A DNA stretch of 64,000 nucleotides, taken from positions 124,001 to 188,000 of the forward strand of contig JARJHS010000010.1 of NCBI GenBank assembly GCA_029269725.1. The letters run 5' to 3'. The stretch is from Pollutibacter soli. GTDB lineage: Bacteria; Bacteroidota; Bacteroidia; Chitinophagales; Chitinophagaceae. The number at the start of each line of letters is the position of its first letter. Within the stretch, counting starts at the first letter, position 1. Both the position numbers and the translations under genes were made by a program. The notes below the pieces were generated by a model. It was given only the letters and a program-made list of their open reading frames with translations. It did no database searches and was not told the origin of the DNA. This document shows, in pieces, positions 1-64,000 of this stretch.

Positions 1-1090
1 GTCTTTTATTCACGAGCGTATTGAAAGCCGGAAGAAGAAGATAAACAACAAGCACAGAAAAAACAAACGCTATTAAAGTAAGAATGAGTGATTCTGTAAA
101 AAACTGAAGCACTAATTGTTTTCTCGGTGACCCCAGGGTCTTTCGAACACCCACTTCGCGGGCTCTTTTTTCAGAGCGGGAAGTGGAAAGGTTCATGAAA
201 TTGATACAGGCAATCAGTAAGATGATGCAGGCAATGATGGTGAACATGCGCACATATTCAATCATTCCCCCTGCATTCTTTCCATCTTTAAATTCATTTT
301 CCAGACGCCACTGCCTTATCGGGAACGCGAAGTACTTGCTGACTTTTTCGTCATTCGGACTATGTTTGTATTTGATCTCATTGATCTTTTTTTCAAGCGC
401 GGCTATGTTGGCGCCAGGTTCAGCCTGGATGAATACCGTCCAGGACGAACTTCCCCATTCGTTCATTGCTCCGCGCAGGTAATCTCCATCATAATTAAAT
501 GTGTTGATATAATCAAACTGGAAAGTTGAGTTGCCGGGAACATCGGCCACAACAGCAGTTACCCTGGCATCGTAATCGTTATCAATTCTTACAATCTTGT
601 TTATAGGATCTGTATTCCCAAACAGCGATTTCGCAGTTGATTCAGTAAGTATCAATGAGTATGCATCCTGTATCGCTGTTTGCGGATTACCTGTAATAAA
701 CTTCCACGAAAACATATCAAAGAAGCCATCACTTACTGTATGGCCTTCTTTTTTTAGATGTTTGTCTCCATATGAAAGTAAATGCGATTGCCTGTGTGTG
801 GTGACCACTGCATTTTTCAGCTGTGGGATTTCCTTTTTTATGGTTGACGCCAACGGCAACACCATATTTTCATCTGTAAAAATCTGGTTGTTGAAATTCC
901 GATGCGCCATCACCTGGAAGATATCGTTGTAATTTTTATGAAATTTATTAAACGACAACTCATCTTTCACCCAAAGAAAAATCAGTATTGTACACGTGAT
1001 ACCCATGGTAAGACCAAGGATATTTGTTACAGAAAATCCTTTGTTGCGGAAGAGACTTCTCCAGGCAATCTTCAAATAGTTACTCAGCAT
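1..1090 (-). CDS. FtsX-like ABC transporter permease, C-terminal part beyond window
   Basis: About 363 N-terminal residues are present; the rest lies before base 1. The protein starts MLSNYLKIAW, has a first membrane segment at about residues 18-40, then a periplasmic MacB_PCD-type region, and a second membrane segment near residue 280 that ends in a cytoplasmic EKRAREVGVRKTLGS motif, the coupling-helix region typical of the FtsX/MacB permease family. Family knowledge: such permeases work with a separate MacB/LolD-type ATPase in mechanotransmission or export across the envelope; no ATPase gene is visible here. It is the downstream-most of four tandem paralogs, separated from the next by 160 bp that contain two period-7 repeat arrays. 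Substrate is unknown. Confidence 0.9.
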   Translation of the reverse strand, partial: MLSNYLKIAWRSLFRNKGFSVTNILGLTMGITCTILIFLWVKDELSFNKFHKNYNDIFQVMAHRNFNNQIFTDENMVLPLASTIKKEIPQLKNAVVTTHRQSHLLSYGDKHLKKEGHTVSDGFFDMFSWKFITGNPQTAIQDAYSLILTESTAKSLFGNTDPINKIVRIDNDYDARVTAVVADVPGNSTFQFDYINTFNYDGDYLRGAMNEWGSSSWTVFIQAEPGANIAALEKKINEIKYKHSPNDEKVSKYFAFPIRQWRLENEFKDGKNAGGMIEYVRMFTIIACIILLIACINFMNLSTSRSEKRAREVGVRKTLGSPRKQLVLQFFTESLILTLIAFVFSVLVVYLLLPAFNTLVNKR

Positions 1091-1105
1091 ATAGCATTTT
1101 TTTCA

Positions 1106-1252
1106 TTGAACGTAAAACGTATACCGTTAAACGTAAGAGTTTGTTTAATATATCAGTATTATAAATTCGCCAGATACTTTTTCTAATGTTTTTTCTATAA
1201 TCGCATAGGATAACTTTAAACGTTATGCGTTTTACGTTTAACCTGCAACGTT
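1106..1252. repeat. two period-7 repeat arrays (NNACGTT family)
   Basis: Array one (1106-1140) reads ttgaacg, taaaacg, tataccg, ttaaacg, taagagt. Array two (1218-1252) reads aaacgtt, atgcgtt, ttacgtt, taacctg, caacgtt. The stop codon of the upstream permease gene (complement of 1251-1253) is the TAA formed by the last unit plus one base. No gene is seen in this interval. Confidence 0.8.
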
Positions 1253-3635
1253 ATTCTGACCGCAAACTTCTCACCGGATTGGCTAGTGCTGCTTTAACCG
1301 CCTGGAAACTTACAGTCAGCAACGCAATTACAATTGCCAGTACTCCTGCAAGTACAAAAACCCACCATTCAATACTGATGCGATAGGAATATCCCTGCAG
1401 CCATTTATTCATTGCGTACCAGGTAACAGGTGATGCAATAACAAAAGAAATCAGTACCAGTTTCAGAAAATCTTTCGACAATAAGTTGGTTACACTGAAA
1501 ACCGATGCACCGAGTACTTTTCTTACGCCGACTTCTTTTGTTCTGCTTTCAGCCATGTATGCTGCGAGACCGAATAGTCCAAGACAAGAGATGAATATCG
1601 TAAGACCGGCAAACAGCGCAGCGAGTTTACTTGTTTGCTGCTGATCACGGAATTTACGTGCATAAGATTCGTCTGTGAATATTGCTTCAAACGGGTATTG
1701 CGGATTGTATTTGGTAAAAATGGCTTCCATACTTTTTAAATTCGTCGCAGTCCCTCGTGCAGGATTCAGTTTCGCATGTATCACCTGCCCGTAGTCCATT
1801 CCAGGTCCGAACACCATTACAGGATTAATTTTTTCCTGGAAAGGTGACTCAAGAACAAAATCTTTGATTACGCCAATCACATGGTAATAATTTGTGTCGC
1901 CTACATAATGAATGTTGGTACCAATGGGTTTTTTCAGACGCATAGCTTTCACTGCTGACTCATTAAGCAGTACAGCAGTACTGTCCGTTTTGAAATTGTA
2001 TACATCAATGTCGCGTCCATCAAGCAATTGCACACCTGTTGTTTTTGTGAATTCAGCATCTGAGCCAAGCCGGATAAAATCAATTTTTTCATCAGCCTTT
2101 GTACTTCCTTCCCAGGCAAATCCCCAGCTATCGCTCCAACGCTGTGTAATGGGGTTTGAGGACCTGGTGACTGAAACGGCGGTGCCACTCGAAAGCAATT
2201 CATTCCTGATGGCCTGGTAGTGTTTGTCCACTTCACCTTGCGTAAACGTATACACGAGATTATTTCGATCATATCCGCTCTGCCGGTTTAATCCATATTG
2301 CAACTGGCGCACAACAATCATGGTAGAAATGATCAGGATAATGGCGAAAGTAAATTGTACTGCAACAAGTATTTTACGCGGAGCAATTAATGCGTTCGCT
2401 TTTTTGAATGTTCCTTTGAGTACAGCCACCGGTCTGAATGAAGAGAGATAGAACGCCGGATAGCTTCCTGCAACAATTCCGGTAAATACAATAAAACATA
2501 CAACGGTAAACCAGAAAACCGGGTTTGTGAATGGAATGAAAAGTTGTTTATTGACAAGTTGATTGAAACCTTTTAAGCTTAACGTAACAATCAGCAGCGC
2601 CAACAGAAAGGAAATGAAACTCAGAATAATACTTTCGGTAAGGAATTGCAGAATCAGCGATTTCTTTCCTACCCCAACAACTTTCCTGATGCCTACTTCT
2701 TTCGCACGTTTTTCACTGCGCGCCGTACTCAGGTTCATAAAATTGATACAGGCGATCAATAATATAAATGCAGCTATTATTCCAAACAGGCGTACAGTTT
2801 CTATCTGCCCGCCAGTGAGTCTGCCGTCTTCAGATCGTCCATACAGATAATACCTATTCAAAGGTTGTGTGAATACTTCTGTTGTCACCTGGTCAGCTGA
2901 GCCTTTTGAATGATCAATAGTGATTGTCCTGATTTTCTTATCAAAATTAGCTTGCGAAGCACCTGGCTTGAGAAGTGTATAAGTTCTTACTGAATTATTT
3001 CCCCAATGCTTGTCATCCCAATCGAGTTTACGCATGTATGACCAGGGTAAAAGATATTCGAATTCAAATAATGTATTGTTGGGAAGATCTTTCAACACTG
3101 CCGTTACCGTACAGTTGTTTACACTATCAATGCGAATCGTTTTTCCCAGTGCCTTTTCATTCCCAAACAGTGCTTTAGCAAATTTTTCTGTCAGCACAAT
3201 GCTGTAGCTGTTTTGCAAACTGGTAGCAACTGTACCTTCAAGTAAGGGGAAACTGAAAATGTTAAGAAAGCTGCTATCGGCGAAAGCTCCTCTTTTATTC
3301 ATCCGTTTCTCACCTGAAGTGAGCAGAAATGTGATATTGTTGAAGCGCGTGAAATCTTCTACTTCCGGATAATCCGCTTTTAGTGTTGGTCCGAGAATTT
3401 TAGGCGTGCTGTTCCATGCCCACTTGTTTCCCTCCGGATCTGTGTCGCGATTGTACATTACATAAATCCTATCACCTTTTTCATGAAAACGTTCCATACT
3501 CAACTGGTTCTGGATCCATAAAAGGATGAGCATCGCTGCTGCCATTCCCACAGCCAGACCAGTGATGTTGAGAAATGAATAACCTTTGTTACGTGCAAGG
3601 TTTCTGAAGAGGGTTTTGAAATAGTTATTTATCAT
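1251..3635 (-). CDS. FtsX-like ABC transporter permease (MacB-type, 8 predicted TM)
   Basis: A 794-residue inner membrane permease with the full family layout: TM1 at about residues 20-42, periplasmic MacB_PCD domain to about 280, FtsX core with three to four TM segments (about 284-305, 335-360, 375-402, 424-446), second periplasmic domain, and a second FtsX core (about 665-690, 710-735, 755-780). Both cytoplasmic motifs are present (KRAKEVGIRKVVG and RTKEVGVRKVLGAS). The start MINNYFKTLF matches its tandem neighbours. No nucleotide-binding subunit is encoded nearby, so the partner ATPase must be elsewhere or the protein acts differently. Its promoter side is occupied directly by a period-7 array that begins one base upstream of the ATG. 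Substrate cannot be told from the sequence. Confidence 0.93.
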   Translation of the reverse strand: MINNYFKTLFRNLARNKGYSFLNITGLAVGMAAAMLILLWIQNQLSMERFHEKGDRIYVMYNRDTDPEGNKWAWNSTPKILGPTLKADYPEVEDFTRFNNITFLLTSGEKRMNKRGAFADSSFLNIFSFPLLEGTVATSLQNSYSIVLTEKFAKALFGNEKALGKTIRIDSVNNCTVTAVLKDLPNNTLFEFEYLLPWSYMRKLDWDDKHWGNNSVRTYTLLKPGASQANFDKKIRTITIDHSKGSADQVTTEVFTQPLNRYYLYGRSEDGRLTGGQIETVRLFGIIAAFILLIACINFMNLSTARSEKRAKEVGIRKVVGVGKKSLILQFLTESIILSFISFLLALLIVTLSLKGFNQLVNKQLFIPFTNPVFWFTVVCFIVFTGIVAGSYPAFYLSSFRPVAVLKGTFKKANALIAPRKILVAVQFTFAIILIISTMIVVRQLQYGLNRQSGYDRNNLVYTFTQGEVDKHYQAIRNELLSSGTAVSVTRSSNPITQRWSDSWGFAWEGSTKADEKIDFIRLGSDAEFTKTTGVQLLDGRDIDVYNFKTDSTAVLLNESAVKAMRLKKPIGTNIHYVGDTNYYHVIGVIKDFVLESPFQEKINPVMVFGPGMDYGQVIHAKLNPARGTATNLKSMEAIFTKYNPQYPFEAIFTDESYARKFRDQQQTSKLAALFAGLTIFISCLGLFGLAAYMAESRTKEVGVRKVLGASVFSVTNLLSKDFLKLVLISFVIASPVTWYAMNKWLQGYSYRISIEWWVFVLAGVLAIVIALLTVSFQAVKAALANPVRSLRSE

Positions 3636-3636
3636 G

Positions 3637-3692
3637 TTAGTTGTCGGTTGTTAGTTAGTTCATAGTTCATAGTTCATAGTTCTTAGTTCTTA
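3637..3692. repeat. period-7 repeat array (GTTCATA family)
   Basis: Eight consecutive heptads: ttagttg, tcggttg, ttagtta, three gttcata, and two gttctta. It begins immediately upstream of the start codon of the permease at 1251-3635. The array at 6446-6473 sits in the same place relative to its gene and starts with the same ttagttg unit, so the two were probably copied along with the gene. Confidence 0.85.
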
Positions 3693-3702
3693 GGAGGGAA
3701 CA

Positions 3703-3733
3703 GGCAGTCACACTATTGGCACGACGCTAATGT
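3703..3733 (+). repeat. dispersed 31-bp repeat, copy 1
   Basis: The segment ggcagtc..cactatt..gacgct..atgt is repeated in reverse orientation at 14659-14689 with about 26 of 31 positions identical by eye. The second copy contains the short hairpin AGCG-CGA-CGCT. Both copies are noncoding and next to gene ends. Confidence 0.55.
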
Positions 3734-3748
3734 CGTTGTCCAAAATGA

Positions 3749-3791
3749 CTTGAAAATTTACATGCACGATTTTCAACGGCAAATTTTCAAG
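3749..3791. other. 11-bp perfect inverted repeat
   Basis: CTTGAAAATTT at 3749-3759 is followed 21 bases later by its exact complement AAATTTTCAAG at 3781-3791. It lies in the 426-bp gap between two permease genes, downstream of one and upstream of the other on the minus strand. It lacks a T tract on either side, so it is not a standard Rho-independent terminator. It could be an operator or an mRNA hairpin. The rest of the gap (3792-4021) shows nothing recognisable. Confidence 0.5.
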
Positions 3792-4021
3792 TGTATAGTA
3801 ACAGATAATTTTAGCCACGCTGTATTTTTTCGTTGAGTTTCTTAAAAATCAGAGGGTTTGGACGAACCCCGAGTACAAATGATGCTCCATTTAAACCCAT
3901 TATACTTTATCGGAATTAAGATTTTTGTCAATTATAAAAGTGATTGTACTGATCTGTTGCATGCTGCCTCAATCAAGTGCCACGAAAACAAAAAGACTTT
4001 ACCACTTTCAACAGTCGGCTG

Positions 4022-4070
4022 TTACGTTCTACGTTCAACGTTTTACGTTTAACGTTCAACGTTACTCACT
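4022..4070. repeat. period-7 repeat array (NNACGTT family), overlaps a stop codon
   Basis: Seven heptads in a row: ttacgtt, ctacgtt, caacgtt, ttacgtt, taacgtt, caacgtt, actcact. The permease gene that runs leftward ends inside it: the stop codon is the complement of 4062-4064. Confidence 0.9.
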
Positions 4071-6446
4071 TCTCAGGCTCTTCACCGGATTCGCCAATGC
4101 TGCTTTGATCGCCTGGAAACTCACTGTCGCTAATGTGATCATCAATGCTGCAATCCCTGCCATTACAAATACCTGCCAGCCAATAGAAATCCGGTAATCG
4201 TAATTTTTCAGCCAGCTGTTGAGATAATAAAATGCTACCGGTGTTGCTATAACACAAGAGATGATTACAAGGACGATAAATTCGGTGGAAAGCAATCGCC
4301 AGACGTTTCCAACACTGGCTCCAAGTACTTTTCGGATACCAATTTCTTTGGTTCTCTGTTCAGCAACAAAGCTTGCCATCCCAAATAAACCAAGGCATGA
4401 AATGAAAATGGCCAGTACTGCAAAATAGGATGAGAGTTTTCCGATCCTTTCTTCTGCAAGAAATTTTCCGCCAAATTCTTCATCAACAAATTTGTACACA
4501 AAGGGTACATCAGGAGTATACTTTTTCCATACCTGTTCAATCGCTTTTAAAGATTGACCTGCGTTGCGTTGCGGGTTTAACTTCAGAACGACGTGGTACA
4601 GGTTGTCATAATCCCCGATATGGTACAAGGTAGGTCGAACAGGAAAGAATGGAGATTCCTGCATGATGTCTTTCACAATACCGATGATGGTAAACGATTG
4701 GTCGTTCCATTTCAATGTTTTGCCTACGGGATTCCCGAATCCTAAAAATTTTGCAGCAGATTCATTAATAACAAACGCTGCCGAATCAGTCGCGAAATCT
4801 CTTGAAAAATCACGACCATCTTTAATCTGCCATTCGACAGTTTTTCCAAAATCATATGATATCCTGTTATTCGGAAAATCAACAGCGAGATTAGGATCTT
4901 TTCCCTCCCAGTCGAATCCTCCATTGGTGTTCCAGACCTGTGTGAGCGGACTATTTGAGCCTGCCATTTCTTCTATTGCGCCTGCAGTTTTCAATTCAGT
5001 TTTTATTGCGTCAAAATGTTTCCTGATCTCCGGTTCTAATCCCATTGCAACCAGCCCATTGCGCGAGTAACCGATAGGTCTTTCTTTCGCATACTGTATC
5101 TGCTGATAAATGATGATTGTTCCGATGATCAGCATTACCGATACCGTGAACTGCGCGACGACCAGTATTTTTCTTGGAACTGAGGCCATTTTACCTACAC
5201 GGAAAGTTCCTTTCAGCACTTTCAATGGCTGGAATGAAGAAAGGTATAAAGCCGGATAACTGCCTGCCAGTAATCCTGTAAAGATGATGAATGCCAGGCT
5301 GAAAATCCAGAACCATGGATTCTGCCACGGCACTTCGATTTTTTTACCTGCGATATCGTTGAAGACGGGAATGAAAAGCAAAACGAGAATAAAAGAAAAG
5401 ATAAATGCAATAAAAACGACCAGAAAAGATTCTGCAAAAAATTGTTTGATCAGTTGCCAGCGCATCGAACCTATTGCTTTTCGTATGCCCACTTCTTTGG
5501 CTCTTTTCTCACTTCTCGCTGTAGCGAGGTTCATAAAATTGATACATGCCAATAGTAAAACAAAAATGCCAATGATGCCAAACAGCCAAACATATTGAAT
5601 GTTCCCACCGGTATTGATGCCTTCTTTAAACTCATTGTACAGGTTCCACCTGCTCATCGGCTGGAGAAAAGCTTCCCACTTATATCTCTTTTCTTCGTCG
5701 CTGATATTATTGAGTTTTACGTTTTTGATTTTTGCGGAAACTTTCTGCATCTCGGCATTGTCCGCAATCTGAACAAATGTCTGGGAGAAATTGCTTCCCC
5801 ACGGATTTTCCATATCCTTCGCCCATGGGTTTTTAATCATCCACAGTTCCCATGGCAACATCATTTTTATTTCACGGAAAGATGTATTGTCCGGAAGATC
5901 TTCATATACGCCGGTTACTTTTACATCATTTTGCCTGTCCAGTTTTAAGATCTTGTTGATAGGATCATCTGTTCCGAAAAGAGATTTTGCGGCAGAGGCT
6001 GACAACAAAACAGAGTAGGGATCTTTCAAACCGCTACGCGATCCGCTGATCATTTTTAATGAAAACATTTCAGGAGCATCAGCATCAAAAAAGTTACCTG
6101 TTATCGGCAGGTGCTTGTTGCCGATAGAAAATAATTGTGATCCTGTCCAGGAAGATTGCACCACGTACTTGAAATCACTTCCGTACTTCGCACGCAACTC
6201 CGGACCCATTACCGCCGGGTTTGCGGTTTGTGTTCCGATCCTGCCATTGAAATTGGCATGCTGCATCACCTGCGCAATGCGATCATAGTTCTGGTGATAT
6301 TTATTAAAGCTCAGCTCATCATGTACCCAAAGGCCGATAAGAATGGCTACCGCCATTCCGACGGCAAGTCCACCAATATTTATAGTACTGTAACCTTTGC
6401 TTTTTACCAGGTTTCGCCAGGCGATCTTGAAATAACTTTTTATCAT
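4062..6446 (-). CDS. FtsX-like ABC transporter permease (MacB-type)
   Basis: A 794-residue paralog of its neighbours with the same architecture: short N-terminal amphipathic stretch MIKSYFKIAWRNLV, TM1 at about residues 20-43, MacB_PCD periplasmic domain, FtsX core with the motif KRAKEVGIRKAIGS, second periplasmic domain, and second FtsX core with RTKEIGIRKVLGAS. The last residues SLRSE are shared with the gene at 1251-3635, which points to recent tandem duplication. Stop codon TAA is supplied by a period-7 array, and another such array abuts the start codon. As in the neighbours, no ATPase is encoded alongside. Confidence in family is high; the transported substrate is unknown. Confidence 0.93.
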   Translation of the reverse strand: MIKSYFKIAWRNLVKSKGYSTINIGGLAVGMAVAILIGLWVHDELSFNKYHQNYDRIAQVMQHANFNGRIGTQTANPAVMGPELRAKYGSDFKYVVQSSWTGSQLFSIGNKHLPITGNFFDADAPEMFSLKMISGSRSGLKDPYSVLLSASAAKSLFGTDDPINKILKLDRQNDVKVTGVYEDLPDNTSFREIKMMLPWELWMIKNPWAKDMENPWGSNFSQTFVQIADNAEMQKVSAKIKNVKLNNISDEEKRYKWEAFLQPMSRWNLYNEFKEGINTGGNIQYVWLFGIIGIFVLLLACINFMNLATARSEKRAKEVGIRKAIGSMRWQLIKQFFAESFLVVFIAFIFSFILVLLFIPVFNDIAGKKIEVPWQNPWFWIFSLAFIIFTGLLAGSYPALYLSSFQPLKVLKGTFRVGKMASVPRKILVVAQFTVSVMLIIGTIIIYQQIQYAKERPIGYSRNGLVAMGLEPEIRKHFDAIKTELKTAGAIEEMAGSNSPLTQVWNTNGGFDWEGKDPNLAVDFPNNRISYDFGKTVEWQIKDGRDFSRDFATDSAAFVINESAAKFLGFGNPVGKTLKWNDQSFTIIGIVKDIMQESPFFPVRPTLYHIGDYDNLYHVVLKLNPQRNAGQSLKAIEQVWKKYTPDVPFVYKFVDEEFGGKFLAEERIGKLSSYFAVLAIFISCLGLFGMASFVAEQRTKEIGIRKVLGASVGNVWRLLSTEFIVLVIISCVIATPVAFYYLNSWLKNYDYRISIGWQVFVMAGIAALMITLATVSFQAIKAALANPVKSLRSE

Positions 6447-6473
6447 TAGTTGTCAGTTGTCAGGTTATAGTTT
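6446..6473. repeat. period-7 repeat array (TTAGTTG/TCAGTTG)
   Basis: Four heptads: ttagttg, tcagttg, tcaggtt, atagttt. The array starts in the last base of the start codon complement of the permease at 4062-6446, a position equivalent to the array at 3637. Confidence 0.75.
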
Positions 6474-6515
6474 ACAGGAGGCAACAGGCAGCGGATATAA
6501 TTTATACCAACTACA

Positions 6516-6533
6516 GGAACAGTCGGCTGTTCC
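6516..6533. other. perfect hairpin GGAACAG-TCGG-CTGTTCC
   Basis: A 7-bp stem with a four-base loop in the 142-bp gap between two permease genes. A shorter version of the same motif, AACAG-TCGG-CTGTT, lies at about 4008-4021 in the equivalent gap before it. No T tract follows on either strand. Confidence 0.5.
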
Positions 6534-6534
6534 C

Positions 6535-6597
6535 CTACTTACTATCTACTACTCACTGGCTGTTACGTTCAACGTTTAACGTTAAACGTTACTCCGT
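6535..6597. repeat. compound period-7 array that changes consensus midway
   Basis: Nine heptads in one phase: ctactta, ctatcta, ctactca, ctggctg, then ttacgtt, caacgtt, taacgtt, aaacgtt, actccgt. The change from the NNCTACT type to the NNACGTT type without loss of phase shows the two families are related by position and period, not by sequence. The stop codon of the permease at 6589-9033 lies inside. Confidence 0.85.
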
Positions 6598-9033
6598 CCT
6601 TAAGCTCTTTACCGGGTTCGCCATTGCAGCTTTGATCGCTTGTATACTGATTGTAATCACAGCGACAGCAACCGAAGCCAAACCTGCAATTATAAAAACC
6701 CACCAGCTGATGTTGATGCGATATGCAAAATCCTGCAGCCAGTTATACATCAGCCACCAGGTGACAGGTACTGCAATTACAAATGCAATTATTACCAGCT
6801 TCAAAAAATCTTTTGACAGAATGAATAAGAGATTTTGGATCGATGCACCCATCACTTTTCTTATGCCAATCTCTTTTGTGCGTTGTAAAATATTATAAGC
6901 TGAAAGTCCCAACAATCCGAAGCATGCAATCAGTATCGCCAACGAGGCGAAAAGTCCGAAAGCAGTTCCAAACCTTTTATCTTCCTTGTATTGCTGATCA
7001 AATGATTCATCCAGAAAATAAAAATTAAAAGGGTCGTTAGGGAAATATTTAACCCAGGTTTTTTCAATTGCCGCAATCGACGAACCCATTCCGGCAGTTT
7101 CCATTTTCAATGCATATGAATTTCTTGAATTTGGCCTCAGGCGGAAGATCATGGGATCGATTGCTTTTTGCAATCCCTCGTGATGATAATCCGCCAGCAC
7201 ACCAACCACCTGTACAGTATCACCAGCAGAAAATATTTTTTCAGTGAGTACTTGTTTCATATCGTTGAAGCCAAGTTGCCTCACTGCTTCTTCATTGAGA
7301 ATGATCGCATGTTCATCAGTACCAAATTCTTTGGAAAAATTTCTACCGGCTTTTAACTCAAGTCCGAAGGAGGGTATGAAATCGTAATCGACACCCATAT
7401 TGTAAAGTGTCATTGCGCCCTTATTGGCAGTGCCAAGGCGGTGTGCACCATTTGTCCAGTAAATTTCTTTACCCATGATGCCGGAAGAAGCACTTACAGT
7501 TTTTACCCCTTTTATTTTCAGCAGATCGTTTCGGAATGGTTGGAAGATATTCTGGTAAATAGAATCTGTAATTGATCCGGCTCCACTCAGAACCAATGTC
7601 TGGTTGATATCAGCGCCAATTTTTTGTTTGCGCATAAAACTAACCTGCTGGTAAACGATCATCGTTCCTGCTATGAGTACAACTGAAGTCGCGAACTGAG
7701 TAATGATAAGCCCCTTGCGAAGCACAAGTCCGCCGGTACTGTTTTTAAATAGTCCTTTCAAAACTTGTACAGGGCGGAATGCAGATAAAACGAAAGCGGG
7801 ATAAATTCCGGCAAGAAGACTTCCACCAATAAACATTGCAGCAAAGCCAAGCCAGTAATTTGCAGGCAGAGAGAATCCGATCAATTCTTCTTTTCCGGTC
7901 AGCCTGTTAAACCATGGAGTCAGCAGGTATGCGGCAACGATAGCCAATGTCAGCGCAATCAGGTTTAGGATAATACTTTCGATCAGGAATTGAATCACCA
8001 GGTTTTTTCTTGCAGCACCCATAACTTTTCGAACACCCACTTCTTTTGCTCTTTCGAGTGAGCGTGCCGTTGCAAGATTGATGTAATTGATCCAGGCAAT
8101 ACAGATGATAAAAAAAGCGATAAGAAACAAAAATGAAACTGATTGACCGTTTCCGTTTACTTCCGCTTCCTGGTTATAATTTGAATAGAGATGAATGTCT
8201 TTTAATGGCAATGCAGAAATAACCGTCTTGATATTATTCTTCTTTGCCCATTCCAGTCCGTCTATATATTTCGCACAAAAAGCTGGAAATTTTGCTTCGA
8301 ATTTTCGAAGATCAGTTCCGGGACGAAGTTGCAGATAGGTGTAGAAGTCGTACCATCCCCATGCTGTTTCAGTTGCGTTGGATGTATCGCCGTAAAATCG
8401 AAGCTGTTTTCCAAGACTCGAATATGATGCAAGATGATTGATGATGAGGTGAGAGTTCTTTGGAAAATCTTTGAAAACACCTGTTACTTCAAAGGTTGGA
8501 GTATAGTTCCCGTCGCGATTGACCAGTCGTTTGCCAATGGGATCTTCATTACCAAAATATTTCCTGGCCATTGTTTCAGAGAGTATCAGTTTGTCAGGAT
8601 CGGAGAGAGCGGTGCCAGGATTTCCTTTGATCAGTTGTATACCAAACATTGACAAAGCCGATGTGTCTGCATAATATCCTTTTTCTTCAAAGAATTTTAC
8701 ATTTTTTTCTTCATTGGAAAGCAGAAGGTTAGCATCGATCAGGCGACAAAAATTTTCCACTTCCGGAAAATCTTTTTTCATCGTGGGCCCGAAAGCGGGA
8801 TAAGATGTTGCCGATTTCCATGCCAGCTGACCTTGCCGATAAGAGTCAAGACGTAATCTCACAATCTGTCGCGATTTCTTCGAAAAAGAATCGTAGCTCC
8901 TTTCAAATGCGACATATTGAAAAATCAACAGGCAACAGGTGATGCCAATGGACAAACCGAGAATATTCAGGAAAGAATACCCTTTTCGCTTCAGCAGGTT
9001 ACGAAAAGCGAGTTTGAAATAATTAGCTATCAT
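6589..9033 (-). CDS. FtsX-like ABC transporter permease (MacB-type)
   Basis: A third complete paralog, 814 residues if translation starts at MIANYFKLAFRNLL (complement of 9031-9033). An in-frame ATG 30 codons upstream exists, but the shorter start aligns with the other three paralogs and was chosen. Layout: TM1 at about 20-42, long periplasmic MacB_PCD region, FtsX core with ERAKEVGVRKVMGAA, a second periplasmic domain, second FtsX core with RTKEIGIRKVMGAS, and ending SLRTE. It is the most upstream and most divergent of the tandem set and may be the head of the transcription unit. No ATPase partner is nearby. Confidence 0.92.
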   Translation of the reverse strand: MIANYFKLAFRNLLKRKGYSFLNILGLSIGITCCLLIFQYVAFERSYDSFSKKSRQIVRLRLDSYRQGQLAWKSATSYPAFGPTMKKDFPEVENFCRLIDANLLLSNEEKNVKFFEEKGYYADTSALSMFGIQLIKGNPGTALSDPDKLILSETMARKYFGNEDPIGKRLVNRDGNYTPTFEVTGVFKDFPKNSHLIINHLASYSSLGKQLRFYGDTSNATETAWGWYDFYTYLQLRPGTDLRKFEAKFPAFCAKYIDGLEWAKKNNIKTVISALPLKDIHLYSNYNQEAEVNGNGQSVSFLFLIAFFIICIAWINYINLATARSLERAKEVGVRKVMGAARKNLVIQFLIESIILNLIALTLAIVAAYLLTPWFNRLTGKEELIGFSLPANYWLGFAAMFIGGSLLAGIYPAFVLSAFRPVQVLKGLFKNSTGGLVLRKGLIITQFATSVVLIAGTMIVYQQVSFMRKQKIGADINQTLVLSGAGSITDSIYQNIFQPFRNDLLKIKGVKTVSASSGIMGKEIYWTNGAHRLGTANKGAMTLYNMGVDYDFIPSFGLELKAGRNFSKEFGTDEHAIILNEEAVRQLGFNDMKQVLTEKIFSAGDTVQVVGVLADYHHEGLQKAIDPMIFRLRPNSRNSYALKMETAGMGSSIAAIEKTWVKYFPNDPFNFYFLDESFDQQYKEDKRFGTAFGLFASLAILIACFGLLGLSAYNILQRTKEIGIRKVMGASIQNLLFILSKDFLKLVIIAFVIAVPVTWWLMYNWLQDFAYRINISWWVFIIAGLASVAVAVITISIQAIKAAMANPVKSLRTE

Positions 9034-9433
9034 GGAATGGTTGTTTACATCTGTCTTTGCCGCAAACCTATTTTTCCGGTAATCGGATTCTGATACAGGC
9101 CGGATTGATTTACCACTGGCCATCCGGTTCTTATCTTACTAAGGATATCTTTTATTGGAAAATGTTGCGGATGCGCCGGGAACCCTTACACCGGACAGAA
9201 AATGTACCATCCGTATCAGGTGTTGAATATCAATGTTTTAGGAATACAAGAATGGGGGGAAATGTACGGTTTCGGTACAATTTATGTCCGTAAATAAATT
9301 TTGTTCAGCTATAATTTCATACCAGATACCCTAACCATTCAGAAAGAAGGTAAGTCCTGTTATAAACGTTCGCATCCGGTACGGGTCAATTCAGCGTCGT
9401 TATGTTCAGCGGATCCTTCCTCCCATTCTGATT
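9034..9433. other. 400-bp intergenic region, no gene seen
   Basis: No reading frame with family resemblance was found. It holds the presumed promoter region of the permease cluster. A short inverted repeat GTACGG-TTT-C-GGTAC-like is visible around 9264-9279, and a TAAATTTTG sequence near 9294-9302 resembles a Bacteroidota -7 element on the plus strand, but no plus-strand gene follows. Confidence 0.4.
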
Positions 9434-9733
9434 TCAGTCCCCGTCTTTCGAATCCTTCTTTTCCGAGGAAAAGGTAGCTTGAATACCACCATCTTCAAAT
9501 AAGTCTTCGCCGTCATAGAAATACAAACGATGGTCTTTGTATTGCGGAAGTTTTGCATCAAATTCAGTATCCAATATCCGGTGTTTTTTAAAACTCTCCG
9601 TTAGTTCGGTTGCTGGTTTTTCAACATCAGGTTCATCGGCATAACGGAAATAGCCCAGGGCTTCAAGTTCACTGACGAAATCTGGAAGTGAGGGATCTTT
9701 TTTCTTTCCAAAAAATAATGAAAAGAATGACAT
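9434..9733 (-). CDS. small conserved-type hypothetical protein
   Basis: 99 residues, starting MSFFSLFFGKKKDPSLPDFV and ending in a charged, Lys/Asp-rich tail. It is acidic, has no signal peptide or membrane segment, and contains aromatic-rich stretches (LGYFRYAD, RLYFYDGEDLF). I do not recognise the family. It starts five bases after the stop codon of the 3-hydroxyacyl-CoA dehydrogenase gene on the same strand, so the two are probably co-transcribed. The ATG is the only in-frame start near that boundary. Confidence 0.65.
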   Translation of the reverse strand: MSFFSLFFGKKKDPSLPDFVSELEALGYFRYADEPDVEKPATELTESFKKHRILDTEFDAKLPQYKDHRLYFYDGEDLFEDGGIQATFSSEKKDSKDGD

Positions 9734-9738
9734 AGAAA

Positions 9739-10629
9739 TTACCTGGAAAAAGTTGATGAAGGGACTGCGTCTTTTGACCCCGGCGTATAAAAATAAAAGC
9801 CTTCTCCGGATTTTACGCCCAGTTTGCCCGCAGTCACCATATTCACGAGCAATGGACAGGGGGCGTATTTCGGTTGTGCGAATCCGTCATGCAAAACCCG
9901 CATGATGGCCAGGCACACATCGAGACCGATAAAATCCGCGAGTTGCAACGGGCCCATGGGATGAGCCATTCCGAGTTTCATAACTGTATCAATCTCTGAA
10001 ACACCCGCAACACTTTCATACAAACTATAAATGGCTTCATTGATCATCGGCATCAGAATCCTGTTGGCGATAAAGCCGGGATAGTCATTAACAGCGCAGG
10101 GAGTTTTACCGAGTGATTGCGTGTAGTCAATTATTTTTTCAGTTACCCATTTTTCCGTACCATAACCATTAATGATCTCTACCAGTTTCATCACAGGTAC
10201 CGGATTCATGAAATGCATGCCGATCACTTTACCCGGCTTTTTTGTAACTGCTGCAATTTTTGTTATCGAAATGGAAGAAGTATTTGTTGCGAGTATGCAG
10301 TCAGAGGAAGTATGGGCATCCAGCTGTCTGAAAATGTCCAGCTTGAGTTGAGTGTTTTCTGTAGCGGCTTCGACAACTAACTCAGCATCAGCGACCCCTT
10401 TTGTAAGGTCCGTTTCCGTTTTGATACGGGAAAGGGATTCGGTTTTTACTGCGTCCGTTATAGTCCCTTTACCCACCTGGCGTTCAAGATTTTTACTGAT
10501 TACCTCGATTGCTTTTTCCAATTGCGATGCAGAAACATCTACCAGCGTTACCGGATAACCGTTTTGAGCAAAGACATGAGCGATGCCGTTGCCCATGGTT
10601 CCCGCTCCAATCACTGCAATTTTTTCCAT
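9739..10629 (-). CDS. 3-hydroxybutyryl-CoA dehydrogenase
   Basis: A 296-residue cytoplasmic enzyme of the 3-hydroxyacyl-CoA dehydrogenase family that oxidises or reduces 3-hydroxybutyryl-CoA with NAD(P)H. The N terminus MEKIAVIGAGTMGNGIAHVF is the Rossmann dinucleotide-binding GxGxxG motif; ATNTSSISI and the IGMHFMNPVPVMKLVEII block carry the catalytic His, and NDYPGFIANRIL plus the C-terminal 3HCDH domain complete the fold. The ATG at the complement of 10627-10629 was chosen because the GxGxxG motif follows directly, although the frame is open eight codons further. Upstream lies the phytochrome gene with a 31-bp gap filled by a period-7 array. It may serve fatty acid beta-oxidation or polyhydroxybutyrate/butyrate metabolism; the context does not decide. 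Confidence 0.92.
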   Translation of the reverse strand: MEKIAVIGAGTMGNGIAHVFAQNGYPVTLVDVSASQLEKAIEVISKNLERQVGKGTITDAVKTESLSRIKTETDLTKGVADAELVVEAATENTQLKLDIFRQLDAHTSSDCILATNTSSISITKIAAVTKKPGKVIGMHFMNPVPVMKLVEIINGYGTEKWVTEKIIDYTQSLGKTPCAVNDYPGFIANRILMPMINEAIYSLYESVAGVSEIDTVMKLGMAHPMGPLQLADFIGLDVCLAIMRVLHDGFAQPKYAPCPLLVNMVTAGKLGVKSGEGFYFYTPGSKDAVPSSTFSR

Positions 10630-10652
10630 GGCCAAATATATGACGTTTGTCA

Positions 10653-10687
10653 TTCAACGTTTAACGTTCAACGTTGAACGTTGGAAA
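10653..10687. repeat. period-7 repeat array (TTCAACG/TTTAACG)
   Basis: Units ttcaacg, tttaacg, ttcaacg, ttgaacg, ttggaaa. The C terminus of the phytochrome (residues FNVER and the stop) is encoded by this array on the minus strand. Confidence 0.9.
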
Positions 10688-12928
10688 ATACAAACTGAAT
10701 ACAGCGCCTGCGTCCGCAGATCCTTCAGCCGTAATAAAACCCTGATGTGTATTCATGATTTTACGACAAAGCGCAAGACCGATTCCGGAACCTTCGTATT
10801 CTGAATGTGAATGCAGCCTCGAGAAGACTTTAAATATGGATTCACCGTATTCAGAATCGAAACCAATACCGTTATCGGAAACGAGTATCAGGTGATAAAG
10901 TTCCTTGTTTGGACTCAGTGGAAATTCGGTTAGTCCTTTATATGTAATATTAATTTTCAATGCTCTTGTACCTGCAGCAAACTTGATTGAATTATTCAGA
11001 AGATTGACAAAAACCTGCTTTACCAGGAATGGAATTCCTGGAATTTCGGGCATAGCCGAAATCGTGATATCAAATAATTTCCCATCCTGGGAGTCCTGTA
11101 TTTCCTTTTTGATTTCAAACAGTAATTTTTCCAGATCTATTCTCTCAGGCGGCGTATCTGAATATTTAACGCGAGTATATTTCAGTATATCCTTTAGTTG
11201 ATTCTGCATTCGTGCTGCAGCAGAACTGATCTTTTCTATCACAGGTGTTGACTCATTCAAGTCCTTGTTCTTGTACAGAAGATGAGAAGCAAAAAGTTGT
11301 ATTTTTCTCAAAGGTTCCTGCAAATCATGGGCACTGATCCAGTTGATATTTTCCAGTTCAGCATTTGTCTGTAACAGCAACTCGGAAAGCTCACGATACT
11401 TTTTTTCTTCTTCAGTAATAATTAAAAGATTCACCTGTTTCTGCAAGCTTTGTGCATAGCGTGCAGCAGCATTCCGTTCCGGTTGCAACCAGGGTTTCGA
11501 CTTGCAACGCACCACTTCTTTCCAGAGTTTAAAAGAATTGCGTGGTGACAATCCTTTTTCATCTTTTATAATTGCTTTTGCAGGATCGCCAGCCCAATGT
11601 ACTTCACTGAGCGTTTGAGGACGGAACCAGATGATACAATTGGAATAATCCGCTGATAATGCATGGAAAATTATTCCGGCAGAATGCTCGCAGATATGTT
11701 CAAATTCGGGATAGAATTTATTCAGTTCTGAGCTGAAAAATTCAGCATACTTGGCTTCATCTGAAAATCTGCGGAATATTTTTCTTATCTGCGATTCATC
11801 GGGTGTTTTACCCCCCATGTATAAAAAACCGTTGACCAGCAACGCAACGCCGGTGGCGTTGCAAAGTTTCAGCAGTTCAGGATTTGCTGCTATACTTCTG
11901 AAAGAATCATATGCAGAAATATTGGTTGCTGCTATTGATTTCTCCAGCGCTTCATTGCATTTTCTTGCCAGTTCATATTCCTCGTTTTGTTTGCGTGTGT
12001 CAATTTGCGAAGTGATAAAATGCCCCTGCAACTGTGCTGCGATCTTTACTTCAAAACTGATATTTTTCGGTGAATAATGATGGCATGCAATCAATCCCCA
12101 AAGTTTTTGGTTGTGTACCAGCGAAATGGTAAGCGTAGCGCCGACACCCATATTTTGCAGGTATTGCACATGGATAGGAGATACACTACGAAGTATAGAG
12201 TAACTGAGATCGAGATTTTTGTCAGGTGAATCGTCAATCGTATAGATCGGTACCGGTGAATAATTCATATCCGTGATGATGCGAACCAGGTTTTTAAGAT
12301 ACAACTCCCTGGCCTGAGCCGGTATATCCGTATGCGGATAATGCAATCCAAGGAAGGGTTCGAGATCATCGCGACGGCTTTCAGCGTATACTTCCCCGTT
12401 ATATTCAGCATCAAAGCGATAGATCATCACTCTGTCATAGCCAGTGATGTTCCTGATATTGGCTGCCACTTTTGCGCAGAGTTCCTGCAAAGTATTGGAC
12501 GCTTCCATATACGACAGGAAGAGGCGTGTTTGTGAATATACGTCCGAAAACTGCTTTGATGGTTCATTGACGGGTTGCGCCTCAAGAAATATATATCCGT
12601 TAAATTGATGAATATTGCAACTGAAAAACTGTTCATTATAATAGAGTTCCCATAGTTCAGCCGATTTCAAATGTTTTGTAAGAAAATCAGACAATGAAAC
12701 AGACGATGGCTCTCCAAATAATTCAGAGAATCTTTTACCCAATGCCTGGGAGTAAGTGATACCTGTAAATTTTTCGAGATTGCCGCTGCAAAATTCTACA
12801 ATCTGTTCATCGGTTTTCAAAGCTAACAGGAATCCATGCTCCTGGATGGTACCAGGGATATGTATGGGTTCCTGTTCGCAGTTGGTAAGGTTAACAATGC
12901 TACGATTAACTATATCTTTTATCTGCAT
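10661..12928 (-). CDS. bacteriophytochrome histidine kinase
   Basis: 755 residues: PAS (about 15-110), GAF (130-310), PHY (320-500), HisKA and HATPase. Cys17 in NCEQEPIHIPG is the expected biliverdin attachment site of bacterial phytochromes. The GAF domain carries HTDIPAQARELY, a variant of the usual PASDIPAQAR motif, and the paired CHH. His534 in ISAHDLQEPLRK is the phospho-acceptor, followed by NNSIKFA, DNGIGFD and GSGIGLALC of the ATP-binding domain. It should sense red/far-red light and pass phosphate to a response regulator, probably the one encoded at 13559-13996, with the heme oxygenase between them making the biliverdin chromophore. The stop of the heme oxygenase gene is two bases upstream. 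The last residues FNVER come from a period-7 repeat array. Confidence 0.95.
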   Translation of the reverse strand: MQIKDIVNRSIVNLTNCEQEPIHIPGTIQEHGFLLALKTDEQIVEFCSGNLEKFTGITYSQALGKRFSELFGEPSSVSLSDFLTKHLKSAELWELYYNEQFFSCNIHQFNGYIFLEAQPVNEPSKQFSDVYSQTRLFLSYMEASNTLQELCAKVAANIRNITGYDRVMIYRFDAEYNGEVYAESRRDDLEPFLGLHYPHTDIPAQARELYLKNLVRIITDMNYSPVPIYTIDDSPDKNLDLSYSILRSVSPIHVQYLQNMGVGATLTISLVHNQKLWGLIACHHYSPKNISFEVKIAAQLQGHFITSQIDTRKQNEEYELARKCNEALEKSIAATNISAYDSFRSIAANPELLKLCNATGVALLVNGFLYMGGKTPDESQIRKIFRRFSDEAKYAEFFSSELNKFYPEFEHICEHSAGIIFHALSADYSNCIIWFRPQTLSEVHWAGDPAKAIIKDEKGLSPRNSFKLWKEVVRCKSKPWLQPERNAAARYAQSLQKQVNLLIITEEEKKYRELSELLLQTNAELENINWISAHDLQEPLRKIQLFASHLLYKNKDLNESTPVIEKISSAAARMQNQLKDILKYTRVKYSDTPPERIDLEKLLFEIKKEIQDSQDGKLFDITISAMPEIPGIPFLVKQVFVNLLNNSIKFAAGTRALKINITYKGLTEFPLSPNKELYHLILVSDNGIGFDSEYGESIFKVFSRLHSHSEYEGSGIGLALCRKIMNTHQGFITAEGSADAGAVFSLYFPTFNVER

Positions 12929-12930
12929 CT

Positions 12931-13557
12931 TCAGGAGTAATTGCCAGGGTTTGAAAAATGTTCCTGGGTTTTGTTGAATGCAAACACTGCACCCGAAATA
13001 ATTTCGTCTTCACAGTTCTGATCAACAGCATAGGCTGAAAGTTGTTCCATGAATTTTTTCCATTGTGGGCCAGTCTGTTCACCGTATCCGCAGAAATATG
13101 CGGTGTAATCTTTATTTAACCGAAGTGCGTTCTGAATATTTTTCAGAATGTATCTTCCGCCTAACGTGGAGCCCTCAGTTACATACAATATACCGAGCGC
13201 GAGCGGTTTCGTGATGATCTTTCCATCAGAAGTAAAAGGTCTTACAGAAGGTACAATATCAGATTCACCAAGCATTTCAAGATCAGTGATAATGGTTTTT
13301 GATTTTACTCTTTTATCCAGATCCGGAATAATATCGGACACCAATGGGAAAATATTTTCTTCCACATCCCAATTCACATCCAGCATTAACTTCAGGTAGG
13401 TCTTATAGGTGGAAAGATTGAGATCAGACGCAACCAGCGCTTTGGAGATCGAAGTATCTTCCAGTGCCTGGTGAGCATCTGCAGTAGTTTCTTTCAGCCG
13501 TTCATGAAAAAGCTTCCGCAATATATCGGAACGGCTTTCATCAATGTGAGCGTCCAT
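12931..13557 (-). CDS. heme oxygenase, bacteriophytochrome-associated (biliverdin producing)
   Basis: 208 residues of the heme oxygenase family, which opens heme to biliverdin, CO and Fe(II). His29 in TTADAHQALE is in the position of the proximal heme ligand, and TEGSTLGGRYI matches the conserved distal-helix glycine-rich motif of bacterial enzymes. It sits between a response regulator and a bacteriophytochrome in one minus-strand operon, so its role is almost certainly chromophore supply. The ATG at the complement of 13555-13557 lies one base after the upstream stop codon; longer in-frame starts would overlap that gene by 55 bases and were not used. The gap to the phytochrome gene is two bases, indicating translational coupling. 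Confidence 0.92.
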   Translation of the reverse strand: MDAHIDESRSDILRKLFHERLKETTADAHQALEDTSISKALVASDLNLSTYKTYLKLMLDVNWDVEENIFPLVSDIIPDLDKRVKSKTIITDLEMLGESDIVPSVRPFTSDGKIITKPLALGILYVTEGSTLGGRYILKNIQNALRLNKDYTAYFCGYGEQTGPQWKKFMEQLSAYAVDQNCEDEIISGAVFAFNKTQEHFSNPGNYS

Positions 13558-13558
13558 A

Positions 13559-13996
13559 TCAGTTGTACCTGTAAATAAAGTTTTCGTTACCGGGAATAAA
13601 GTTCTGCCAATCAATATCCAAAACGTATTCGATGGATTTCCGAAGCGCAGAATAATCGCCGGATTTTGGCAGGTAAAAATTTGCTCCCAGGTTTTTGCTT
13701 TTTCTTATGCTTTCAGGGTCAGTCGCAGTAGAAAAAACAACAATAGGAAGATCCTTGTGTTGTTCTGATTTTCGCAGGTCTTCCACCAGTTCAAAACCGT
13801 TGGTCCCCGGCATATTCAAATCCACGAAAACCACATGCGGTTTCGGAGGCGGATTATGCAACGCATGCATCAGATCGTTTGCGGAGTTGTGTGTAAATAA
13901 TTCCACACCCTTATTGATATCATTGATAACAATGGAAAGATAATCCAGGTCATCCTGGTCATCATCGACGTAAAAAATTGTAATTCCTTTATTCAT
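13559..13996 (-). CDS. response regulator, receiver domain only
   Basis: 145 residues that consist of a single CheY-like receiver domain. The acidic pocket is in YVDDDQDD near the start, Asp59 in FVDLNMPG is the phosphorylation site, FSTA carries the conserved Ser/Thr, and YLPKSG carries the conserved Lys. There is no output domain, so it probably acts by protein contact or as a phosphate shuttle, like Rcp1-type partners of phytochromes. It is first in an operon with heme oxygenase and bacteriophytochrome. A TTG one codon upstream extends the frame; the ATG at the complement of 13994-13996 was preferred. Confidence 0.93.
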   Translation of the reverse strand: MNKGITIFYVDDDQDDLDYLSIVINDINKGVELFTHNSANDLMHALHNPPPKPHVVFVDLNMPGTNGFELVEDLRKSEQHKDLPIVVFSTATDPESIRKSKNLGANFYLPKSGDYSALRKSIEYVLDIDWQNFIPGNENFIYRYN

Positions 13997-14689
13997 CAAC
14001 AGATTAAATATACATTAAAAGATTTCTCTCTGCACCTGGTCCAAACGCATGCGTAAATAAATACCAGAATCACGCCAAAGAGAGAAACAGAATACAGAAT
14101 ACTGGATACAGGAAGAAAACTGAAAACCGGAAAATACAGGATATAAAATTACAAAAAACAGAGGTATTGCAGAGGCAGCGCATGCGTTGTCCGGCAAGAA
14201 AATCCGGCAACTAAAAAGGGACAACGGAAATCCGGAAATTTGAAAAGAGGAAATAAAACCAGAGACAGCCGGACAGTTGTTTCGCGATCAAAGAAATTTA
14301 AAGAAAGCAAAAACCAATCTGAAAAATGGAATTGAAACAGGTGACGTCGAAAAGAAAAAATGACCATTCAATCCAGCATCCGGCGAACGCCGAGCTGATA
14401 AATCAACGCATCTCTTAAGTCTTAAAACTGGCAACAGACAACGGGCAGCTCAACTGGTATCAAGGAGAGGTACAATAGTATGTCTGATACTAACAACTAT
14501 TCACTAATTCTTCTGCCTCCTTACTTCTGCTATATAACTACCTTTTGCCGGGAAGTCTCCATGACTCGAAGGTTGCTCAAAGATTTGCTTTGAACTGCCT
14601 TACAGTCTTTGAGTCTTAGAGGCTATAACCCAGACGATCTATGTTATTTTTTAAAGTAACATCAGCGTCGCGCTAATAGTGAGACTGCC
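13997..14689. other. 690-bp intergenic region with repeats, no gene
   Basis: No coding frame with family resemblance. It contains a period-7 array at 14087-14114 (acagaat, acagaat, actggat, acaggaa), a purine-rich stretch to about 14350 in which CCGGAAA/CCGGCAA words recur, and a looser heptad-like tract near 14490-14535. Its right end is the second copy of a 31-bp dispersed repeat. Confidence 0.5.
14659..14689 (-). repeat. dispersed 31-bp repeat, copy 2
   Basis: This is the reverse-orientation partner of 3703-3733. Its complement reads ggcagtctcactattagcgc followed by gacgctgatgt. It ends at the base before the stop codon of the gene at 14690-15331. Confidence 0.55.
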
Positions 14690-15331
14690 TTAATTTTTCT
14701 TTTTAAAATCTCCCCGTTTCCAGGCCTTGATAAACTCCGACCAGGCCACGGGGTTGAAGATATTCATTGGCGGGGTCTGACCTGCGTAGTAATATTTCTG
14801 CGCATTTTGTACCAGGGCAAAATTGGAAGCTTCTCGTCCGTCGCGAGGCATGGTAGAACCGATCGCCCGGAGTTTTTCCGGATCGGTATTTTGTCGCGCA
14901 ACTTCGATATCGTCAGTGGGTACATCCGTTCGCACAAAATCTCTTTCAAACTGTTCCCGCGTCGGTCGTGCTTTGATGATCGTCGCAGGCATGAACACGG
15001 TATCGGTAACCATCAGTTGAATCAGGCTATACTGATTGCCCTGGATTTCGCGCGGAATGGAATAAAGTTTCGTTTTAAAACCGATGGAAGAAAATTCTAT
15101 TTCATCACCTTTCAGAACGACTATGGAGAACACGCCTTCAGGATTGGTTACGGTTCCGCGACCAGTACCTTTCACTACCACGCTCACAAATGGCAATCCA
15201 CGTAAACTGTCGGCAGTCATTACTACTCCATACAGCTGTACAACAGAATCCTTGAACGTCTCAAATTGTGCTTTTGCTGCAAACGGCAGAAAAGAAAATA
15301 GTACAAGCAGGTATCGTAAAGATTTCTTCAT
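14690..15331 (-). CDS. secreted protein with CarboxypepD_reg-like domain
   Basis: 213 residues with a clear Sec signal peptide (MKKSLRYLLVLFSFLPFAAKAQ). Residues about 30-110 form a carboxypeptidase regulatory-like beta sandwich: YGVVMTADSLRGLPFVSVVVKGTGRGT followed by NPEGVFSI is the typical pattern (shown here in two parts). The C-terminal half (REQFERDFVRTDVPTDD onward) is a polar region I do not recognise, common in Bacteroidota homologs. The protein is probably periplasmic or at the outer membrane; no enzymatic function can be assigned. The ATG of MKKS was chosen because it starts the signal peptide; seven codons more are open upstream. The stop directly abuts a dispersed repeat. Confidence 0.8.
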   Translation of the reverse strand: MKKSLRYLLVLFSFLPFAAKAQFETFKDSVVQLYGVVMTADSLRGLPFVSVVVKGTGRGTVTNPEGVFSIVVLKGDEIEFSSIGFKTKLYSIPREIQGNQYSLIQLMVTDTVFMPATIIKARPTREQFERDFVRTDVPTDDIEVARQNTDPEKLRAIGSTMPRDGREASNFALVQNAQKYYYAGQTPPMNIFNPVAWSEFIKAWKRGDFKKKN

Positions 15332-15398
15332 CAAGGTTTTGATAATGACCACAAATTAACTCCATCTGCGGAAAAAACAAAGTAAGGGTCTTAATAGT

Positions 15399-15406
15399 TA
15401 AATTTG
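15399..15406 (+). promoter_or_regulatory. Bacteroidota -7 promoter element TAAATTTG
   Basis: A perfect match to the TAnnTTTG consensus, ending 26 bases before the ATG of the Mrp-type gene. The region between this and the divergent gene at 15331 is only about 100 bases. Confidence 0.65.
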
Positions 15407-15432
15407 CACTTTGGCCCTTTTTTTAACAATAC

Positions 15433-16533
15433 ATGAACATGCAGCAGCAGGAAATAATAAAAGCATTAGGAACAGTACAGGAACCGGATCTGGGTAAAGA
15501 CCTGGTGACACTGAACATGATTAAGGATGTGATGATCACTGGGAACCGCGTCAACTTCACAATTGTATTAACCACACCAGCCTGTCCTTTAAAAGAAATG
15601 ATGCGAAGGGATTGTGAAAAAGCGATCCATGATCTCGTGGACAAAACTGCAATCGTTGATATAAAATTTACTGCCAATACGACAAGCAGCAGGCTGGATG
15701 GCAAACAACTGCTTCCCGGTGTAAAAAATATTATTGCTGTGGTCAGTGGTAAAGGTGGTGTTGGCAAGTCCACAGTAGCTGCTAATCTCGCCTTGGCACT
15801 CGCTGAAAATGGCGCGAAGGTGGGTCTGATGGATGCTGATATTTATGGCCCAAGTGTACCTATTATGTTTGGTGTTCGTGGAGAGCGGCCACTCATGATG
15901 CAGGTGGAAGGAAAAGATAAAATAGTTCCGCTGGAACAGTATGGTATTAAACTGATCAGTATCGGGCTATTGGTGGATGAAAAGAGTGCTGTGGTATGGC
16001 GCGGGCCGATGGTCAGCAGTGCAATCCGACAGTTTGTGAGTGATGTTTATTGGGGGGAACTCGATTATCTTATTATTGATATGCCGCCGGGCACAGGTGA
16101 TATCCACCTGACACTGGTGCAGACGGTACCGGTAACCGGTGCAGTTATAGTGACTACTCCGCAGGATGTTGCACTTGCTGATGCCCGGAAAGCTATTGCA
16201 ATGTTCAGCCAGACACAGATCCGCGTGCCTATCATCGGATTGGTGGAAAATATGTCGTGGTTTACGCCTGCAGAATTACCCGGCAACCGGTATTATATCT
16301 TCGGGAAAGATGGTGGAAAAAAACTTGCAGATCAGCTGGATATTCCATTGCTTGGTCAGGTACCGCTGGTTCAGTCGATTCGTGAAGGCGGTGATACCGG
16401 CGTTCCGATTATGCGGAGCCAGGATGAAATTACACGCGATGCATTTATCCATTTTGCAGACAATACAGTTCGAAGTATAGCCATGCGCAACGCGCATGTA
16501 GATCCTACAAAAGTTGTTGAGATTGTAGTGTAA
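15433..16533 (+). CDS. Mrp/NBP35 family iron-sulfur carrier ATPase
   Basis: 366 residues. An N-terminal MIP18/DUF59 domain (about 1-90, with TTPACPLKEMM) is followed by a ParA/MinD-type P-loop ATPase: GKGGVGKST (deviant Walker A, about residue 108), MDADIYGPS, and DMPPGTGD (Walker B region). The ENMSWFTPAELPGNRYYIFG block is the usual Bacteroidota Mrp sequence in which the CxxC of other Mrp proteins is absent. The family assembles or transfers Fe-S clusters in the cytoplasm. It has its own TAnnTTTG promoter; a PaiB-like gene follows 49 bp downstream. Confidence 0.93.
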   Translation: MNMQQQEIIKALGTVQEPDLGKDLVTLNMIKDVMITGNRVNFTIVLTTPACPLKEMMRRDCEKAIHDLVDKTAIVDIKFTANTTSSRLDGKQLLPGVKNIIAVVSGKGGVGKSTVAANLALALAENGAKVGLMDADIYGPSVPIMFGVRGERPLMMQVEGKDKIVPLEQYGIKLISIGLLVDEKSAVVWRGPMVSSAIRQFVSDVYWGELDYLIIDMPPGTGDIHLTLVQTVPVTGAVIVTTPQDVALADARKAIAMFSQTQIRVPIIGLVENMSWFTPAELPGNRYYIFGKDGGKKLADQLDIPLLGQVPLVQSIREGGDTGVPIMRSQDEITRDAFIHFADNTVRSIAMRNAHVDPTKVVEIVV

Positions 16534-16582
16534 TAATTAACTGGACCGACCTGACAGGTCTTTCTGAAAATCTTCTCATCGT

Positions 16583-17215
16583 ATGTATTCACTTCCTTAT
16601 TTCAAAGAGCAGGATGCAGAAAAGGTACTTGCTTTTATGCGGGCGAACCCTTTTGCGATGCTGATTGGTGTTGGCGAGAATAATGTTCCTGCAGCTACAC
16701 AGGTGCCATTGTTCATTGAAGAAAAAGATGGTAAGCTGTGGCTCTCAGGACATATCATGAAGCAGACGGATCATCATAAAGTTTTACTCAAAAATCCTCA
16801 AGCATTAGTGGTGTTCACGGGTGCACATACCTATGTGAGTGCCAGCTGGTATACTAATCCACAGCAGGCATCCACCTGGAACTATATCTCTGTTCATGTG
16901 CGCGGAAAACTTTATTTCCGTGATCATGATTTTTTATTAACGATGCTGAAGAAGACGACGGATCATTTTGAAAATAATCCGCATTCGCCTGCAGGATTTG
17001 ATCAACTTCCGAAGGAATATGTTGAGAGACTAAGTAAAGCGATAGAGGCATTTGAAATTGAAGTGGAATCTATTGAAAATATATTCAAGCTGAGCCAGAA
17101 CAGGGATGAGAAATCATATCATAATATTATCAATAAACTGGAAGATCAAGGCGGAGAAGCCGCTGTTGTTGCGGAAGAGATGAAGAAGAGGTCGGTGGCG
17201 GGAAATACATTATAG
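16583..17215 (+). CDS. PaiB-like FMN-binding protein
   Basis: 210 residues matching the PaiB/DUF family of FMN-binding split-barrel proteins: MYSLPYFKEQDAEKVLAFMR at the start, AATQVPLF, LSGHIMKQTDHHK, VVFTGAHTYVSASWY and TWNYISVHVRGKL. In Bacillus PaiB is described as a negative regulator of sporulation and degradative genes; in Bacteroidota the role is not established, and a flavin reductase-like function is equally possible. It follows the Mrp gene on the same strand and may be co-transcribed. The C terminus is charged and Lys/Glu-rich. Confidence 0.88.
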   Translation: MYSLPYFKEQDAEKVLAFMRANPFAMLIGVGENNVPAATQVPLFIEEKDGKLWLSGHIMKQTDHHKVLLKNPQALVVFTGAHTYVSASWYTNPQQASTWNYISVHVRGKLYFRDHDFLLTMLKKTTDHFENNPHSPAGFDQLPKEYVERLSKAIEAFEIEVESIENIFKLSQNRDEKSYHNIINKLEDQGGEAAVVAEEMKKRSVAGNTL

Positions 17216-17395
17216 GCTGTGGGCAGAGGAAATAAAGTCAGTAAAATTTAATTAAAAATGTCCTGTAAAGCAGTTTTCAATAACATTCAAAACACAGAGT
17301 TCACCGAGGAACTTCACACAGAGAGGAAAGACAGAGCGTTCGATAACTACTATACATTTAATCAGGCTTGTTACTACTCATTCTACTGTCTTTTC

Positions 17396-17869
17396 CTAAA
17401 ATGATTCCCTGAAACTGTTATCCGGCGCCGTCAACCTGTTACTCTTTCTGTTCCCGTTCACAATCACATGAAAAAGATTGATCTGTTCTTTTTTGACTTC
17501 ATATAAAAGATCTGCGGTTACATCAACGATTTTTACTTCAGGTATTTTTTCAGCAGCGTAATAACACCAGGTAGCTTCCTGGTCGATCTCATAGCCGAGG
17601 AATTGAAAATCGATTGTATTATTATTTATTTTGATCTGCAGATGTTTTTTGAGGTAGGATTCAATCCATTTTTTATTGGTATTTACATCGCCATTCTTCA
17701 GATCAACCTTTGAATTTGAAAATTTTTTCAATGTTTCTTCCAGGTCATCAGTGAAGAATTTTGTAGATACCCCGAGTTCGGTTGAGTTCGATTTATATTC
17801 TATTTCAGTAACACTTACATAAAAAGGGTGCATTAATAAAAGCATAACCCTGCACAAAATCATAACCAT
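17396..17869 (-). CDS. DUF6702-like periplasmic protein
   Basis: 157 residues starting MVMILCRVMLLLMHPFYVSV, an uncleaved or cleaved N-terminal hydrophobic segment directly followed by the HPFYVSVTEI motif that marks the Bacteroidota DUF6702 family. The rest is a mixed alpha/beta domain. A TTG start seven codons upstream is possible; the ATG was preferred. It is divergent from the HupE/UreJ-like gene with a 61-bp gap, an arrangement in which DUF6702, HupE/UreJ and an M1 peptidase are commonly neighbours in Bacteroidota (family-level recollection). Function is unknown. Confidence 0.75.
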   Translation of the reverse strand: MVMILCRVMLLLMHPFYVSVTEIEYKSNSTELGVSTKFFTDDLEETLKKFSNSKVDLKNGDVNTNKKWIESYLKKHLQIKINNNTIDFQFLGYEIDQEATWCYYAAEKIPEVKIVDVTADLLYEVKKEQINLFHVIVNGNRKSNRLTAPDNSFRESF

Positions 17870-17930
17870 CGCAACAGTATTTTTTGACAAGACAAAACTC
17901 TGTTTTATTTTTCAACCTTATTGTTAAGGC

Positions 17931-18515
17931 ATGAAGGATTTTTCCCTGTTTTTTAAGCTGGGCTGGGATCATATCATCAGTTTTGATGCGCTCGATCATA
18001 TTCTTTTTATTGCTGCTTTGAGTGTTGTATACGTCCTGAACCAATGGAAACAGGTACTTTGGCTGGTAACGGCTTTTACGATCGGTCATGCGATCACGCT
18101 GGTCTTATCGGTGTTTAATATCATCCGGTTCGAATCGGGATGGGTTGAGTTTGCTATACCATGTACCATTGTAGCTACATCAGTTTTTAACCTGATCCGA
18201 TCGGGTCAGCAAAGCGGTTCCATCCGACTCAATTATATTCTCGCATTAGGTTTTGGATTAATACATGGTATGGGTTATGCCAATGCAATCCGCTTTATGC
18301 TGGCTGATCAGCAGCAGATCGGATGGCCTCTTTTCAGTTTCAACCTGGGTCTTGAAATTGGGCAGATTGTTGTAGTTTTACTGATCCTGTTGCTGACTTA
18401 TGTATTAACCAATTGGTTTGCCATTAAGCGAAGAGACTGGGTGATTTTTCTATCTTCGGCAATCTTCGCACTTGCACTGGAAATGGCAATTACGAGATTC
18501 CCACATTCAGAATAG
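17931..18515 (+). CDS. HupE/UreJ family membrane protein
   Basis: 194 residues with five to six predicted membrane segments. FDALDHILFI with the conserved Asp/His, TAFTIGHAITLVLS and GFGLIHGMGYAN are the diagnostic HupE/UreJ signatures, proposed to bind a divalent metal such as nickel. The protein lies in the inner membrane. It ends 11 bases before the M1 metallopeptidase gene on the same strand, which suggests an operon and possibly a link with metal supply; that link is inference. Confidence 0.85.
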   Translation: MKDFSLFFKLGWDHIISFDALDHILFIAALSVVYVLNQWKQVLWLVTAFTIGHAITLVLSVFNIIRFESGWVEFAIPCTIVATSVFNLIRSGQQSGSIRLNYILALGFGLIHGMGYANAIRFMLADQQQIGWPLFSFNLGLEIGQIVVVLLILLLTYVLTNWFAIKRRDWVIFLSSAIFALALEMAITRFPHSE

Positions 18516-18526
18516 AATTTTAAAAC

Positions 18527-20836
18527 ATGAGAAAACAGATTTTTCTTCTTGCCTTGCTTAGCATTATTGGTGCGGCATCACATGCGCAAATGGATCACAA
18601 TCCTGGCTCCAATCATGGCAATCGTTTTGAACAATTGGATTTTTTGCTTCCCGGCCCTAATGAGTATAGAACAGCCAGCGGTGCCCCAGGCCCAAAGTAC
18701 TGGCAGCAGCGTGCTGACTATGATATCAAAGTGAGCATCGACGAAGAAAAAAATATTCTCACCGGTTCTGAGACGGTGACTTACTACAACAACTCTCCGG
18801 ATATCCTTACCTATCTATGGATACAGCTGGATGAAAATTTTCACAGCGCAAAAGCGAACAGCAATTGGGATCGTCCGGGAAAAATGCCAGCGGAAATGAC
18901 TGATCGCCAGCTGAAACAAATGGATATCGATAAATACCTCGAAGGTTACGGCGTCAATATTCGTTTACTCACAGATGCTGCCGGAAAAAATCTGACCTAT
19001 ACCATCAACCAGACCATGATGCGTATTGATCTGCCTGTACCGTTGAAACCAGGGCAGAAATTTGTTTTCAAAGCCAACTGGGATTATAAGATCAATGAAA
19101 AATCTGTTGTTCCCGGAAGAGGTGGATATGAAAATTTCCCGGAAGACGATAACAACCTGTACTCCATCGCACAGTGGTTTCCACGCATGGCGGTATATAG
19201 CGATTTTACAGGATGGCAGAACTTGCAGTTCACCGGAGGATCAGAGTTTGCACTCACTTTCGGAAATTATAAAGTAGCGATCGATGTTCCTTCCGATCAT
19301 ATTGTTGCAGCGACCGGAGTTTGCCAGAATTACAAATCATTACTTACTCCTGCGCAGTTTCAACGCTGGCAGCAAGCACAGAATGCCAAAGAGCCGCTGG
19401 AAGTTGTAACGCTTGATGAGGCAATTGAAGCATCAAAACAAAAATCAAAAACAAGAGAAACCTGGATTTTTGAAGCAGAGAATGTTCGTGATTTCGCTTT
19501 CAATAGCAGCCGACGATTTGTGTGGGATGCGATGCCTGTATACATTGAAGGAAAGAAAGTGATGTGTATGAGCTATTATGGAAAAGAAGCGTATCCTATC
19601 TATAAGAAATATTCAACAAAGGCTACAGCACATACGCTGAAGGTTTATTCCAAACACACGATCCCATATCCTTATCCGGTGGCACAATCAGTGGAAGCCG
19701 CCAACGGGATGGAGTATCCGATGATTGCGATGAACTATGGACGTGCGGAAGCTGATGGAACTTACAGTGAAGCGATCAAATATGGCGCAATTGGTGTGAT
19801 CATTCACGAAGTTGGTCATAACTTTTTCCCGATGATCGTAAATAGTGATGAGCGCCAGTGGTGGTGGATGGATGAAGGGCTGAATACGTTCTGCCAGTTT
19901 CTTGCGGAACAGGAATTTGATAACAAATACCCATCACGTCGCGGGCCGGCACACCTGATTACGGATTATATGAAACTTCCGAAAGAACAACTGGAGCCAA
20001 TCATGACCAAAGGTGATAATGTTGCTCAGGTTGGTTCAAATGCATATGCAAAAGCAGCAACTGGGTTGAATATCCTCCGCGAGACTGTAATGGGTCGTGA
20101 GCTGTTTGATTTTTCATTCAGGGAATACGCGCGTCGCTGGGCTTTCAAGCATCCGACGCCGGCTGATCTTTTCCGAACCATGGAAGATGCGAGTGCAGTT
20201 GACCTTGACTGGTATTGGCGCGGATGGTATTTCGGAACTGATGCTGTTGATATCGCTCTTGATAGTGTGAAATGGTTCAAGCCATCAGCAGATGTCAACG
20301 CTGGCAAAACAGAAGATTTCGAAACGCTGGGAATGAAGCGCAACAAAGAAGATAAGACCATTCAATTTTATACAGACACGGATACCACTCTTCGCGATTT
20401 CTACTATCACAACAGAAATGCTGATGCGCAGATGGTGGAAGGGTTGAAACAGAAAGCAACAGAACCAAGGATTGATAAAGAAGGTACAGCCGCAATTTCA
20501 AGTAAAAATTTGTATGAACTCACTTTCTCTAACCGGGGCGGAATGCTGATGCCGGTAATTGTTGAGTTTACTTTCAAAGATGGTTCAAAAGAAGTTAGTC
20601 GTGTTCCCGTTACTGCATGGCGTTTCAATGAAAACAAGTTTGTAAAGGTGTTTGCATTCGATAAAGAAGTAGCGGCTATTAAACTCGATCCTTATCGCGA
20701 AACTGCTGACATCAATCCTGAAAATGGAATGTGGCCGGTGAAAGAAATGCCTACGCGTTTTCAGTTATATAAGTCTGGACAAGGTGCTGCACGTGGCGCT
20801 GGTGGAGGAAGGAATGCAATGCAAGGCAGTCGGTAG
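18527..20836 (+). CDS. M1 family metallopeptidase, secreted
   Basis: 769 residues with a signal peptide (first about 20 residues, ending ASHAQ). The zinc site is H427-E428-V-G-H431 with the third ligand at E450 in WWWMDEG, the HExxH-x18-E pattern of gluzincins. Upstream, residues about 60-300 form the beta-sandwich N domain of M1 aminopeptidases; the substrate-binding GxMEN motif is degenerate (NGMEYPMI). The Gly/Arg-rich tail (GQGAARGAGGGRNAMQGSR) is low in complexity. Expected to cleave peptides in the periplasm or outside. The stop codon lies in a short heptad tract (ggcagtc, ggtagtc). Confidence 0.92.
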   Translation: MRKQIFLLALLSIIGAASHAQMDHNPGSNHGNRFEQLDFLLPGPNEYRTASGAPGPKYWQQRADYDIKVSIDEEKNILTGSETVTYYNNSPDILTYLWIQLDENFHSAKANSNWDRPGKMPAEMTDRQLKQMDIDKYLEGYGVNIRLLTDAAGKNLTYTINQTMMRIDLPVPLKPGQKFVFKANWDYKINEKSVVPGRGGYENFPEDDNNLYSIAQWFPRMAVYSDFTGWQNLQFTGGSEFALTFGNYKVAIDVPSDHIVAATGVCQNYKSLLTPAQFQRWQQAQNAKEPLEVVTLDEAIEASKQKSKTRETWIFEAENVRDFAFNSSRRFVWDAMPVYIEGKKVMCMSYYGKEAYPIYKKYSTKATAHTLKVYSKHTIPYPYPVAQSVEAANGMEYPMIAMNYGRAEADGTYSEAIKYGAIGVIIHEVGHNFFPMIVNSDERQWWWMDEGLNTFCQFLAEQEFDNKYPSRRGPAHLITDYMKLPKEQLEPIMTKGDNVAQVGSNAYAKAATGLNILRETVMGRELFDFSFREYARRWAFKHPTPADLFRTMEDASAVDLDWYWRGWYFGTDAVDIALDSVKWFKPSADVNAGKTEDFETLGMKRNKEDKTIQFYTDTDTTLRDFYYHNRNADAQMVEGLKQKATEPRIDKEGTAAISSKNLYELTFSNRGGMLMPVIVEFTFKDGSKEVSRVPVTAWRFNENKFVKVFAFDKEVAAIKLDPYRETADINPENGMWPVKEMPTRFQLYKSGQGAARGAGGGRNAMQGSR

Positions 20837-21009
20837 TCGGGAGGTGACAGCGAGGCACCAGGCAGGAAGCAAGAAGCAATATAAACAGCCAGTGAATAGT
20901 AAGTAGCGAGTATAAACAACCGGCTTTCGACAGGGTGTGACTGCAGATTGTCTGACTCAACGAAGAACGAAGAACGAACAACGAATAACGAACAACGAAG
21001 AACGAACAA
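20825..21009. repeat. series of period-7 tracts (GGCAGTC, CCAGTGA, CGAAGAA families)
   Basis: Three tracts follow each other: ggcagtc, ggtagtc, gggaggt (20825-20845, holding the stop codon of the M1 peptidase); ccagtga, atagtaa, gtagcga, gtataaa (20889-20916); and seven perfect-phase units cgaagaa, cgaagaa, cgaacaa, cgaataa, cgaacaa, cgaagaa, cgaacaa (20961-21009). Confidence 0.85.
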
Positions 21010-21019
21010 CTGGTTCTTC

Positions 21020-21050
21020 AAAACAAAAAAGCCACTTTTTACAAAGTGGC
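21020..21050 (-). terminator. hairpin terminator, minus-strand orientation
   Basis: GCCACTTT-TTAC-AAAGTGGC at 21031-21050 has an 8-bp perfect stem; read on the minus strand it is followed by a T-rich tract (complement of 21020-21030). It would stop leftward transcription that has run past pyrF and antisense through the SGNH hydrolase gene. Confidence 0.6.
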
Positions 21051-21180
21051 TTGTTCGAAAAGGGCTAGGGTGGGTTGGAATCAATTCAGAATATGTTTTC
21101 AGCCTTTATCAGGCATTTTACCAGGAGTACCCGCTAAAGCTAAGGATTAATCGATTATAAAAATTAATTCAACTAATAAG

Positions 21181-21207
21181 AACGGCATTATAATGTGCCG
21201 TTTTTTT
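21181..21207 (+). terminator. Rho-independent terminator
   Basis: AACGGCA, an eight-base loop, TGCCGTT and a run of seven T (21201-21207). It terminates plus-strand transcription from the HupE/peptidase unit. Between the two hairpins (21051-21180) no gene is seen. Confidence 0.7.
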
Positions 21208-21239
21208 ATTTTCGTTGATGCCTGGGCTATAAGACATGG

Positions 21240-21902
21240 TTGGCTGTTTACATTATTTACTCTTCAAAATATTTCGAAGCTTTGAATCACCTGAAATACC
21301 TGGCTCTTGGTGACTCATACACGATTGGTGAGTCAGTTGATTATGATCTTAATTTTCCATCGCAGACGACAGCTTTGCTCAGAAGATCCGGTTTTAGTAT
21401 TGATGATCCGACGATTATTGCACAAACAGGTTGGACCACGGATGAACTAATGAATGCGATTACTTCTGCGAATACTCCGTCTCGGTTTGATGTGGTTTCA
21501 TTATTAATTGGAGTTAACAATCAGTACCGCGCCTATCCGATCGATAAATACAAACAGGAATTTGAATCCTTGCTGAAGACTGCGATCTTATTTGCAGGAG
21601 GTCAGCATTCGTGTGTATTTGTTTTGAGTATTCCGGATTGGGGCGTTACACCTTATGCTGCTGGTCGCGATAAAAATAAAATTTCGGCAGAAATAGATGC
21701 TTACAATGCGATCAATAGATCGATAGCTGAAAATTACAAAGTGAGATATATCGATATAACGCCGGAAACCCGCAACGCCTCTTCAAATATTTTTCTCCTC
21801 GCTTCCGATGGCTTGCATCCAAGCGCCATTGCTTATACCGAATGGGCAATTAAATTATCGCAGGAAATAATGCCAGTGTTACTACAGCGTCAGAAAGGTT
21901 GA
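21240..21902 (+). CDS. SGNH/GDSL-type hydrolase
   Basis: About 220 residues. LALGDSYTIGE is block I with the catalytic Ser, LLIGVNNQYR carries the block III Asn, and SDGLHPSAIAY is block V with catalytic Asp and His. These enzymes hydrolyse esters such as acyl or acetyl groups. No ATG lies in frame before block I: the annotated start is TTG at 21240, with another TTG at 21282, so the true start is uncertain. There is no clear signal peptide. The 3' end overlaps the convergent pyrF gene by 13 bp. Confidence 0.85.
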   Translation: MAVYIIYSSKYFEALNHLKYLALGDSYTIGESVDYDLNFPSQTTALLRRSGFSIDDPTIIAQTGWTTDELMNAITSANTPSRFDVVSLLIGVNNQYRAYPIDKYKQEFESLLKTAILFAGGQHSCVFVLSIPDWGVTPYAAGRDKNKISAEIDAYNAINRSIAENYKVRYIDITPETRNASSNIFLLASDGLHPSAIAYTEWAIKLSQEIMPVLLQRQKG

Positions 21903-22726
21903 TGAAAGTCGACCAGCTTTTTGTCGATAAACTGCGACATCTGGTGCTGATAACTTTTTGCAACTTCTGTGGCTTTTTCTGCAAAGTCTCTTCCGCTCGA
22001 AGCATAAATCACTGCGCGACTAAGATTAACCAGTATTCCGCATTCGTTATTCATCGCTTTTGAAGATATCTCATCAAGACTTCCACCCTGGGCTCCAACA
22101 CCAGGTACAAGAAAGAAATGGCCGGGAAGTATTTTACGGATGCTTATGAATTCGTCCGGTTGTGTTGCTCCAACGACAAACATCAGGTTTTCGGTTGTGC
22201 CCCACTGTGAAACCTTCGATAACACTTCTTCATATAATTTCTTTCCATCGGCGAGCTGCTGAAGTTCAAAATCAGCAGCACCGGTATTTGATGTCAGGCC
22301 AAGAACGATCGCCCATTTACCTGCATAGGCAAGGAATGGTTTAATACTATCTGAGCCCATATACGGCGCCACCGTAATCGAATCGAATGGAAGTGTTTCG
22401 AAAAATGCTTTTGCATACTGATCTGCGGTATTGCCAATATCTCCGCGTTTGGCATCAGCAATTTTAAAATGATCTGAACCGATATACTCGACAGTTTTCG
22501 CCATCGATTCCCAACCTTTTACTCCATTGGCCTCGTAAAATGCGGTGTTGATTTTATAACCTACGCAATGATCTGCGGTTGCATCGATGATCGCCTTATT
22601 GAAACTAAAAACAGGATCTGGCTCAGCAAGTAAATGGGCAGGAATTTTTGAAAGGTCGGTATCGAGACCAGTGATGAGATATGATTTTTTCCTGAAGATT
22701 TCTGAGACGAGTTTTTTCCTGTCCAT
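21890..22726 (-). CDS. pyrF: orotidine 5'-phosphate decarboxylase
   Basis: 278 residues starting MDRKKLVSEIF. It converts OMP to UMP in pyrimidine synthesis. The catalytic motif ADAKRGDIGNTA contains the Lys-Asp network, ITGLDTDLSKIP the N-terminal substrate Asp, and VPGVGAQGG the phosphate-binding loop. Length and sequence fit the longer type 2 family rather than the 230-residue E. coli form. The ATG at the complement of 22724-22726 was chosen since an open extension of nine codons upstream is alanine/phenylalanine-rich and reaches into a period-7 array. It overlaps the convergent SGNH hydrolase gene at the 3' end. Confidence 0.95.
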   Translation of the reverse strand: MDRKKLVSEIFRKKSYLITGLDTDLSKIPAHLLAEPDPVFSFNKAIIDATADHCVGYKINTAFYEANGVKGWESMAKTVEYIGSDHFKIADAKRGDIGNTADQYAKAFFETLPFDSITVAPYMGSDSIKPFLAYAGKWAIVLGLTSNTGAADFELQQLADGKKLYEEVLSKVSQWGTTENLMFVVGATQPDEFISIRKILPGHFFLVPGVGAQGGSLDEISSKAMNNECGILVNLSRAVIYASSGRDFAEKATEVAKSYQHQMSQFIDKKLVDFHQPF

Positions 22727-22747
22727 AGCGGAGGCAAAGGTAGCGAA

Positions 22748-22812
22748 GTTCATAGTTCATTGTTCATAGCCTGCCTGCCCTGCCTACCGGACAGGCAGGC
22801 GGCAGGCAGGTT
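22748..22812. repeat. period-7 array (GTTCATA) followed by CCTGCCTGCC palindrome
   Basis: gttcata, gttcatt, gttcata at 22748-22768, then an imperfect palindrome with arms CCTGCCTGCC..CTGCCT and AGGCAG..GGCAGGCAGG (22770-22810). Related CCTGCCTGCCG words occur at about 33924 and 40820, all noncoding. Confidence 0.7.
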
Positions 22813-22966
22813 TGGGACAGCCAGTTTTCTCTTCCAGTGAGGAGGCAGGTGGGGAGGCAGGAGATTTAGTAGGAAGATATTAGATTCAAACCTTATAAAA
22901 CAAGTTTCGTCCAGTTTTCTAATGCAGTTATCTGTATTCAGGCTTCAGTATCAGTTTTTCTGTTTC

Positions 22967-23001
22967 TTCCTGTATTCCATATTCTGTATTCTGATCTTAC
23001 T
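22967..23001. repeat. period-7 array (ATTCTGT family)
   Basis: Units ttcctgt, attccat, attctgt, attctga, tcttact. The stop codon of kynU (complement of 22997-22999) falls in the last unit. The preceding 150 bp (22813-22966) hold nothing recognisable. Confidence 0.7.
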
Positions 23002-24262
23002 TCATCATCGATCTGAAAACCTCATAAAAATGCCAGACATCTTCAAATGAATTATACAACGGTACGGGTGCGATACGTATGACATCGGGTTCGCGCCAGT
23101 CGCTCATGATACCGTGTGCGCCCAGTGATTCGAAAATTGATTTTCCATTCCGTTTGACTAATATGGATACCTGTGATCCTTCGCCGCGTGGAGTAGTAAG
23201 GAATTCGATGTTGTCGCCCGGAGATTCTTCTATTAAGTGTTCAAGAAGAAACCAGCACCAATCATTCAGTAACTTTTTTTTCTCCTGGATTTTATGCCAA
23301 CCTGCTTCATCAAAAATATCCAGAGACGCGCGAAGACAGGCATGCAGGATAGGAGAAGGGGTACTCAGCTGCCAACCTTCAGCTGATTTAACAGGTACGA
23401 ATTCTTTTTCCATGAGGAAACGTGTCGATTTTTCATAACCCCACCAACCTGCGAAGCGCGATATCGAAGAATCATTATGATAACGCTGATGAATAAACGC
23501 GCCACCAACAGTGCCCGGCCCTCCGTTTAAATATTTGTAATTGCACCAGCAGGCAAAGTCTACATTCCAATCGTGCAGATTCAAAGAAATATTTCCTGCT
23601 GCATGTGCGAGATCAAATCCGGCTTTTGCCCCGGCGTCGTGTGCAGCTTTTGCGATGGCTTTAATATTAAAAACCTGTCCCGTGTAATAATTCACACCAC
23701 CCCATAATACCAGGGCAAGTTCATCACGGTGTTTGTCAATTGCAGCAAGGATATCTTCTTCCTCAATTAAATATTGTCCTGATTTCGGTTGTACTTCAAT
23801 GATAGTGCTGCCAGGATCGAAACCGTAGTGTTTTACATGAGTCTCCAGCATATATTGATCACTTGGGAAAGCCTTTGCTTCACAAATGATTTTTGTTCTT
23901 TTGCCTTGTGGCCTGTAAAAACTGATCAGCATTAAATGAAGATTAACTGTCAGCTGATTCATTACCGTAATCTCTTCAGGTAATGCACCCAATATTCCGG
24001 CAAGTGGCCGGGTGAGATGATCGTGATAGTCCATCCAGGGATCATTACCGCGGAAAAATGATTCAACTCCTTCCGCCTGCCACTGATCGAGTACTTTATT
24101 GATATAGCCAGCTGTTGTTACTGGCTGAAGTCCGAGAGAATTGCCAAGAAAGTAAATCTGCTTTTTCCCATTGTGTTCCGGAAATCTGAATTTGCTTCTG
24201 AACTCTTTCAGATCATCCTGCATGTCCAGTTTATGTACATATCCGAGCGACGCTTCGTGCAT
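22997..24262 (-). CDS. kynU: kynureninase
   Basis: 421 residues. It hydrolyses kynurenine or 3-hydroxykynurenine to anthranilate or 3-hydroxyanthranilate and alanine, using PLP. The PLP lysine is in CWCNYKYLNGGPG; FLGNSLGLQP near the N terminus, NYYTGQVF, and GFDLAHAAGN are conserved kynureninase blocks. The start MHEASLGYVHKL (ATG at complement of 24260-24262) was used; a TTG two codons upstream also exists. It sits eight bases after an SDR gene on the same strand. Tryptophan 2,3-dioxygenase is encoded 6 kb away, so the cell probably degrades tryptophan through the kynurenine route; kynurenine formamidase and 3-monooxygenase are not in this window. Confidence 0.95.
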   Translation of the reverse strand: MHEASLGYVHKLDMQDDLKEFRSKFRFPEHNGKKQIYFLGNSLGLQPVTTAGYINKVLDQWQAEGVESFFRGNDPWMDYHDHLTRPLAGILGALPEEITVMNQLTVNLHLMLISFYRPQGKRTKIICEAKAFPSDQYMLETHVKHYGFDPGSTIIEVQPKSGQYLIEEEDILAAIDKHRDELALVLWGGVNYYTGQVFNIKAIAKAAHDAGAKAGFDLAHAAGNISLNLHDWNVDFACWCNYKYLNGGPGTVGGAFIHQRYHNDSSISRFAGWWGYEKSTRFLMEKEFVPVKSAEGWQLSTPSPILHACLRASLDIFDEAGWHKIQEKKKLLNDWCWFLLEHLIEESPGDNIEFLTTPRGEGSQVSILVKRNGKSIFESLGAHGIMSDWREPDVIRIAPVPLYNSFEDVWHFYEVFRSMMK

Positions 24263-24270
24263 AGTCAAAA

Positions 24271-25056
24271 TTAAATGGTACCTGTCCGGCCGCCATCAAC
24301 CGGAATAGAAATGCCATTGACATAGGATGCGGCAGGTGTTGCGAGGAATGCAACCATCGTTGCAATTTCAGAAGGTTCTCCAAATCTGCGAAGCGGAACA
24401 TCAGCTTCCATTTCAGATCTTAATTGTTCTACATCCCGATTGGCTTGTTTCGCATTGTTTTCAATCATCGAATTCAGTCTTTCGGTTTTTGTAAATCCTG
24501 GCAATACACTATTCACGGTTATCCCAAACTGCCCGATCTCATTGCTCAGCGTTTTTGCCCATGACGCAACCGCCGCACGGATGGTGTTCGATACACCCAG
24601 GTTTTTTAATGGTACCCGGACTGATGTGGAAATGATATTGATGATTCTGCCATATCCTGATTCCTTCATGCCGGGTATTACCGCGAGTGCGAGATTTTGA
24701 TTATTCACGACGTGTTGACGGAAGGCGTTTTCAAATTCTGTTGTTGCGGCCGTGGAAATTAATCCGGGTTTTGGTCCACCTGAATTGTTAATCAGTATAT
24801 CAATTTTTCTGTTGTTCAGAAATTCATAAACTACCGACCTGACTTTTTCGGGATCTGCAAAATCTGCAATGAGGTATTGATGCTCCTGGTTTTCTTTTTT
24901 GGATAAAGACTGAACCGCTGTCCGAAGAACCTCTTCATTTCTTGCCAGCAAAACGCAATTTGCTCCCAGACCTGCCAACTCCTGCGCAACTGCCAAGCCG
25001 ATTCCCTGGCTGCTTCCACAGATCAGGGCAGTTTTATTATTAAGGGAAAGATTCAT
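24271..25056 (-). CDS. SDR family oxidoreductase with altered active site
   Basis: 261 residues with a FabG-like Rossmann fold: GSSQGIGLAVAQEL (cofactor glycine motif), NNSGGPKP in place of NNAG, and the C-terminal PVDGGRTGTI. The usual catalytic YxxxK cannot be found: where FabG has Tyr-x-x-x-Lys-A-A-V, this protein reads S-N-T-I-R-A-A-V. A BKR-like SDR subgroup with imperfect catalytic tetrad is known, so loss or change of activity is plausible. It precedes kynU with an eight-base gap and probably belongs to the same transcript, which suggests a role in tryptophan or aromatic catabolism; that is inference. Confidence 0.85.
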   Translation of the reverse strand: MNLSLNNKTALICGSSQGIGLAVAQELAGLGANCVLLARNEEVLRTAVQSLSKKENQEHQYLIADFADPEKVRSVVYEFLNNRKIDILINNSGGPKPGLISTAATTEFENAFRQHVVNNQNLALAVIPGMKESGYGRIINIISTSVRVPLKNLGVSNTIRAAVASWAKTLSNEIGQFGITVNSVLPGFTKTERLNSMIENNAKQANRDVEQLRSEMEADVPLRRFGEPSEIATMVAFLATPAASYVNGISIPVDGGRTGTI

Positions 25057-25060
25057 TACA

Positions 25061-25123
25061 GTAACGCTTTACGTTTTACGTTTAACATTGCATCTGCCTA
25101 AGCCGGCATGCAGGCGTTAAACG
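25061..25123. repeat. period-7 array (TTTTACG) split by a palindromic insert
   Basis: Units ctttacg, ttttacg, tttaaca at 25067-25087; the family sequence gcgttaaacgtc resumes at 25112-25123 and contains the stop codon of the CorC-like gene (complement of 25117-25119). Between them lies aagccggcatgc, a partly palindromic stretch. Confidence 0.65.
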
Positions 25124-26415
25124 TCTTCCAGATCCTGCTTCAGGGATTCTGAAATCTTCACCAGTACTTTGTCAATGCGATGACCGTCCATGTCCAGTAT
25201 CTCGAAGTGAAATCCACTCCATTCCATACTGTCTCCGGTATTTGGAATTCGCTGAAGACGATGCAGGATAAATCCGGCAAGTGTATCGAATTCCTGTTCA
25301 CCTTCATTCATCCATTCTGTCTTCTCAAATTTTGAAAGAAAATCATAGAATGGAATTTGTCCGTCAACCAGAAAGCTTCCATCCTCTCTTTCTTTTACTT
25401 CATAATCTTCGACATCCTGCTGCGGTAATTCACCAACGATGGCTTCAAGAATATCATTTATTGTGATCAGTCCAAGTAAGGTCCCGTACTCATCAACTAT
25501 AAAACAGGTATGAATTTTTGAAACCTTGAAGTGTTCCAGCAACTGGTAAGGAGAATTGTTTTCAGGAACAAACAAGGCAGGCTTCATCACATTTTTGAAA
25601 GGTGTGTTATCAGGCGTGACGTACATGTCTTTTATGGATACAATGCCTTTGATATTGTCGATACTTCCTTTACAGATGGGATATACTGAATGTGGTTCCT
25701 GCAGAATTTTTTCCTTGATGGTGATCTCGCTATCATTTTCTTCGAACCAGATGATGTCACTGCGATGTGTCATCAGAGATGTAATGTTGCGATCTCCGAG
25801 GTGAAATACGCGTTCAATGATTTCCTGTTCTGTTGCTTCGATCGCCCCGGTTTCTGTTCCTTCACTGATAATAGCTTTGATTTCCTCTTCAGTAACCTGG
25901 TTGTCGGTACTCTTTATATTGAAAAGCTTTACCAGGAGGTTGGTGGTTATATTCAGTAACCATACGAAGGGCCAGGTAATAATGTTGATCAGTTTCATCG
26001 GACCGGCAACCAGTTTGGCTATCGCTTCCGGCGCTATCAGTCCCAATCTTTTCGGTACCAGTTCACCAAGGATCAATGAAAGAAAAGTAACGAGAATTAC
26101 AACGATAGCGGTTGCAATCCCGTTCGCATAGTTTTTCAGCATTGGAAGTTTTTCCAGCTGAACAACCACATCGTCCACGATTTTTTCACCGGAATAGATA
26201 CCTGTCAATATGCCGATGAGAGTAATACCGATCTGTACGGTGGATAAAAATGTTTCAGGTTTGTTGGCCAGATCGAGTGCAGCTTTTGCGCGTGCATCGC
26301 CCTTGTTGGCCTGAGCTTCCAGTCTTGCTTTGCGGGCAGATACCAAAGCAATTTCAGCCATCGAAAACAGACCATTAAGGAGGATCAATCCGATCAGGAT
26401 AAATATTTCTGTCAT
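25117..26415 (-). CDS. hemolysin-like/CorC-CNNM family transporter protein
   Basis: 432 residues. DUF21/CNNM membrane domain with about four segments in residues 1-190, including MAEIALVSARKARLE near the start; then a pair of CBS domains (about 205-330, with LMTHRSDIIWFEEND and FIVDEYGTLLGLITINDI) and a C-terminal CorC_HlyC domain. The family is linked to Mg2+/Co2+ efflux or resistance. The start ATG overlaps the stop of the PAP2 gene by four bases (ATGA), so the two are translationally coupled. The last residues LEDV are encoded by a period-7 repeat tract. Confidence 0.92.
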   Translation of the reverse strand: MTEIFILIGLILLNGLFSMAEIALVSARKARLEAQANKGDARAKAALDLANKPETFLSTVQIGITLIGILTGIYSGEKIVDDVVVQLEKLPMLKNYANGIATAIVVILVTFLSLILGELVPKRLGLIAPEAIAKLVAGPMKLINIITWPFVWLLNITTNLLVKLFNIKSTDNQVTEEEIKAIISEGTETGAIEATEQEIIERVFHLGDRNITSLMTHRSDIIWFEENDSEITIKEKILQEPHSVYPICKGSIDNIKGIVSIKDMYVTPDNTPFKNVMKPALFVPENNSPYQLLEHFKVSKIHTCFIVDEYGTLLGLITINDILEAIVGELPQQDVEDYEVKEREDGSFLVDGQIPFYDFLSKFEKTEWMNEGEQEFDTLAGFILHRLQRIPNTGDSMEWSGFHFEILDMDGHRIDKVLVKISESLKQDLEDV

Positions 26416-27020
26416 CTGGCTGTGTTAACTAAGGAAATTTTTTTGTTGTATAAACTGGCAGCTGCAAATCCGATACCTAAACCGAATATTGCGCCGCAAA
26501 AAACATCAAAAGGGTAGTGGACTCCGACGTAGACCTGTGCATAACAAACGCATGCCGCCCAAAGAAAGGCAAGCCCAAACCATTTGGTTATCGATCGAAG
26601 CGTGAAAAAAATAAACGTGGCCACGGCAAAATGACTGCTTGCATGAGATGAAATAAAACTTCCATTCATTCCGCAATACTTTGCAATGAATCTTATCTGA
26701 TGTGCAAGGGTTTCATCCCTGCATGGTCGCGGCCGGTCGAAAAATTCTTTAATCAACTGACTACTTAAAATATCATTCACACCAGCCATGGCTAATGCTG
26801 TGATCAGCCACCAGAATCCTGATTTTCCAAAGTTGATGATCAGAAAGAGCGCGAGGAAAAGATAGAGCGGTACGTGAACCAATGGCTCGCGCATGAACAG
26901 GGAAAAGTTATCAAGAAAGGGATGCGACCAGTCCCGATTTATTTTCAACATCAACCATTGATCGGCCCTGATCAGTTTATCCGGAAAAGTCAGTGTAAAG
27001 CGATTCTGAAGCCAAATCAT
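26412..27020 (-). CDS. PAP2 family membrane phosphatase
   Basis: 202 residues with five or six membrane segments. The three-part acid phosphatase signature is present as KEFFDRPRP, FISSHASSH and AQVYVGVHYPFD, with the catalytic His in the last two. Substrates of the family include undecaprenyl pyrophosphate and phosphatidic acid; which applies here cannot be told. It is first in a two-gene minus-strand operon with the CorC-like gene and is divergent from the GlmM-like gene. Confidence 0.9.
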   Translation of the reverse strand: MIWLQNRFTLTFPDKLIRADQWLMLKINRDWSHPFLDNFSLFMREPLVHVPLYLFLALFLIINFGKSGFWWLITALAMAGVNDILSSQLIKEFFDRPRPCRDETLAHQIRFIAKYCGMNGSFISSHASSHFAVATFIFFTLRSITKWFGLAFLWAACVCYAQVYVGVHYPFDVFCGAIFGLGIGFAAASLYNKKISLVNTAR

Positions 27021-27239
27021 GCATGCAAAAATAGGGCTCGGGCGTCAACCTTGGGTATCCCCAGGTTAAAATAATGGAAATTAGTCGTTTATGTCTGCGG
27101 ATTGTTTAATCAACTTTAAATAATGAGCAAATACAACCGAATGAAATCTTGTATTTTGATATAACTGACTACTTCCACACCGATTCAGGTGTTTTGAAAA
27201 AGAAGCCACTACAGAAGCGAAGGCTCCCGTAATTTTACG

Positions 27240-27247
27240 TATGTTTG
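27240..27247 (+). promoter_or_regulatory. Bacteroidota -7 promoter element TATGTTTG
   Basis: Exact TAnnTTTG match 21 bases before the GTG chosen as the start of the GlmM-like gene. Its position makes the TTG start at 27245 impossible, as that codon would lie inside the promoter. Confidence 0.6.
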
Positions 27248-27268
27248 CAGCCGCTAAACCCAAGACTT

Positions 27269-28654
27269 GTGGCATTGATAAAAAGCATATCGGGTATAAG
27301 GGGCACCATCGGTGGAAAGCCTGGTGATAACCTGACTCCGCTGGATGTAGTGAAATTTACGGCTGCCTTTGGATCATGGACGCTGAATAAAACAGGCATC
27401 AGGAAGATCGTTGTTGGTCGCGATGGTCGCATCAGCGGAGCCATGGTGAATCAGCTGGTTTGTAATACACTTAATGCACTCGGCATTGATGTAATTGATC
27501 TGGGTCTCAGCACGACACCTACTGTTGAAATGGCGGTTGTTTTTGAAAAAGCAGCTGGTGGTATCATCATTACGGCAAGTCATAATCCGAAAGAGTGGAA
27601 TGCTTTAAAACTGTTGAATTCCAAAGGTGAATTTATCAGTGGAGAAGATGGAAAAGAAGTGCTCGCAAAAGCAGAGAAAGAAGATTTTAATTTTGCCGCT
27701 GTAGATAAATTAGGAACTTATACAGCGGATAATAGTTATGGTGATAAACATATAGCTGCAATTCTTGCGCATGATCTTGTCAATGTCGACAATATCAAAA
27801 AGAAGAAATTTAAGGTTGTTGTTGATGCAGTTAACAGTACAGGTGCCATTTTCGTTCCTGCATTACTGAAAGCTCTGGGAGTAAAGGAATCCGATATTAT
27901 TTTGTTGAATGGCGAAGTAACAGGCAAGTTTGCACATAATCCTGAGCCATTACCTCAGAATCTCTCACAACTTTCCAATGAGGTAAATAAACGTGGTGCC
28001 CATATGGGTATCGCAGTGGATCCCGATGTAGACAGGCTGGTGATTGTTTGCGAAGACGGAAGTATGTTCGGAGAAGAGTACACGTTGGTTGCTGTTGCGG
28101 ATTATGTTCTCAGCAAACGCAAAGGCAACACGGTAAGTAATCTCTCTTCTTCAAAAGCATTAAAGGATATAACGGTAAGGCATGGTGGCGAGTATTTTCC
28201 AAGCTCTGTTGGCGAGGTGAATGTGGTTACCAAAATGAAAGAAGTCAATGCTGTTATCGGCGGCGAAGGAAATGGTGGAATAATCGTTCCCGAGTTGCAT
28301 TATGGAAGGGATGCGTTGATTGGTATTGCTCTTTTCCTCAGTTTCCTTGCAGAGACAAACAAGACTGTAAAGCAGGTCCGGGGAACTTATCCTGATTATT
28401 TTATCAGCAAAAATAAAATTGAACTCGAGAATGGTGTCGATCTGAATATCATTTTTGATCAGCTTAAAACAAAGTATAAGAGCCAACCTCTGAACACCGA
28501 AGATGGTCTGCGTATTGAATTCGATAATGACTGGGTTCACCTGAGATCAAGCAATACCGAGCCGATCATCAGGATCATCGCTGAGAGCAATTTTGAGACC
28601 ACTGCTAAGAATATCGCCACGCGTTTAATTCATGATATCCGTGAATTTCTGTGA
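27269..28654 (+). CDS. glmM: phosphoglucosamine mutase / phosphohexomutase
   Basis: 461 residues of the alpha-D-phosphohexomutase family. Ser104 in IITASHNPKEWN is the phosphoserine; DPDVDR is the metal loop, GEGNGG the sugar-binding loop, and RSSNTEPI the phosphate-binding loop. Bacteroidota GlmM proteins begin with a short stretch followed by LIKSISGIRGTIGG, which fits the GTG start at 27269 (M-A-L-I-K-S). It would turn glucosamine-6-phosphate into glucosamine-1-phosphate for peptidoglycan; phosphomannomutase activity is an alternative. The cysteine desulfurase gene follows 45 bp downstream. Confidence 0.9.
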   Translation: MALIKSISGIRGTIGGKPGDNLTPLDVVKFTAAFGSWTLNKTGIRKIVVGRDGRISGAMVNQLVCNTLNALGIDVIDLGLSTTPTVEMAVVFEKAAGGIIITASHNPKEWNALKLLNSKGEFISGEDGKEVLAKAEKEDFNFAAVDKLGTYTADNSYGDKHIAAILAHDLVNVDNIKKKKFKVVVDAVNSTGAIFVPALLKALGVKESDIILLNGEVTGKFAHNPEPLPQNLSQLSNEVNKRGAHMGIAVDPDVDRLVIVCEDGSMFGEEYTLVAVADYVLSKRKGNTVSNLSSSKALKDITVRHGGEYFPSSVGEVNVVTKMKEVNAVIGGEGNGGIIVPELHYGRDALIGIALFLSFLAETNKTVKQVRGTYPDYFISKNKIELENGVDLNIIFDQLKTKYKSQPLNTEDGLRIEFDNDWVHLRSSNTEPIIRIIAESNFETTAKNIATRLIHDIREFL

Positions 28655-28699
28655 TAGAAATATTTCGCGATAGCGGTGTATTCCTGAAATGAAAACCAC

Positions 28700-29830
28700 A
28701 TGACAGCAAGAATTTATTTTGACAATGCAGCGACTACAGCTCTTGATCCGGCTGTACTTGAGGCGATGTTGCCGTACATGACGGAAAAATTCGGTAACCC
28801 TTCATCTATCTACTCTTACGGCCGTGAAACGCGGCTTGCCATCGAGATGGCCCGTAAGTCAGTTGCAAAAATTCTGAATGCACATCCTGCGGAAATTTTC
28901 TTTACCAGTGGCGGAACAGAGAGCACCAATACGGCGATATCTTCTGCAGTAAGAGATCTGGGGTGTGTGAATATTATCACTTCTGCAATTGAACATCACG
29001 CAACTCTTCATACTGTTGAATATTTTCAGAAGCGTGGAGAGGCGGGTCTTCATTTTGTGAAATTACTTCCGTCAGGTCAGGTTGATCTGAACGATCTTGA
29101 ACGATTGCTTTCAACTCTGCCGGGAAAGACTTTGGTAACGCTTATGCATGCGAACAATGAAATTGGTATCATCACAGATATCAATGCGGTTGGTTTGCTT
29201 TGTAAAAAGTACAATGCCATTTTTCATTCTGATACTGTTCAGACAGTAGGTCATTTCCCGATCAATTTGAGAGATACTCCGGTTCATTTTATCACGGGTG
29301 CTGCGCATAAATTTCACGGTCCGAAGGGTGTTGGGCTTTTGTACATCAATGAGAATGTAAAAATCCACCCGTTTATTCATGGCGGCGGACAGGAAAGAAA
29401 TATGCGTGCAGGTACAGAAAACCTGTATGGTATTGTCGGCTTTGCCAAAGCACTCGAGCTGTCAACTGCTAACCAGGAAAAAGATGCTGAGCATATCCGT
29501 TCTATCAGAAATTATATGATGGAACAGGTTCGCAAAAATGTGAAGGGTACCTCTTTCAATGGCGATCCTGAAGGAAATAGTTTGTATACAGTACTTAGTA
29601 TCAGTTTTCCCAAAACTGAGAAATCGGAGATGATGCTTTTCAATCTTGACATCAACAACATCTGTGCTTCAGGTGGAAGTGCATGTACCAGCGGCACCGA
29701 CCAGGGTTCGCATGTTATCCGTGCGATTAATAATGATCCGAATAAGGTGACAGTTCGTTTTTCTTTCTCAAAATATAATACCAAAGAAGAAGTGGATCTG
29801 GTGGTGGCGAAGTTGCAGGAGTTGGTGTGA
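28700..29830 (+). CDS. cysteine desulfurase
   Basis: 376 residues, class V aminotransferase fold. YFDNAATTALD at the N terminus, TSGGTESTNTA for PLP phosphate binding, the PLP lysine in TGAAHKFHGPKG, and the catalytic cysteine loop CASGGSACTSG. It takes sulfur from cysteine for Fe-S clusters and thiolation. The sequence is of the IscS/NifS group rather than SufS. It likely shares a transcript with the GlmM-like gene. A GTTCATA heptad array begins seven bases after the stop. Confidence 0.93.
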   Translation: MTARIYFDNAATTALDPAVLEAMLPYMTEKFGNPSSIYSYGRETRLAIEMARKSVAKILNAHPAEIFFTSGGTESTNTAISSAVRDLGCVNIITSAIEHHATLHTVEYFQKRGEAGLHFVKLLPSGQVDLNDLERLLSTLPGKTLVTLMHANNEIGIITDINAVGLLCKKYNAIFHSDTVQTVGHFPINLRDTPVHFITGAAHKFHGPKGVGLLYINENVKIHPFIHGGGQERNMRAGTENLYGIVGFAKALELSTANQEKDAEHIRSIRNYMMEQVRKNVKGTSFNGDPEGNSLYTVLSISFPKTEKSEMMLFNLDINNICASGGSACTSGTDQGSHVIRAINNDPNKVTVRFSFSKYNTKEEVDLVVAKLQELV

Positions 29831-29837
29831 TTCAAGC

Positions 29838-29858
29838 GTTCATAGTTCATAGTTCAGC
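29838..29858. repeat. period-7 array (GTTCATA)
   Basis: gttcata, gttcata, gttcagc, seven bases after the stop codon of the cysteine desulfurase gene. The rest of the gap to 30038 shows nothing recognisable. Confidence 0.7.
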
Positions 29859-30038
29859 TTTGGGAAGGGAAAATTCACAGCCTTGCTGTTCCTCGTCTCC
29901 TGGAGGAAATGGTTACTCCAGGAAATTTAAGGCAGTTCGATTTTGTGAGAGTAATTCAAGTTGAAACTGCAATGTCAACCATTCACCTGCAGAACGGCTG
30001 CTGCTCCTGCCCACTGCTCCGATAGATAACTACTTTAA

Positions 30039-31130
30039 TTACTCCGCAAAACTAAGTTTCCGTATCAGTTCCACGGGAAGCTTTGGTAATTTTTTTCTTT
30101 CGATGAGAAAGGTTGAAAGTCCAGCGATATCGCGGAAAATATAATTTTTTGCTGCGGCACCTTCGAGATAACCTGCGCCGGAGGTGTTTCCTGTGCCTAC
30201 GCGCATACCGATCATCCGGCGCACCATGCGGTAATGCGCATGACGCCAGCCTGCGAGTCGATTGTCTATTTCAACGAGTGTGTCGAGGATCCGGAACGAA
30301 TTCTGGAAGAACGGAAAGTCACGATAGAGCATAATAAACAAAGCTGCTCTGAGTGCACCTGGACTTAGTGAACCGCGAAGTTGCTGAAGTTTATTCAGAT
30401 CATCGGCTGAAATACCGGGGACGACTTCATCAAAGAACAGAAAATTGAAATCTGCTAACTTTGATTTTTCATATTCGTTTAGTCCTTCACGATAGATCTG
30501 CGAATAATCGCTCCAGAAAGGCTGGGATTTTTCTTTTGGATATGTAGGTTGATACGAGGCCCAGTATTCGTCTTCAAAAAATGGAAGTCGCTCCAGCCAC
30601 TGGTTGATCAGTTTCAATAGCGAAAGATCTTTCTCTGCCTGTTGAATGGTTTCAAAATCGCCGGGATTAAAACCTCCGGCGTTTGTTCTTTTATAATAGG
30701 AAGATTGATGCCGATGATCCAAATCCAAACCCAGTCGTGCTTCAATCAAGCGGAACTGTACACTTTGAAATCCTGATGCAGGCGTCAGCAGATTTCGGAA
30801 TTCGAGAAAATCGAGGGGCGTCATCGTATCGAGTATGCCTACCTGTTGGTTAAGCAGGTCCATAATTTTTGAAATCCTCTGCAAGCGGTGGAGCACGAGG
30901 TTCATTTCCTCTGTATTGTCATTTATTTTTTGCTGGCCGAAAACAGACTGTACATACTGCAATTCAAAAAGAATTTGTTTGAACCAGAGTTCAAACGCCT
31001 GGTGTATGACAATGAAAAGCATTTCGTCATGCGCGGGACTATTTCCATCTTCAAAACTCCGTGGGTGCTGGCTGCTCAGGATATTGTTCAAGCCGAGGTA
31101 ATCCTTATAATAAATAGATTCAGACTCCAT
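30039..31130 (-). CDS. tryptophan 2,3-dioxygenase
   Basis: 363 residues of the heme-dependent TDO family, which opens the indole ring of tryptophan to N-formylkynurenine. HDEMLFIVIHQAFELWFKQI near the N terminus includes the residues that bind substrate, RLIEARLG is conserved, and WRHAHYRMVRRMIG carries the proximal heme ligand His. GTGNTSGAGYLEG is the C-terminal substrate loop. It is longer than the 280-residue proteobacterial form and closer to the eukaryotic size. With kynU 6 kb away it provides the first step of tryptophan breakdown. Confidence 0.95.
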   Translation of the reverse strand: MESESIYYKDYLGLNNILSSQHPRSFEDGNSPAHDEMLFIVIHQAFELWFKQILFELQYVQSVFGQQKINDNTEEMNLVLHRLQRISKIMDLLNQQVGILDTMTPLDFLEFRNLLTPASGFQSVQFRLIEARLGLDLDHRHQSSYYKRTNAGGFNPGDFETIQQAEKDLSLLKLINQWLERLPFFEDEYWASYQPTYPKEKSQPFWSDYSQIYREGLNEYEKSKLADFNFLFFDEVVPGISADDLNKLQQLRGSLSPGALRAALFIMLYRDFPFFQNSFRILDTLVEIDNRLAGWRHAHYRMVRRMIGMRVGTGNTSGAGYLEGAAAKNYIFRDIAGLSTFLIERKKLPKLPVELIRKLSFAE

Positions 31131-31192
31131 ATATTTGAAAAAGTATATGCGGTGGCAAGTTAATATTTAATTACAGTATAGGATTTAATAGT

Positions 31193-31738
31193 ATGGATAG
31201 TAGCAATTTGTTAGGGATTGGGTCAAGGGTTGACCATGCCAGTTTTGGAAGGGGAGTGGTGGTGGATCTTGCATCTGAATCATATGTCATATGGTTTAAA
31301 TCGCAGAACGGAACGAGATCAATTGGCAGGGATTATGACGGCTTAAAAGTGGTAGAGCGTGCAGAGGGAGGCGATTCGGGGCCGTCAATTACTTTGGCGG
31401 ATATTGAGCGTGCTTTGGAAAATGTTTTAGATCAGCGTTTACATGAAATTGAAATGGTGCCGATGGGTGGCAAGTGGAAAAATGGTGTGTTAATATTAAA
31501 GCCTGGTGATGCCGGATTGCAAACAAAAGAAATTCCTATTGATACGTTTTTTCATAAGATCGTGATGGTAAGGGATAAGCTGAGGTTGATTGAACAGAAG
31601 ATCAATTCGAATAAGATTTTGAGTTCGGAGGATAAGGTGGAGTTGCAACAGTATGTTACCGGCGTTTATGGGAGTCTGACGACATTTAATGTATTGTTTA
31701 AGGAGGCGCATCATCAGTTTAAGGGGACTGGTGGGTAG
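31193..31738 (+). CDS. conserved hypothetical protein
   Basis: 181 residues, soluble. The N terminus (GIGSRVDHASFGRGVVVDL) looks like a small SH3-like beta domain of the type that ends in a short loop with SYVIWF; the middle has a coiled-coil-prone segment (IERALENVLDQRLHEIE), and the C-terminal half is helical (KIVMVRDKLRLIEQKINSN). I recognise it as a protein type recurrent in Bacteroidota, without known function. It is divergent from the TDO gene with a 62-bp gap, and an IS1595-like element is inserted eight bases after its stop codon. Confidence 0.7.
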   Translation: MDSSNLLGIGSRVDHASFGRGVVVDLASESYVIWFKSQNGTRSIGRDYDGLKVVERAEGGDSGPSITLADIERALENVLDQRLHEIEMVPMGGKWKNGVLILKPGDAGLQTKEIPIDTFFHKIVMVRDKLRLIEQKINSNKILSSEDKVELQQYVTGVYGSLTTFNVLFKEAHHQFKGTGG

Positions 31739-31746
31739 AGGTTGCT

Positions 31747-32729
31747 GGGCTCCCGATTATCCATTTAGGCCTCGCCGGCTTGTAGAAGTAAGGTTATCCA
31801 CCCATAAGCCTTCTGATCAGATCATCGCAAATCAGTTTCAAACTATTTCGCATATTAAATCGGTAGAAAAATTCATCCAGATATCCCTGTGCGAACCTGC
31901 CTGAGCAATGATGATGAATTCCCCTGATCCAGCCTTTGAGATTTAATATTACAACTGATTTTCGTTTTTCATTTTCCTGTCTCACTTTTGCAGGCTGGCT
32001 TCCATTTTCATTTTGCTTTTCTAATATTTTTGTAACGGATTTTTTTCGGTTACCCGTAACTGTGTCTTCGGGGTTAGGCTGTTGTGAACTAATAATTGTT
32101 CCGAAGCCGCGCATATAATCTTTATCATTTGACAGAACGATTTCGGCCGTTTGCGACTCACCCGCAAAACGGCTATTCGTTTCCAATTCAGGTCCACCGA
32201 AATTAATGTGGAAAGTTTCCGAAATATCATTATTTGCCCTGGTAAAAGACGATTTAACCGCTTCCTGAATTTTTCTTTTAAATAACCATGCTGTTTTTTG
32301 ATTGATTGTAAATGTTGTGGACAACTCAAGTGTCGACATCCCTTTTTTTCTCACGGATATTATAAATGCGATGCCGAATGCTTTTATCAATGGGAATTTT
32401 ATTTTATGAAACACCGTCTGTGCAGTCACTGATTCATCGTATTCACAGGCTTGGCATCGGCAATGGAATTTCGTTTCCCCTGGATAGAATTTATTGTATC
32501 CGCAACGGCGGCATATAAACCCATCCTTCCATTTAATATCAAATAGGTATTGCCGGCAATCGTCATCTGAAGCGAACTTGTTATTAAACTCTTTCAATGC
32601 CATCCCACGAAACATAATAAACAGGTTGAAACAGCAAAACTCCCAAAGAGATAAAAACTGGCCATGTAGATTTCATCCTTTTCCTTGCGTTTTTTCCCGG
32701 CAGGAGGCCTAAATGGATAGTCGGACCCC
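31747..32729. mobile_element. IS1595-like insertion element
   Basis: About 983 bp bounded by inverted repeats that share a perfect 16-base core, TATCCATTTAGGCCTC (31758-31773 and complement of 32704-32719), with outer ends GGGCTCC and GGGGTCC. It contains one transposase-like gene. The flanking eight bases (aggttgct and tgccatct) do not match, so no target duplication remains, which fits an old insertion. Confidence 0.75.
31794..32615 (-). CDS. IS1595-like transposase, catalytic motif not recognisable
   Basis: 273 residues in an intact frame. An N-terminal zinc ribbon (FICRRCGYNKFY and FHCRCQACEY, about residues 33-62), a helix-turn-helix-like region (MSTLELSTTFTINQKTAW), and the C-terminal block WIRGIHHHCSG with YLDEFFYRFNMRN all match IS1595-family transposases. 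The central part is abnormal: where the family has V-D-E-(F/Y) before GGPE, this protein has T-F-H-I, and the second Asp motif (TDGWxGY) is missing. The protein is thus likely inactive or changed in function, although the frame has stayed open. It lies between the inverted repeats of the element. Confidence 0.75.
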   Translation of the reverse strand: MFRGMALKEFNNKFASDDDCRQYLFDIKWKDGFICRRCGYNKFYPGETKFHCRCQACEYDESVTAQTVFHKIKFPLIKAFGIAFIISVRKKGMSTLELSTTFTINQKTAWLFKRKIQEAVKSSFTRANNDISETFHINFGGPELETNSRFAGESQTAEIVLSNDKDYMRGFGTIISSQQPNPEDTVTGNRKKSVTKILEKQNENGSQPAKVRQENEKRKSVVILNLKGWIRGIHHHCSGRFAQGYLDEFFYRFNMRNSLKLICDDLIRRLMGG

Positions 32730-32788
32730 TGCCATCTCAAGCCTTTTCCCTAAATTTCACCCACAATCTTCCACACCAAAACTTCTGT

Positions 32789-33784
32789 ATGAAACTCTTC
32801 TACGCTCTTGTCGCCTTACTCTTTCTCTCCCCGGCATTCTCCCAGCCATCCATCACATACGCCGAGAAACTCGGCTACCCGAAAGGTACCCGCGTCGTTA
32901 TCATGCATGTCGACGACGTAGGCATGAGTCTCGAATCCAACCAGGGCGCTATCGAAACGATGACGAAAGGCTCTTCCACTTCCTGTAGCATCATGATGCC
33001 CTGCTCCTGGGTGCCTGGTTATTTTCATTTTCTCAAAGAACACCCGGATACCGATGCCGGGCTTCACCTGACGCTTACATCAGAATGGAAGGATTATCGG
33101 TGGGGACCCGTTAGCGGAAAAAGCCAGGTGCCTGGTTTGGTTGATAGTGAAGGCGCACTTTGGCCTTCGGTACAACAGGTGGCACAACATGCGAGTCCCG
33201 ATGAAGTAGATAAAGAGATCAGGGCGCAGGTGGAAAAATGCCTGGCATTTGGTTTTAAGCCGACTCATTTTGATTCTCACATGGGAACACTTTTCGCAAC
33301 GCCCGCATTTCTTGAAAAATACATCAGGCTCGGTATTGATTATAAAACACCTATTATGTTTCCTGGCGGGCACAATACACTGATCATTCAGCAATTGAAA
33401 GCCATGGGCGTCGATCTTAAACAAACTACTGCCTTTGGTGAACAGTTATGGAATGCGGGCTTACCTGTAATTGATGATCTGCAAAACGAAAGTTATGCAC
33501 CACATTTACCCGCAGGCGTTGCCGTTAGTACTGAAAATCTGAAAAGGTATAAAACTGAATTTTATATCAATGCGCTGAAAAACCTCAGGCCGGGCATCAC
33601 TTATTTCATCATGCATTGTACAAAGGTATCTCCGCAGTTTGACGCTATCTCGAATTCAGGTCCGATTCGCGAAGGCGACTACCTGGCCATGATGAGTGAT
33701 GAGGTTAAAGCATATATTAAAAAAGAAGGCATCATTCTGACTACCATGCGTGAACTCATGGAAAGAAGATCGAAGGTTAAATAG
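32789..33784 (+). CDS. ChbG/HpnK (YdjC-like) family deacetylase, secreted
   Basis: 331 residues with a signal peptide (MKLFYALVALLFLSPAFSQ). The metal site of the family is seen as HVDDVGMS (Asp-Asp), AGLHLTLTSEW (His) and PTHFDSHMG (His and Asp). Relatives remove acetyl groups from chito-oligosaccharides or other glycans. The signal peptide places this one in the periplasm or outside, unlike E. coli ChbG. It lies directly after the IS element, 59 bases from its edge. A deacetylase of another carbohydrate is equally possible. Confidence 0.85.
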   Translation: MKLFYALVALLFLSPAFSQPSITYAEKLGYPKGTRVVIMHVDDVGMSLESNQGAIETMTKGSSTSCSIMMPCSWVPGYFHFLKEHPDTDAGLHLTLTSEWKDYRWGPVSGKSQVPGLVDSEGALWPSVQQVAQHASPDEVDKEIRAQVEKCLAFGFKPTHFDSHMGTLFATPAFLEKYIRLGIDYKTPIMFPGGHNTLIIQQLKAMGVDLKQTTAFGEQLWNAGLPVIDDLQNESYAPHLPAGVAVSTENLKRYKTEFYINALKNLRPGITYFIMHCTKVSPQFDAISNSGPIREGDYLAMMSDEVKAYIKKEGIILTTMRELMERRSKVK

Positions 33785-33956
33785 TATTCGAAGCAGTAGG
33801 AAACTATTGTTTCTTGTATCAAGGTTTTCCAAAATCGTTGCGACGTACATGCCTGGCATCTCTATGATTTTTGGACAAGGCAGTACCTCTGTTATCAACG
33901 GCTGTTTCACTGTCAGGTAACAACCTGCCTGCCGCCGGGCTTACAATCCACAACTA

Positions 33957-33984
33957 TTCTATGAACCATGAACTATCAACTTCC
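33957..33984. repeat. period-7 array (AACTATG type)
   Basis: Units ttctatg, aaccatg, aactatc, aacttcc; read on the minus strand this is the GTTCATA family. The stop codon of the minus-strand gene (complement of 33976-33978) is inside. A CCTGCCTGCCG word lies 30 bp upstream at about 33924. Confidence 0.7.
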
Positions 33985-34377
33985 TTTCACATAATTTGCA
34001 AAAAATACCACACTGAAATAAAGCCAGATTATCGAAAATGCGACATGTACAAAAGTTTCAAAACGCTTTCCTTTCCATAGCTTTTCTGAGTAACCGAAAA
34101 ACTGAATAAATAAACGAATCGCCCAAAAGATCCCAAACCCCAATGAGATTGTTTTGCCAAGGCTGGTTTGAACTAATTCATCAGGAGATGTTAAACATAA
34201 AAGCGCCATCATTAATAACACGATGGCTATAAAAAATGTGTGTACAGCCATCATCTGGCGATTGACCAGGCTGAGACGTTTCAACTCTTCTTTCCAACGA
34301 AAATATTTGGGAAACCAGACATGCATAAACGTCAGCAAAATCATTAATATCCCTGCAATCTTAATATGGAGAACCAT
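33976..34377 (-). CDS. four-TM membrane protein, unknown function
   Basis: 133 residues with four predicted membrane segments (about 2-20, 44-66, 78-98, 108-128) and charged loops. HIKIAGILMILLTFMHVWFP at the start contains His residues within or next to membrane segments. I do not recognise a named family. It is the last gene of a four-gene overlapping minus-strand operon and overlaps the methyltransferase gene by 17 bases. Confidence 0.7.
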   Translation of the reverse strand: MVLHIKIAGILMILLTFMHVWFPKYFRWKEELKRLSLVNRQMMAVHTFFIAIVLLMMALLCLTSPDELVQTSLGKTISLGFGIFWAIRLFIQFFGYSEKLWKGKRFETFVHVAFSIIWLYFSVVFFANYVKGS

Positions 34378-35122
34378 TCTTTTTTAATCTGAAATAAGTA
34401 ATAAAAGGATTTGGTTTGCCTTCATCTGCAATAAAAAAACCGGACTTATTAAACTGGTTCAACCATAATTTCCTGGGAAGAAAATGGAAAAAACCAATAT
34501 TGTATGCGATGAAATTCAACTTGTCACGCATATGTTCTACTATAACAATATCTCCATCAGCCTTCAAAATTCTGCTTAGCTCTTTGAAGAAAGTATTCCG
34601 CTCTTCATCGTTTCTTATTTCATGTGCTGCAAAAATCAGATAGATCCTGTCTGCGGAATGATTTTCACAGGGGATAAAATCAGTGCTTATGGATCGAGTT
34701 CCCGGAAATGATGGGTAAGCTTTTCTTGCACGCCTGATAGATATTTCTGTGTGTTTAACAGGATCATAAAAATCAAAAACCAGGAATTGTGCGCAATTGT
34801 TTTTTTCCTTTAGCATACGACTCGTTTCATCAAAACCGGAATGAATGTTTATACAAACCTGTGAACCTGGTTTCCCAGGTTTGACGAATTGAAATTTATA
34901 CAAGGGTGAAAAATCATAGATATACCAGGAAATGAGCAGTGAGATCGCTACCGGTAAAATGACTACAATTGACATTAAAATCATATAGTATTTCCAGTCT
35001 GGCGTTAATACGAATGTCAGTATGAGTGTAGCAATTAAGCATGTGACTGCAAAGGCATAAAAATGCCAGTTAAACCTGATGATATTTACTGTTCCCTGGA
35101 ATGGCTTTCTTAGATTTTCCAT
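34361..35122 (-). CDS. membrane-anchored SAM-dependent methyltransferase-like protein
   Basis: 253 residues. Two membrane segments (about 22-40 and 45-68) precede a class I methyltransferase-like domain. The SAM motif I is weak (CINIHSGFDE where E/DxGxGxG is expected), while LVFDFYDP, FAAHEIRNDEER and ILKADGDIVIVEHMRD fit motifs II-IV of methyltransferases. It could be a methyltransferase that uses a membrane substrate, or a degenerate relative. It overlaps both neighbours (13 and 17 bases) in a tight operon. Confidence 0.7.
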   Translation of the reverse strand: MENLRKPFQGTVNIIRFNWHFYAFAVTCLIATLILTFVLTPDWKYYMILMSIVVILPVAISLLISWYIYDFSPLYKFQFVKPGKPGSQVCINIHSGFDETSRMLKEKNNCAQFLVFDFYDPVKHTEISIRRARKAYPSFPGTRSISTDFIPCENHSADRIYLIFAAHEIRNDEERNTFFKELSRILKADGDIVIVEHMRDKLNFIAYNIGFFHFLPRKLWLNQFNKSGFFIADEGKPNPFITYFRLKKNGSPY

Positions 35123-35850
35123 TTTTCTTTTCTTCCTTTCTTCCAGGAGTATGGAATGTTTCTCACGATAAATGCATTTGCCTGGCGTGCATCTTTAAAT
35201 TCTGGTTGTTGTAAAAAAGGAATATTAAAATCCAGCACTTTTACGGGTGACGGTGTCCAATGTTCACGAACTCCTTCCACAATCAACATTTCAGATTGCG
35301 ATTTATTGTAGGTGAAAGTAAAGGGGAGTGGACCCGCAAATTTCCTGGCTTCCTTCCAATCGATAAAAGGCGAGCCTGTCGGTAGTGATATATCTGCATC
35401 AGCACAGTTTACCGTGATGGAAAGCCCTGACAATTTTGATTCGACACTGATTTTCTCCTTCGAATCGCGGACGTGGATATCAATTGTCGTATAACCATAA
35501 TGTGTAAAAGCATTACCCAACCATTCCATTTGTTTTTTATCGGTTTCTGATTTCAGGATATACAAACCCCGTAATCTGCGACCCTGCTGATTTGTATACC
35601 GTACAAAAATCCGGTACCCGATCAGGAAAAAATCCTGGCCTGAAAATCTGGGAAATCCCTTTGGTCGAAGATCTTTTGTCTGTACCAAAGCAACGGCCAT
35701 AAAGGCCCACTGATCATGAAGGCAATCTGCTGTCAGGTGTTCCGGAACCAGGTGAGCGATTGCTTTCTTTGGAACTGCAAATGTGAGTACCAGTGAAAAA
35801 TCAAACCACGCTTCAACTGCAAAAGGGTGATTCTTTAAACCGGAAAACAT
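35110..35850 (-). CDS. DUF2071 family protein
   Basis: 246 residues from the ATG at the complement of 35848-35850. Features typical of DUF2071 are present: LVLTFAVPKKAIAHLVPEHL, AFMAVALVQTKDLRPKG, a central beta-rich region, and the late WTPSPVKVLDFNIPF. No signal peptide or membrane segment. The biochemical role of this family is unknown. An extended frame upstream to 35943 would overlap the DoxX-like gene by 109 bases and was rejected in favour of the 16-base overlap. Confidence 0.8.
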   Translation of the reverse strand: MFSGLKNHPFAVEAWFDFSLVLTFAVPKKAIAHLVPEHLTADCLHDQWAFMAVALVQTKDLRPKGFPRFSGQDFFLIGYRIFVRYTNQQGRRLRGLYILKSETDKKQMEWLGNAFTHYGYTTIDIHVRDSKEKISVESKLSGLSITVNCADADISLPTGSPFIDWKEARKFAGPLPFTFTYNKSQSEMLIVEGVREHWTPSPVKVLDFNIPFLQQPEFKDARQANAFIVRNIPYSWKKGRKEKWKI

Positions 35851-36239
35851 CGGGCTTGTTGGGATTTTTTTTTCAGATAAAACTCGTTTACAAAAATGAC
35901 CAGAATGAGCATCAATGCAAAAAAGAAGTTCCACTTTCCCCATAATAATAGTTCAGGTAGAAGAATGAATTCGAGAATATTCATCGTCCCAATCACTATC
36001 ATCTGTAGTATCGAATTCAAGCGGGAAAGTTTACCGCTGAAAATCCATATAGCCATGGCCGTTTCTGCAAGACCGATGGCAATCGTATGTTCACGACTGG
36101 ATTGTTTTCCGAGTATGGTTGCAACGATTTGTTCGTGTCTCGGAACAAGATTGAATACTTTGCAAAACAGTCCATTAATCAGCCAGATGGAGCCAATCAG
36201 CATTTGCAGAAAACGGTATAGGAAAATTTTATTCAACAA
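35835..36239 (-). CDS. DoxX-like membrane protein
   Basis: 134 residues with four membrane segments. IGSIWLINGLFCKVFNLVPRHEQIV and the GLAETAMAIWIFSG block fit the DoxX-like (DoxX_3) family; quoted here in part. The frame begins with TTG codons at 36239; the first ATG is 12 codons on (36203), which would cut into the first membrane segment, so TTG is the likelier start. It heads a four-gene operon, DoxX-like - DUF2071 - methyltransferase-like - 4TM protein, in which all genes overlap. Function unknown. Confidence 0.75.
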   Translation of the reverse strand: MLNKIFLYRFLQMLIGSIWLINGLFCKVFNLVPRHEQIVATILGKQSSREHTIAIGLAETAMAIWIFSGKLSRLNSILQMIVIGTMNILEFILLPELLLWGKWNFFFALMLILVIFVNEFYLKKKSQQARCFPV

Positions 36240-36353
36240 AGATCTTTGCTCCCTGTGGAGAATTTATATATTCATTTTCTTATGGAAAATAGGTATGATG
36301 TAAAACAGTGTCATTTTCCATTCGATATTACACACCGCTACCTCCAGTGACAA

Positions 36354-36416
36354 CAACTAACAACTAACAACTAACAACTTGTCCTACTGACTACTTACCT
36401 CTTACTACTCACTACT
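36354..36416. repeat. compound period-7 array (CAACTAA then NNCTACT)
   Basis: caactaa three times, caacttg, tcctact, gactact, tacctct, tactact, cactact, all in one phase. The mutS stop codon (complement of 36412-36414) is in the last unit. As at 6535, the consensus changes midway without losing the phase. Confidence 0.88.
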
Positions 36417-39009
36417 TAATCATCTCCTTAACCTCATTCAGCTTCATCAACGCCTCCACTGGCGTCAGCCTGTTGATATCGATATCTTCAAGGAGCTTAC
36501 GGATATGCGTAAATGTTTCCGAATGGGAATCGAATATTGAGAGTTGTACCTGCGGCGCAGCAATCTTCTCTATCGCGCCCCCTTTATTTTCTTCCACATG
36601 CTTTGTCTCTAATTGTGACAGAATTTCATTCGCGCGTTTGATTAGTGCAGGCGGCATTCCTGCCATCCTCGCCACATGAATTCCAAAACTGTGTGTACTT
36701 CCTCCCGGGGCCAGCTTTCTCAGGAAAATTATCCGGTTGCCGATTTCTTTATTGGTGATGTAAAAATTCTTCACTCGCGGCAGCTTATTCTCCAACTCAT
36801 TCAACTCGTGATAATGCGTCGCGAAAAGTGTTTTGGGTTTTTGCTCAGCCGCGTGTAAATATTCCACAATACTCCAGGCGATAGAGATACCATCATAAGT
36901 CGATGTGCCTCGACCAATCTCATCCAGCAAAATCAGACTTCTGGCCGACATATTATTAACGATACTCGCGGTTTCATTCATCTCCACCATGAAAGTGGAT
37001 TCACCTCCACTTAAATTATCCGAAGCGCCAACGCGGGTAAAAATTTTATCTGTGATGGGCACTTCTGCAGCATCTGCAGAAACATAACTCCCCATATGCG
37101 CCATTAGTGTAATTACGGCCGTTTGTCGCAGCAATGCACTTTTACCACTCATGTTTGGACCGGTCAACACAATGATCTGTTGTTGTTCGCGATCCAGCAT
37201 GATATCATTGGAAATATATTCTTCACCCGGAGGCAGCCTCGCTTCAATTACCGGATGCCGTGATGCCTTCAATTGCAGACGATCGCCTGTATGTATAGTT
37301 GGGCGATGGTAATTTCTCTGAAGCGCGAGTGTCGCAAAGCCTGCGAGGCAATCTAACGTCGCAATCACATTGGCATTAACCTGCAGGGCCGCAATATAAT
37401 CCTGCAATTCAGTAAGCAGCTGATCATACAGCTCCGCTTCTATCTGTGCAATTTTTTCATCTGCTCCAGTGATCTTTTCTTCATACTCACGAAGCTCAGC
37501 CGTAATATATCTTTCACCGTTCGCCAGCGTTTGTTTGCGTGTCCATTCTGCCGGCACTTTACTTTTCTGACCATTGCTTACTTCGAGATAGTAACCGAAA
37601 ACATTGTTGAAGCCGATCTTCAATGAATTGATTCCGGTTCTTTCCGCTTCCGATTGTTGCAGTGTCGCGAGATACTGTCTTCCGCCACTCGCAATTTCTC
37701 TTATTTCATCGAGGCCGCTGTGAATGCCACTCGCAAATACAGAGCCTTTTGATAACAGTGCCGGCGGATTTTCCACCAATCCGTTTAATATTTTTTCTCT
37801 TATCGTTTTGCATGGATTCAGATTTTCGGACAGCCTTAGCAGGTATTCGTTCTGTTGTTGCGCCGCCTCCGTTTTTATCTGATCGATCTGCTGAAGTCCT
37901 TTCGCTACCTGCAGCAGTTCGCGCGGATTGATTTTCTTCGATGGAATTTTTGCAGCAAGCCTTTCGACATCTCCGCACTGGCGAATATGTGTGATGAGTT
38001 GAGTACGATACTGAGTATTTTTGATCAGATCTGTGACAAGATTAAGTCTCTCATTGATCTTTGCCGGATCGAGCAGGGGCATGAGCATCCATCGCCTGAG
38101 TAAACGTGCACCCATAGGCGAAACCGTATGATCCATCGTTTTCAGCAGGTTATGCCCTTGCTCGGAAGAACTGCTGATCAGTTCCAGATTACGGATAGTA
38201 AACCTATCCATCCAGACATAATCGTCCCGGTTGATACGCTGTACGGAACTGATATGTCCCAGATTCGGATGCTCTGTATCTTTCAGGTAATGCAGTACTG
38301 CTCCTGCTGCAATAATTCCGAACGACATTTCTTCAATACCAAAACCCTTTAATGAATGCGTGCCGAAATGTTTGAGTAAAGTCTCTCTGGAAAAATCTTC
38401 ATCGAAAATCCAGCTCTCCAGACTGTAGGTATAAAATTTCTTCCCGTACGTTTCTCTGAAAGTCTTTTGATAACTTCTCTGGAAAATGACTTCCGCCGGT
38501 TGCAGTGTTTGCAGAAGATTATCAATGTATTCAGCATTGCCTTCTGCAATAAAAAATTCACCGGTGGAAATGTCCGCAAATGCGATACCGTTTTTTTCTT
38601 CGGTAATATGTATAGCTGCAAGAAAATTATTGCTGTTATGCTCAAGCAGTTTGTCGTGTGTTGCCACCCCCGGTGTCACCAGTTCCGTCACACCTCGTTT
38701 CACTATTCCCTTAGCCTGCTTAGGATCTTCCAGTTGATCACAAATGGCGACACGATAACCAGCTTTTACCAGTTTGTGGAGATAGGTGTCAAGCGAATGA
38801 TGGGGGAAACCGGCCAGTTCTGAACTGGAAGCAGAACCATTGTTTCTTTTGGTTAGCGTAATACCCAGAACCTGCGAAGCCCTGATGGCATCTTCTCCGA
38901 AAGTCTCGTAAAAATCACCCACCCTGAAAAGCAGTATGGCATCCGGATATCGTTGCTTGATTGCGTTATGCTGCTGCATTAATGGGGTATCGGCACCGTT
39001 TTTCGCCAT
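36412..39009 (-). CDS. mutS: DNA mismatch repair protein MutS
   Basis: 865 residues, full-length MutS. The N-terminal mismatch-binding F-x-E motif is in RVGDFYETFGED; then connector, core and clamp domains; the ATPase domain has Walker A GPNMSGKS at about residue 618, the STFMVEM signature, Walker B LILLDEIGRGTSTYDG and ATHYHEL. It recognises mispairs and recruits MutL. The ATG at the complement of 39007-39009 gives the standard N terminus. The final codon and stop are part of a period-7 array. Confidence 0.98.
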   Translation of the reverse strand: MAKNGADTPLMQQHNAIKQRYPDAILLFRVGDFYETFGEDAIRASQVLGITLTKRNNGSASSSELAGFPHHSLDTYLHKLVKAGYRVAICDQLEDPKQAKGIVKRGVTELVTPGVATHDKLLEHNSNNFLAAIHITEEKNGIAFADISTGEFFIAEGNAEYIDNLLQTLQPAEVIFQRSYQKTFRETYGKKFYTYSLESWIFDEDFSRETLLKHFGTHSLKGFGIEEMSFGIIAAGAVLHYLKDTEHPNLGHISSVQRINRDDYVWMDRFTIRNLELISSSSEQGHNLLKTMDHTVSPMGARLLRRWMLMPLLDPAKINERLNLVTDLIKNTQYRTQLITHIRQCGDVERLAAKIPSKKINPRELLQVAKGLQQIDQIKTEAAQQQNEYLLRLSENLNPCKTIREKILNGLVENPPALLSKGSVFASGIHSGLDEIREIASGGRQYLATLQQSEAERTGINSLKIGFNNVFGYYLEVSNGQKSKVPAEWTRKQTLANGERYITAELREYEEKITGADEKIAQIEAELYDQLLTELQDYIAALQVNANVIATLDCLAGFATLALQRNYHRPTIHTGDRLQLKASRHPVIEARLPPGEEYISNDIMLDREQQQIIVLTGPNMSGKSALLRQTAVITLMAHMGSYVSADAAEVPITDKIFTRVGASDNLSGGESTFMVEMNETASIVNNMSARSLILLDEIGRGTSTYDGISIAWSIVEYLHAAEQKPKTLFATHYHELNELENKLPRVKNFYITNKEIGNRIIFLRKLAPGGSTHSFGIHVARMAGMPPALIKRANEILSQLETKHVEENKGGAIEKIAAPQVQLSIFDSHSETFTHIRKLLEDIDINRLTPVEALMKLNEVKEMIK

Positions 39010-39156
39010 AGCTCCTCGTTGTTGAAGTGCTGCAAAAATAACAAAGCGTCCCTGTTCTATCCGGTAATTACCAGGTTGTGAAGAATTTGCAGATTATCGT
39101 GCATAAATAGTTTTGATTCCAGCACGGAACTGCTATTTTTATAGGCTTAACCCCTG

Positions 39157-40800
39157 ATGATGCGTTCTTTGCTTTGCCTGTTCCTTACCCTTGTGACGGT
39201 GTTTTCAGTAGCCCAGGCTCAACAGTCCGTCAACTTAACTTCCTCCAATCTTCCCATTATAGTTATCAATACCAATGATCAGCCCATTCCGGACGATCCA
39301 AAGATCATGGCGGATATGGGAATAATCTATAATGGCGAAGGAAATCGAAATCAGATTACCGATGCTTTTAATCATTACAATGGAAAAATAGGTATTGAAA
39401 TCCGTGGCCAGTCTTCCCAGATGTTTCCGATGAAATCCTATAGTATCGAACTCTGGGATGAATCGGGTGAGGGCGTTGATAGATCACTTTTGGGATTACC
39501 AAAAGAAAGCGACTGGGTTTTATATGCGCCATATACTGACAAAACCCTGATGCGGAATTTTATCGCTTATACCTTGTCGAGGAATCTGGGACACTGGGCT
39601 GCCAATTGTCGTTTTGTTGAAGTTGTGTTGAATGGGAAATACGTTGGTGTTTACGTATTCATGGAAAGGATCAAGAGGAATAAAGGAAGAGTGAATGTAC
39701 CTAAAATGGAAAAGACTGATGAAACCGGTGATGCGGTGACAGGTGGATATATTTTCAGTCTTGATAAGGAACCGAACGGCTGGTTTTCACAATACCTTCC
39801 TCCCCATGCAGCAGCGAATCAACGGCCGCAGTTTTCATATGTTTATCCCAAACCCGGTGATATCAATAACGCGCAGAAAACGTATATCAGAAGTTTTGTC
39901 GACAGTTTTGAAAACGCCCTTCACGGAAATAATTTTCAGGATCCGGTGAATGGCGTTAGGAAATTTGCTGAGCTCAATTCATTCATCGATTATTTTATCG
40001 TAAATGAAGTAAGTCGTAACGTTGACGGCTACCGGCTGAGTTCTTATTTCTACAAAAACAGGAACAGTACAGATCGCAGGATTTATGCAGGTCCGGTCTG
40101 GGACTATGACCTGGCATTCCGCAACGCAGATTACTGTAACGGGTCGCTCACTAGTGGATGGGCGTATGAATTCAATAAGATCTGTCCGGGTGATGGTGCA
40201 GGATTGATTCCATTCTGGTGGAACCGATTGATGGAAGACACTGCCTGGGTGGGAAATCTTCGGTGTCGCTGGACAGAATTAAGATCAGGGATGCTGAGCG
40301 ATGCAGGTATAAATCACATGATCGACTCAGTGACTCAATTGCTCGGCGAGGCTCAGCAACGCCATTTCACGGCATGGCCGGTATTAGGGCAGTATGTCTG
40401 GCCAAATCCGCAGCCGATTCCTTCGAGCTATGCAGGCGAGATTACGGCATTAAAAGATTGGTTGAAATTGCGATTGCTTTGGATCGATAAAAATCTTCCC
40501 GATAAAGGTCGCTGCGGCGACAATACCCCCGACCCGGTTGGGAGTTTCGGACTCTGGACGCTTGCGAATCCTTTCATTGGCAATGCAGATATCAGGATCA
40601 AATCAAAAATTGAACAAGCCGCGCATATGCAGGTAATTGATATGACAGGTCGTAAACTTTCGGCAAAAAAACTACAACTCAATCCAGGAAGTCAATGGGT
40701 TTCTCTCGATGCACAAAGCTGGCCTGCGGGAATATATCTTATTCATGTCTTCAATGATATGGGAGAGAAACAGACGTTGAAGATGATGAAATCTTATTAG
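39157..40800 (+). CDS. CotH kinase family protein with type IX sorting domain
   Basis: 547 residues. Signal peptide (first about 21 residues, ending AQAQ); CotH domain at about 30-430 with RGQSSQMFPMKSY, YAPYTDKTLMRN, VFMERIKRN and GPVWDYDLAF, the last carrying the Asp residues of the atypical kinase fold. Residues about 470-547 form a type IX secretion C-terminal sorting domain (VIDMTGRKL, WPAGIYLIHVF, KMMKSY). Expected to be exported to the cell surface. CotH of Bacillus phosphorylates spore coat proteins; the target here is unknown. A second ATG three bases later is equally possible. Confidence 0.92.
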   Translation: MMRSLLCLFLTLVTVFSVAQAQQSVNLTSSNLPIIVINTNDQPIPDDPKIMADMGIIYNGEGNRNQITDAFNHYNGKIGIEIRGQSSQMFPMKSYSIELWDESGEGVDRSLLGLPKESDWVLYAPYTDKTLMRNFIAYTLSRNLGHWAANCRFVEVVLNGKYVGVYVFMERIKRNKGRVNVPKMEKTDETGDAVTGGYIFSLDKEPNGWFSQYLPPHAAANQRPQFSYVYPKPGDINNAQKTYIRSFVDSFENALHGNNFQDPVNGVRKFAELNSFIDYFIVNEVSRNVDGYRLSSYFYKNRNSTDRRIYAGPVWDYDLAFRNADYCNGSLTSGWAYEFNKICPGDGAGLIPFWWNRLMEDTAWVGNLRCRWTELRSGMLSDAGINHMIDSVTQLLGEAQQRHFTAWPVLGQYVWPNPQPIPSSYAGEITALKDWLKLRLLWIDKNLPDKGRCGDNTPDPVGSFGLWTLANPFIGNADIRIKSKIEQAAHMQVIDMTGRKLSAKKLQLNPGSQWVSLDAQSWPAGIYLIHVFNDMGEKQTLKMMKSY

Positions 40801-40868
40801 GAGCTGAATGTGAAATACCTGCCTGCCGGCAAAGGCAGACGGAAAAATTGAAACTAATCGCCTTGATT

Positions 40869-40876
40869 TACTTTTG
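40869..40876 (+). promoter_or_regulatory. possible -7 promoter element TACTTTTG
   Basis: Fits TAnnTTTG, 29 bases before the ATG of the RNA methyltransferase gene. A -33 TTG at the right distance is not clear. The CCTGCCTGCCGGCA repeat word is about 50 bp upstream (40819-40832). Confidence 0.4.
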
Positions 40877-40905
40877 AATTTTCACATTGAACTTTAAACT
40901 TTCTC

Positions 40906-41445
40906 ATGCGCAAAAAATCCATGGACGAACTGCAACGCAAAACCGTTGCTGAATTTCAGAATGCAGAAAAAGTGCCGATCGTGATTGTGCTGGATAATGT
41001 CCGCAGCATGCATAACGTCGGCAGTGTATTTCGCATCGCAGACGCTTTCCTTATTTCTTCGATATATCTCTGCGGCTATACACCTGTTCCTCCTCACCGC
41101 GAAATCAATAAAACAGCACTAGGCGCAACCGAAACAGTGGCATGGAAATATTTTGCCACTACTGCGGAAGCGATTGATGATCTTCAATACCAGGGTTTTG
41201 AAATCTGGGCAGTGGAACAAACCCATGACAGCCTGATGCTGAATGAAATCGACTGGCCCGGCGATGAAAAAATCGCGCTCATTTTTGGAAATGAAGTTTC
41301 TGGAGTAGAAGACTCAATTCTTTCACGTTGCAAAGGCTCCATCGAAATTCCACAAGCCGGAATGAAGCACTCACTCAATATTTCTGTAGCCGCCGGAATT
41401 GTTTGCTGGGAATTCTTACGTTCAACGATCAACGTTAAACGTTGA
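40906..41445 (+). CDS. SpoU/TrmH-type RNA methyltransferase
   Basis: 179 residues of the SPOUT superfamily with the deep trefoil knot. Motif 1 is VLDNVRSMHNVGSVFR (with the Asn and Arg of the family), motif 2 LIFGNEVSGVED, and motif 3 IPQAGMKHSLNISVAAGIV. It probably 2'-O-methylates a tRNA or rRNA nucleotide; the exact site cannot be told. It is shorter than TrmB/RlmB, without an N-terminal substrate domain. The last residues INVKR and the stop codon are encoded by a period-7 array. Confidence 0.92.
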   Translation: MRKKSMDELQRKTVAEFQNAEKVPIVIVLDNVRSMHNVGSVFRIADAFLISSIYLCGYTPVPPHREINKTALGATETVAWKYFATTAEAIDDLQYQGFEIWAVEQTHDSLMLNEIDWPGDEKIALIFGNEVSGVEDSILSRCKGSIEIPQAGMKHSLNISVAAGIVCWEFLRSTINVKR

Positions 41446-41615
41446 ACGCTGGTCCTTGCGGTTCAAAAAGCACTACGGCTGGAGCAATTATGTAAAATTC
41501 ATAAAACATACTGTTTATCAGTACGACCTGGTTAAAAAGGCTTGTCTCAAAAACTGCGAAAAGCTACCTCTCGCATAGGCTTACGTTCAACGTTTCAAGT
41601 TCAACCTTAAACCTT
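41416..41615. repeat. two period-7 arrays (NNACGTT family)
   Basis: First: ttacgtt, caacgat, caacgtt, aaacgtt, gaacgct (41416-41450), with the TGA stop of the methyltransferase at 41443-41445. Second: ttacgtt, caacgtt, tcaagtt, caacctt, aaacctt (41581-41615); the phase runs on through gtacatt and tgcctca to the UbiA start codon, so the promoter of that gene has arisen within the array. Confidence 0.85.
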
Positions 41616-41616
41616 G

Positions 41617-41624
41617 TACATTTG
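41617..41624 (+). promoter_or_regulatory. -7 promoter element TACATTTG, nearly leaderless
   Basis: An exact TAnnTTTG match that ends five bases before the ATG of the prenyltransferase gene. If used, transcription would begin at or beside the start codon and give a leaderless mRNA. It overlaps the end of a period-7 array. Confidence 0.55.
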
Positions 41625-41629
41625 CCTCA

Positions 41630-42577
41630 ATGAGCTCCCTAAAAAACTACCTCTCCCTGATCAAATTTTCGCATACCATCTTCGCAATGCCTTTTGCGAT
41701 GATTGGCTTTTTTATAGGCGTGATTCAGCAATTTCAGATTCAGCATGGCGAATTTATCGGTGTTACCCGGAACTTGCAGACTCCACAAGGCCAGGTACTC
41801 ACACAGGAGGATAGCATTTTCACCTACCTGGTGATACGATTGTTGGTTTTGGTGATCCTTTGCATGATCTTCGCCCGTAGCGCGGCGATGGCGTTTAATC
41901 GTTACCTGGATCGTCATTTCGATTCAAAAAACCCGCGGACGGCCGGTCGGGAAATTCCTGCCGGAGTCATTCCACCTGGAAAAGCGTTGTTGTTTACAAT
42001 AATCAATTGCGTTCTTTTTATAGCTGCCACATGGCTGATCAATCCGCTCTGTTTTTTCCTGTCACCCGTGGCTCTTGCGGTGGTGCTTGGCTACAGCTAT
42101 ACAAAAAGATTTACTCCGCTTTGTCACCTGATCCTGGGCGTTGGTTTATCTCTTGCCCCGATTGGTGCATACCTCGCAGTTACAGGAGAATTTGCTTTAC
42201 TGCCGATCCTGTTTTCTCTGGCGGTAGTTTGCTGGGTAAGCGGTTTCGATATTATTTATGCATTGCAGGATGAAGAATTTGATCAGAAAAATAAACTCTA
42301 CTCCATACCGGCCTGGCTGGGAAAGAAAAATGCGTTGCGCGTTTCTGAATTGCTTCACCTGGTCTCCGCAAGTTTTGTTATATACGCAGGATTCAACGGC
42401 GGTTTCGGATGGTGGTATTGGGCAGGAGTATTGGTTTTTGTAGTGATGCTGATCTATCAGCATTCATTAGTCAAACCTACTGATCTCAGCCGTGTTAACC
42501 TGGCCTTCATGACCGCCAATGGTATCGCGAGCGTTGTATTTGCCATCTTCACCATCACCGATCTTTTTTTACGGTGA
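41630..42577 (+). CDS. UbiA family prenyltransferase
   Basis: 315 residues with eight or nine membrane segments. The two Asp-rich motifs of the family are NRYLDRHFDSKNPRTAGRE and YALQDEEFDQKNKLYS, which bind the prenyl diphosphate through Mg2+. Of the UbiA groups it looks most like the 4-hydroxybenzoate prenyltransferase-like proteins used in menaquinone synthesis (including MqnP of the futalosine route); the exact acceptor is uncertain. ruvX follows closely, so they may be one transcript. Confidence 0.9.
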   Translation: MSSLKNYLSLIKFSHTIFAMPFAMIGFFIGVIQQFQIQHGEFIGVTRNLQTPQGQVLTQEDSIFTYLVIRLLVLVILCMIFARSAAMAFNRYLDRHFDSKNPRTAGREIPAGVIPPGKALLFTIINCVLFIAATWLINPLCFFLSPVALAVVLGYSYTKRFTPLCHLILGVGLSLAPIGAYLAVTGEFALLPILFSLAVVCWVSGFDIIYALQDEEFDQKNKLYSIPAWLGKKNALRVSELLHLVSASFVIYAGFNGGFGWWYWAGVLVFVVMLIYQHSLVKPTDLSRVNLAFMTANGIASVVFAIFTITDLFLR

Positions 42578-42601
42578 CCATTGCCGTTAGGTACCAGAAC
42601 T

Positions 42602-43009
42602 ATGGCACGGATAATTTCAATCGATTACGGAAAAAAAAGAACAGGTCTTGCTGTTACGGACCCGATGCAGATCATTGCAACAGGTCTTACTACTGTTGAC
42701 ACACAGCTGCTGATGAAATTCCTGAAAGATTATATCAGCAAAGAGCCAGTTGAAAAAATCATCATTGGCGATCCCCGCAACCTCGATGATTCGGAAACGC
42801 ATATCACTGCCGATGTACAGGCTTTTATCAAAAGATTGAATAAGGAATTTCCAAAGATACCCGTGACTACTGTTGACGAAAGATACACTTCAAAAATGGC
42901 CACCCGGGCGATGCTGGATATGGGGATGAAGAAGAAAGATCGACGTAACAAGGCATTGGTGGACGAGATTGCCGCGACTTTGATGTTGCAGGAGTATTTG
43001 GAGAAGTAG
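42602..43009 (+). CDS. ruvX: Holliday junction resolvase-like protein RuvX/YqgF
   Basis: 135 residues. MARIISIDYGKKRTGLAVTD is the RNase H-like first strand with catalytic Asp; VDERYTSKMA contains the second acidic residue, and the C-terminal Asp lies in KALVDEIAATLMLQ. The protein processes pre-16S rRNA ends in E. coli and is also called a putative Holliday junction resolvase. The ATG at 42602 was chosen over one seven codons upstream because it aligns with the family start. The TAG stop abuts the heptads ggcggca, ggcgaaa, ggaggca. Confidence 0.92.
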   Translation: MARIISIDYGKKRTGLAVTDPMQIIATGLTTVDTQLLMKFLKDYISKEPVEKIIIGDPRNLDDSETHITADVQAFIKRLNKEFPKIPVTTVDERYTSKMATRAMLDMGMKKKDRRNKALVDEIAATLMLQEYLEK

Positions 43010-43186
43010 GGCGGCAGGCGAAAGGAGGCAGGAGACTTGGTTTGTAGAGAAAAGGCATGCCTTATCTCTACAGATAACAAAACCCTTAAAATCGCCGGAA
43101 ATGATATATTATCCTTTAGAATATTTCCGGCTTGTAACTATATTCTTTACGCTAATTCTCCTGCCTCCATACTCCTGCCTCCCCAC
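43010..43186. repeat. intergenic repeats: GGAGGCA heptads, 9-bp inverted repeat, TCCTGCC heptads
   Basis: 43010-43037 reads ggcggca, ggcgaaa, ggaggca, ggagact. GCCGGAAAT at 43094-43102 pairs with ATTTCCGGC at 43123-43131. 43159-43186 reads tcctgcc, tccatac, tcctgcc, tccccac. The two heptad tracts are roughly complementary, so the whole region could fold back on itself. Confidence 0.7.
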
Positions 43187-43206
43187 TTTTCCTTATCTTC
43201 GCCGTT

Positions 43207-43785
43207 ATGATTTTACCCATTGTTGCCTATGGTAGCCCTGTATTAAGGGCTGTGGCTCAGGAGATTGGGCCAGATTATTCCGATCTTCCGAAGTTGATTG
43301 AAGATATGTGGGAAACCATGTATGCTTCAAATGGTGTGGGTCTCGCCGCTCCGCAGATCAACCGTTCCATAAGGCTTTTCGTGATCGATAGCTCCCAGAT
43401 TTTCGCCAACCAGGATGAAGATGAAAAGGGAATGTACCCCGACGAACCTGGTATGAAAGGAGTTTTTATCAATCCGCAGGTGGTCGGACTGAATGGCGAA
43501 AAATGGTCATATAATGAAGGCTGTCTCAGCATTCCTAAAATCAGGGAAGATATTTACCGTAATGCCGAAGTAAGACTGAAATACCAGGATGAAACTTTCA
43601 CCGAACATGAACACAGTTTCATCGGCATCACTGCCAGGATTATATTGCACGAATATGATCATCTCGAAGGCAAGCTTTTTATCGATCATATCTCTTTGCT
43701 TAAGAAAAAGCTTATTAAGAAAAAACTGGATGATATTTCCAAAGGCAAAGTGAAAGTGGATTACAAAATGGCTTTTCAGAAATAG
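43207..43785 (+). CDS. def: peptide deformylase
   Basis: 192 residues. The three motifs of the metalloenzyme are NGVGLAAPQ (43-50), EGCLSIP with metal ligand Cys106, and HEYDHLEG with His148 and His152 as ligands and Glu149 as catalytic residue. It removes the formyl group from nascent proteins. The ATG at 43207 gives the standard MILPIVAYGSPVLR start. A secreted-protein gene follows after 11 bases. Confidence 0.97.
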   Translation: MILPIVAYGSPVLRAVAQEIGPDYSDLPKLIEDMWETMYASNGVGLAAPQINRSIRLFVIDSSQIFANQDEDEKGMYPDEPGMKGVFINPQVVGLNGEKWSYNEGCLSIPKIREDIYRNAEVRLKYQDETFTEHEHSFIGITARIILHEYDHLEGKLFIDHISLLKKKLIKKKLDDISKGKVKVDYKMAFQK

Positions 43786-43796
43786 CCTTCTTCTAC

Positions 43797-44786
43797 TTGA
43801 CCAGCATCCAAAATAATATCTCTCCGCGTAAAATCATTTCTATTTTCGCTACCGGTGGATTAGTAATAGTTTCTCTATTGATTCTTTCGCTGTCTGTTTC
43901 AGCGCAACAAAAAGATTCTACAGTTATTGTAGATGGTCGCACGGTTACACTCACTGAAGTTTTCGTTCGCAGCAATACGGATGTAAAAGGGTTTATTGAG
44001 CGTGTAAGAAAGGATACTACTTTTCACAAATCCTTCCGAAACCTCAGAATCATCAATTATTCTGCAATGAACAATGTGCAGATGATGAACAAAAAGGGCG
44101 GAATTGAAGCTACTTATTTCAGCAAAACAAAACAGAAAATATTCAACGGTTGTCGTATTACAGAAGTCCTGGAGGAGAATTCCACTGGTGATTTTTTCGA
44201 TAAAAAACACAACTACAATTACTATACTGCTGAAATGTATGATGGTCTCTTCTTCGCATTTGATACTGTGTGCGGTGAAACCAATATTGTGAAAGATGCC
44301 ACACTCAGTATCAAAGGAAAATCGGGAATTGAAAAACATAAAGAGCAATTGAAGATGCTTTTCTTCAATCCCGGCGAAGATGTACCAGGCATTCCACTGA
44401 TGGGAGATAAAGTCCGGATTTTTGATGAAGAACACGCGAAACTTTATGATTTCAATGTCGATATTGCAGACAGGGCAGGAAGTCAGTGCTATGTGTTTTC
44501 AATAAAGATCCGCGATGAACTATCGGGAATGAAAAAAGATAAAGTGGTCATAGATGAAATGATCACCTGGTTTGATTACAAAACATTCGAGGTACTTGCC
44601 CGTACCTATCATATGAGCTACAAAGCCGGTGTTTATAATTTCGATGTCAATATGGAGGTAGAAATGGCCCGCGCCACAGGTCTTGTTTATCCTGCATTGA
44701 TCCGATACAACGGCCACTGGGGCGTTATGTTCAAAGGAAAGGAAAGAGGAGTGTTTACGGCAACGATTTTTGACGTAGAACGTTAA
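43797..44786 (+). CDS. secreted conserved hypothetical protein
   Basis: 329 residues, start TTG at 43797. A hydrophobic signal sequence (about 12-38, ending SVSAQQ) is followed by a domain rich in beta structure: TVTLTEVFVRSNTDVKGF, then a long region with DEMITWFDYKTFEVLARTYH, which resembles the lipoprotein-localisation-like or outer-membrane associated beta domains found in many Bacteroidota secreted proteins. I cannot name the family. No ATG exists near the signal peptide, so the TTG start is inferred from position only. It lies 11 bases after def. The end IFDVER is encoded by a period-7 array. Confidence 0.7.
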   Translation: MTSIQNNISPRKIISIFATGGLVIVSLLILSLSVSAQQKDSTVIVDGRTVTLTEVFVRSNTDVKGFIERVRKDTTFHKSFRNLRIINYSAMNNVQMMNKKGGIEATYFSKTKQKIFNGCRITEVLEENSTGDFFDKKHNYNYYTAEMYDGLFFAFDTVCGETNIVKDATLSIKGKSGIEKHKEQLKMLFFNPGEDVPGIPLMGDKVRIFDEEHAKLYDFNVDIADRAGSQCYVFSIKIRDELSGMKKDKVVIDEMITWFDYKTFEVLARTYHMSYKAGVYNFDVNMEVEMARATGLVYPALIRYNGHWGVMFKGKERGVFTATIFDVER

Positions 44787-44802
44787 ACGTTGAACGTTTA
44801 AC
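44775..44802. repeat. period-7 array (GTTAAAC type)
   Basis: Units gtagaac, gttaaac, gttgaac, gtttaac; the TAA stop of the upstream gene is at 44784-44786 inside it. Nothing recognisable in 44803-44948. Confidence 0.85.
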
Positions 44803-44948
44803 GCCGGCCTGGGCTGTGACAAAGAGATTGCTGTTTTTCAAAAAAGCAGGATTTTGTTCATTTAATTAAATACCGAACCAGCGATAAGAGTTATAGGTTC
44901 CAATATTTTAAAAATTGAAATTGTAAAGTTTATTTCAACCGCATAGGC

Positions 44949-44980
44949 TTACGTTCAACGTTCAACGTTCAACGTTTTAA
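44949..44980. repeat. period-7 array (CAACGTT), overlaps rluD-like gene end
   Basis: ttacgtt, then three perfect caacgtt units. On the minus strand it encodes the last residues LNVER and the TGA stop (complement of 44955-44957) of the pseudouridine synthase. Confidence 0.9.
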
Positions 44981-46022
44981 CGTACCCCCTCCACTTCTCA
45001 ATTACTCCAGCCATATCCGCCGGTAAATCGCTTTCAAAAAACATCTCCTTTCTCGTGCGTGGATGAATAAAACCAAGCGTCTTTGCATGTAGGGCCTGGC
45101 GCGGACAAATGGTAAAACAATTATCGACAAACTGTTTGTACTTACTGAAAATTGTTCCCTTTACGATTTTATCACCGCCATAGGTTTCATCATTAAAAAG
45201 CGGATGACCGATATGCTGCATATGTACGCGGATCTGGTGAGTTCTTCCCGTTTCAAGGCGGCATTCAACCAGTGTCACATACCTGAATCTCTCGAGTACT
45301 GTATAATGAGTGGTAGCTTCCTTTCCATAATCGCCATCAGGAAATACATCCATGATTTTTCTGAAACGCTGATGACGGCCGACATGTCCGGTGATGGTTC
45401 CTTCTTCTTCTTCAAAATCTCCCCAAACCAATGCATGGTACCTGCGGATCACCGTATGTTCGAAAAACTGGTTCGCAAGATCACGGGATGCTTTATCCGT
45501 TTTTGCCAATAAGAGCAAGCCACTGGTATTTTTGTCGATGCGGTGCACCATTCCAAAGCGCGGAAGTGTTTCTTCGTTTACCCCTGGCTGTTGCTGCTTC
45601 AGGTGCCATGCGATGCCGTTCAGTAAAGTACCGCTGTAATTGCCATTGCCCGGATGCACTACCATCCCGGCTGTTTTGTTCACAACGATGATGTCATCAT
45701 CTTCATAGATAATAGGCAGATCCATTTTCTCCGCAACAATCACGAATTCCTCAGGTGTCGTTTCAGAAAAATAAATGATCTGATCCCCCGGCTTGATTTT
45801 ATAGTTCGATTTGATATTCTTAGAATTAACCTGCACCATTCCGCGCTCAATCGCATGCTGGATCTTATTGCGACTCCCGGCTTCCCCGATCCGCGCGATC
45901 AGAAATTTGTCGATACGCAAAGGCTCCTGCCCTTTGTCGACTTTCAGCGACAAACGCTCGTACCATTCCTCACCGGATTCTTCATTTTCTACGGGGGAGG
46001 CATTTTCTTCGCTGATATTCAT
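44955..46022 (-). CDS. RluA-family pseudouridine synthase (RluD-like)
   Basis: 355 residues. An S4 RNA-binding domain (about 25-90, with RIDKFLIARI and GMVQVNSKN) precedes the catalytic domain; the active-site Asp is in MVHRIDKNTSGLLLLAKT, followed by GRTHQIRVHMQHIGHPL. It converts uridines to pseudouridine, most likely in 23S rRNA. The ATG (complement of 46020-46022) is divergent from lipB with 51 bases between. The C terminus TLNVER comes from the repeat array and is not part of the fold. Confidence 0.94.
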   Translation of the reverse strand: MNISEENASPVENEESGEEWYERLSLKVDKGQEPLRIDKFLIARIGEAGSRNKIQHAIERGMVQVNSKNIKSNYKIKPGDQIIYFSETTPEEFVIVAEKMDLPIIYEDDDIIVVNKTAGMVVHPGNGNYSGTLLNGIAWHLKQQQPGVNEETLPRFGMVHRIDKNTSGLLLLAKTDKASRDLANQFFEHTVIRRYHALVWGDFEEEEGTITGHVGRHQRFRKIMDVFPDGDYGKEATTHYTVLERFRYVTLVECRLETGRTHQIRVHMQHIGHPLFNDETYGGDKIVKGTIFSKYKQFVDNCFTICPRQALHAKTLGFIHPRTRKEMFFESDLPADMAGVIEKWRGYVKTLNVER

Positions 46023-46061
46023 CTGAAAAGTTTCCGCAAAGTTAAGATCAATGAAAGATTT

Positions 46062-46069
46062 TACCTTTG
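46062..46069 (+). promoter_or_regulatory. -7 promoter element TACCTTTG, nearly leaderless
   Basis: An exact TAnnTTTG match that ends four bases before the lipB ATG (TACCTTTGCCTG-ATG). The prenyltransferase gene has a near-identical arrangement (TACATTTGCCTCA-ATG). Transcription would begin at about the start codon. Confidence 0.5.
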
Positions 46070-46073
46070 CCTG

Positions 46074-46796
46074 ATGAAAGAACAGGTTCTGTTTTCTGAT
46101 CTGGGGGTGATTGAATATGGCGCTGCCTGGGATATGCAGGAAAAAATGCTGAAAGAGAAAGTGCAGCGGAAGTCCGCACTGATCACTGCTGAAGGCGAAT
46201 CAGAATCAGATGAAGGCGATTTCATTCATCATCACCTTCTTTTTTGTGAACATCCCCCTGTATATACCCTCGGCAAAAGCGGAAAAGCTTCGCATATATT
46301 GATCAACGATAAAGAACGAGAGGAACGCGGTATCGCTTTTTACAATACCAATCGCGGAGGAGATATCACTTTTCACGGCCCCGGACAGATCGTCGGCTAT
46401 CCAATCCTCGACCTCGAACGATTTTTCACCGATATCGGCAAATATCTGAGAGGACTTGAAGAAATGGTCATTCTCACACTCGCCGAATATGGTCTCAAAG
46501 GCGAAAGAAGTGCCGGTGAAACAGGCGTATGGCTAGATACAAATGATCCATCCAAAGCCCGGAAAATCTGTGCTATGGGTGTTCGTTGCAGTCGCTGGGT
46601 AACAATGCACGGATTTGCGCTCAACGTAAACACCGATCTGAACTATTTTAATTACATCATTCCCTGCGGAATCCAGGATAAAAAAGTAGCGTCACTTGAT
46701 GTTGAACTTAGCTACCGTGTTCCACTAGCCGAAGTTTCAGGAAAACTCAGGAAAAACTTTGAGAAAGTATTTGATTGTGAAATCGTTGTACGTTAA
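46074..46796 (+). CDS. lipB: octanoyltransferase LipB
   Basis: 240 residues. It transfers octanoyl from acyl carrier protein to lipoate-dependent enzymes. NRGGDITFHGPGQIVGYPI is the signature loop; KICAMGVRCSRWVTMHGFALNV contains the catalytic Lys (shown in part), and the catalytic Cys is in IIPCGI. The frame is open 140 codons upstream but that part is antisense to the rluD-like gene; the ATG at 46074 gives the normal family length. The TAA stop is in a period-7 array. Confidence 0.95.
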   Translation: MKEQVLFSDLGVIEYGAAWDMQEKMLKEKVQRKSALITAEGESESDEGDFIHHHLLFCEHPPVYTLGKSGKASHILINDKEREERGIAFYNTNRGGDITFHGPGQIVGYPILDLERFFTDIGKYLRGLEEMVILTLAEYGLKGERSAGETGVWLDTNDPSKARKICAMGVRCSRWVTMHGFALNVNTDLNYFNYIIPCGIQDKKVASLDVELSYRVPLAEVSGKLRKNFEKVFDCEIVVR

Positions 46797-46822
46797 ATGT
46801 AGAACGTTAAACGTACAACCTT
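46788..46822. repeat. period-7 array (GAACGTT) between convergent genes
   Basis: gtacgtt, aaatgta, gaacgtt, aaacgta, caacctt. The lipB stop (46794-46796) is inside, and the stop of the convergent minus-strand gene (complement of 46821-46823) lies at the other end. The whole 24-bp gap between the two genes is made of this array. Confidence 0.85.
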
Positions 46823-47528
46823 ACCGGTCTTTTGGTATATAAAACTTATTCTTCTCCTTCAAAGTTCCATTCTCATACAGTTCAAATTTGAACCATCCTG
46901 CATGATGGAAATTGGATTTGTCGAGCGTTAATACGGGTTCGGCGATCTTTTCCATTTCAAAAAGCTGCGTGCCGTTTTCCCTGAGGAATTTGATATTGTA
47001 TTGCTTGCTTTTCGATTCGGGTAAAGCAATTACCACATTGCCGTCATTGTTGGTGAAGATGAATACCGAGGGCGTAAATAAATTACGCGTATCGAGAGAT
47101 TTTATTTTTGATGAATCTTTAACTCCAGGTGTTGGCCTGCCATTATAATCATTCCCGACCGGTGTGTAATTAGCTATTGTGCCATTATCCAGAACCGGCC
47201 TTTTAATGCCGGTAAAAAAATATTGCCCACGTGCCATCTGCACATAAATACGATAGTAATGATTGGCGTTTGGAGCCCGGCTGTCGAGATATCCATTTGT
47301 GATCGAAGTCGCGTCCGGGATCGTCATAATCGTTTTGAATCCACGAAGACTGTCGGTTGAACGTTGAATACTGATTTGTACCAGGCTGTCAAAAGGGTTA
47401 ACCCAACTGAGAATAACTTTCCCGCCCCTGTTGACGATAGAAAAATTGGGCAATGTGTCCTGGGCCTCAACGGATAAGGCAGATACGATCAGAATCAAAA
47501 AAATGCCCAGTCTGCAGAATCTTATCAT
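46821..47528 (-). CDS. secreted protein with fibronectin III-like domain
   Basis: 235 residues. Signal peptide (first about 22 residues, ending VEAQ), then a domain at about 28-110 with a fibronectin III-like pattern: GGKVILSWVNPFD and NHYYRIYVQM. The last about 75 residues (FTNNDGNVVIALPES, YNIKFLRENGTQLFEM, GWFKFELYENGTL) resemble a type IX-type sorting domain but lack the typical ending, so secretion by that route is only possible. Function unknown; a structural or binding role fits. It is convergent with lipB. Confidence 0.75.
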   Translation of the reverse strand: MIRFCRLGIFLILIVSALSVEAQDTLPNFSIVNRGGKVILSWVNPFDSLVQISIQRSTDSLRGFKTIMTIPDATSITNGYLDSRAPNANHYYRIYVQMARGQYFFTGIKRPVLDNGTIANYTPVGNDYNGRPTPGVKDSSKIKSLDTRNLFTPSVFIFTNNDGNVVIALPESKSKQYNIKFLRENGTQLFEMEKIAEPVLTLDKSNFHHAGWFKFELYENGTLKEKNKFYIPKDR

Positions 47529-47590
47529 GGTGGAGAGGAAACGTGAAAATGTTTACAAAGGTATCTGGCAAATATAATAAGCTGATTTCG

Positions 47591-48499
47591 TCAAAACGAT
47601 AGAAGACCTCTTTTTAGCGATCTGTTTCCCTGCAACCCGCCCGAGTGCAGGGCCAGGATTTTTGATCCTTCCGGAAAAAAATTATTGATTACCAGGTCAT
47701 TTATAGCATACATTAATTTGCCGGTATATACGAAATCAGTAGGGATTCCATGGTGCTCGTAAAATTCATTCATAAAACTGATCAGCATTTCATTTCTCCG
47801 GGCATAGCCCCCGAAATGATAATCTTCAATGAGTTCCCATCTTTTTCCGATAGCATGATCCGGAAGGATTGCCTGGATTTCATTTTTAAGACTATACGCA
47901 TTCTTAAGTACCGGAATACCAATGCATTGTTGACCTGGTGAAGCTCTGCTGATAAGTCCAGCGAGTGTGGTGCCGGTACCACAGGCACAAAAGATCAGGT
48001 TATAATGACTGATCCCCTTGAAATTCATGATTTCGGCTGCACCGGAAACCCCCGCTGCTCCGTGACCTCCTTCTGGTACTGTAAGGTAACCTGTCTCATA
48101 GATGGGCAGACCAAAATGTTCTGTTTTTGAATTTTCCCTGTACGCTGACCGATCGACAAAGCGAAGGTCCATTCCCAACGACGCCGCATCCATTAACGTT
48201 GAAGAAGGCTCTTCCGGCATTTCTCCCCTGATGATCCCAATACTTTTCAGTCCTTCTCCGGCAGCTGCAGCTGCGGTGGCAAGAATATGATTCGACCAGG
48301 CGCCTCCAAAGGTCAGCAGACCTTTCTTACCCAGTTTTTTTGCGTTTTCTATATAGAATTTAAGCTTGAAATATTTATTTCCGGAGATCACTGGGTGGAC
48401 CTGATCAAGGCGCAAAACGTCCCATCTCAGGCCGGCATCTGAATTTTCTTTAATAACCGATTGAATTGTACAATTTTGTAGATTAATTCCGTTATTCAT
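47591..48499 (-). CDS. PLP-dependent ACC deaminase/D-cysteine desulfhydrase family protein
   Basis: 302 residues of the tryptophan-synthase-beta fold (type II PLP). The PLP lysine is in SGNKYFKLKFYI, and TFGGAWSNHILA is the Ser/Asn substrate-binding motif; CACGTGTTLAGL binds the PLP phosphate. Members act as 1-aminocyclopropane-1-carboxylate deaminases, D-cysteine desulfhydrases or related lyases; the sequence alone does not choose. It is divergent from the nucleotidyltransferase gene (71-bp gap). Confidence 0.88.
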   Translation of the reverse strand: MNNGINLQNCTIQSVIKENSDAGLRWDVLRLDQVHPVISGNKYFKLKFYIENAKKLGKKGLLTFGGAWSNHILATAAAAAGEGLKSIGIIRGEMPEEPSSTLMDAASLGMDLRFVDRSAYRENSKTEHFGLPIYETGYLTVPEGGHGAAGVSGAAEIMNFKGISHYNLIFCACGTGTTLAGLISRASPGQQCIGIPVLKNAYSLKNEIQAILPDHAIGKRWELIEDYHFGGYARRNEMLISFMNEFYEHHGIPTDFVYTGKLMYAINDLVINNFFPEGSKILALHSGGLQGNRSLKRGLLSF

Positions 48500-48570
48500 A
48501 ATAGTTTAAAACGGCGCTGTAACATAATTACACCTTAATTTTAAACCCAAAGATCAAAAAATCGAACCTG

Positions 48571-49491
48571 ATGAAACCAACTTTGATGATTTTAGCGGCT
48601 GGTATGGCTTCCCGGTATGGGGGAATGAAGCAGATTGAAGCATTTGGACCTGGCGGAGAGACCATCATGGACTATTCTATTTATGATGCTATCCGCGCTG
48701 GCTTTGGAAAAATTGTATTTATTATCAGAAAGGAATTCGCTGATGATTTTAAAGCGATTTTCGAACCCAAGCTGGAAGGGAAAGTTGAAACAGCTTATGT
48801 TTTCCAGGATCTCCGCAGCGAACTGGGCAATTTCCAGGTGCCTGCAGACAGAACAAAACCCTGGGGAACAGCACACGCTGTATTGTGTGCAGCTGATGCT
48901 ATCAATGAACCTTTCGCTGTAATTAATGCAGATGATTTCTACGGCTATGATGCTTTTCAGAAAGCTTACCAGTTTTTAACGAAAGAGTGCGACGACAAAA
49001 CCTTCTCGATCATTGGTTATGAACTGTTGAAAACGTTATCTGAATACGGTACTGTAAACAGGGGAGTCTGTGAAGTTGATGGCAATGGCAACCTGAGCTC
49101 AATTGCTGAACGTTTGAATATCAGTATGCAGAACGGACATATACTCTGTGATGATCAGCAGCAACCAGCTGAATTGCCTATCAACAGTTATGTGTCAATG
49201 AACTTCTGGTGTTTTTCACCTACTGTATTTGATTATTCAAGAAGACTGTTCCATGAATTTTTAGCGGAAAAAGGCAATCAACCAAAATCAGAATTTTTTA
49301 TTCCGATTGTGGCTGACCGTTATATCCAGGAAGGACAGGGTGTAATCAAAGTAATACCTACTTCAGCATTGTGGTTTGGTGTTACATATAAAGATGATGC
49401 GCCAGCTGTGAGAAACAGCATCAATACGCTGGTAGAGCAGGGAGTATATCCACCGAAATTGTGGCCTTCGAATGTGAAGACACCTGCATAA
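48571..49491 (+). CDS. sugar nucleotidyltransferase family protein
   Basis: 306 residues. MILAAGMASRYGGMKQ is the NTP-binding GxGxR/K-like signature of the NTP_transferase fold; GPGGETIMDYSIYDAI is a distinctive variant, and INADDFYG carries the metal-binding Asp pair. The family makes NDP-sugars from sugar phosphates; the specific substrate is unknown. A Rho-independent terminator follows 28 bp after the stop. It is a single-gene unit by orientation. Confidence 0.85.
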   Translation: MKPTLMILAAGMASRYGGMKQIEAFGPGGETIMDYSIYDAIRAGFGKIVFIIRKEFADDFKAIFEPKLEGKVETAYVFQDLRSELGNFQVPADRTKPWGTAHAVLCAADAINEPFAVINADDFYGYDAFQKAYQFLTKECDDKTFSIIGYELLKTLSEYGTVNRGVCEVDGNGNLSSIAERLNISMQNGHILCDDQQQPAELPINSYVSMNFWCFSPTVFDYSRRLFHEFLAEKGNQPKSEFFIPIVADRYIQEGQGVIKVIPTSALWFGVTYKDDAPAVRNSINTLVEQGVYPPKLWPSNVKTPA

Positions 49492-49497
49492 AAAATT

Positions 49498-49576
49498 CCG
49501 GAAATTATTTCATACTGAAGCTGTCTTTAGCGAGATGGCTTTTTTGTTTGAAGTAAATCGATGAAATAATTTCCGG
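49498..49576. repeat. 79-bp element with perfect 16-bp terminal inverted repeats
   Basis: CCGGAAATTATTTCAT at 49498-49513 is matched by its exact complement at 49561-49576. Between them lies a Rho-independent terminator. The CCGGAAAT end also occurs in the inverted repeat at 43094-43131. It could be a large stem at the mRNA 3' end or a miniature inverted-repeat element. Confidence 0.65.
49519..49545 (+). terminator. Rho-independent terminator
   Basis: AGCTGTCT (49519-49526) pairs with AGATGGCT (49533-49540) with two G-T pairs and a six-base loop, followed by a six-T run. It serves the nucleotidyltransferase gene. Confidence 0.75.
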
Positions 49577-50112
49577 CGCGAAGTAATTGATCGCAGTTTT
49601 CGACGTGGTTTGTACCGCATTTCAATTCTACCATCCCATCTAATTGGCAACAGTGCCACTAAAGTGAGAATGGACTTTTATTCCTTTTACATTATGCCAA
49701 TTCATTTCAGACAAGTCTTATCTCAGGTATTTGGGGCCTGCTGATTAAAGGGCAACTGGCAGCGTTCTTCGTTCATCGTTGTTCGTTGAACTGTTGCATT
49801 TTGCCGAAACGCAGAATTAAGGGATAAGAATATTAACCGAAAGCTGAGGTAACTCCGCAGCGAGGAAATTCACGCTTTGACTGTATTCCGTGTAAGCCCT
49901 GACGCGATATTTCCTTTCTAATTCAAAATTGAATGTGGTTGCACATTAAACAGCAGACCCTATTTAGATGGGCGGTAGGTATTAGGATCTTATCGAGCCG
50001 CCAGGCTCGCTGAGTTCTTACAGCTGGCATCAATCTCATCTAAGAAAAGACTTCGTCAAAAGAAATTCCCTGACTCTATAATTTTGAATATCCGTTGGTT
50101 CGCTGATCTGCA
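49577..50112. other. intergenic region with heptads and a hairpin
   Basis: No coding frame was recognised. It holds the heptads cgttctt, cgttcat, cgttgtt, cgttgaa (49763-49790) and a perfect CGAGCC-GCCA-GGCTCG hairpin (49994-50009) that is a forerunner of the hairpin in the 51-bp repeats that start at 50113. Confidence 0.6.
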
Positions 50113-50715
50113 GAGCGCTTAGTCTCGACGATTTTTAAGTAATCGCAGTTCGACGATATAGTAGAGCCGTTAGTCCTGATAATTTTAAGGAACCACAGGT
50201 CAAGAAATAGCAGAGCCGTTAGTCCCGATGATTTTAAAGGACCATAGGTTCAATGAAATAGCCGTGCACTTGGTCTCGACGATTTTTAATAGAATCGCGG
50301 GTTCGACGATATAGTAGAGCCGTTAGTCCTGATGTTTTTAAAGAACCACAGGTTCACTAAAATAGCAGAGCTGTTGGTCTCAACGATTTTTTAAGTATTC
50401 GCAGTTCGACGATATAGTAGAGCCGTTAGTCCCGATAATTTTAAAGAATCACAGGTTCAAGAAATAGCAGAGCTGTTGGTCTCGACGATTTTTTAAAGAA
50501 TCGCAGGTTCGACGATACAGTAGAGCCGTTAGTCCCGATGATTTTAAATAACCATAGGTTCAATGAAATAACAGAGCTGTTGGTCTCGACGATTTTTTAA
50601 AGAATCGCAAGTTCGACGATACAGTAGAGCCGTTAGGCTCGATGATCTTATAACGGCGGATTTCAATCCGCCGTAAGAGCTGACCTGGATAAAAAAGAGC
50701 CGTTAGGCTCGGCCA
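50113..50715. repeat. array of about 12-13 imperfect 51-bp units with two hairpins each
   Basis: Unit starts: 50113, 50164, 50213, 50264, 50317, 50368, 50420, 50470, 50523, 50574, 50627, with truncated units at 50677 and 50697. Two subtypes alternate: one reads gagccgttagtcccgatg, the other gagctgttggtctcgacg. Each unit has a second motif GAAYC-NCA-GGTTC that can form a 5-bp hairpin, kept by G-T pairs in several copies. The outer copies at 50627 and 50697 keep the perfect hairpin GAGCC-GTTA-GGCTC. One unit carries a 10-bp stem ACGGCGGATT-TC-AATCCGCCGT (50653-50674). Unit lengths from 49 to 53 bp exclude a coding repeat. Confidence 0.85.
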
Positions 50716-50772
50716 ATTTTCAGGTGACTTCCATCGGATTTTAATATCTTCCTGAAAAGGAAAACCGATAAA

Positions 50773-52035
50773 ATGCGACGTACTATTCTCCTTGCACCAA
50801 TTCTTTTTTTAAGTTTTCACGCGATAGCTCAAAGCACGGTTTCCATTTTACTAAAACCGGATCGCGTATTTGACGGTGAACAGGTGTTTACAAATTATTG
50901 GGTTCTTGTTGATTCAGGAAAGATCACTGCTGTTGGCGCAGCAGGTTCGTTCGCTGTACCGAAAAACTGTTCGACGATTGTATTGAAAGGGCAGACTTTA
51001 TTACCCGGACTGATTGAGGGCCATTCGCATATTTTCCTGCATCCTTACAATGAAACAAAATGGGAAGATCAGGTATTAAAAGAATCCCGTGCTGAACGCA
51101 ATGCACGCGCTGTAAATCATCTTCGCGCTACTTTGAAAGCGGGTTTCACAACTACTCGTGACCTGGGTACTGAAGGGTTGATGTATGATGATGTGGGAAT
51201 GAAGATCGCGTTGATGAAAGGAATTATTCCTGGTCCGGATCTCATTACCTCCACACGTGCTATTGTAGCGACTGGAAGTTATGCACCCGTATCTCCATCC
51301 CCGGATGTGACCTTACCGCAAGGCGCAGCCGAAGCTGATGGCGTCGCGGGCCTCGTTCATGAGGCACGCACACAGATAGGGAAGGGGGCTGATTTTATAA
51401 AAGTATATGCAGATGTTCCCTGGGCACCTGGAAAAAGAGCATCGCCTTCATTTACCGAAGCAGAACTGAAAGCGCTTGTCGATGCGGTAAATTCCTCCGG
51501 TCGCTACGTTGCTGCGCATGCAGTTACCGCGGAAGGCATGCGTCGTGCTGTTGAAGCTGGTGTAAAAACATTGGAGCATGGTGACCAGGGAACGCGTGAA
51601 GTTTTTGAGTTGATGAAAGCGAAAGGAGTCGGTTATTGCGCAACGCTTGCGGCAGCAGAAGCCTATGCTGAATATGCCGGATGGGTAAAGGGTCGCGATC
51701 CCGAACCCGCAAGCGTAACCGAAAAGAAAGTCAGTTTTAAGCTCGCGGTGGATATTGGTGTAAAGATCTGCATGGGCGGCGATGTTGGTGTCTATGCCCA
51801 TGGCGACAACGCCCGTGAAATGGAACTGATGGTCGAGTATGGAATGAAACCACTGGATGTACTCAAAGCCACTACCAGCGTGAATGCCGATGTATTTGGC
51901 ATCGATCAGAAAGCCGGCAGGATTCGTACAGGACTGCCCGCAGATATATTAGTTGTGGAAGGTGATCCTTCTGTGAATATTAAGCAGATTCGGAATGTGA
52001 GGTTGGTGTTGAAGAATGGAACAGCGGTGAAGTAG
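50773..52035 (+). CDS. secreted amidohydrolase family protein
   Basis: 420 residues with a signal peptide (about 1-19, ending AIAQ). The metal-dependent amidohydrolase fold is shown by PGLIEGHSHIF (HxH), FIKVYADVPWAPG (bridging Lys), AAHAVTAEGM (His), EHGDQGT (His) and MGGDVGVYAHGDNA (Asp). It resembles imidazolonepropionase-like or prolidase-like amidohydrolases that many Bacteroidota export; the substrate is unknown. It follows the 51-bp repeat array and has no clear -7 element. Confidence 0.88.
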   Translation: MRRTILLAPILFLSFHAIAQSTVSILLKPDRVFDGEQVFTNYWVLVDSGKITAVGAAGSFAVPKNCSTIVLKGQTLLPGLIEGHSHIFLHPYNETKWEDQVLKESRAERNARAVNHLRATLKAGFTTTRDLGTEGLMYDDVGMKIALMKGIIPGPDLITSTRAIVATGSYAPVSPSPDVTLPQGAAEADGVAGLVHEARTQIGKGADFIKVYADVPWAPGKRASPSFTEAELKALVDAVNSSGRYVAAHAVTAEGMRRAVEAGVKTLEHGDQGTREVFELMKAKGVGYCATLAAAEAYAEYAGWVKGRDPEPASVTEKKVSFKLAVDIGVKICMGGDVGVYAHGDNAREMELMVEYGMKPLDVLKATTSVNADVFGIDQKAGRIRTGLPADILVVEGDPSVNIKQIRNVRLVLKNGTAVK

Positions 52036-52391
52036 TTTGCAGCAGGAACATCTTTCTGATCAAGCCCAGCGATTCCTTTAACAAATTTTTTCTCCGGGAC
52101 AAATCCCCGGGCAATTGAAATGCTTTGTTGCCGTTGAAGCGGCAGTGGCTATGAAACAGGAAGATGATGTTTATGTAAGTTGTCAGTTGTCAGAAAAAGC
52201 CCAAACAGCCAGTTTATAGTTTCCGGTGAAACAGCTATTCGGCGAAAAACGAAAAACGAAAAATAAAAAAAGCCGCAACATTACTTGCGGCCTCTCTGAA
52301 ACTGATAATTTATGACATTAGATGGTCGGCAATTCCGATAAACTAAGAACTAAGAACTATGAACTAACAACTCCTTCTTACTACTCCCTAC
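52036..52391. other. 356-bp intergenic region
   Basis: Contains the heptads cgaaaaa (three), taaaaaa (52243-52270), a minus-strand terminator (52261-52291), and a compound heptad array from 52341 that runs into the protease stop codon. Otherwise no feature is seen. Confidence 0.5.
52261..52291 (-). terminator. Rho-independent terminator for the sigma/protease operon
   Basis: GCCGCAA-CATTAC-TTGCGGC (52272-52291) has a 7-bp perfect stem; on the minus strand it is followed by seven T, then ATTT (complement of 52261-52271). It lies 100 bases beyond the protease stop codon. Confidence 0.75.
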
Positions 52392-52396
52392 TTACT
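52341..52396. repeat. compound period-7 array (AACTAAG then TCTTACT)
   Basis: aactaag, aactaag, aactatg, aactaac, aactcct, tcttact, actccct, acttact, in one phase. The stop codon of the protease gene (complement of 52392-52394) is in the last unit. Confidence 0.88.
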
Positions 52397-53498
52397 TATT
52401 CTCCACCACCTTCACCATATAAATACAATTCTCAATCGACTTCACCTGCTGCACTCGCTCCAGATTTTTTATCGAAGAAGAAGTATGCAGCCTGATATGG
52501 TGAGCCGTATCTTTTTTCTTCAGTTCGTCAACAACCCGAAGAATATTCTGTGATTTGATTGCGAAAACAAATCCCTCTGCTGTTGTCTGGCGTGCGTTAA
52601 GAATACCGATGACTTCTCCGTTTTTATTCAATACGGGACCACCACTGTTTCCAGGGTTGGCGGTAATTGAAATCTGGCAAGCCATGGTATCACCCTGCAG
52701 CCCTGATTTTGCGCTCAGGTAACCTTCACCGTATACAATTTCATCTTTAGGATAACCTAATGTAAAAATAGGCTCTGCCAATTCTGTGGAAGATTTACGG
52801 ATACCGTAAGGCAGGGTCTGCACTGCTTTGAAATCAGCATCTTTTATCTGCAGAACGGCAAGATCTCTTAGCGCATCCGTATAAACGATTTCAGCTCTGA
52901 AATCCTGTCCCTTGACATTCTGAACAAATACCTGGGCTGCATTCTGTACAACGTGTGCACTGGTGATGAGGTAACCTTTTCCATCAACGAGGAAGCTGCT
53001 GCCGCCAAATTTAATAGAGGTTCCAGGTTCAATCTTCTTTTTTACATCATTCAACTCCTTACCCTGGTGGTTGGTTTTCTGCTCCAGGCTGCTCACAATG
53101 CGACGTAGTTTTTCAATATCCTGGATAGAAGCTTTTGGTGTAACCGCGGTAACTATTCCGCTGATCACCAAAGCAGTAATACCTGCAATGGAAGCAGCCA
53201 CAGCAACAACGCGGCGGTATTTGGTCCAAAGCCTCACCAGTTTACCCTGGCTGGCAGGATCAATATCTTTTATATCACCTTTTTCCTTCAGGGTATGGTG
53301 TGTATCGTAGAGATTTGCTTTGAAGCGCTTGATCTCACCGTAGCGATCCATTTCTTCAAGGAAAAAATGATGCTCTACTACGAGCTGATCAAGTTCAGGA
53401 TTACTCTTGCGCAATTCTTCAAAGTTCTTTTTCTCCTCTGCGTTCATCTCATTGCGGAGATAACGTTCTACAGATTCCAAAAGTAAAAGCTGGTCCAT
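52392..53498 (-). CDS. membrane-bound trypsin-like protease with anti-sigma-like N terminus
   Basis: 368 residues. Cytoplasmic residues 1-90 (LLLLESVERYLRNEMNAEEKK, shown in part) resemble the N-terminal region of Bacteroidota anti-sigma factors. One membrane segment at about 95-118 is followed by a coiled coil (about 125-150) and an S1C/HtrA-type protease domain with triad His182 (SAHVV), Asp212 (RDLAV) and Ser285 (NPGNSGGP). No PDZ domain follows. The ATG overlaps the sigma factor stop by one base (TGATG), so both are translated together. I infer that it anchors the sigma factor at the membrane and senses or processes periplasmic stress. The alternative is a plain HtrA-like protease with a spurious similarity in its tail. 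Confidence 0.85.
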   Translation of the reverse strand: MDQLLLLESVERYLRNEMNAEEKKNFEELRKSNPELDQLVVEHHFFLEEMDRYGEIKRFKANLYDTHHTLKEKGDIKDIDPASQGKLVRLWTKYRRVVAVAASIAGITALVISGIVTAVTPKASIQDIEKLRRIVSSLEQKTNHQGKELNDVKKKIEPGTSIKFGGSSFLVDGKGYLITSAHVVQNAAQVFVQNVKGQDFRAEIVYTDALRDLAVLQIKDADFKAVQTLPYGIRKSSTELAEPIFTLGYPKDEIVYGEGYLSAKSGLQGDTMACQISITANPGNSGGPVLNKNGEVIGILNARQTTAEGFVFAIKSQNILRVVDELKKKDTAHHIRLHTSSSIKNLERVQQVKSIENCIYMVKVVENK

Positions 53499-54064
53499 CA
53501 ATTCCCGTTTTTATATTGAGCAAAGAACAGTTTCTTCAAACGCATAAGACATTTATACTTCTGGTTCTTGGCATTGTCTGCGTTTGTATATCCAAAAAAA
53601 GAAGCGATTTCGTTCATGTTTTTATGATGCACATAAAACGCTTCAAGTAAACTTTTACATGGTTCACCGATCTTCCCCATCGCTCCCCGCATAATCCCAT
53701 ACTGGCGGCTCATTTTCTCATGAATCCCGAGATCTTCCTCTACAGGTACGGTTTCCTCCAGGTTTTCCACCTGTGCCTCAAATCGCCGCGCATACTGGAG
53801 CTTTTTTAGCCATAATCGCCTGGCAACTGAATATATATAAGTCCGGATCTGGCAGTTCAGACTGAATTCGGGCGAACGGGCATTCTCGTATAAAACGATC
53901 AGAGATTCCTGAAAAATATCCCTCGCATCGTCCTCATTGCCATTATTATTAACAATAAAATGCTGTATAAGACTATAATTATCAGCGTAGATAGTCTCAA
54001 TTGCCGTTTTATCGTTGTTAGCCAATCCTTTAAGTAAATCCTGCTCCTTTGCTGAGGTACTCAC
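53498..54064 (-). CDS. ECF-type sigma-70 family RNA polymerase sigma factor
   Basis: 188 residues, start GTG (complement of 54062-54064). Region 2 is seen as AIETIYADNYSLIQHF, DDARDIFQESLIVLYENA and IRTYIYSVARRLWLKKL; region 4 as CKSLLEAFYVHHKNMNEIASFFGYTN with KNQKYKCLMRLKKL (each quoted in part). The helix-turn-helix is present but the spacing GYTNADNAKNQKYK is of the variant used by many Bacteroidota sigma factors. The next gene encodes a membrane protein with an anti-sigma-like N terminus and protease domain. Upstream lies a GTAACCC inverted repeat shared with the divergent lipoprotein gene. Confidence 0.9.
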   Translation of the reverse strand: MSTSAKEQDLLKGLANNDKTAIETIYADNYSLIQHFIVNNNGNEDDARDIFQESLIVLYENARSPEFSLNCQIRTYIYSVARRLWLKKLQYARRFEAQVENLEETVPVEEDLGIHEKMSRQYGIMRGAMGKIGEPCKSLLEAFYVHHKNMNEIASFFGYTNADNAKNQKYKCLMRLKKLFFAQYKNGN

Positions 54065-54095
54065 TGGCGTATATTAATACGTTTTGGATGATTTT

Positions 54096-54140
54096 GTAAC
54101 CCAAAACAACAAAAAAAAAATTTAAAAAAAACCGGGTTAC
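54096..54140. promoter_or_regulatory. GTAACCC...GGGTTAC inverted repeat in a divergent promoter region
   Basis: GTAACCC at 54096-54102 and its complement GGGTTAC at 54134-54140 bracket an A-rich stretch. It lies 31 bases upstream of the sigma factor start and 61 bases upstream of the lipoprotein start, a plausible operator or curved-DNA regulatory region. No T tract follows it, so it is not a terminator. Confidence 0.45.
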
Positions 54141-54201
54141 CTTTTTCACGATCCTGTATTAATCTTCAATAAGTCAATATTAAAACGTAAAAATCATTCG
54201 A

Positions 54202-54411
54202 ATGAAAAAGTTATTTGTTATCATGGCTCTTAGCGTATTCGCAGTTGCATGCGGTTCTAGCGAATCTACAGAAACTAAAACTGAAGAAGCTGCTGCAACA
54301 GTTGATTCTGCTGCTACTGCAGTTGCTGATTCAGCTAAAGCTACTATCGATTCAGCAACTACTGCAGTTGTTGATTCAGCTAAAGCTAAGCTCGATAGCC
54401 TGAAAAAGTAA
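54202..54411 (+). CDS. small lipoprotein with 15-residue repeats
   Basis: 69 residues. A lipoprotein signal peptide with the lipobox AVAC (Cys17 or so) is followed by an acidic linker (SSESTETKTEEAAA) and repeats: ATVDSAATAVADSAK, ATIDSATTAVVDSAK, then a partial AKLDSLKK. The repeats are amphipathic and should be helical or coiled-coil; similar Ala/Lys/Asp-rich helices occur in stress and envelope proteins. The gene is divergent from the sigma factor and shares its upstream region, so it may be a target. Function unknown. Confidence 0.8.
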   Translation: MKKLFVIMALSVFAVACGSSESTETKTEEAAATVDSAATAVADSAKATIDSATTAVVDSAKAKLDSLKK

Positions 54412-54445
54412 TTTGATCTTTTTTTCATATGGCAAGCAATCGTTG

Positions 54446-54478
54446 AGGCCGTTCCGTTTCTACGGAAGGGCTTTTTTT
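54446..54478 (+). terminator. Rho-independent terminator after the lipoprotein gene
   Basis: AGGCCGTTCCG pairs with CGGAAGGGCTT around the loop TTTCTA with one mismatch, followed by a run of seven T. It is 35 bases after the stop codon. Confidence 0.7.
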
Positions 54479-54480
54479 CG

Positions 54481-54778
54481 AAGTAGTAAGTTTGAAGTAA
54501 GTGGTAAGAATTGCCCAAACTCAGACGACGCAGATAAAACTGCGGATTACTTTGAAAGAAAGTGGGTCGAAACAGTTGCTTGCCATTCTTTTTTGGGAGT
54601 ACTGTTTGCGAACTTCGAAGTACTGAAATCCGGTGCGTTTAATGAACTTTTTAAACGCAAATTCTACCGGGTTTACATGAACCACCATTGATTCCAGTGT
54701 AATTGTCACAGAAGGCTTTTAGCTGTTTTCTATTAACGAAACCTTCTGCCTTCATACTCCTGCCTTCTGCCTATTCAA
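54481..54778. repeat. period-7 tracts in a 370-bp gap
   Basis: aagtagt, aagtttg, aagtaag, tggtaag (54481-54508) and ttctgcc, ttcatac, tcctgcc, ttctgcc, tattcaa (54744-54778). Between them no gene is recognised. Confidence 0.65.
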
Positions 54779-54834
54779 TTTGCTTTTTTTCCATTCCTCC
54801 CTCACTACCTGGCCTTCTGCCTTGGGAAAAACCC

Positions 54835-54842
54835 TACTTTTG
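54835..54842 (+). promoter_or_regulatory. -7 promoter element TACTTTTG
   Basis: Exact TAnnTTTG match ending 15 bases before the ATG of the DEAD-box helicase gene. A TTG at the expected -33 distance is not evident. Confidence 0.5.
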
Positions 54843-54857
54843 CACAAATTTTAATTA

Positions 54858-56537
54858 ATGAGTTTCGAAGCATTAGGGATTGAAGAAGGTCTTCTGAAAT
54901 CAATCCAGGCTTTAGGTTTTACAACACCTACACCTATCCAGGAACAGGCAATACCGGTTCTGCTTAGCGGCACAAAGGATTTTGTAGGTTTGGCCCAGAC
55001 AGGCACAGGAAAGACAGCAGCATTTGGATTGCCGTTACTTCAATTGGTAGACAAAACACAAAAACATCCGCAGGGTTTGATCATCTGCCCTACACGTGAA
55101 CTGTGTGTTCAGATTGCAAAAGATCTGACTTCATTTAAAAAGCATTATTCCGGATTGAGTGTAGTTGCCGTTTATGGTGGTACTTCAATCAGTGAACAGA
55201 TCCGCGATCTCCGTAAGGGACCGCAAATCGTTGTCGCAACACCCGGAAGATTGATTGATCTGATAGAAAGAAAGGCAGTGGAGTTGGAACATATCCACTA
55301 CGTTGTCCTCGACGAGGCGGATGAAATGCTCAACATGGGTTTCAGGGAGGATATCGAATTTATCCTGAAGAATACTCCTAACCGCCAGAGCGCATGGTTG
55401 TTCAGTGCAACCATGCCACCGGAAGTAAGACAGGTGAGCAAAAAGTTCATGACTTCACCTTTTGAAATCACCATCGGGAAAGTAAACGCGGGAAATGTAA
55501 ATATCGATCACCAGTACTACCTGGTGAACAATATCAACCGTTACCAGGCATTGAAACGCATCATCGATTTCAATCCCGGAATCTACGGTATCATTTTCAC
55601 CCGTACTAAAGCCGATGCACAAACGATAACAGAATCATTGATTCGTGAAGGGTATGAGATTGAGGCATTACATGGCGATCTTACCCAGGCGCAGCGCGAT
55701 AAAGTGATGGCGCGCTTCCGCGAGAAAAGTCTGCAATTGCTGATAGCCACAGATGTTGCTGCGCGAGGTATTGATGTTCAGGGTATCACTCATGTAATCA
55801 ATTATGAATTACCTGATGACCCGGAAGTATATACCCACCGCAGCGGTAGAACGGGTCGCGCAGGAAAAAGCGGTATTTGTATTTCTTTGGTTACTCCACG
55901 AGAAAGTTATAAGCTGAAGCAGATTGAAAGAATGGTGAACAGCCGTTTCCATAAAATGGATATCCCCACTGGTAAAGATGTTTGCCGTAAGCAATTCTTT
56001 TATTTTATTGATAAGCTGTTGCTGGCGGATATCAGTCATGGCGAATACGAGGCATACCTGCCGCTGCTGAAAGAGAAATTTGAAGATGTTGCGAAAGAAG
56101 AAATTCTGCAGCGCGTCGCCGCATTGGAATTCACCCGTTTCCTGCAGTATTATGAAAATGCCGCTGATCTGAATGTGCGCGAGGAAAGAAGAGTTGAACG
56201 CGGCGCCAGTACTTCCCGGGATACCAAAGGCCGCTCTTTCGGTCGGGAATCATCATCGCGTAGCGGAGGTGGTGGTTCCAATAAAAGACTATTTGTCAAC
56301 CTTGGGACGAAGGACGGATTTTACAAAGCAAGTTTCCTTCAGTTTATTCTTGATATGAGTGATCTGAAAAAAGAAGTGTTGGGAAGGATCGATATGAAGG
56401 AAATGAACAGCTGGATTGAGATTGATTCTTCAGCAGCCAATAAAATGATCAAGGCCCTGGATGGTAAAAAATTCAAAGGGAGAATGATCAGGATGAACGA
56501 TGCGGATTCCGGTGGTCCAAGAAAATCCAGACAATAA
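54858..56537 (+). CDS. DEAD-box RNA helicase with DbpA-type RNA-binding tail
   Basis: 559 residues. Q motif (FTTPTPIQEQAIP), motif I AQTGTGKTAAF, PTRELC, TPGRL, DEAD at about residue 152, SAT, then the second RecA domain with HRSGRTGRAG. Residues about 430-470 are a basic, Ser/Gly-rich linker (RGASTSRDTKGR). The C-terminal 75 residues (LFVNLGTKDGFYKASFLQFIL, shown in part; IGRIDMKE-like; IEIDSSAANKMI) form a DbpA-type RNA-binding domain. Expected role: ribosome assembly or mRNA turnover in the cytoplasm. Confidence 0.95.
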   Translation: MSFEALGIEEGLLKSIQALGFTTPTPIQEQAIPVLLSGTKDFVGLAQTGTGKTAAFGLPLLQLVDKTQKHPQGLIICPTRELCVQIAKDLTSFKKHYSGLSVVAVYGGTSISEQIRDLRKGPQIVVATPGRLIDLIERKAVELEHIHYVVLDEADEMLNMGFREDIEFILKNTPNRQSAWLFSATMPPEVRQVSKKFMTSPFEITIGKVNAGNVNIDHQYYLVNNINRYQALKRIIDFNPGIYGIIFTRTKADAQTITESLIREGYEIEALHGDLTQAQRDKVMARFREKSLQLLIATDVAARGIDVQGITHVINYELPDDPEVYTHRSGRTGRAGKSGICISLVTPRESYKLKQIERMVNSRFHKMDIPTGKDVCRKQFFYFIDKLLLADISHGEYEAYLPLLKEKFEDVAKEEILQRVAALEFTRFLQYYENAADLNVREERRVERGASTSRDTKGRSFGRESSSRSGGGGSNKRLFVNLGTKDGFYKASFLQFILDMSDLKKEVLGRIDMKEMNSWIEIDSSAANKMIKALDGKKFKGRMIRMNDADSGGPRKSRQ

Positions 56538-56560
56538 TTTTTTTGTTTCGGTCAGTTCAC

Positions 56561-56568
56561 TATATTTG
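56561..56568 (+). promoter_or_regulatory. -7 promoter element TATATTTG of the aromatic operon
   Basis: Exact TAnnTTTG match, followed seven bases later by the ATG of the leader peptide. A TTG lies about 19-20 bases upstream (near 56543), which is in the usual -33 range. Transcription would start at about 56573-56575, so the leader peptide mRNA has little or no 5' UTR. Confidence 0.7.
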
Positions 56569-56574
56569 TAGGGT

Positions 56575-56649
56575 ATGACAAGCAATAAAGTATTCACAGG
56601 GTTTTATTTTTACTTTTATTTTACCGGCAAGCCGGGAATACTTTGTTGA
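56575..56649 (+). CDS. pheL-like: Phe/Tyr-rich attenuator leader peptide
   Basis: 24 codons with sequence MTSNKVFTGFYFYFYFTGKP followed by GILC and TGA. Residues 10-16 are seven alternating Phe and Tyr codons, with one more Phe at residue 7. The gene is too short for normal gene calls. The position between a promoter and a terminator, just upstream of pheA, is that of a transcription attenuation leader peptide: when charged tRNA-Phe or tRNA-Tyr is scarce the ribosome would stall here. No homologs could be checked. The gene symbol is used only to indicate the type of leader. Confidence 0.82.
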   Translation: MTSNKVFTGFYFYFYFTGKPGILC

Positions 56650-56686
56650 ATAAAACGAAAGTGAAAACACAACATAGTATCCCGGC
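56631..56686 (+). promoter_or_regulatory. antiterminator pairing of the aromatic operon attenuator
   Basis: GCCGGG-A-ATACT (56631-56642) can pair with AGTATCCCGGC (56676-56686), 11 base pairs with one bulged A. The 3' strand of this helix contains the 5' arm of the terminator (56679-56686), so the two structures exclude each other. The 5' strand lies in the last leader codons, 8-28 bases downstream of the Phe/Tyr run; a ribosome at the stop codon would cover it. Confidence 0.75.
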
Positions 56687-56707
56687 CAAAAGCCGGGATT
56701 TTTTTTT
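56679..56707 (+). terminator. attenuator terminator of the aromatic operon
   Basis: ATCCCGGC (56679-56686), loop caaaa, GCCGGGAT (56692-56699) and an unbroken run of nine T (56699-56707). The T run ends at the base before the first possible pheA start codon. A terminator inside an operon leader, before its first structural gene, is the mark of attenuation. Confidence 0.88.
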
Positions 56708-57643
56708 ATGATAGATCAAACAATAGAAATACAAGAAATGACCGCGCAGCAGAGTAAAAAGATTGCTGAAAAATCGAAGTCAGAATCCGGCAAATCTACT
56801 GGCGACGGCCCTGTGCGTGTTGCCATCCAGGGCTATGAAGGAAGTTTTCACCAGGTAGCGGCCTGGACTTTTTTTGGGAAGTCCGTAGAAGTAATACCCT
56901 GTGCAACATTCCGGGAAGTAGTAAAGAGAGCGTCTGCCGATGGCCCGGAAACAGGTGGCGTAATGGCAATTGAGAATTCAATTGCAGGAAGCATTCTTCC
57001 GAACTACAATCTTCTTCAGCAATCTCAGCTGCATATTACCGGTGAAGTATACCTGCAGATTAACCAGAACCTGCTTGTCAACCCCGATGTAAAACTGGAA
57101 GATATCCGCGAAGTTCATACTCACCCGATGGCGCTTCTCCAGTGCATGGAATATCTTGATAAATACAACTGGAAGCTGATCGAAACCGAGGATACAGCGT
57201 TGAGTGCAAAACATGTACATCAGCATCATAGTAAACATATTGCAGCAATCGCAAGCACATTGGCGGCAGAATTGTTTGATCTGAAAGTGATTGCCCCGAA
57301 TATCCACACGATGAAAAACAACTACACCCGTTTTCTCATACTCGATAATAAACAGAAACAGGACTATCTTCCTGAAGCCGACAAAGCCTCTGTTAATTTT
57401 CATACAGATCATTCCAGGGGAAGTCTTGCCCGCGTGCTCACAACAATTGCTGACGAAGGCATTAACCTGAGTAAACTCCAGAGTTTCCCCATACCAGGAA
57501 CTGATTTCAAATACAGTTTTCATGCTGATATGGAATTTGATGAATTGAATCAGTTCCAGACTGTCATAAATAAATTAAAAAACCTCACCGGAGAAATTCG
57601 CGTACTCGGTGTTTACAAACGTGGACAATTAAACCAACATTGA
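56708..57643 (+). CDS. pheA: prephenate dehydratase
   Basis: 311 residues at the longest. It converts prephenate to phenylpyruvate in phenylalanine synthesis. The catalytic domain starts with VAIQGYEGSFHQVAAWTFFG at about residue 38; GVMAIENSIAGSI and NNYTRFLIL (Thr-Arg-Phe catalytic motif) follow; the C-terminal ACT domain has GSLARVLTTIADEGINLSKLQSFPI (shown in part), the ESRP-like site being LQSFP. The ATG at 56708 directly touches the terminator T run; a second ATG at 56738 follows an A-rich stretch of the type Bacteroidota prefer and may be the true start. It ends in TGATG overlap with the next gene. Confidence 0.94.
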   Translation: MIDQTIEIQEMTAQQSKKIAEKSKSESGKSTGDGPVRVAIQGYEGSFHQVAAWTFFGKSVEVIPCATFREVVKRASADGPETGGVMAIENSIAGSILPNYNLLQQSQLHITGEVYLQINQNLLVNPDVKLEDIREVHTHPMALLQCMEYLDKYNWKLIETEDTALSAKHVHQHHSKHIAAIASTLAAELFDLKVIAPNIHTMKNNYTRFLILDNKQKQDYLPEADKASVNFHTDHSRGSLARVLTTIADEGINLSKLQSFPIPGTDFKYSFHADMEFDELNQFQTVINKLKNLTGEIRVLGVYKRGQLNQH

Positions 57644-58845
57644 TGATCAGTACTGCTAAAAGACTTGAAGGAATCGGTGAGTATTATTTCTCGACAAAAC
57701 TGAGAGAAATCGATAACATGAATAAATCCGGTGAGCCTGTGATTAACCTTGGCATAGGTAGTCCTGATCTGCCTCCACATCCGGATGTAATAAAAGTGTT
57801 GAGGGAAGAAGCCGGTAAACCTAACGTGCATGCCTACCAGTCATATAAGGGATCTCCTGTGTTGCGCAAAGCCATCAGCGAGTGGTACAACAAATGGTAC
57901 CACGTGACATTGAATCCGGATACAGAAATTCTCCCGCTGATAGGAAGTAAGGAGGGTATTATGCACATCTGCATGACTTACCTGGATAAGGGAGATTTCG
58001 CTTTGATTCCCAACCCGGGATATCCAACTTACAGAAGTGCAGTGAAACTTGCTGGCGGAGAAATTATTGAGTATGCGTTAAGTGAAGAAAAGCATTGGTT
58101 TCCCGATCTCGGGCAACTGGCAGCATCAATAAGAGAAGCGGAACAGCGCAGTGAAGGGAAAGTGAAATTGTTATTCGTTAACTATCCCCATATGCCTACA
58201 GGTCAGTTGCCTGATGTGGAAAAAATGAAGGCGCTGGTGGAGTTTGCAAAGCAACAGGATCTGCTGATTGTTCATGATAATCCTTACAGTTTTATTCTGA
58301 ATGAAAAACCGGAAAGCCTACTTGCTGTTCCCGGTGCTATGGATGTTGTACTTGAATTGAATTCACTCAGCAAAAGCCATAATATGGCTGGCTGGCGTCT
58401 TGGTGTTCTTTCTGCCAAACAGGAAAGGATAGACGAAGTACTACGTTTCAAAAGCAACATGGATAGCGGTATGTTTCTCCCCGTTCAGCTGGCTGCTGCA
58501 ACTGCGCTGGCCTTGGATAAAAGCTGGTACGAGGAAGTGAATGCTGTGTACCGCAGAAGAAGAGAATTGGTATTTCATCTGCTTGACCTGATCGGTTGCA
58601 CTTACAGCAAGGATCAGGCTGGAATGTTTGTATGGGCGCCTATCCCGGATCGTTACCAGGATGGATACGAATTGAGTGACGAATTACTGTATAAAACAAG
58701 GGTATTCATTACACCTGGGGGAATTTTTGGCGATGCCGGAAAAAACTATATACGTGTAAGTCTTTGCGCCACTGAAGCAAAACTGGAAGAAGCGATAAAA
58801 AAAGTTCAGGCATTGAAAGATAAAAAACAGACTGCGGAAGTATAA
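57643..58845 (+). CDS. class I/II PLP-dependent aminotransferase
   Basis: 400 residues from the ATG at 57643, which overlaps the pheA stop by one base. INLGIGSPDLPPHP at the N terminus, PNPGYPTYRSAV, VNYPHMPTG, HDNPYSF and the PLP lysine in NSLSKSHNMAGWRLG show a fold-type I aminotransferase of the aspartate aminotransferase group. Its place between pheA and tyrA suggests it transaminates phenylpyruvate and 4-hydroxyphenylpyruvate, the last step to Phe and Tyr; a role in other amino acids cannot be excluded. Confidence 0.92.
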   Translation: MISTAKRLEGIGEYYFSTKLREIDNMNKSGEPVINLGIGSPDLPPHPDVIKVLREEAGKPNVHAYQSYKGSPVLRKAISEWYNKWYHVTLNPDTEILPLIGSKEGIMHICMTYLDKGDFALIPNPGYPTYRSAVKLAGGEIIEYALSEEKHWFPDLGQLAASIREAEQRSEGKVKLLFVNYPHMPTGQLPDVEKMKALVEFAKQQDLLIVHDNPYSFILNEKPESLLAVPGAMDVVLELNSLSKSHNMAGWRLGVLSAKQERIDEVLRFKSNMDSGMFLPVQLAAATALALDKSWYEEVNAVYRRRRELVFHLLDLIGCTYSKDQAGMFVWAPIPDRYQDGYELSDELLYKTRVFITPGGIFGDAGKNYIRVSLCATEAKLEEAIKKVQALKDKKQTAEV

Positions 58846-58854
58846 GACAGGAAT

Positions 58855-59703
58855 ATGGAACGCAAACGAATAGCCATTATCGGAATTGGACTTATCGGCG
58901 GATCACTCGCATTGCAATTGAATGAAAAAGGATTCGCTTCAAAAATAATTGGTGTTGAAGCGAGCGAAGAGCATGCAAAGAAAGCATTGGAATTAGGGTT
59001 GGTGGATGAAGTATTGCCTCTTGATGAAGCGATTGCTGGAGCGGATGTCATTTTTCTCGCCATCCCCGTAGATAAGATGGTGGGCCTGTTACCATCAATA
59101 CTGGACAAAGTGGAGAAGCAGATTGTTATCGATATGGGTTCAACAAAAGATCTGTTGTTAAAAGCGGTGGCAGATCATCCAAGGAGAAAGAGATATGTAG
59201 CGACACATCCCATGTGGGGTACTGAATACAGCGGTCCTGCGGCGGCGGTAAAAGGCGCATTTGAAAATAAAGCCGTGATCTTTTGTAATGAGTCGGATAG
59301 TGATGCGGATGCGCTAGCCTGGACGAGGGATATGTACAAAGGAATCGGAATGCATCTGTTATCGATGGAAGCAGAATCACATGATCTGCATGCTGCATAC
59401 GTAAGTCATATTTCGCATATCACTTCATTTGCGCTGGCTAACACTGTACTTGAAAAAGAAAAAGAAGACGACGCGATTTTCGAGATGGCAAGTGCGGGTT
59501 TTGAAAGTACGGTTCGTTTAGCAAAAAGTAACCCGGCGATGTGGGTGCCGATACTGATGCAGAATAAAGAAAATGTGTTGGATGTTTTAAATGAACATAT
59601 TTCACAGCTGCGAAAATTTAAAAGCTGCCTGGAAAAAGAGAACTGGGACTATCTCTCGGAACTTATCAGCGGGGCCAACAAAATAAAAAAGATTATTCGT
59701 TGA
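58855..59703 (+). CDS. tyrA: prephenate dehydrogenase
   Basis: 282 residues. It oxidises and decarboxylates prephenate to 4-hydroxyphenylpyruvate. IAIIGIGLIGGSLALQL is the dinucleotide-binding motif; DMGSTKD and ATHPMWGTEYSGP carry the conserved substrate residues including the catalytic His. No ACT domain is present, so allosteric feedback by Tyr through that domain is not expected. It follows the aminotransferase gene by nine bases. The TGA stop lies in CGTTGAACG, at the start of a repeat tract. Confidence 0.94.
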   Translation: MERKRIAIIGIGLIGGSLALQLNEKGFASKIIGVEASEEHAKKALELGLVDEVLPLDEAIAGADVIFLAIPVDKMVGLLPSILDKVEKQIVIDMGSTKDLLLKAVADHPRRKRYVATHPMWGTEYSGPAAAVKGAFENKAVIFCNESDSDADALAWTRDMYKGIGMHLLSMEAESHDLHAAYVSHISHITSFALANTVLEKEKEDDAIFEMASAGFESTVRLAKSNPAMWVPILMQNKENVLDVLNEHISQLRKFKSCLEKENWDYLSELISGANKIKKIIR

Positions 59704-59748
59704 ACGGCCGGCGTTCAACGTTTAACGTTCAACGTTTAACGTAAAACT
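59700..59748. repeat. period-7 array (TTCAACG/TTTAACG) inside the aromatic operon
   Basis: Units ttcaacg, tttaacg, ttcaacg, tttaacg, taaaact (59714-59748). It fills most of the 59-bp gap between tyrA and the DAHP synthase gene, so these repeats also occur within operons. Confidence 0.88.
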
Positions 59749-59762
59749 TTTAACTTTATACA

Positions 59763-60851
59763 ATGCAAACAATCGAATCAGATATGAAATCAATCGCTCA
59801 GGAGAAATGGGCAAAGCGTCCGTTGATCATCTCAGGACCATGCAGTGCAGAAACAGAAGAGCAACTGCTTGAAACAGCAAAGCATTTAGCCGATACCGGT
59901 AAAGTGGATATGCTTCGCGCCGGTATCTGGAAACCAAGAACCAAGCCCGGAATGTTCGAAGGTGTTGGTGCAAAAGGATTACCCTGGCTGCTTCAGGCAA
60001 AAAAAATGACCGGTCTGCCAACAACTGTTGAAGTTGCAACGGGCAAACAGGTGCAGGATGCACTCACATTTGATGTTGATGTTTTGTGGATCGGAGCGCG
60101 TACTACGGTGAATCCGTTCAGCGTACAGGAAGTGGCTGATGCTTTGCGCGGTGTTGATATTCCGGTATTGATAAAAAATCCTATTAATCCTGATCTCGAA
60201 CTCTGGAACGGTGCCGTTGAAAGAGTAGCACGTGCTGGTGTTAAACAGATCGGATTGATACATCGCGGATTTTCATCTTACGGAAATACGGAATACCGCA
60301 ATGCACCGATGTGGCACCTGGCGATTGAAATGAAAAGAAAAAATCCGGGAATGATGATCATCAATGATCCATCACATATTTCCGGTCGCAGAGATATACT
60401 GCTCGATGTTGCACAGAAAGCAATCGATCTTGATTTCGATGGTCTGATGATTGAAAGTCATATCGATCCGGATAAAGCATGGAGCGATGCAAAACAACAG
60501 GTTACTCCGGAAAGACTTGCTGAAATCCTGTCAGAAATCGTATGGAGGAAAGAAGATGTGTCTTCAGAATTATTTCATGCCGCTTTGGATAAACTCCGTG
60601 AGCAGATCAACCATATCGATGATGAATTGATGCAATTGCTGGGTCAGCGCATGAAGATTGCTGACAAAATCGGTGAGTATAAAAAGAATAACAACGTCAC
60701 CATTCTGCAGACCAATCGCTGGAACCAGATCCTCGAAAGAGCTTTTCAGAAAGGTTCACCGCTGGGTTTGAGCAATGAGTTTATCACCAAATACCTCGAT
60801 GCAGTACACATGGAAAGTATCAATCATCAGAATAAAATAATGAATGACTGA
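59763..60851 (+). CDS. bifunctional DAHP synthase / chorismate mutase
   Basis: 362 residues. Residues about 15-260 are a type I beta-like DAHP synthase (PLIISGPCSAETEEQL, RAGIWKPRTKPGMFEG, WIGARTTVNPFSVQE, GLIHRGFSSY, INDPSHISGRR, MIESHIDPDKAWSDAKQQ with key His/Glu). Residues about 275-362 are an AroQ-type chorismate mutase (LREQINHIDDELMQLLGQR). The fusion makes the first committed step of the shikimate pathway and the branch-point reaction in one protein, and the mutase domain can act as a regulatory sensor of prephenate, as known for similar fusions. It follows tyrA in the attenuated operon. Confidence 0.95.
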   Translation: MQTIESDMKSIAQEKWAKRPLIISGPCSAETEEQLLETAKHLADTGKVDMLRAGIWKPRTKPGMFEGVGAKGLPWLLQAKKMTGLPTTVEVATGKQVQDALTFDVDVLWIGARTTVNPFSVQEVADALRGVDIPVLIKNPINPDLELWNGAVERVARAGVKQIGLIHRGFSSYGNTEYRNAPMWHLAIEMKRKNPGMMIINDPSHISGRRDILLDVAQKAIDLDFDGLMIESHIDPDKAWSDAKQQVTPERLAEILSEIVWRKEDVSSELFHAALDKLREQINHIDDELMQLLGQRMKIADKIGEYKKNNNVTILQTNRWNQILERAFQKGSPLGLSNEFITKYLDAVHMESINHQNKIMND

Positions 60852-60873
60852 TTCATTCCGGTGATTCTTCAGT

Positions 60874-61293
60874 ATGAATAAAACATTCCTGTACGTGCAT
60901 GCAATCTGGGCAGTGGCTGAAAAGGCTGCTGTATTGTCCAAGCCTATACGCTCTGTTTTGTTTGCCCATCTGAAGAAGAATGCGGATGAAAAAGGTATTC
61001 GTGTGCTGGAAGTAAATGGTGGTGAAGATCATGTACATGTATTGGTGAGTTTACATCCGGCACAAAATCTTTCACAGGTAATCCGGCAGTTGCGGGCAGA
61101 GACTTCAGACTGGTTAAATGCGACCCAGTTATTACCGGAAGAATTCCACTGGGCCGAAGACTATATGGCTTATTCAGTAAGTCCCGGTGCATTAAAACAG
61201 GTGATACAATATCTCGAACGCCAGGAAGAATACCACAAAACCAAAACCCTGGATGCGGAACTGGAAGTTTTCGATGTGAATGTCGAAAAGTAG
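60874..61293 (+). CDS. HUH (Y1) transposase-like protein in the aromatic operon
   Basis: 139 residues with the fold of IS200/RAYT-type Y1 transposases: YVHAIWAVAEK at the N terminus, the HUH motif in NGGEDHVHVLVSL, and the region of the nucleophilic Tyr in VIQYLERQEEYHK. No accompanying IS ends or target hairpins were found next to it. It starts 22 bases after the DAHP synthase stop and ends 27 bases before aroB, in the same orientation, so it would be transcribed with the operon. It may be domesticated or a recent insertion without ends; REP-associated Y1 proteins elsewhere process hairpin repeats. Confidence 0.85.
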   Translation: MNKTFLYVHAIWAVAEKAAVLSKPIRSVLFAHLKKNADEKGIRVLEVNGGEDHVHVLVSLHPAQNLSQVIRQLRAETSDWLNATQLLPEEFHWAEDYMAYSVSPGALKQVIQYLERQEEYHKTKTLDAELEVFDVNVEK

Positions 61294-61320
61294 AATTTCA
61301 CCAGGGAAACAGATTTGATA

Positions 61321-62355
61321 ATGACTCAATTAAAAGCCGGAGTGGTTAAATATAAGTTTTCGACTGCGACAGTTAACTATTATTTCAATAGTAAGTTTTC
61401 TGAGCTGGGCAAATTGGTTTCCAGAAAAACAACTGTCCTGATTACTGATGAGAATATTTATCGTCTTCACGAATCAAAATTCAAAGGCTGGAACTCTATA
61501 GTACTCAAGCCCGGCGAAGAATACAAAGTACAGGCGACAGTTGATTCGATCATTGAACAGCTGATCGTTTTCGAAGCGGACAGGAATACAACACTTATCG
61601 GCATTGGCGGTGGAGTGATTTCAGATCTTACGGGGTATACCGCATCGATTTATATGCGTGGGATACGATTTGGGTTTGTGCCCAGCACGTTGTTGTCGAT
61701 GGTCGATGCCGCGATTGGTGGCAAGAATGGGATCGATGTAGGTGAGTACAAGAACATGGTGGGGATAATTCGTCAACCGGAATTTTTGCTTTTTGATACC
61801 AGCTTACTGCAAACGCTACCCGAAAAGGAATGGTCAAATGGTTTTGCAGAAGTTATCAAGCATGCCTGTATACGTGATGCGGCTGCATTCCGTTTACTTG
61901 AGAAAACAGATATAGATGGTTTAAAAAAAGACAAGAAGGCACTGAGTTCATTGATCGAAAGAAATGCACGTTTAAAGTCGGGTATAGTTCAGAAAGATGA
62001 ATTTGAAAAAGGTGAACGTAAATTGTTGAATTTCGGGCATACCATTGGTCATGCTGTTGAAACGCAGTACGAACTGATGCATGGTGAAGCGGTGGCGATA
62101 GGGATGACCTGTGCAAGTCGCTTTTCGGAATTGTTGCTGGGATTTAATCAGACAGAAAGAATCACTAACCTTCTTGAAAAGTATAAATTGCCAACCTGGG
62201 CCGAATTTGATGCGGAAAAGGTGTTACAGGTCCTGAAGATGGATAAGAAGCGTTCGGGCAACACAATGAATTTTATTTTACTAAAGAAAATCGGCGAAGC
62301 TGTAATTGTTCCCATCCCGCTGAAACAGCTGGAGAAAATGGTGAAATCGTTATAG
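61321..62355 (+). CDS. aroB: 3-dehydroquinate synthase
   Basis: 344 residues from the ATG at 61321 (a TTG two codons earlier also exists). It closes DAHP to 3-dehydroquinate with NAD+ and Zn2+. GIGGGVISDLTGYTAS is the NAD-binding motif; FVPSTLLSMVDAAIGGKNGI (substrate loop), a metal Glu in EVIKHACI, and the zinc histidines in NFGHTIGHAVE and LMHGEAVAIGM are present. It belongs to the attenuated aromatic operon. Confidence 0.96.
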   Translation: MTQLKAGVVKYKFSTATVNYYFNSKFSELGKLVSRKTTVLITDENIYRLHESKFKGWNSIVLKPGEEYKVQATVDSIIEQLIVFEADRNTTLIGIGGGVISDLTGYTASIYMRGIRFGFVPSTLLSMVDAAIGGKNGIDVGEYKNMVGIIRQPEFLLFDTSLLQTLPEKEWSNGFAEVIKHACIRDAAAFRLLEKTDIDGLKKDKKALSSLIERNARLKSGIVQKDEFEKGERKLLNFGHTIGHAVETQYELMHGEAVAIGMTCASRFSELLLGFNQTERITNLLEKYKLPTWAEFDAEKVLQVLKMDKKRSGNTMNFILLKKIGEAVIVPIPLKQLEKMVKSL

Positions 62356-62375
62356 CAATCGCTAACAAACAGATA

Positions 62376-63674
62376 ATGCAGATAACAGTTTTTCCCTCGA
62401 AAGTGAAGGGCGTGCTCCACGCACCAAAATCGAAAAGTTCGATGCAGCGCGCATGCGCGGCAGCATTGTTACATCGTGGCATAACCGAGATTTATGAGCC
62501 AGGCTTCAGTAACGATGATCTTGCAGCGCTCGATACGATTGTCAAACTGGGGGCGGAGATCCTGAGTAATACCAGCGAAAAGATCTTAATAAGAAGTATC
62601 GGTATAAATCCAGTTTCCTCGGAAATTCATTGCGGGGAAAGCGGATTGGGTATCCGGATGTTCACACCTATCGCATCGCTGAGTGATCAGCCATTGCGTA
62701 TTTCCGGATCAGGAAGCCTGGTAACAAGACCCATGCATTTTTTCGATGAGATATTTCCGCAGCTCGGAATTTCTATTCAGACATTGAATGGAAAACTTCC
62801 ACTGGATATCAAAGGGCCATTAAAGCCGGCGAATATTACTGTCGATGGTTCATTGAGTTCACAATTTCTTACTGGCTTACTGATGGCATACTCAGCTGCG
62901 GAAGCTTCAGATGTTACCATCACAGTAAATAACCTTACCAGCAAACCTTATATCGATCTTACACTCGATGTGATGAAGAAATTCGGAATGAAAATTCCCG
63001 AAGTGAAAAATTTTGAAACCTTTTATTTTCCCTCCGCGGCAAATAAAGCGTCAGCCGAAAATATCGCATATACAGTTGAAGGCGATTGGAGTGGGGGAGC
63101 TTTTCTATTAGTCGCAGGTGCCATTGCGGGAGGTCTGAAAGTAAAAGGGCTGCAGGCGGATTCTACACAGGCAGATAAAGCAATTCTGGATGCATTGGAT
63201 AATGCGGGTGTGAAGTTGAATATAACTGAAAATGAAATCGATGTTATTCCTGGTGTTCTGAAAGCATTTGATTTTGATGCAACCGAGTGTCCGGATCTTT
63301 TTCCTCCGTTGGTTGCGCTGGCCGCAGCATGTGATGGTCAGACTACCATTACCGGAGCAAAAAGACTCACACATAAAGAAAGCGATCGCGCGACCGTATT
63401 GAAGGAGGAGTTTGGAAAACTGGGCATTCTGGTAGAACTCGATGGCGATCTGATGCACGTGCATGGTGGAACGCAGGTGCATGCTGCAATTACACATTCG
63501 CATCACGATCATCGTATAGCCATGGCCGTGGCTGTAGCAGGATTGATTGCTGATGGCCCTGTTGTAATCGAAGATGCGCAGGCAGTAAAAAAATCTTATC
63601 CGGAGTTTTACCGGCACCTGGTTTCAGCAGGAGTGAAGGTAGTAGAAGCAGTTGAGTCGAATTTGATTAAATAA
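62376..63674 (+). CDS. aroA: 3-phosphoshikimate 1-carboxyvinyltransferase (EPSP synthase)
   Basis: 432 residues. It joins shikimate-3-phosphate and phosphoenolpyruvate. PSKVKGVLHAPKSKSSMQRA is the N-terminal S3P site; HCGESGLGIRMFTPIA (normally N-A/S-G-T) is a divergent form of the PEP-binding LFLGNAGTAMR region; SSQFLTGLLMA, GDWSGGAFLL, and LTHKESDRATVL follow; HHDHRIAMAVAVAG is the C-terminal signature. The GESG motif puts it with the Bacteroidota forms. The gene starts 20 bases after aroB. Confidence 0.95.
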   Translation: MQITVFPSKVKGVLHAPKSKSSMQRACAAALLHRGITEIYEPGFSNDDLAALDTIVKLGAEILSNTSEKILIRSIGINPVSSEIHCGESGLGIRMFTPIASLSDQPLRISGSGSLVTRPMHFFDEIFPQLGISIQTLNGKLPLDIKGPLKPANITVDGSLSSQFLTGLLMAYSAAEASDVTITVNNLTSKPYIDLTLDVMKKFGMKIPEVKNFETFYFPSAANKASAENIAYTVEGDWSGGAFLLVAGAIAGGLKVKGLQADSTQADKAILDALDNAGVKLNITENEIDVIPGVLKAFDFDATECPDLFPPLVALAAACDGQTTITGAKRLTHKESDRATVLKEEFGKLGILVELDGDLMHVHGGTQVHAAITHSHHDHRIAMAVAVAGLIADGPVVIEDAQAVKKSYPEFYRHLVSAGVKVVEAVESNLIK

Positions 63675-63688
63675 AAGATGAAATTCTG

Positions 63689-64000
63689 ATGAACAGATTT
63701 GGAGATATATTTTCTGTCAGCATTTTTGGCGAATCACATGGAGAAGGTGTAGGTATTGTTGTAGATGGTGTGCCTGCTGGAATTCCTTTGACGATGGATG
63801 ATTTTCATGTGGATATGGAGCGAAGGAAAGGAGGGACGCAGAAAGGCACCACGCCACGTCAGGAGGATGACCTTCCGATTTTCAAAAGCGGTCTGTTTAA
63901 CGGGAAAACCACGGGCGCACCGCTGATGATGTTGTTTGAAAATAAAAATACAAGGTCAGGCGACTATGAAAAACAACGAGATGTTCCCCGCCCCGGTCAC
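63689..64000 (+). CDS. aroC: chorismate synthase, N-terminal part (runs off window)
   Basis: The first 104 residues are present and the frame continues beyond base 64000. MNRFGDIFSVSIFGESHGEG is the AroC start with the FMN/substrate His in GESHG; DMERRKGGTQKGTTPRQEDD carries the conserved Arg cluster (R-R-x-G/Q); quoted in part. It makes chorismate with reduced FMN. It follows aroA by 14 bases, completing the run aroB-aroA-aroC in the operon. Confidence 0.95.
   Translation, partial: MNRFGDIFSVSIFGESHGEGVGIVVDGVPAGIPLTMDDFHVDMERRKGGTQKGTTPRQEDDLPIFKSGLFNGKTTGAPLMMLFENKNTRSGDYEKQRDVPRPGH

Follow-up and report, generated by a model that had tools for sequence, protein, structure and literature searches.

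What controls the genes for aromatic amino acid synthesis that begin with pheA, and to which amino acids does this control respond? The locus lies in a window of 64,000 nucleotides, the whole stretch of DNA analysed here, from a genome of 6.1 Mb that is split over 37 contigs. Judged by pheA, the named contigs nearest to it include Filimonas, Niastella, Flavihumibacter, Sediminibacterium and Chitinophaga, and on that ground the family is taken to be Chitinophagaceae. The first gene, pheA (56708-57643; prephenate dehydratase, PF00800, E 7e-56), has its putative start at the first ATG of the frame. It is followed on the same forward strand by genes for a class I/II aminotransferase (PF00155), prephenate dehydrogenase (tyrA; PF02153/PF20463) and a DAHP synthase-chorismate mutase fusion (PF00793 and PF01817), together spanning 57640-60851, and then by aroB (3-dehydroquinate synthase, PF01761/PF24621), aroA (EPSP synthase, PF00275) and the start of aroC (chorismate synthase, PF01264) at 61315-64000. 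Between the fusion gene and aroB, a domain match identifies a forward-strand ORF of 139 aa (60874-61293) as IS200-like Y1_Tnp. The original prediction placed eight genes under a single switch. Eight ORFs do stand in line and are presumably co-transcribed, but because one of them is the Y1_Tnp ORF, the biosynthetic genes number seven. By their domain matches, the genes suit the synthesis of phenylalanine and tyrosine alike. An inverted repeat (CGTTGAACG...CGTTCAACG) at 59698-59720, covering the tyrA end and the gap before the DAHP synthase gene, is terminator-like on the minus strand.

The region ahead of pheA is very probably a ribosome-mediated transcription attenuator that senses the charging of both Phe-tRNA and Tyr-tRNA, with a leader cistron that is itself probably leaderless.

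Architecture of the pheA leader

All features of this region lie on the forward strand. A −7 promoter box, TATATTTG (consensus TAnnTTTG), occupies 56561-56568 and is separated by six bases from the ATG (56575) of a leader ORF of 24 codons, MTSNKVFTGFYFYFYFTGKPGILC, which runs to the stop codon at 56647-56649. Codons 10-16 of this frame (56602-56622) form the run F-Y-F-Y-F-Y-F and are the putative control codons. Downstream stands an intrinsic terminator (56679-56707), made of a GC-rich stem of 8 bp between 56679-56686 and 56692-56699 (ATCCCGGC-CAAAA-GCCGGGAT, 56679-56699) and of nine T at 56699-56707, directly 5' of the first ATG of the pheA frame. The promoter element, the Phe/Tyr frame and the hairpin with its T run had all been named in the original prediction and are present in the sequence. 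So is its alternative pairing of 56631-56642 (GCCGGGAATACT) with 56676-56686 (AGTATCCCGGC), which forms 11 bp with one bulge and excludes the terminator hairpin. Direct inspection extends this antiterminator to 56631-56648 paired with 56670-56686.

A further helix had been overlooked. The minimum free energy fold of 56575-56707 (z = −3.9; 1 of 200 shuffles equally good) pairs CAATAAAGTATTC (56583-56595) with GAATACTTTGTTG (56636-56648), and the former thereby becomes strand 1 of a complete classical set of four. Strand 2 (56631-56648), which overlaps the 3' end of the leader ORF, can pair with strand 1 or strand 3; strand 3 (56670-56686) can pair with strand 2 as antiterminator or with strand 4 (56692-56699), the 3' arm of the terminator. 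The locus combines a short ORF holding a codon run for the products of the operon, mutually exclusive 1:2, 2:3 and 3:4 pairings and, at the sequence level, an intrinsic terminator before the first structural gene, as a ribosome-mediated attenuator does.

From these elements a model can be drawn, in which we infer where transcription starts, that initiation is leaderless, and that termination occurs and is relieved by starvation. RNA polymerase would start at about 56573, and a ribosome would load on the AUG, which would lie no more than a few nucleotides from the RNA 5' end. With phenylalanine and tyrosine plentiful, the ribosome would reach the stop codon and cover strand 2, allowing the 3:4 terminator to form before pheA. 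When either amino acid is short, it would stall in the F-Y-F-Y run and block strand 1; strand 2 could then pair with strand 3, the terminator would be avoided and the operon would be transcribed. Where translation fails altogether, the 1:2 helix could form, favouring termination.

Placing a ribosome on the window RNA in equilibrium folding gives a terminator probability of 0-0.01 when F7 or one of codons 10-13 (F, Y, F, Y) occupies the A site and of 1.0 with the ribosome at codons 14-16 or the stop; the ribosome-free RNA is ambiguous at 0.57. Phe and Tyr codons both fall in the antiterminating zone, which suggests an OR gate. Across the 108 family loci folded in this way, the window among them, the terminator is favoured with the ribosome at the stop in 108/108, and a stall flips it in only 41 under equilibrium folding, which ignores that the 2:3 helix may form before strand 4 is made. 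A co-transcriptional proxy discriminates poorly: the best stall exceeds 0.5 in 108/108 loci, and it still does so in 70/108 when the stretch separating the F/Y run from the terminator is scrambled, while a ribosome at the stop brings the value below 0.5 in only 34/108. Since the simulation flips few loci and the proxy separates poorly, the mechanism rests on architecture and covariation, not on simulation.

Conservation and covariation

Searches recovered pheA in 63 of the 99 genomes in a first set and in 216 of 294 family genomes, both counts including the genome of the window. The 117 family loci compared comprise that of the window, those from the first set, the top scorers of the second and 40 more chosen mostly to cover new genera; three (L006, L026, L050) have too little upstream sequence and were left out, giving 114 scored regions, of which the window is one and 112 are distinct. 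To count as a leader, an ORF had to start with ATG, span 8-45 codons and hold 6 or more F/Y within 9 residues. Every one of the 114 regions carries such an ORF upstream of pheA, as against 0/114 reverse strands and 11/2280 dinucleotide shuffles, and all 112 distinct leaders hold at least three F and at least two Y each. A terminator 3' of the leader ORF was matched by script in 108/112; in the remaining four, a hairpin with a T-rich tail becomes visible once the region is extended. A further family locus, L245, has by eye a Phe/Tyr-rich frame with a GTG start four bases 3' of TACATTTG and fails the score because an ATG is demanded.

Of 72 distinct regions taken from the order and class beyond the family, 45 qualify by the same definition (shuffles, 8/1440) and 27 show no leader by it. 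Among 80 named loci, 77 qualify, Hymenobacter and Alistipes among them. One of the 77, L215, was set aside as a chance ORF far upstream, with no such leader in the three frames shown. Of the three named loci that fail, two offer little upstream sequence (132 nt in L211, 57 nt in L240), and the third, L176, has by eye a Phe/Tyr-rich frame from a GTG four bases after TACTTTTG. Named loci and other genomes are partly the same organisms (L161 and G033, for example, have the same leader), and the sets are therefore not independent. Prephenate dehydratase itself was found in 214 of 247 genomes phylum-wide; the 30 phylum-wide loci L131-L160 stand outside the leader scoring. By sequence comparison, then, the Phe/Tyr leader is common in related bacteria.

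The helices are conserved along with the frame. In a swap test over 108 loci, the pairing energy within each genome was compared with the mean of 30 swaps between genomes, ignoring genome kinship. Own-genome pairing is the stronger in 94/108 loci for 1:2, 94/108 for 2:3 and 104/108 for 3:4, as against 44/108, 52/108 and 62/108 for the control combinations 1:3, 1:4 and 2:4. Covariation was scored on 47 loci, hand-picked from 107, with 500 shuffles per helix. The scores are 0.237 for 1:2 (shuffles 0.170), 0.105 for 2:3 (0.066) and 0.252 for 3:4 (0.134), and none of the 500 shuffles reaches the score of its helix. Paired cells in this alignment amount to 75.7%, 87.3% and 95.6%, respectively, and the percentage drops every time the helix partners are slid by 1-3 columns, a control biased in favour of the aligned structures, which were derived from one of the sequences. 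Two finer counts lie within the range of shuffles: the 1:2 pairs changed on both sides are matched in number by 133/500 and the further pair types in 2:3 by 150/500. Comparison of the sequences thus establishes the ORF, the terminator, the spacing of the promoter discussed below and three alternative helices that covary. Conservation of frame and hairpins in relatives, on which the original prediction had staked its reading as leader-peptide attenuation, supports that reading.

These comparisons bear on two other explanations of the locus. The hairpin might serve only to end transcripts of the DEAD-box helicase gene upstream (54858-56537), with pheA transcribed from a promoter of its own. As this explanation would expect, the 141 bp from the end of the helicase gene to the hairpin contain no other listed terminator-like site, but a promoter box and a Phe/Tyr ORF sit in the interval. 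That box is the only strict TAnnTTTG on the forward strand of 56001-64000, and it precedes the leader; leader and terminator occur together in the 108 of 112 family loci matched by script, and in relatives strand 2 shows covariation with both strand 1 and strand 3. All of this argues against a helicase terminator, which we regard as very unlikely. Equally improbable is a function for the small peptide itself, which is hydrophobic and rich in Phe and Tyr, with the RNA structure incidental. The ORF is maintained as a frame across the family, and the peTrpL peptide of Sinorhizobium meliloti illustrates that leader peptides can act in trans, as its report describes (PMC7298713). Against this, the sequence outside the F/Y run differs between lineages with base pairing retained, and the F/Y run itself differs in order and length.

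Promoter spacing and a probable leaderless start

In Flavobacterium psychrophilum, the sigma-A box TAnnTTTG spans −12 to −5, according to the mapping reported for that species (PMC9723704). Placed by this rule, the window transcript probably starts at about 56573, two bases before the leader ATG. The spacing is common in the family: of 112 family loci, 89 have a strict box 3-8 nt before an in-frame leader ATG, compared with 60 of 5600 shuffles, so that the leader mRNA of Chitinophagaceae is, by its promoter spacing, probably leaderless. As background, among ORFs of 150 aa or more, a strict box at a gap of 3-10 nt precedes 3 of 47 in the window and 0 of 675 in family loci, the latter loci overlapping and mostly from around the same operons.

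Outside the family, where a slightly relaxed box was sought within 45 nt, the arrangement is different. Of 45 leader loci, 25 have a gap of 16-35 nt, one has 4 nt, one has 8 nt and 18 show no box. Within the family, six Chitinophaga loci (L224-L227, L230 and L232) keep the F/Y run and have no strict box at a gap of 3-8, which may point to an origin of the leaderless arrangement within the family; the short spacing is also missing in several other family loci.

The His and Trp leaders resemble the Phe/Tyr leader in this respect. In the genome of the window, a His leader, MILNAHTHHHLFPDQVSR, was recognized by eye (locus L311, C36), with TACTTTTG four bases before its ATG, its stop 73 nt before the hisG ATG, and a hairpin and T run before hisG. 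A Trp leader (L312, likewise C36), also read by eye, starts with GTG followed by KNVSINNNWWWHSNS and contains WWW; it has a box at a gap of 4 from the GTG, a terminator-like hairpin with a T run, and its stop 89 nt before the trpE ATG. Automated scoring chose an ATG further upstream over this GTG. For His and Trp, matches occurred in 65 and 78 genomes, and the family sets are the 30 best-scoring loci of each. Among the best 30 for His, of which L332 is too short, 27 of 29 scored loci have a His-rich leader, and the gap to a relaxed box in these best-scoring loci is 4-10 in 18/27 and 14-18 in 9/27. All of the best 30 Trp leaders contain WWW, and 27 of the 30 have a gap of 4-9 to a relaxed box. 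By eye, the 350 nt ahead of the ilvD-family and homoserine-dehydrogenase genes of the same genome (48 nt for L316) show no leader; these genes are perhaps not the first of their operons, and the result is not evidence of absence.

These observations make it somewhat likely that leaderless attenuator leaders are the rule in Chitinophagaceae, apparently with the exception of Chitinophaga, whether the leader is of the Phe/Tyr, His or Trp type. In this reading, the ribosome would load on the start codon at the 5' terminus as it emerges, with very tight coupling as the result, and the Phe/Tyr leader would serve as an OR gate for the entire aromatic operon. If so, the rule would hold in a phylum that otherwise has few leaderless mRNAs: the reported shares are 5.5% in F. 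psychrophilum (PMC9723704) and, for 5' UTRs under 10 nt, about 3.7% in Bacteroides thetaiotaomicron (PMC7366714). It would suggest that leaderless initiation has been selected, in one family, for short cistrons where early ribosome loading counts most.

Relation to known attenuators

The device is of a classical kind. The enterobacterial pheA leader (pheL; Rfam RF01859, Phe_leader) likewise combines a leader ORF carrying control codons, alternative hairpins and a terminator before pheA. The window differs in carrying Tyr as well as Phe codons, in its probable leaderless start and in its Bacteroidota host; pheL, to our knowledge, has Phe codons and no Tyr codons. The Phe_leader model aligns weakly over its full length with the window at 49.8 bits, below the gathering score of 55 bits, and the window ATG precedes the aligned part, out of register with the AUG of the model. 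The window was therefore not assigned to this family, and 20 chosen relatives contain no Phe_leader at gathering score.

One switch answering to more than one amino acid is familiar from enteric bacteria, where the thr leader responds to Thr and Ile and the ilvGMEDA leader to Ile, Val and Leu; the pair in the window is Phe/Tyr, matched to a joint pheA-tyrA-aro cluster. Both enteric operons are named as attenuated in the literature (PMC1183508). The closest parallel for the start is trpL of S. meliloti, whose attenuator RNA, rnTrpL, is reported to have its 5' end at the leader ORF ATG (PMC7298713), as is predicted here. It senses Trp in an alphaproteobacterium, whereas the window leader is of the Phe/Tyr type; most of the His and Trp leaders examined in the family look alike in this regard.

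The original prediction knew of no described example in Bacteroidota, and here it must be corrected. The main text on F. psychrophilum reports strong clues for leader-peptide attenuation upstream of amino acid operons, as well as structured 5' elements of pheA and hisG that have no Rfam hit and are conserved in other Flavobacteriaceae genera (PMC9723704). The pheA element concerns the same gene in the same phylum, with attenuation proposed for amino acid operons; that main text gives no leader sequences or Phe/Tyr codons (PMC9723704). In contrast to the short spacing in Chitinophagaceae, leaders outside the family mostly have a box-ATG gap of 16-35 nt where a box is found. Short ORFs reminiscent of leader peptides are also mentioned in the B. 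thetaiotaomicron work (PMC7366714). In the portions of the literature available, no Phe/Tyr attenuator described in Bacteroidota was found beyond PMC9723704, and the comparative attenuation survey of Lopatovskaya (2010; doi 10.1134/S0026893310010164) may overlap. Within these bounds, the class of device is classical and has precedent in the phylum, and what did not appear in the literature is Phe/Tyr double control conserved across a family and beyond, together with a leaderless pattern in one family. With the gene cluster and the sensed amino acids named, the regulation of aromatic amino acid synthesis in a large, little-studied phylum becomes directly testable.

A T-box, riboswitch or protein-dependent attenuator acting through the same terminator is the least probable reading, to be given hardly any weight: such systems also use terminator/antiterminator pairs, but Rfam yields no match at gathering score in 56400-56900, with the T-box absent from the list up to E = 5, and only Flavo-1 at gathering score, twice in one locus, among 20 relatives. 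Membership in the T-box leaders was accordingly rejected for the window, which has no covariance-model match to them up to that same E value. For the Phe/Tyr leader, an element below the Rfam gathering scores in the window and the 20 relatives, a family-wide alignment now exists. The two Flavo-1 RNA matches belong to L266, a class-level pheA locus, and lie at 2704-2781 (+) and 91-166 (−).
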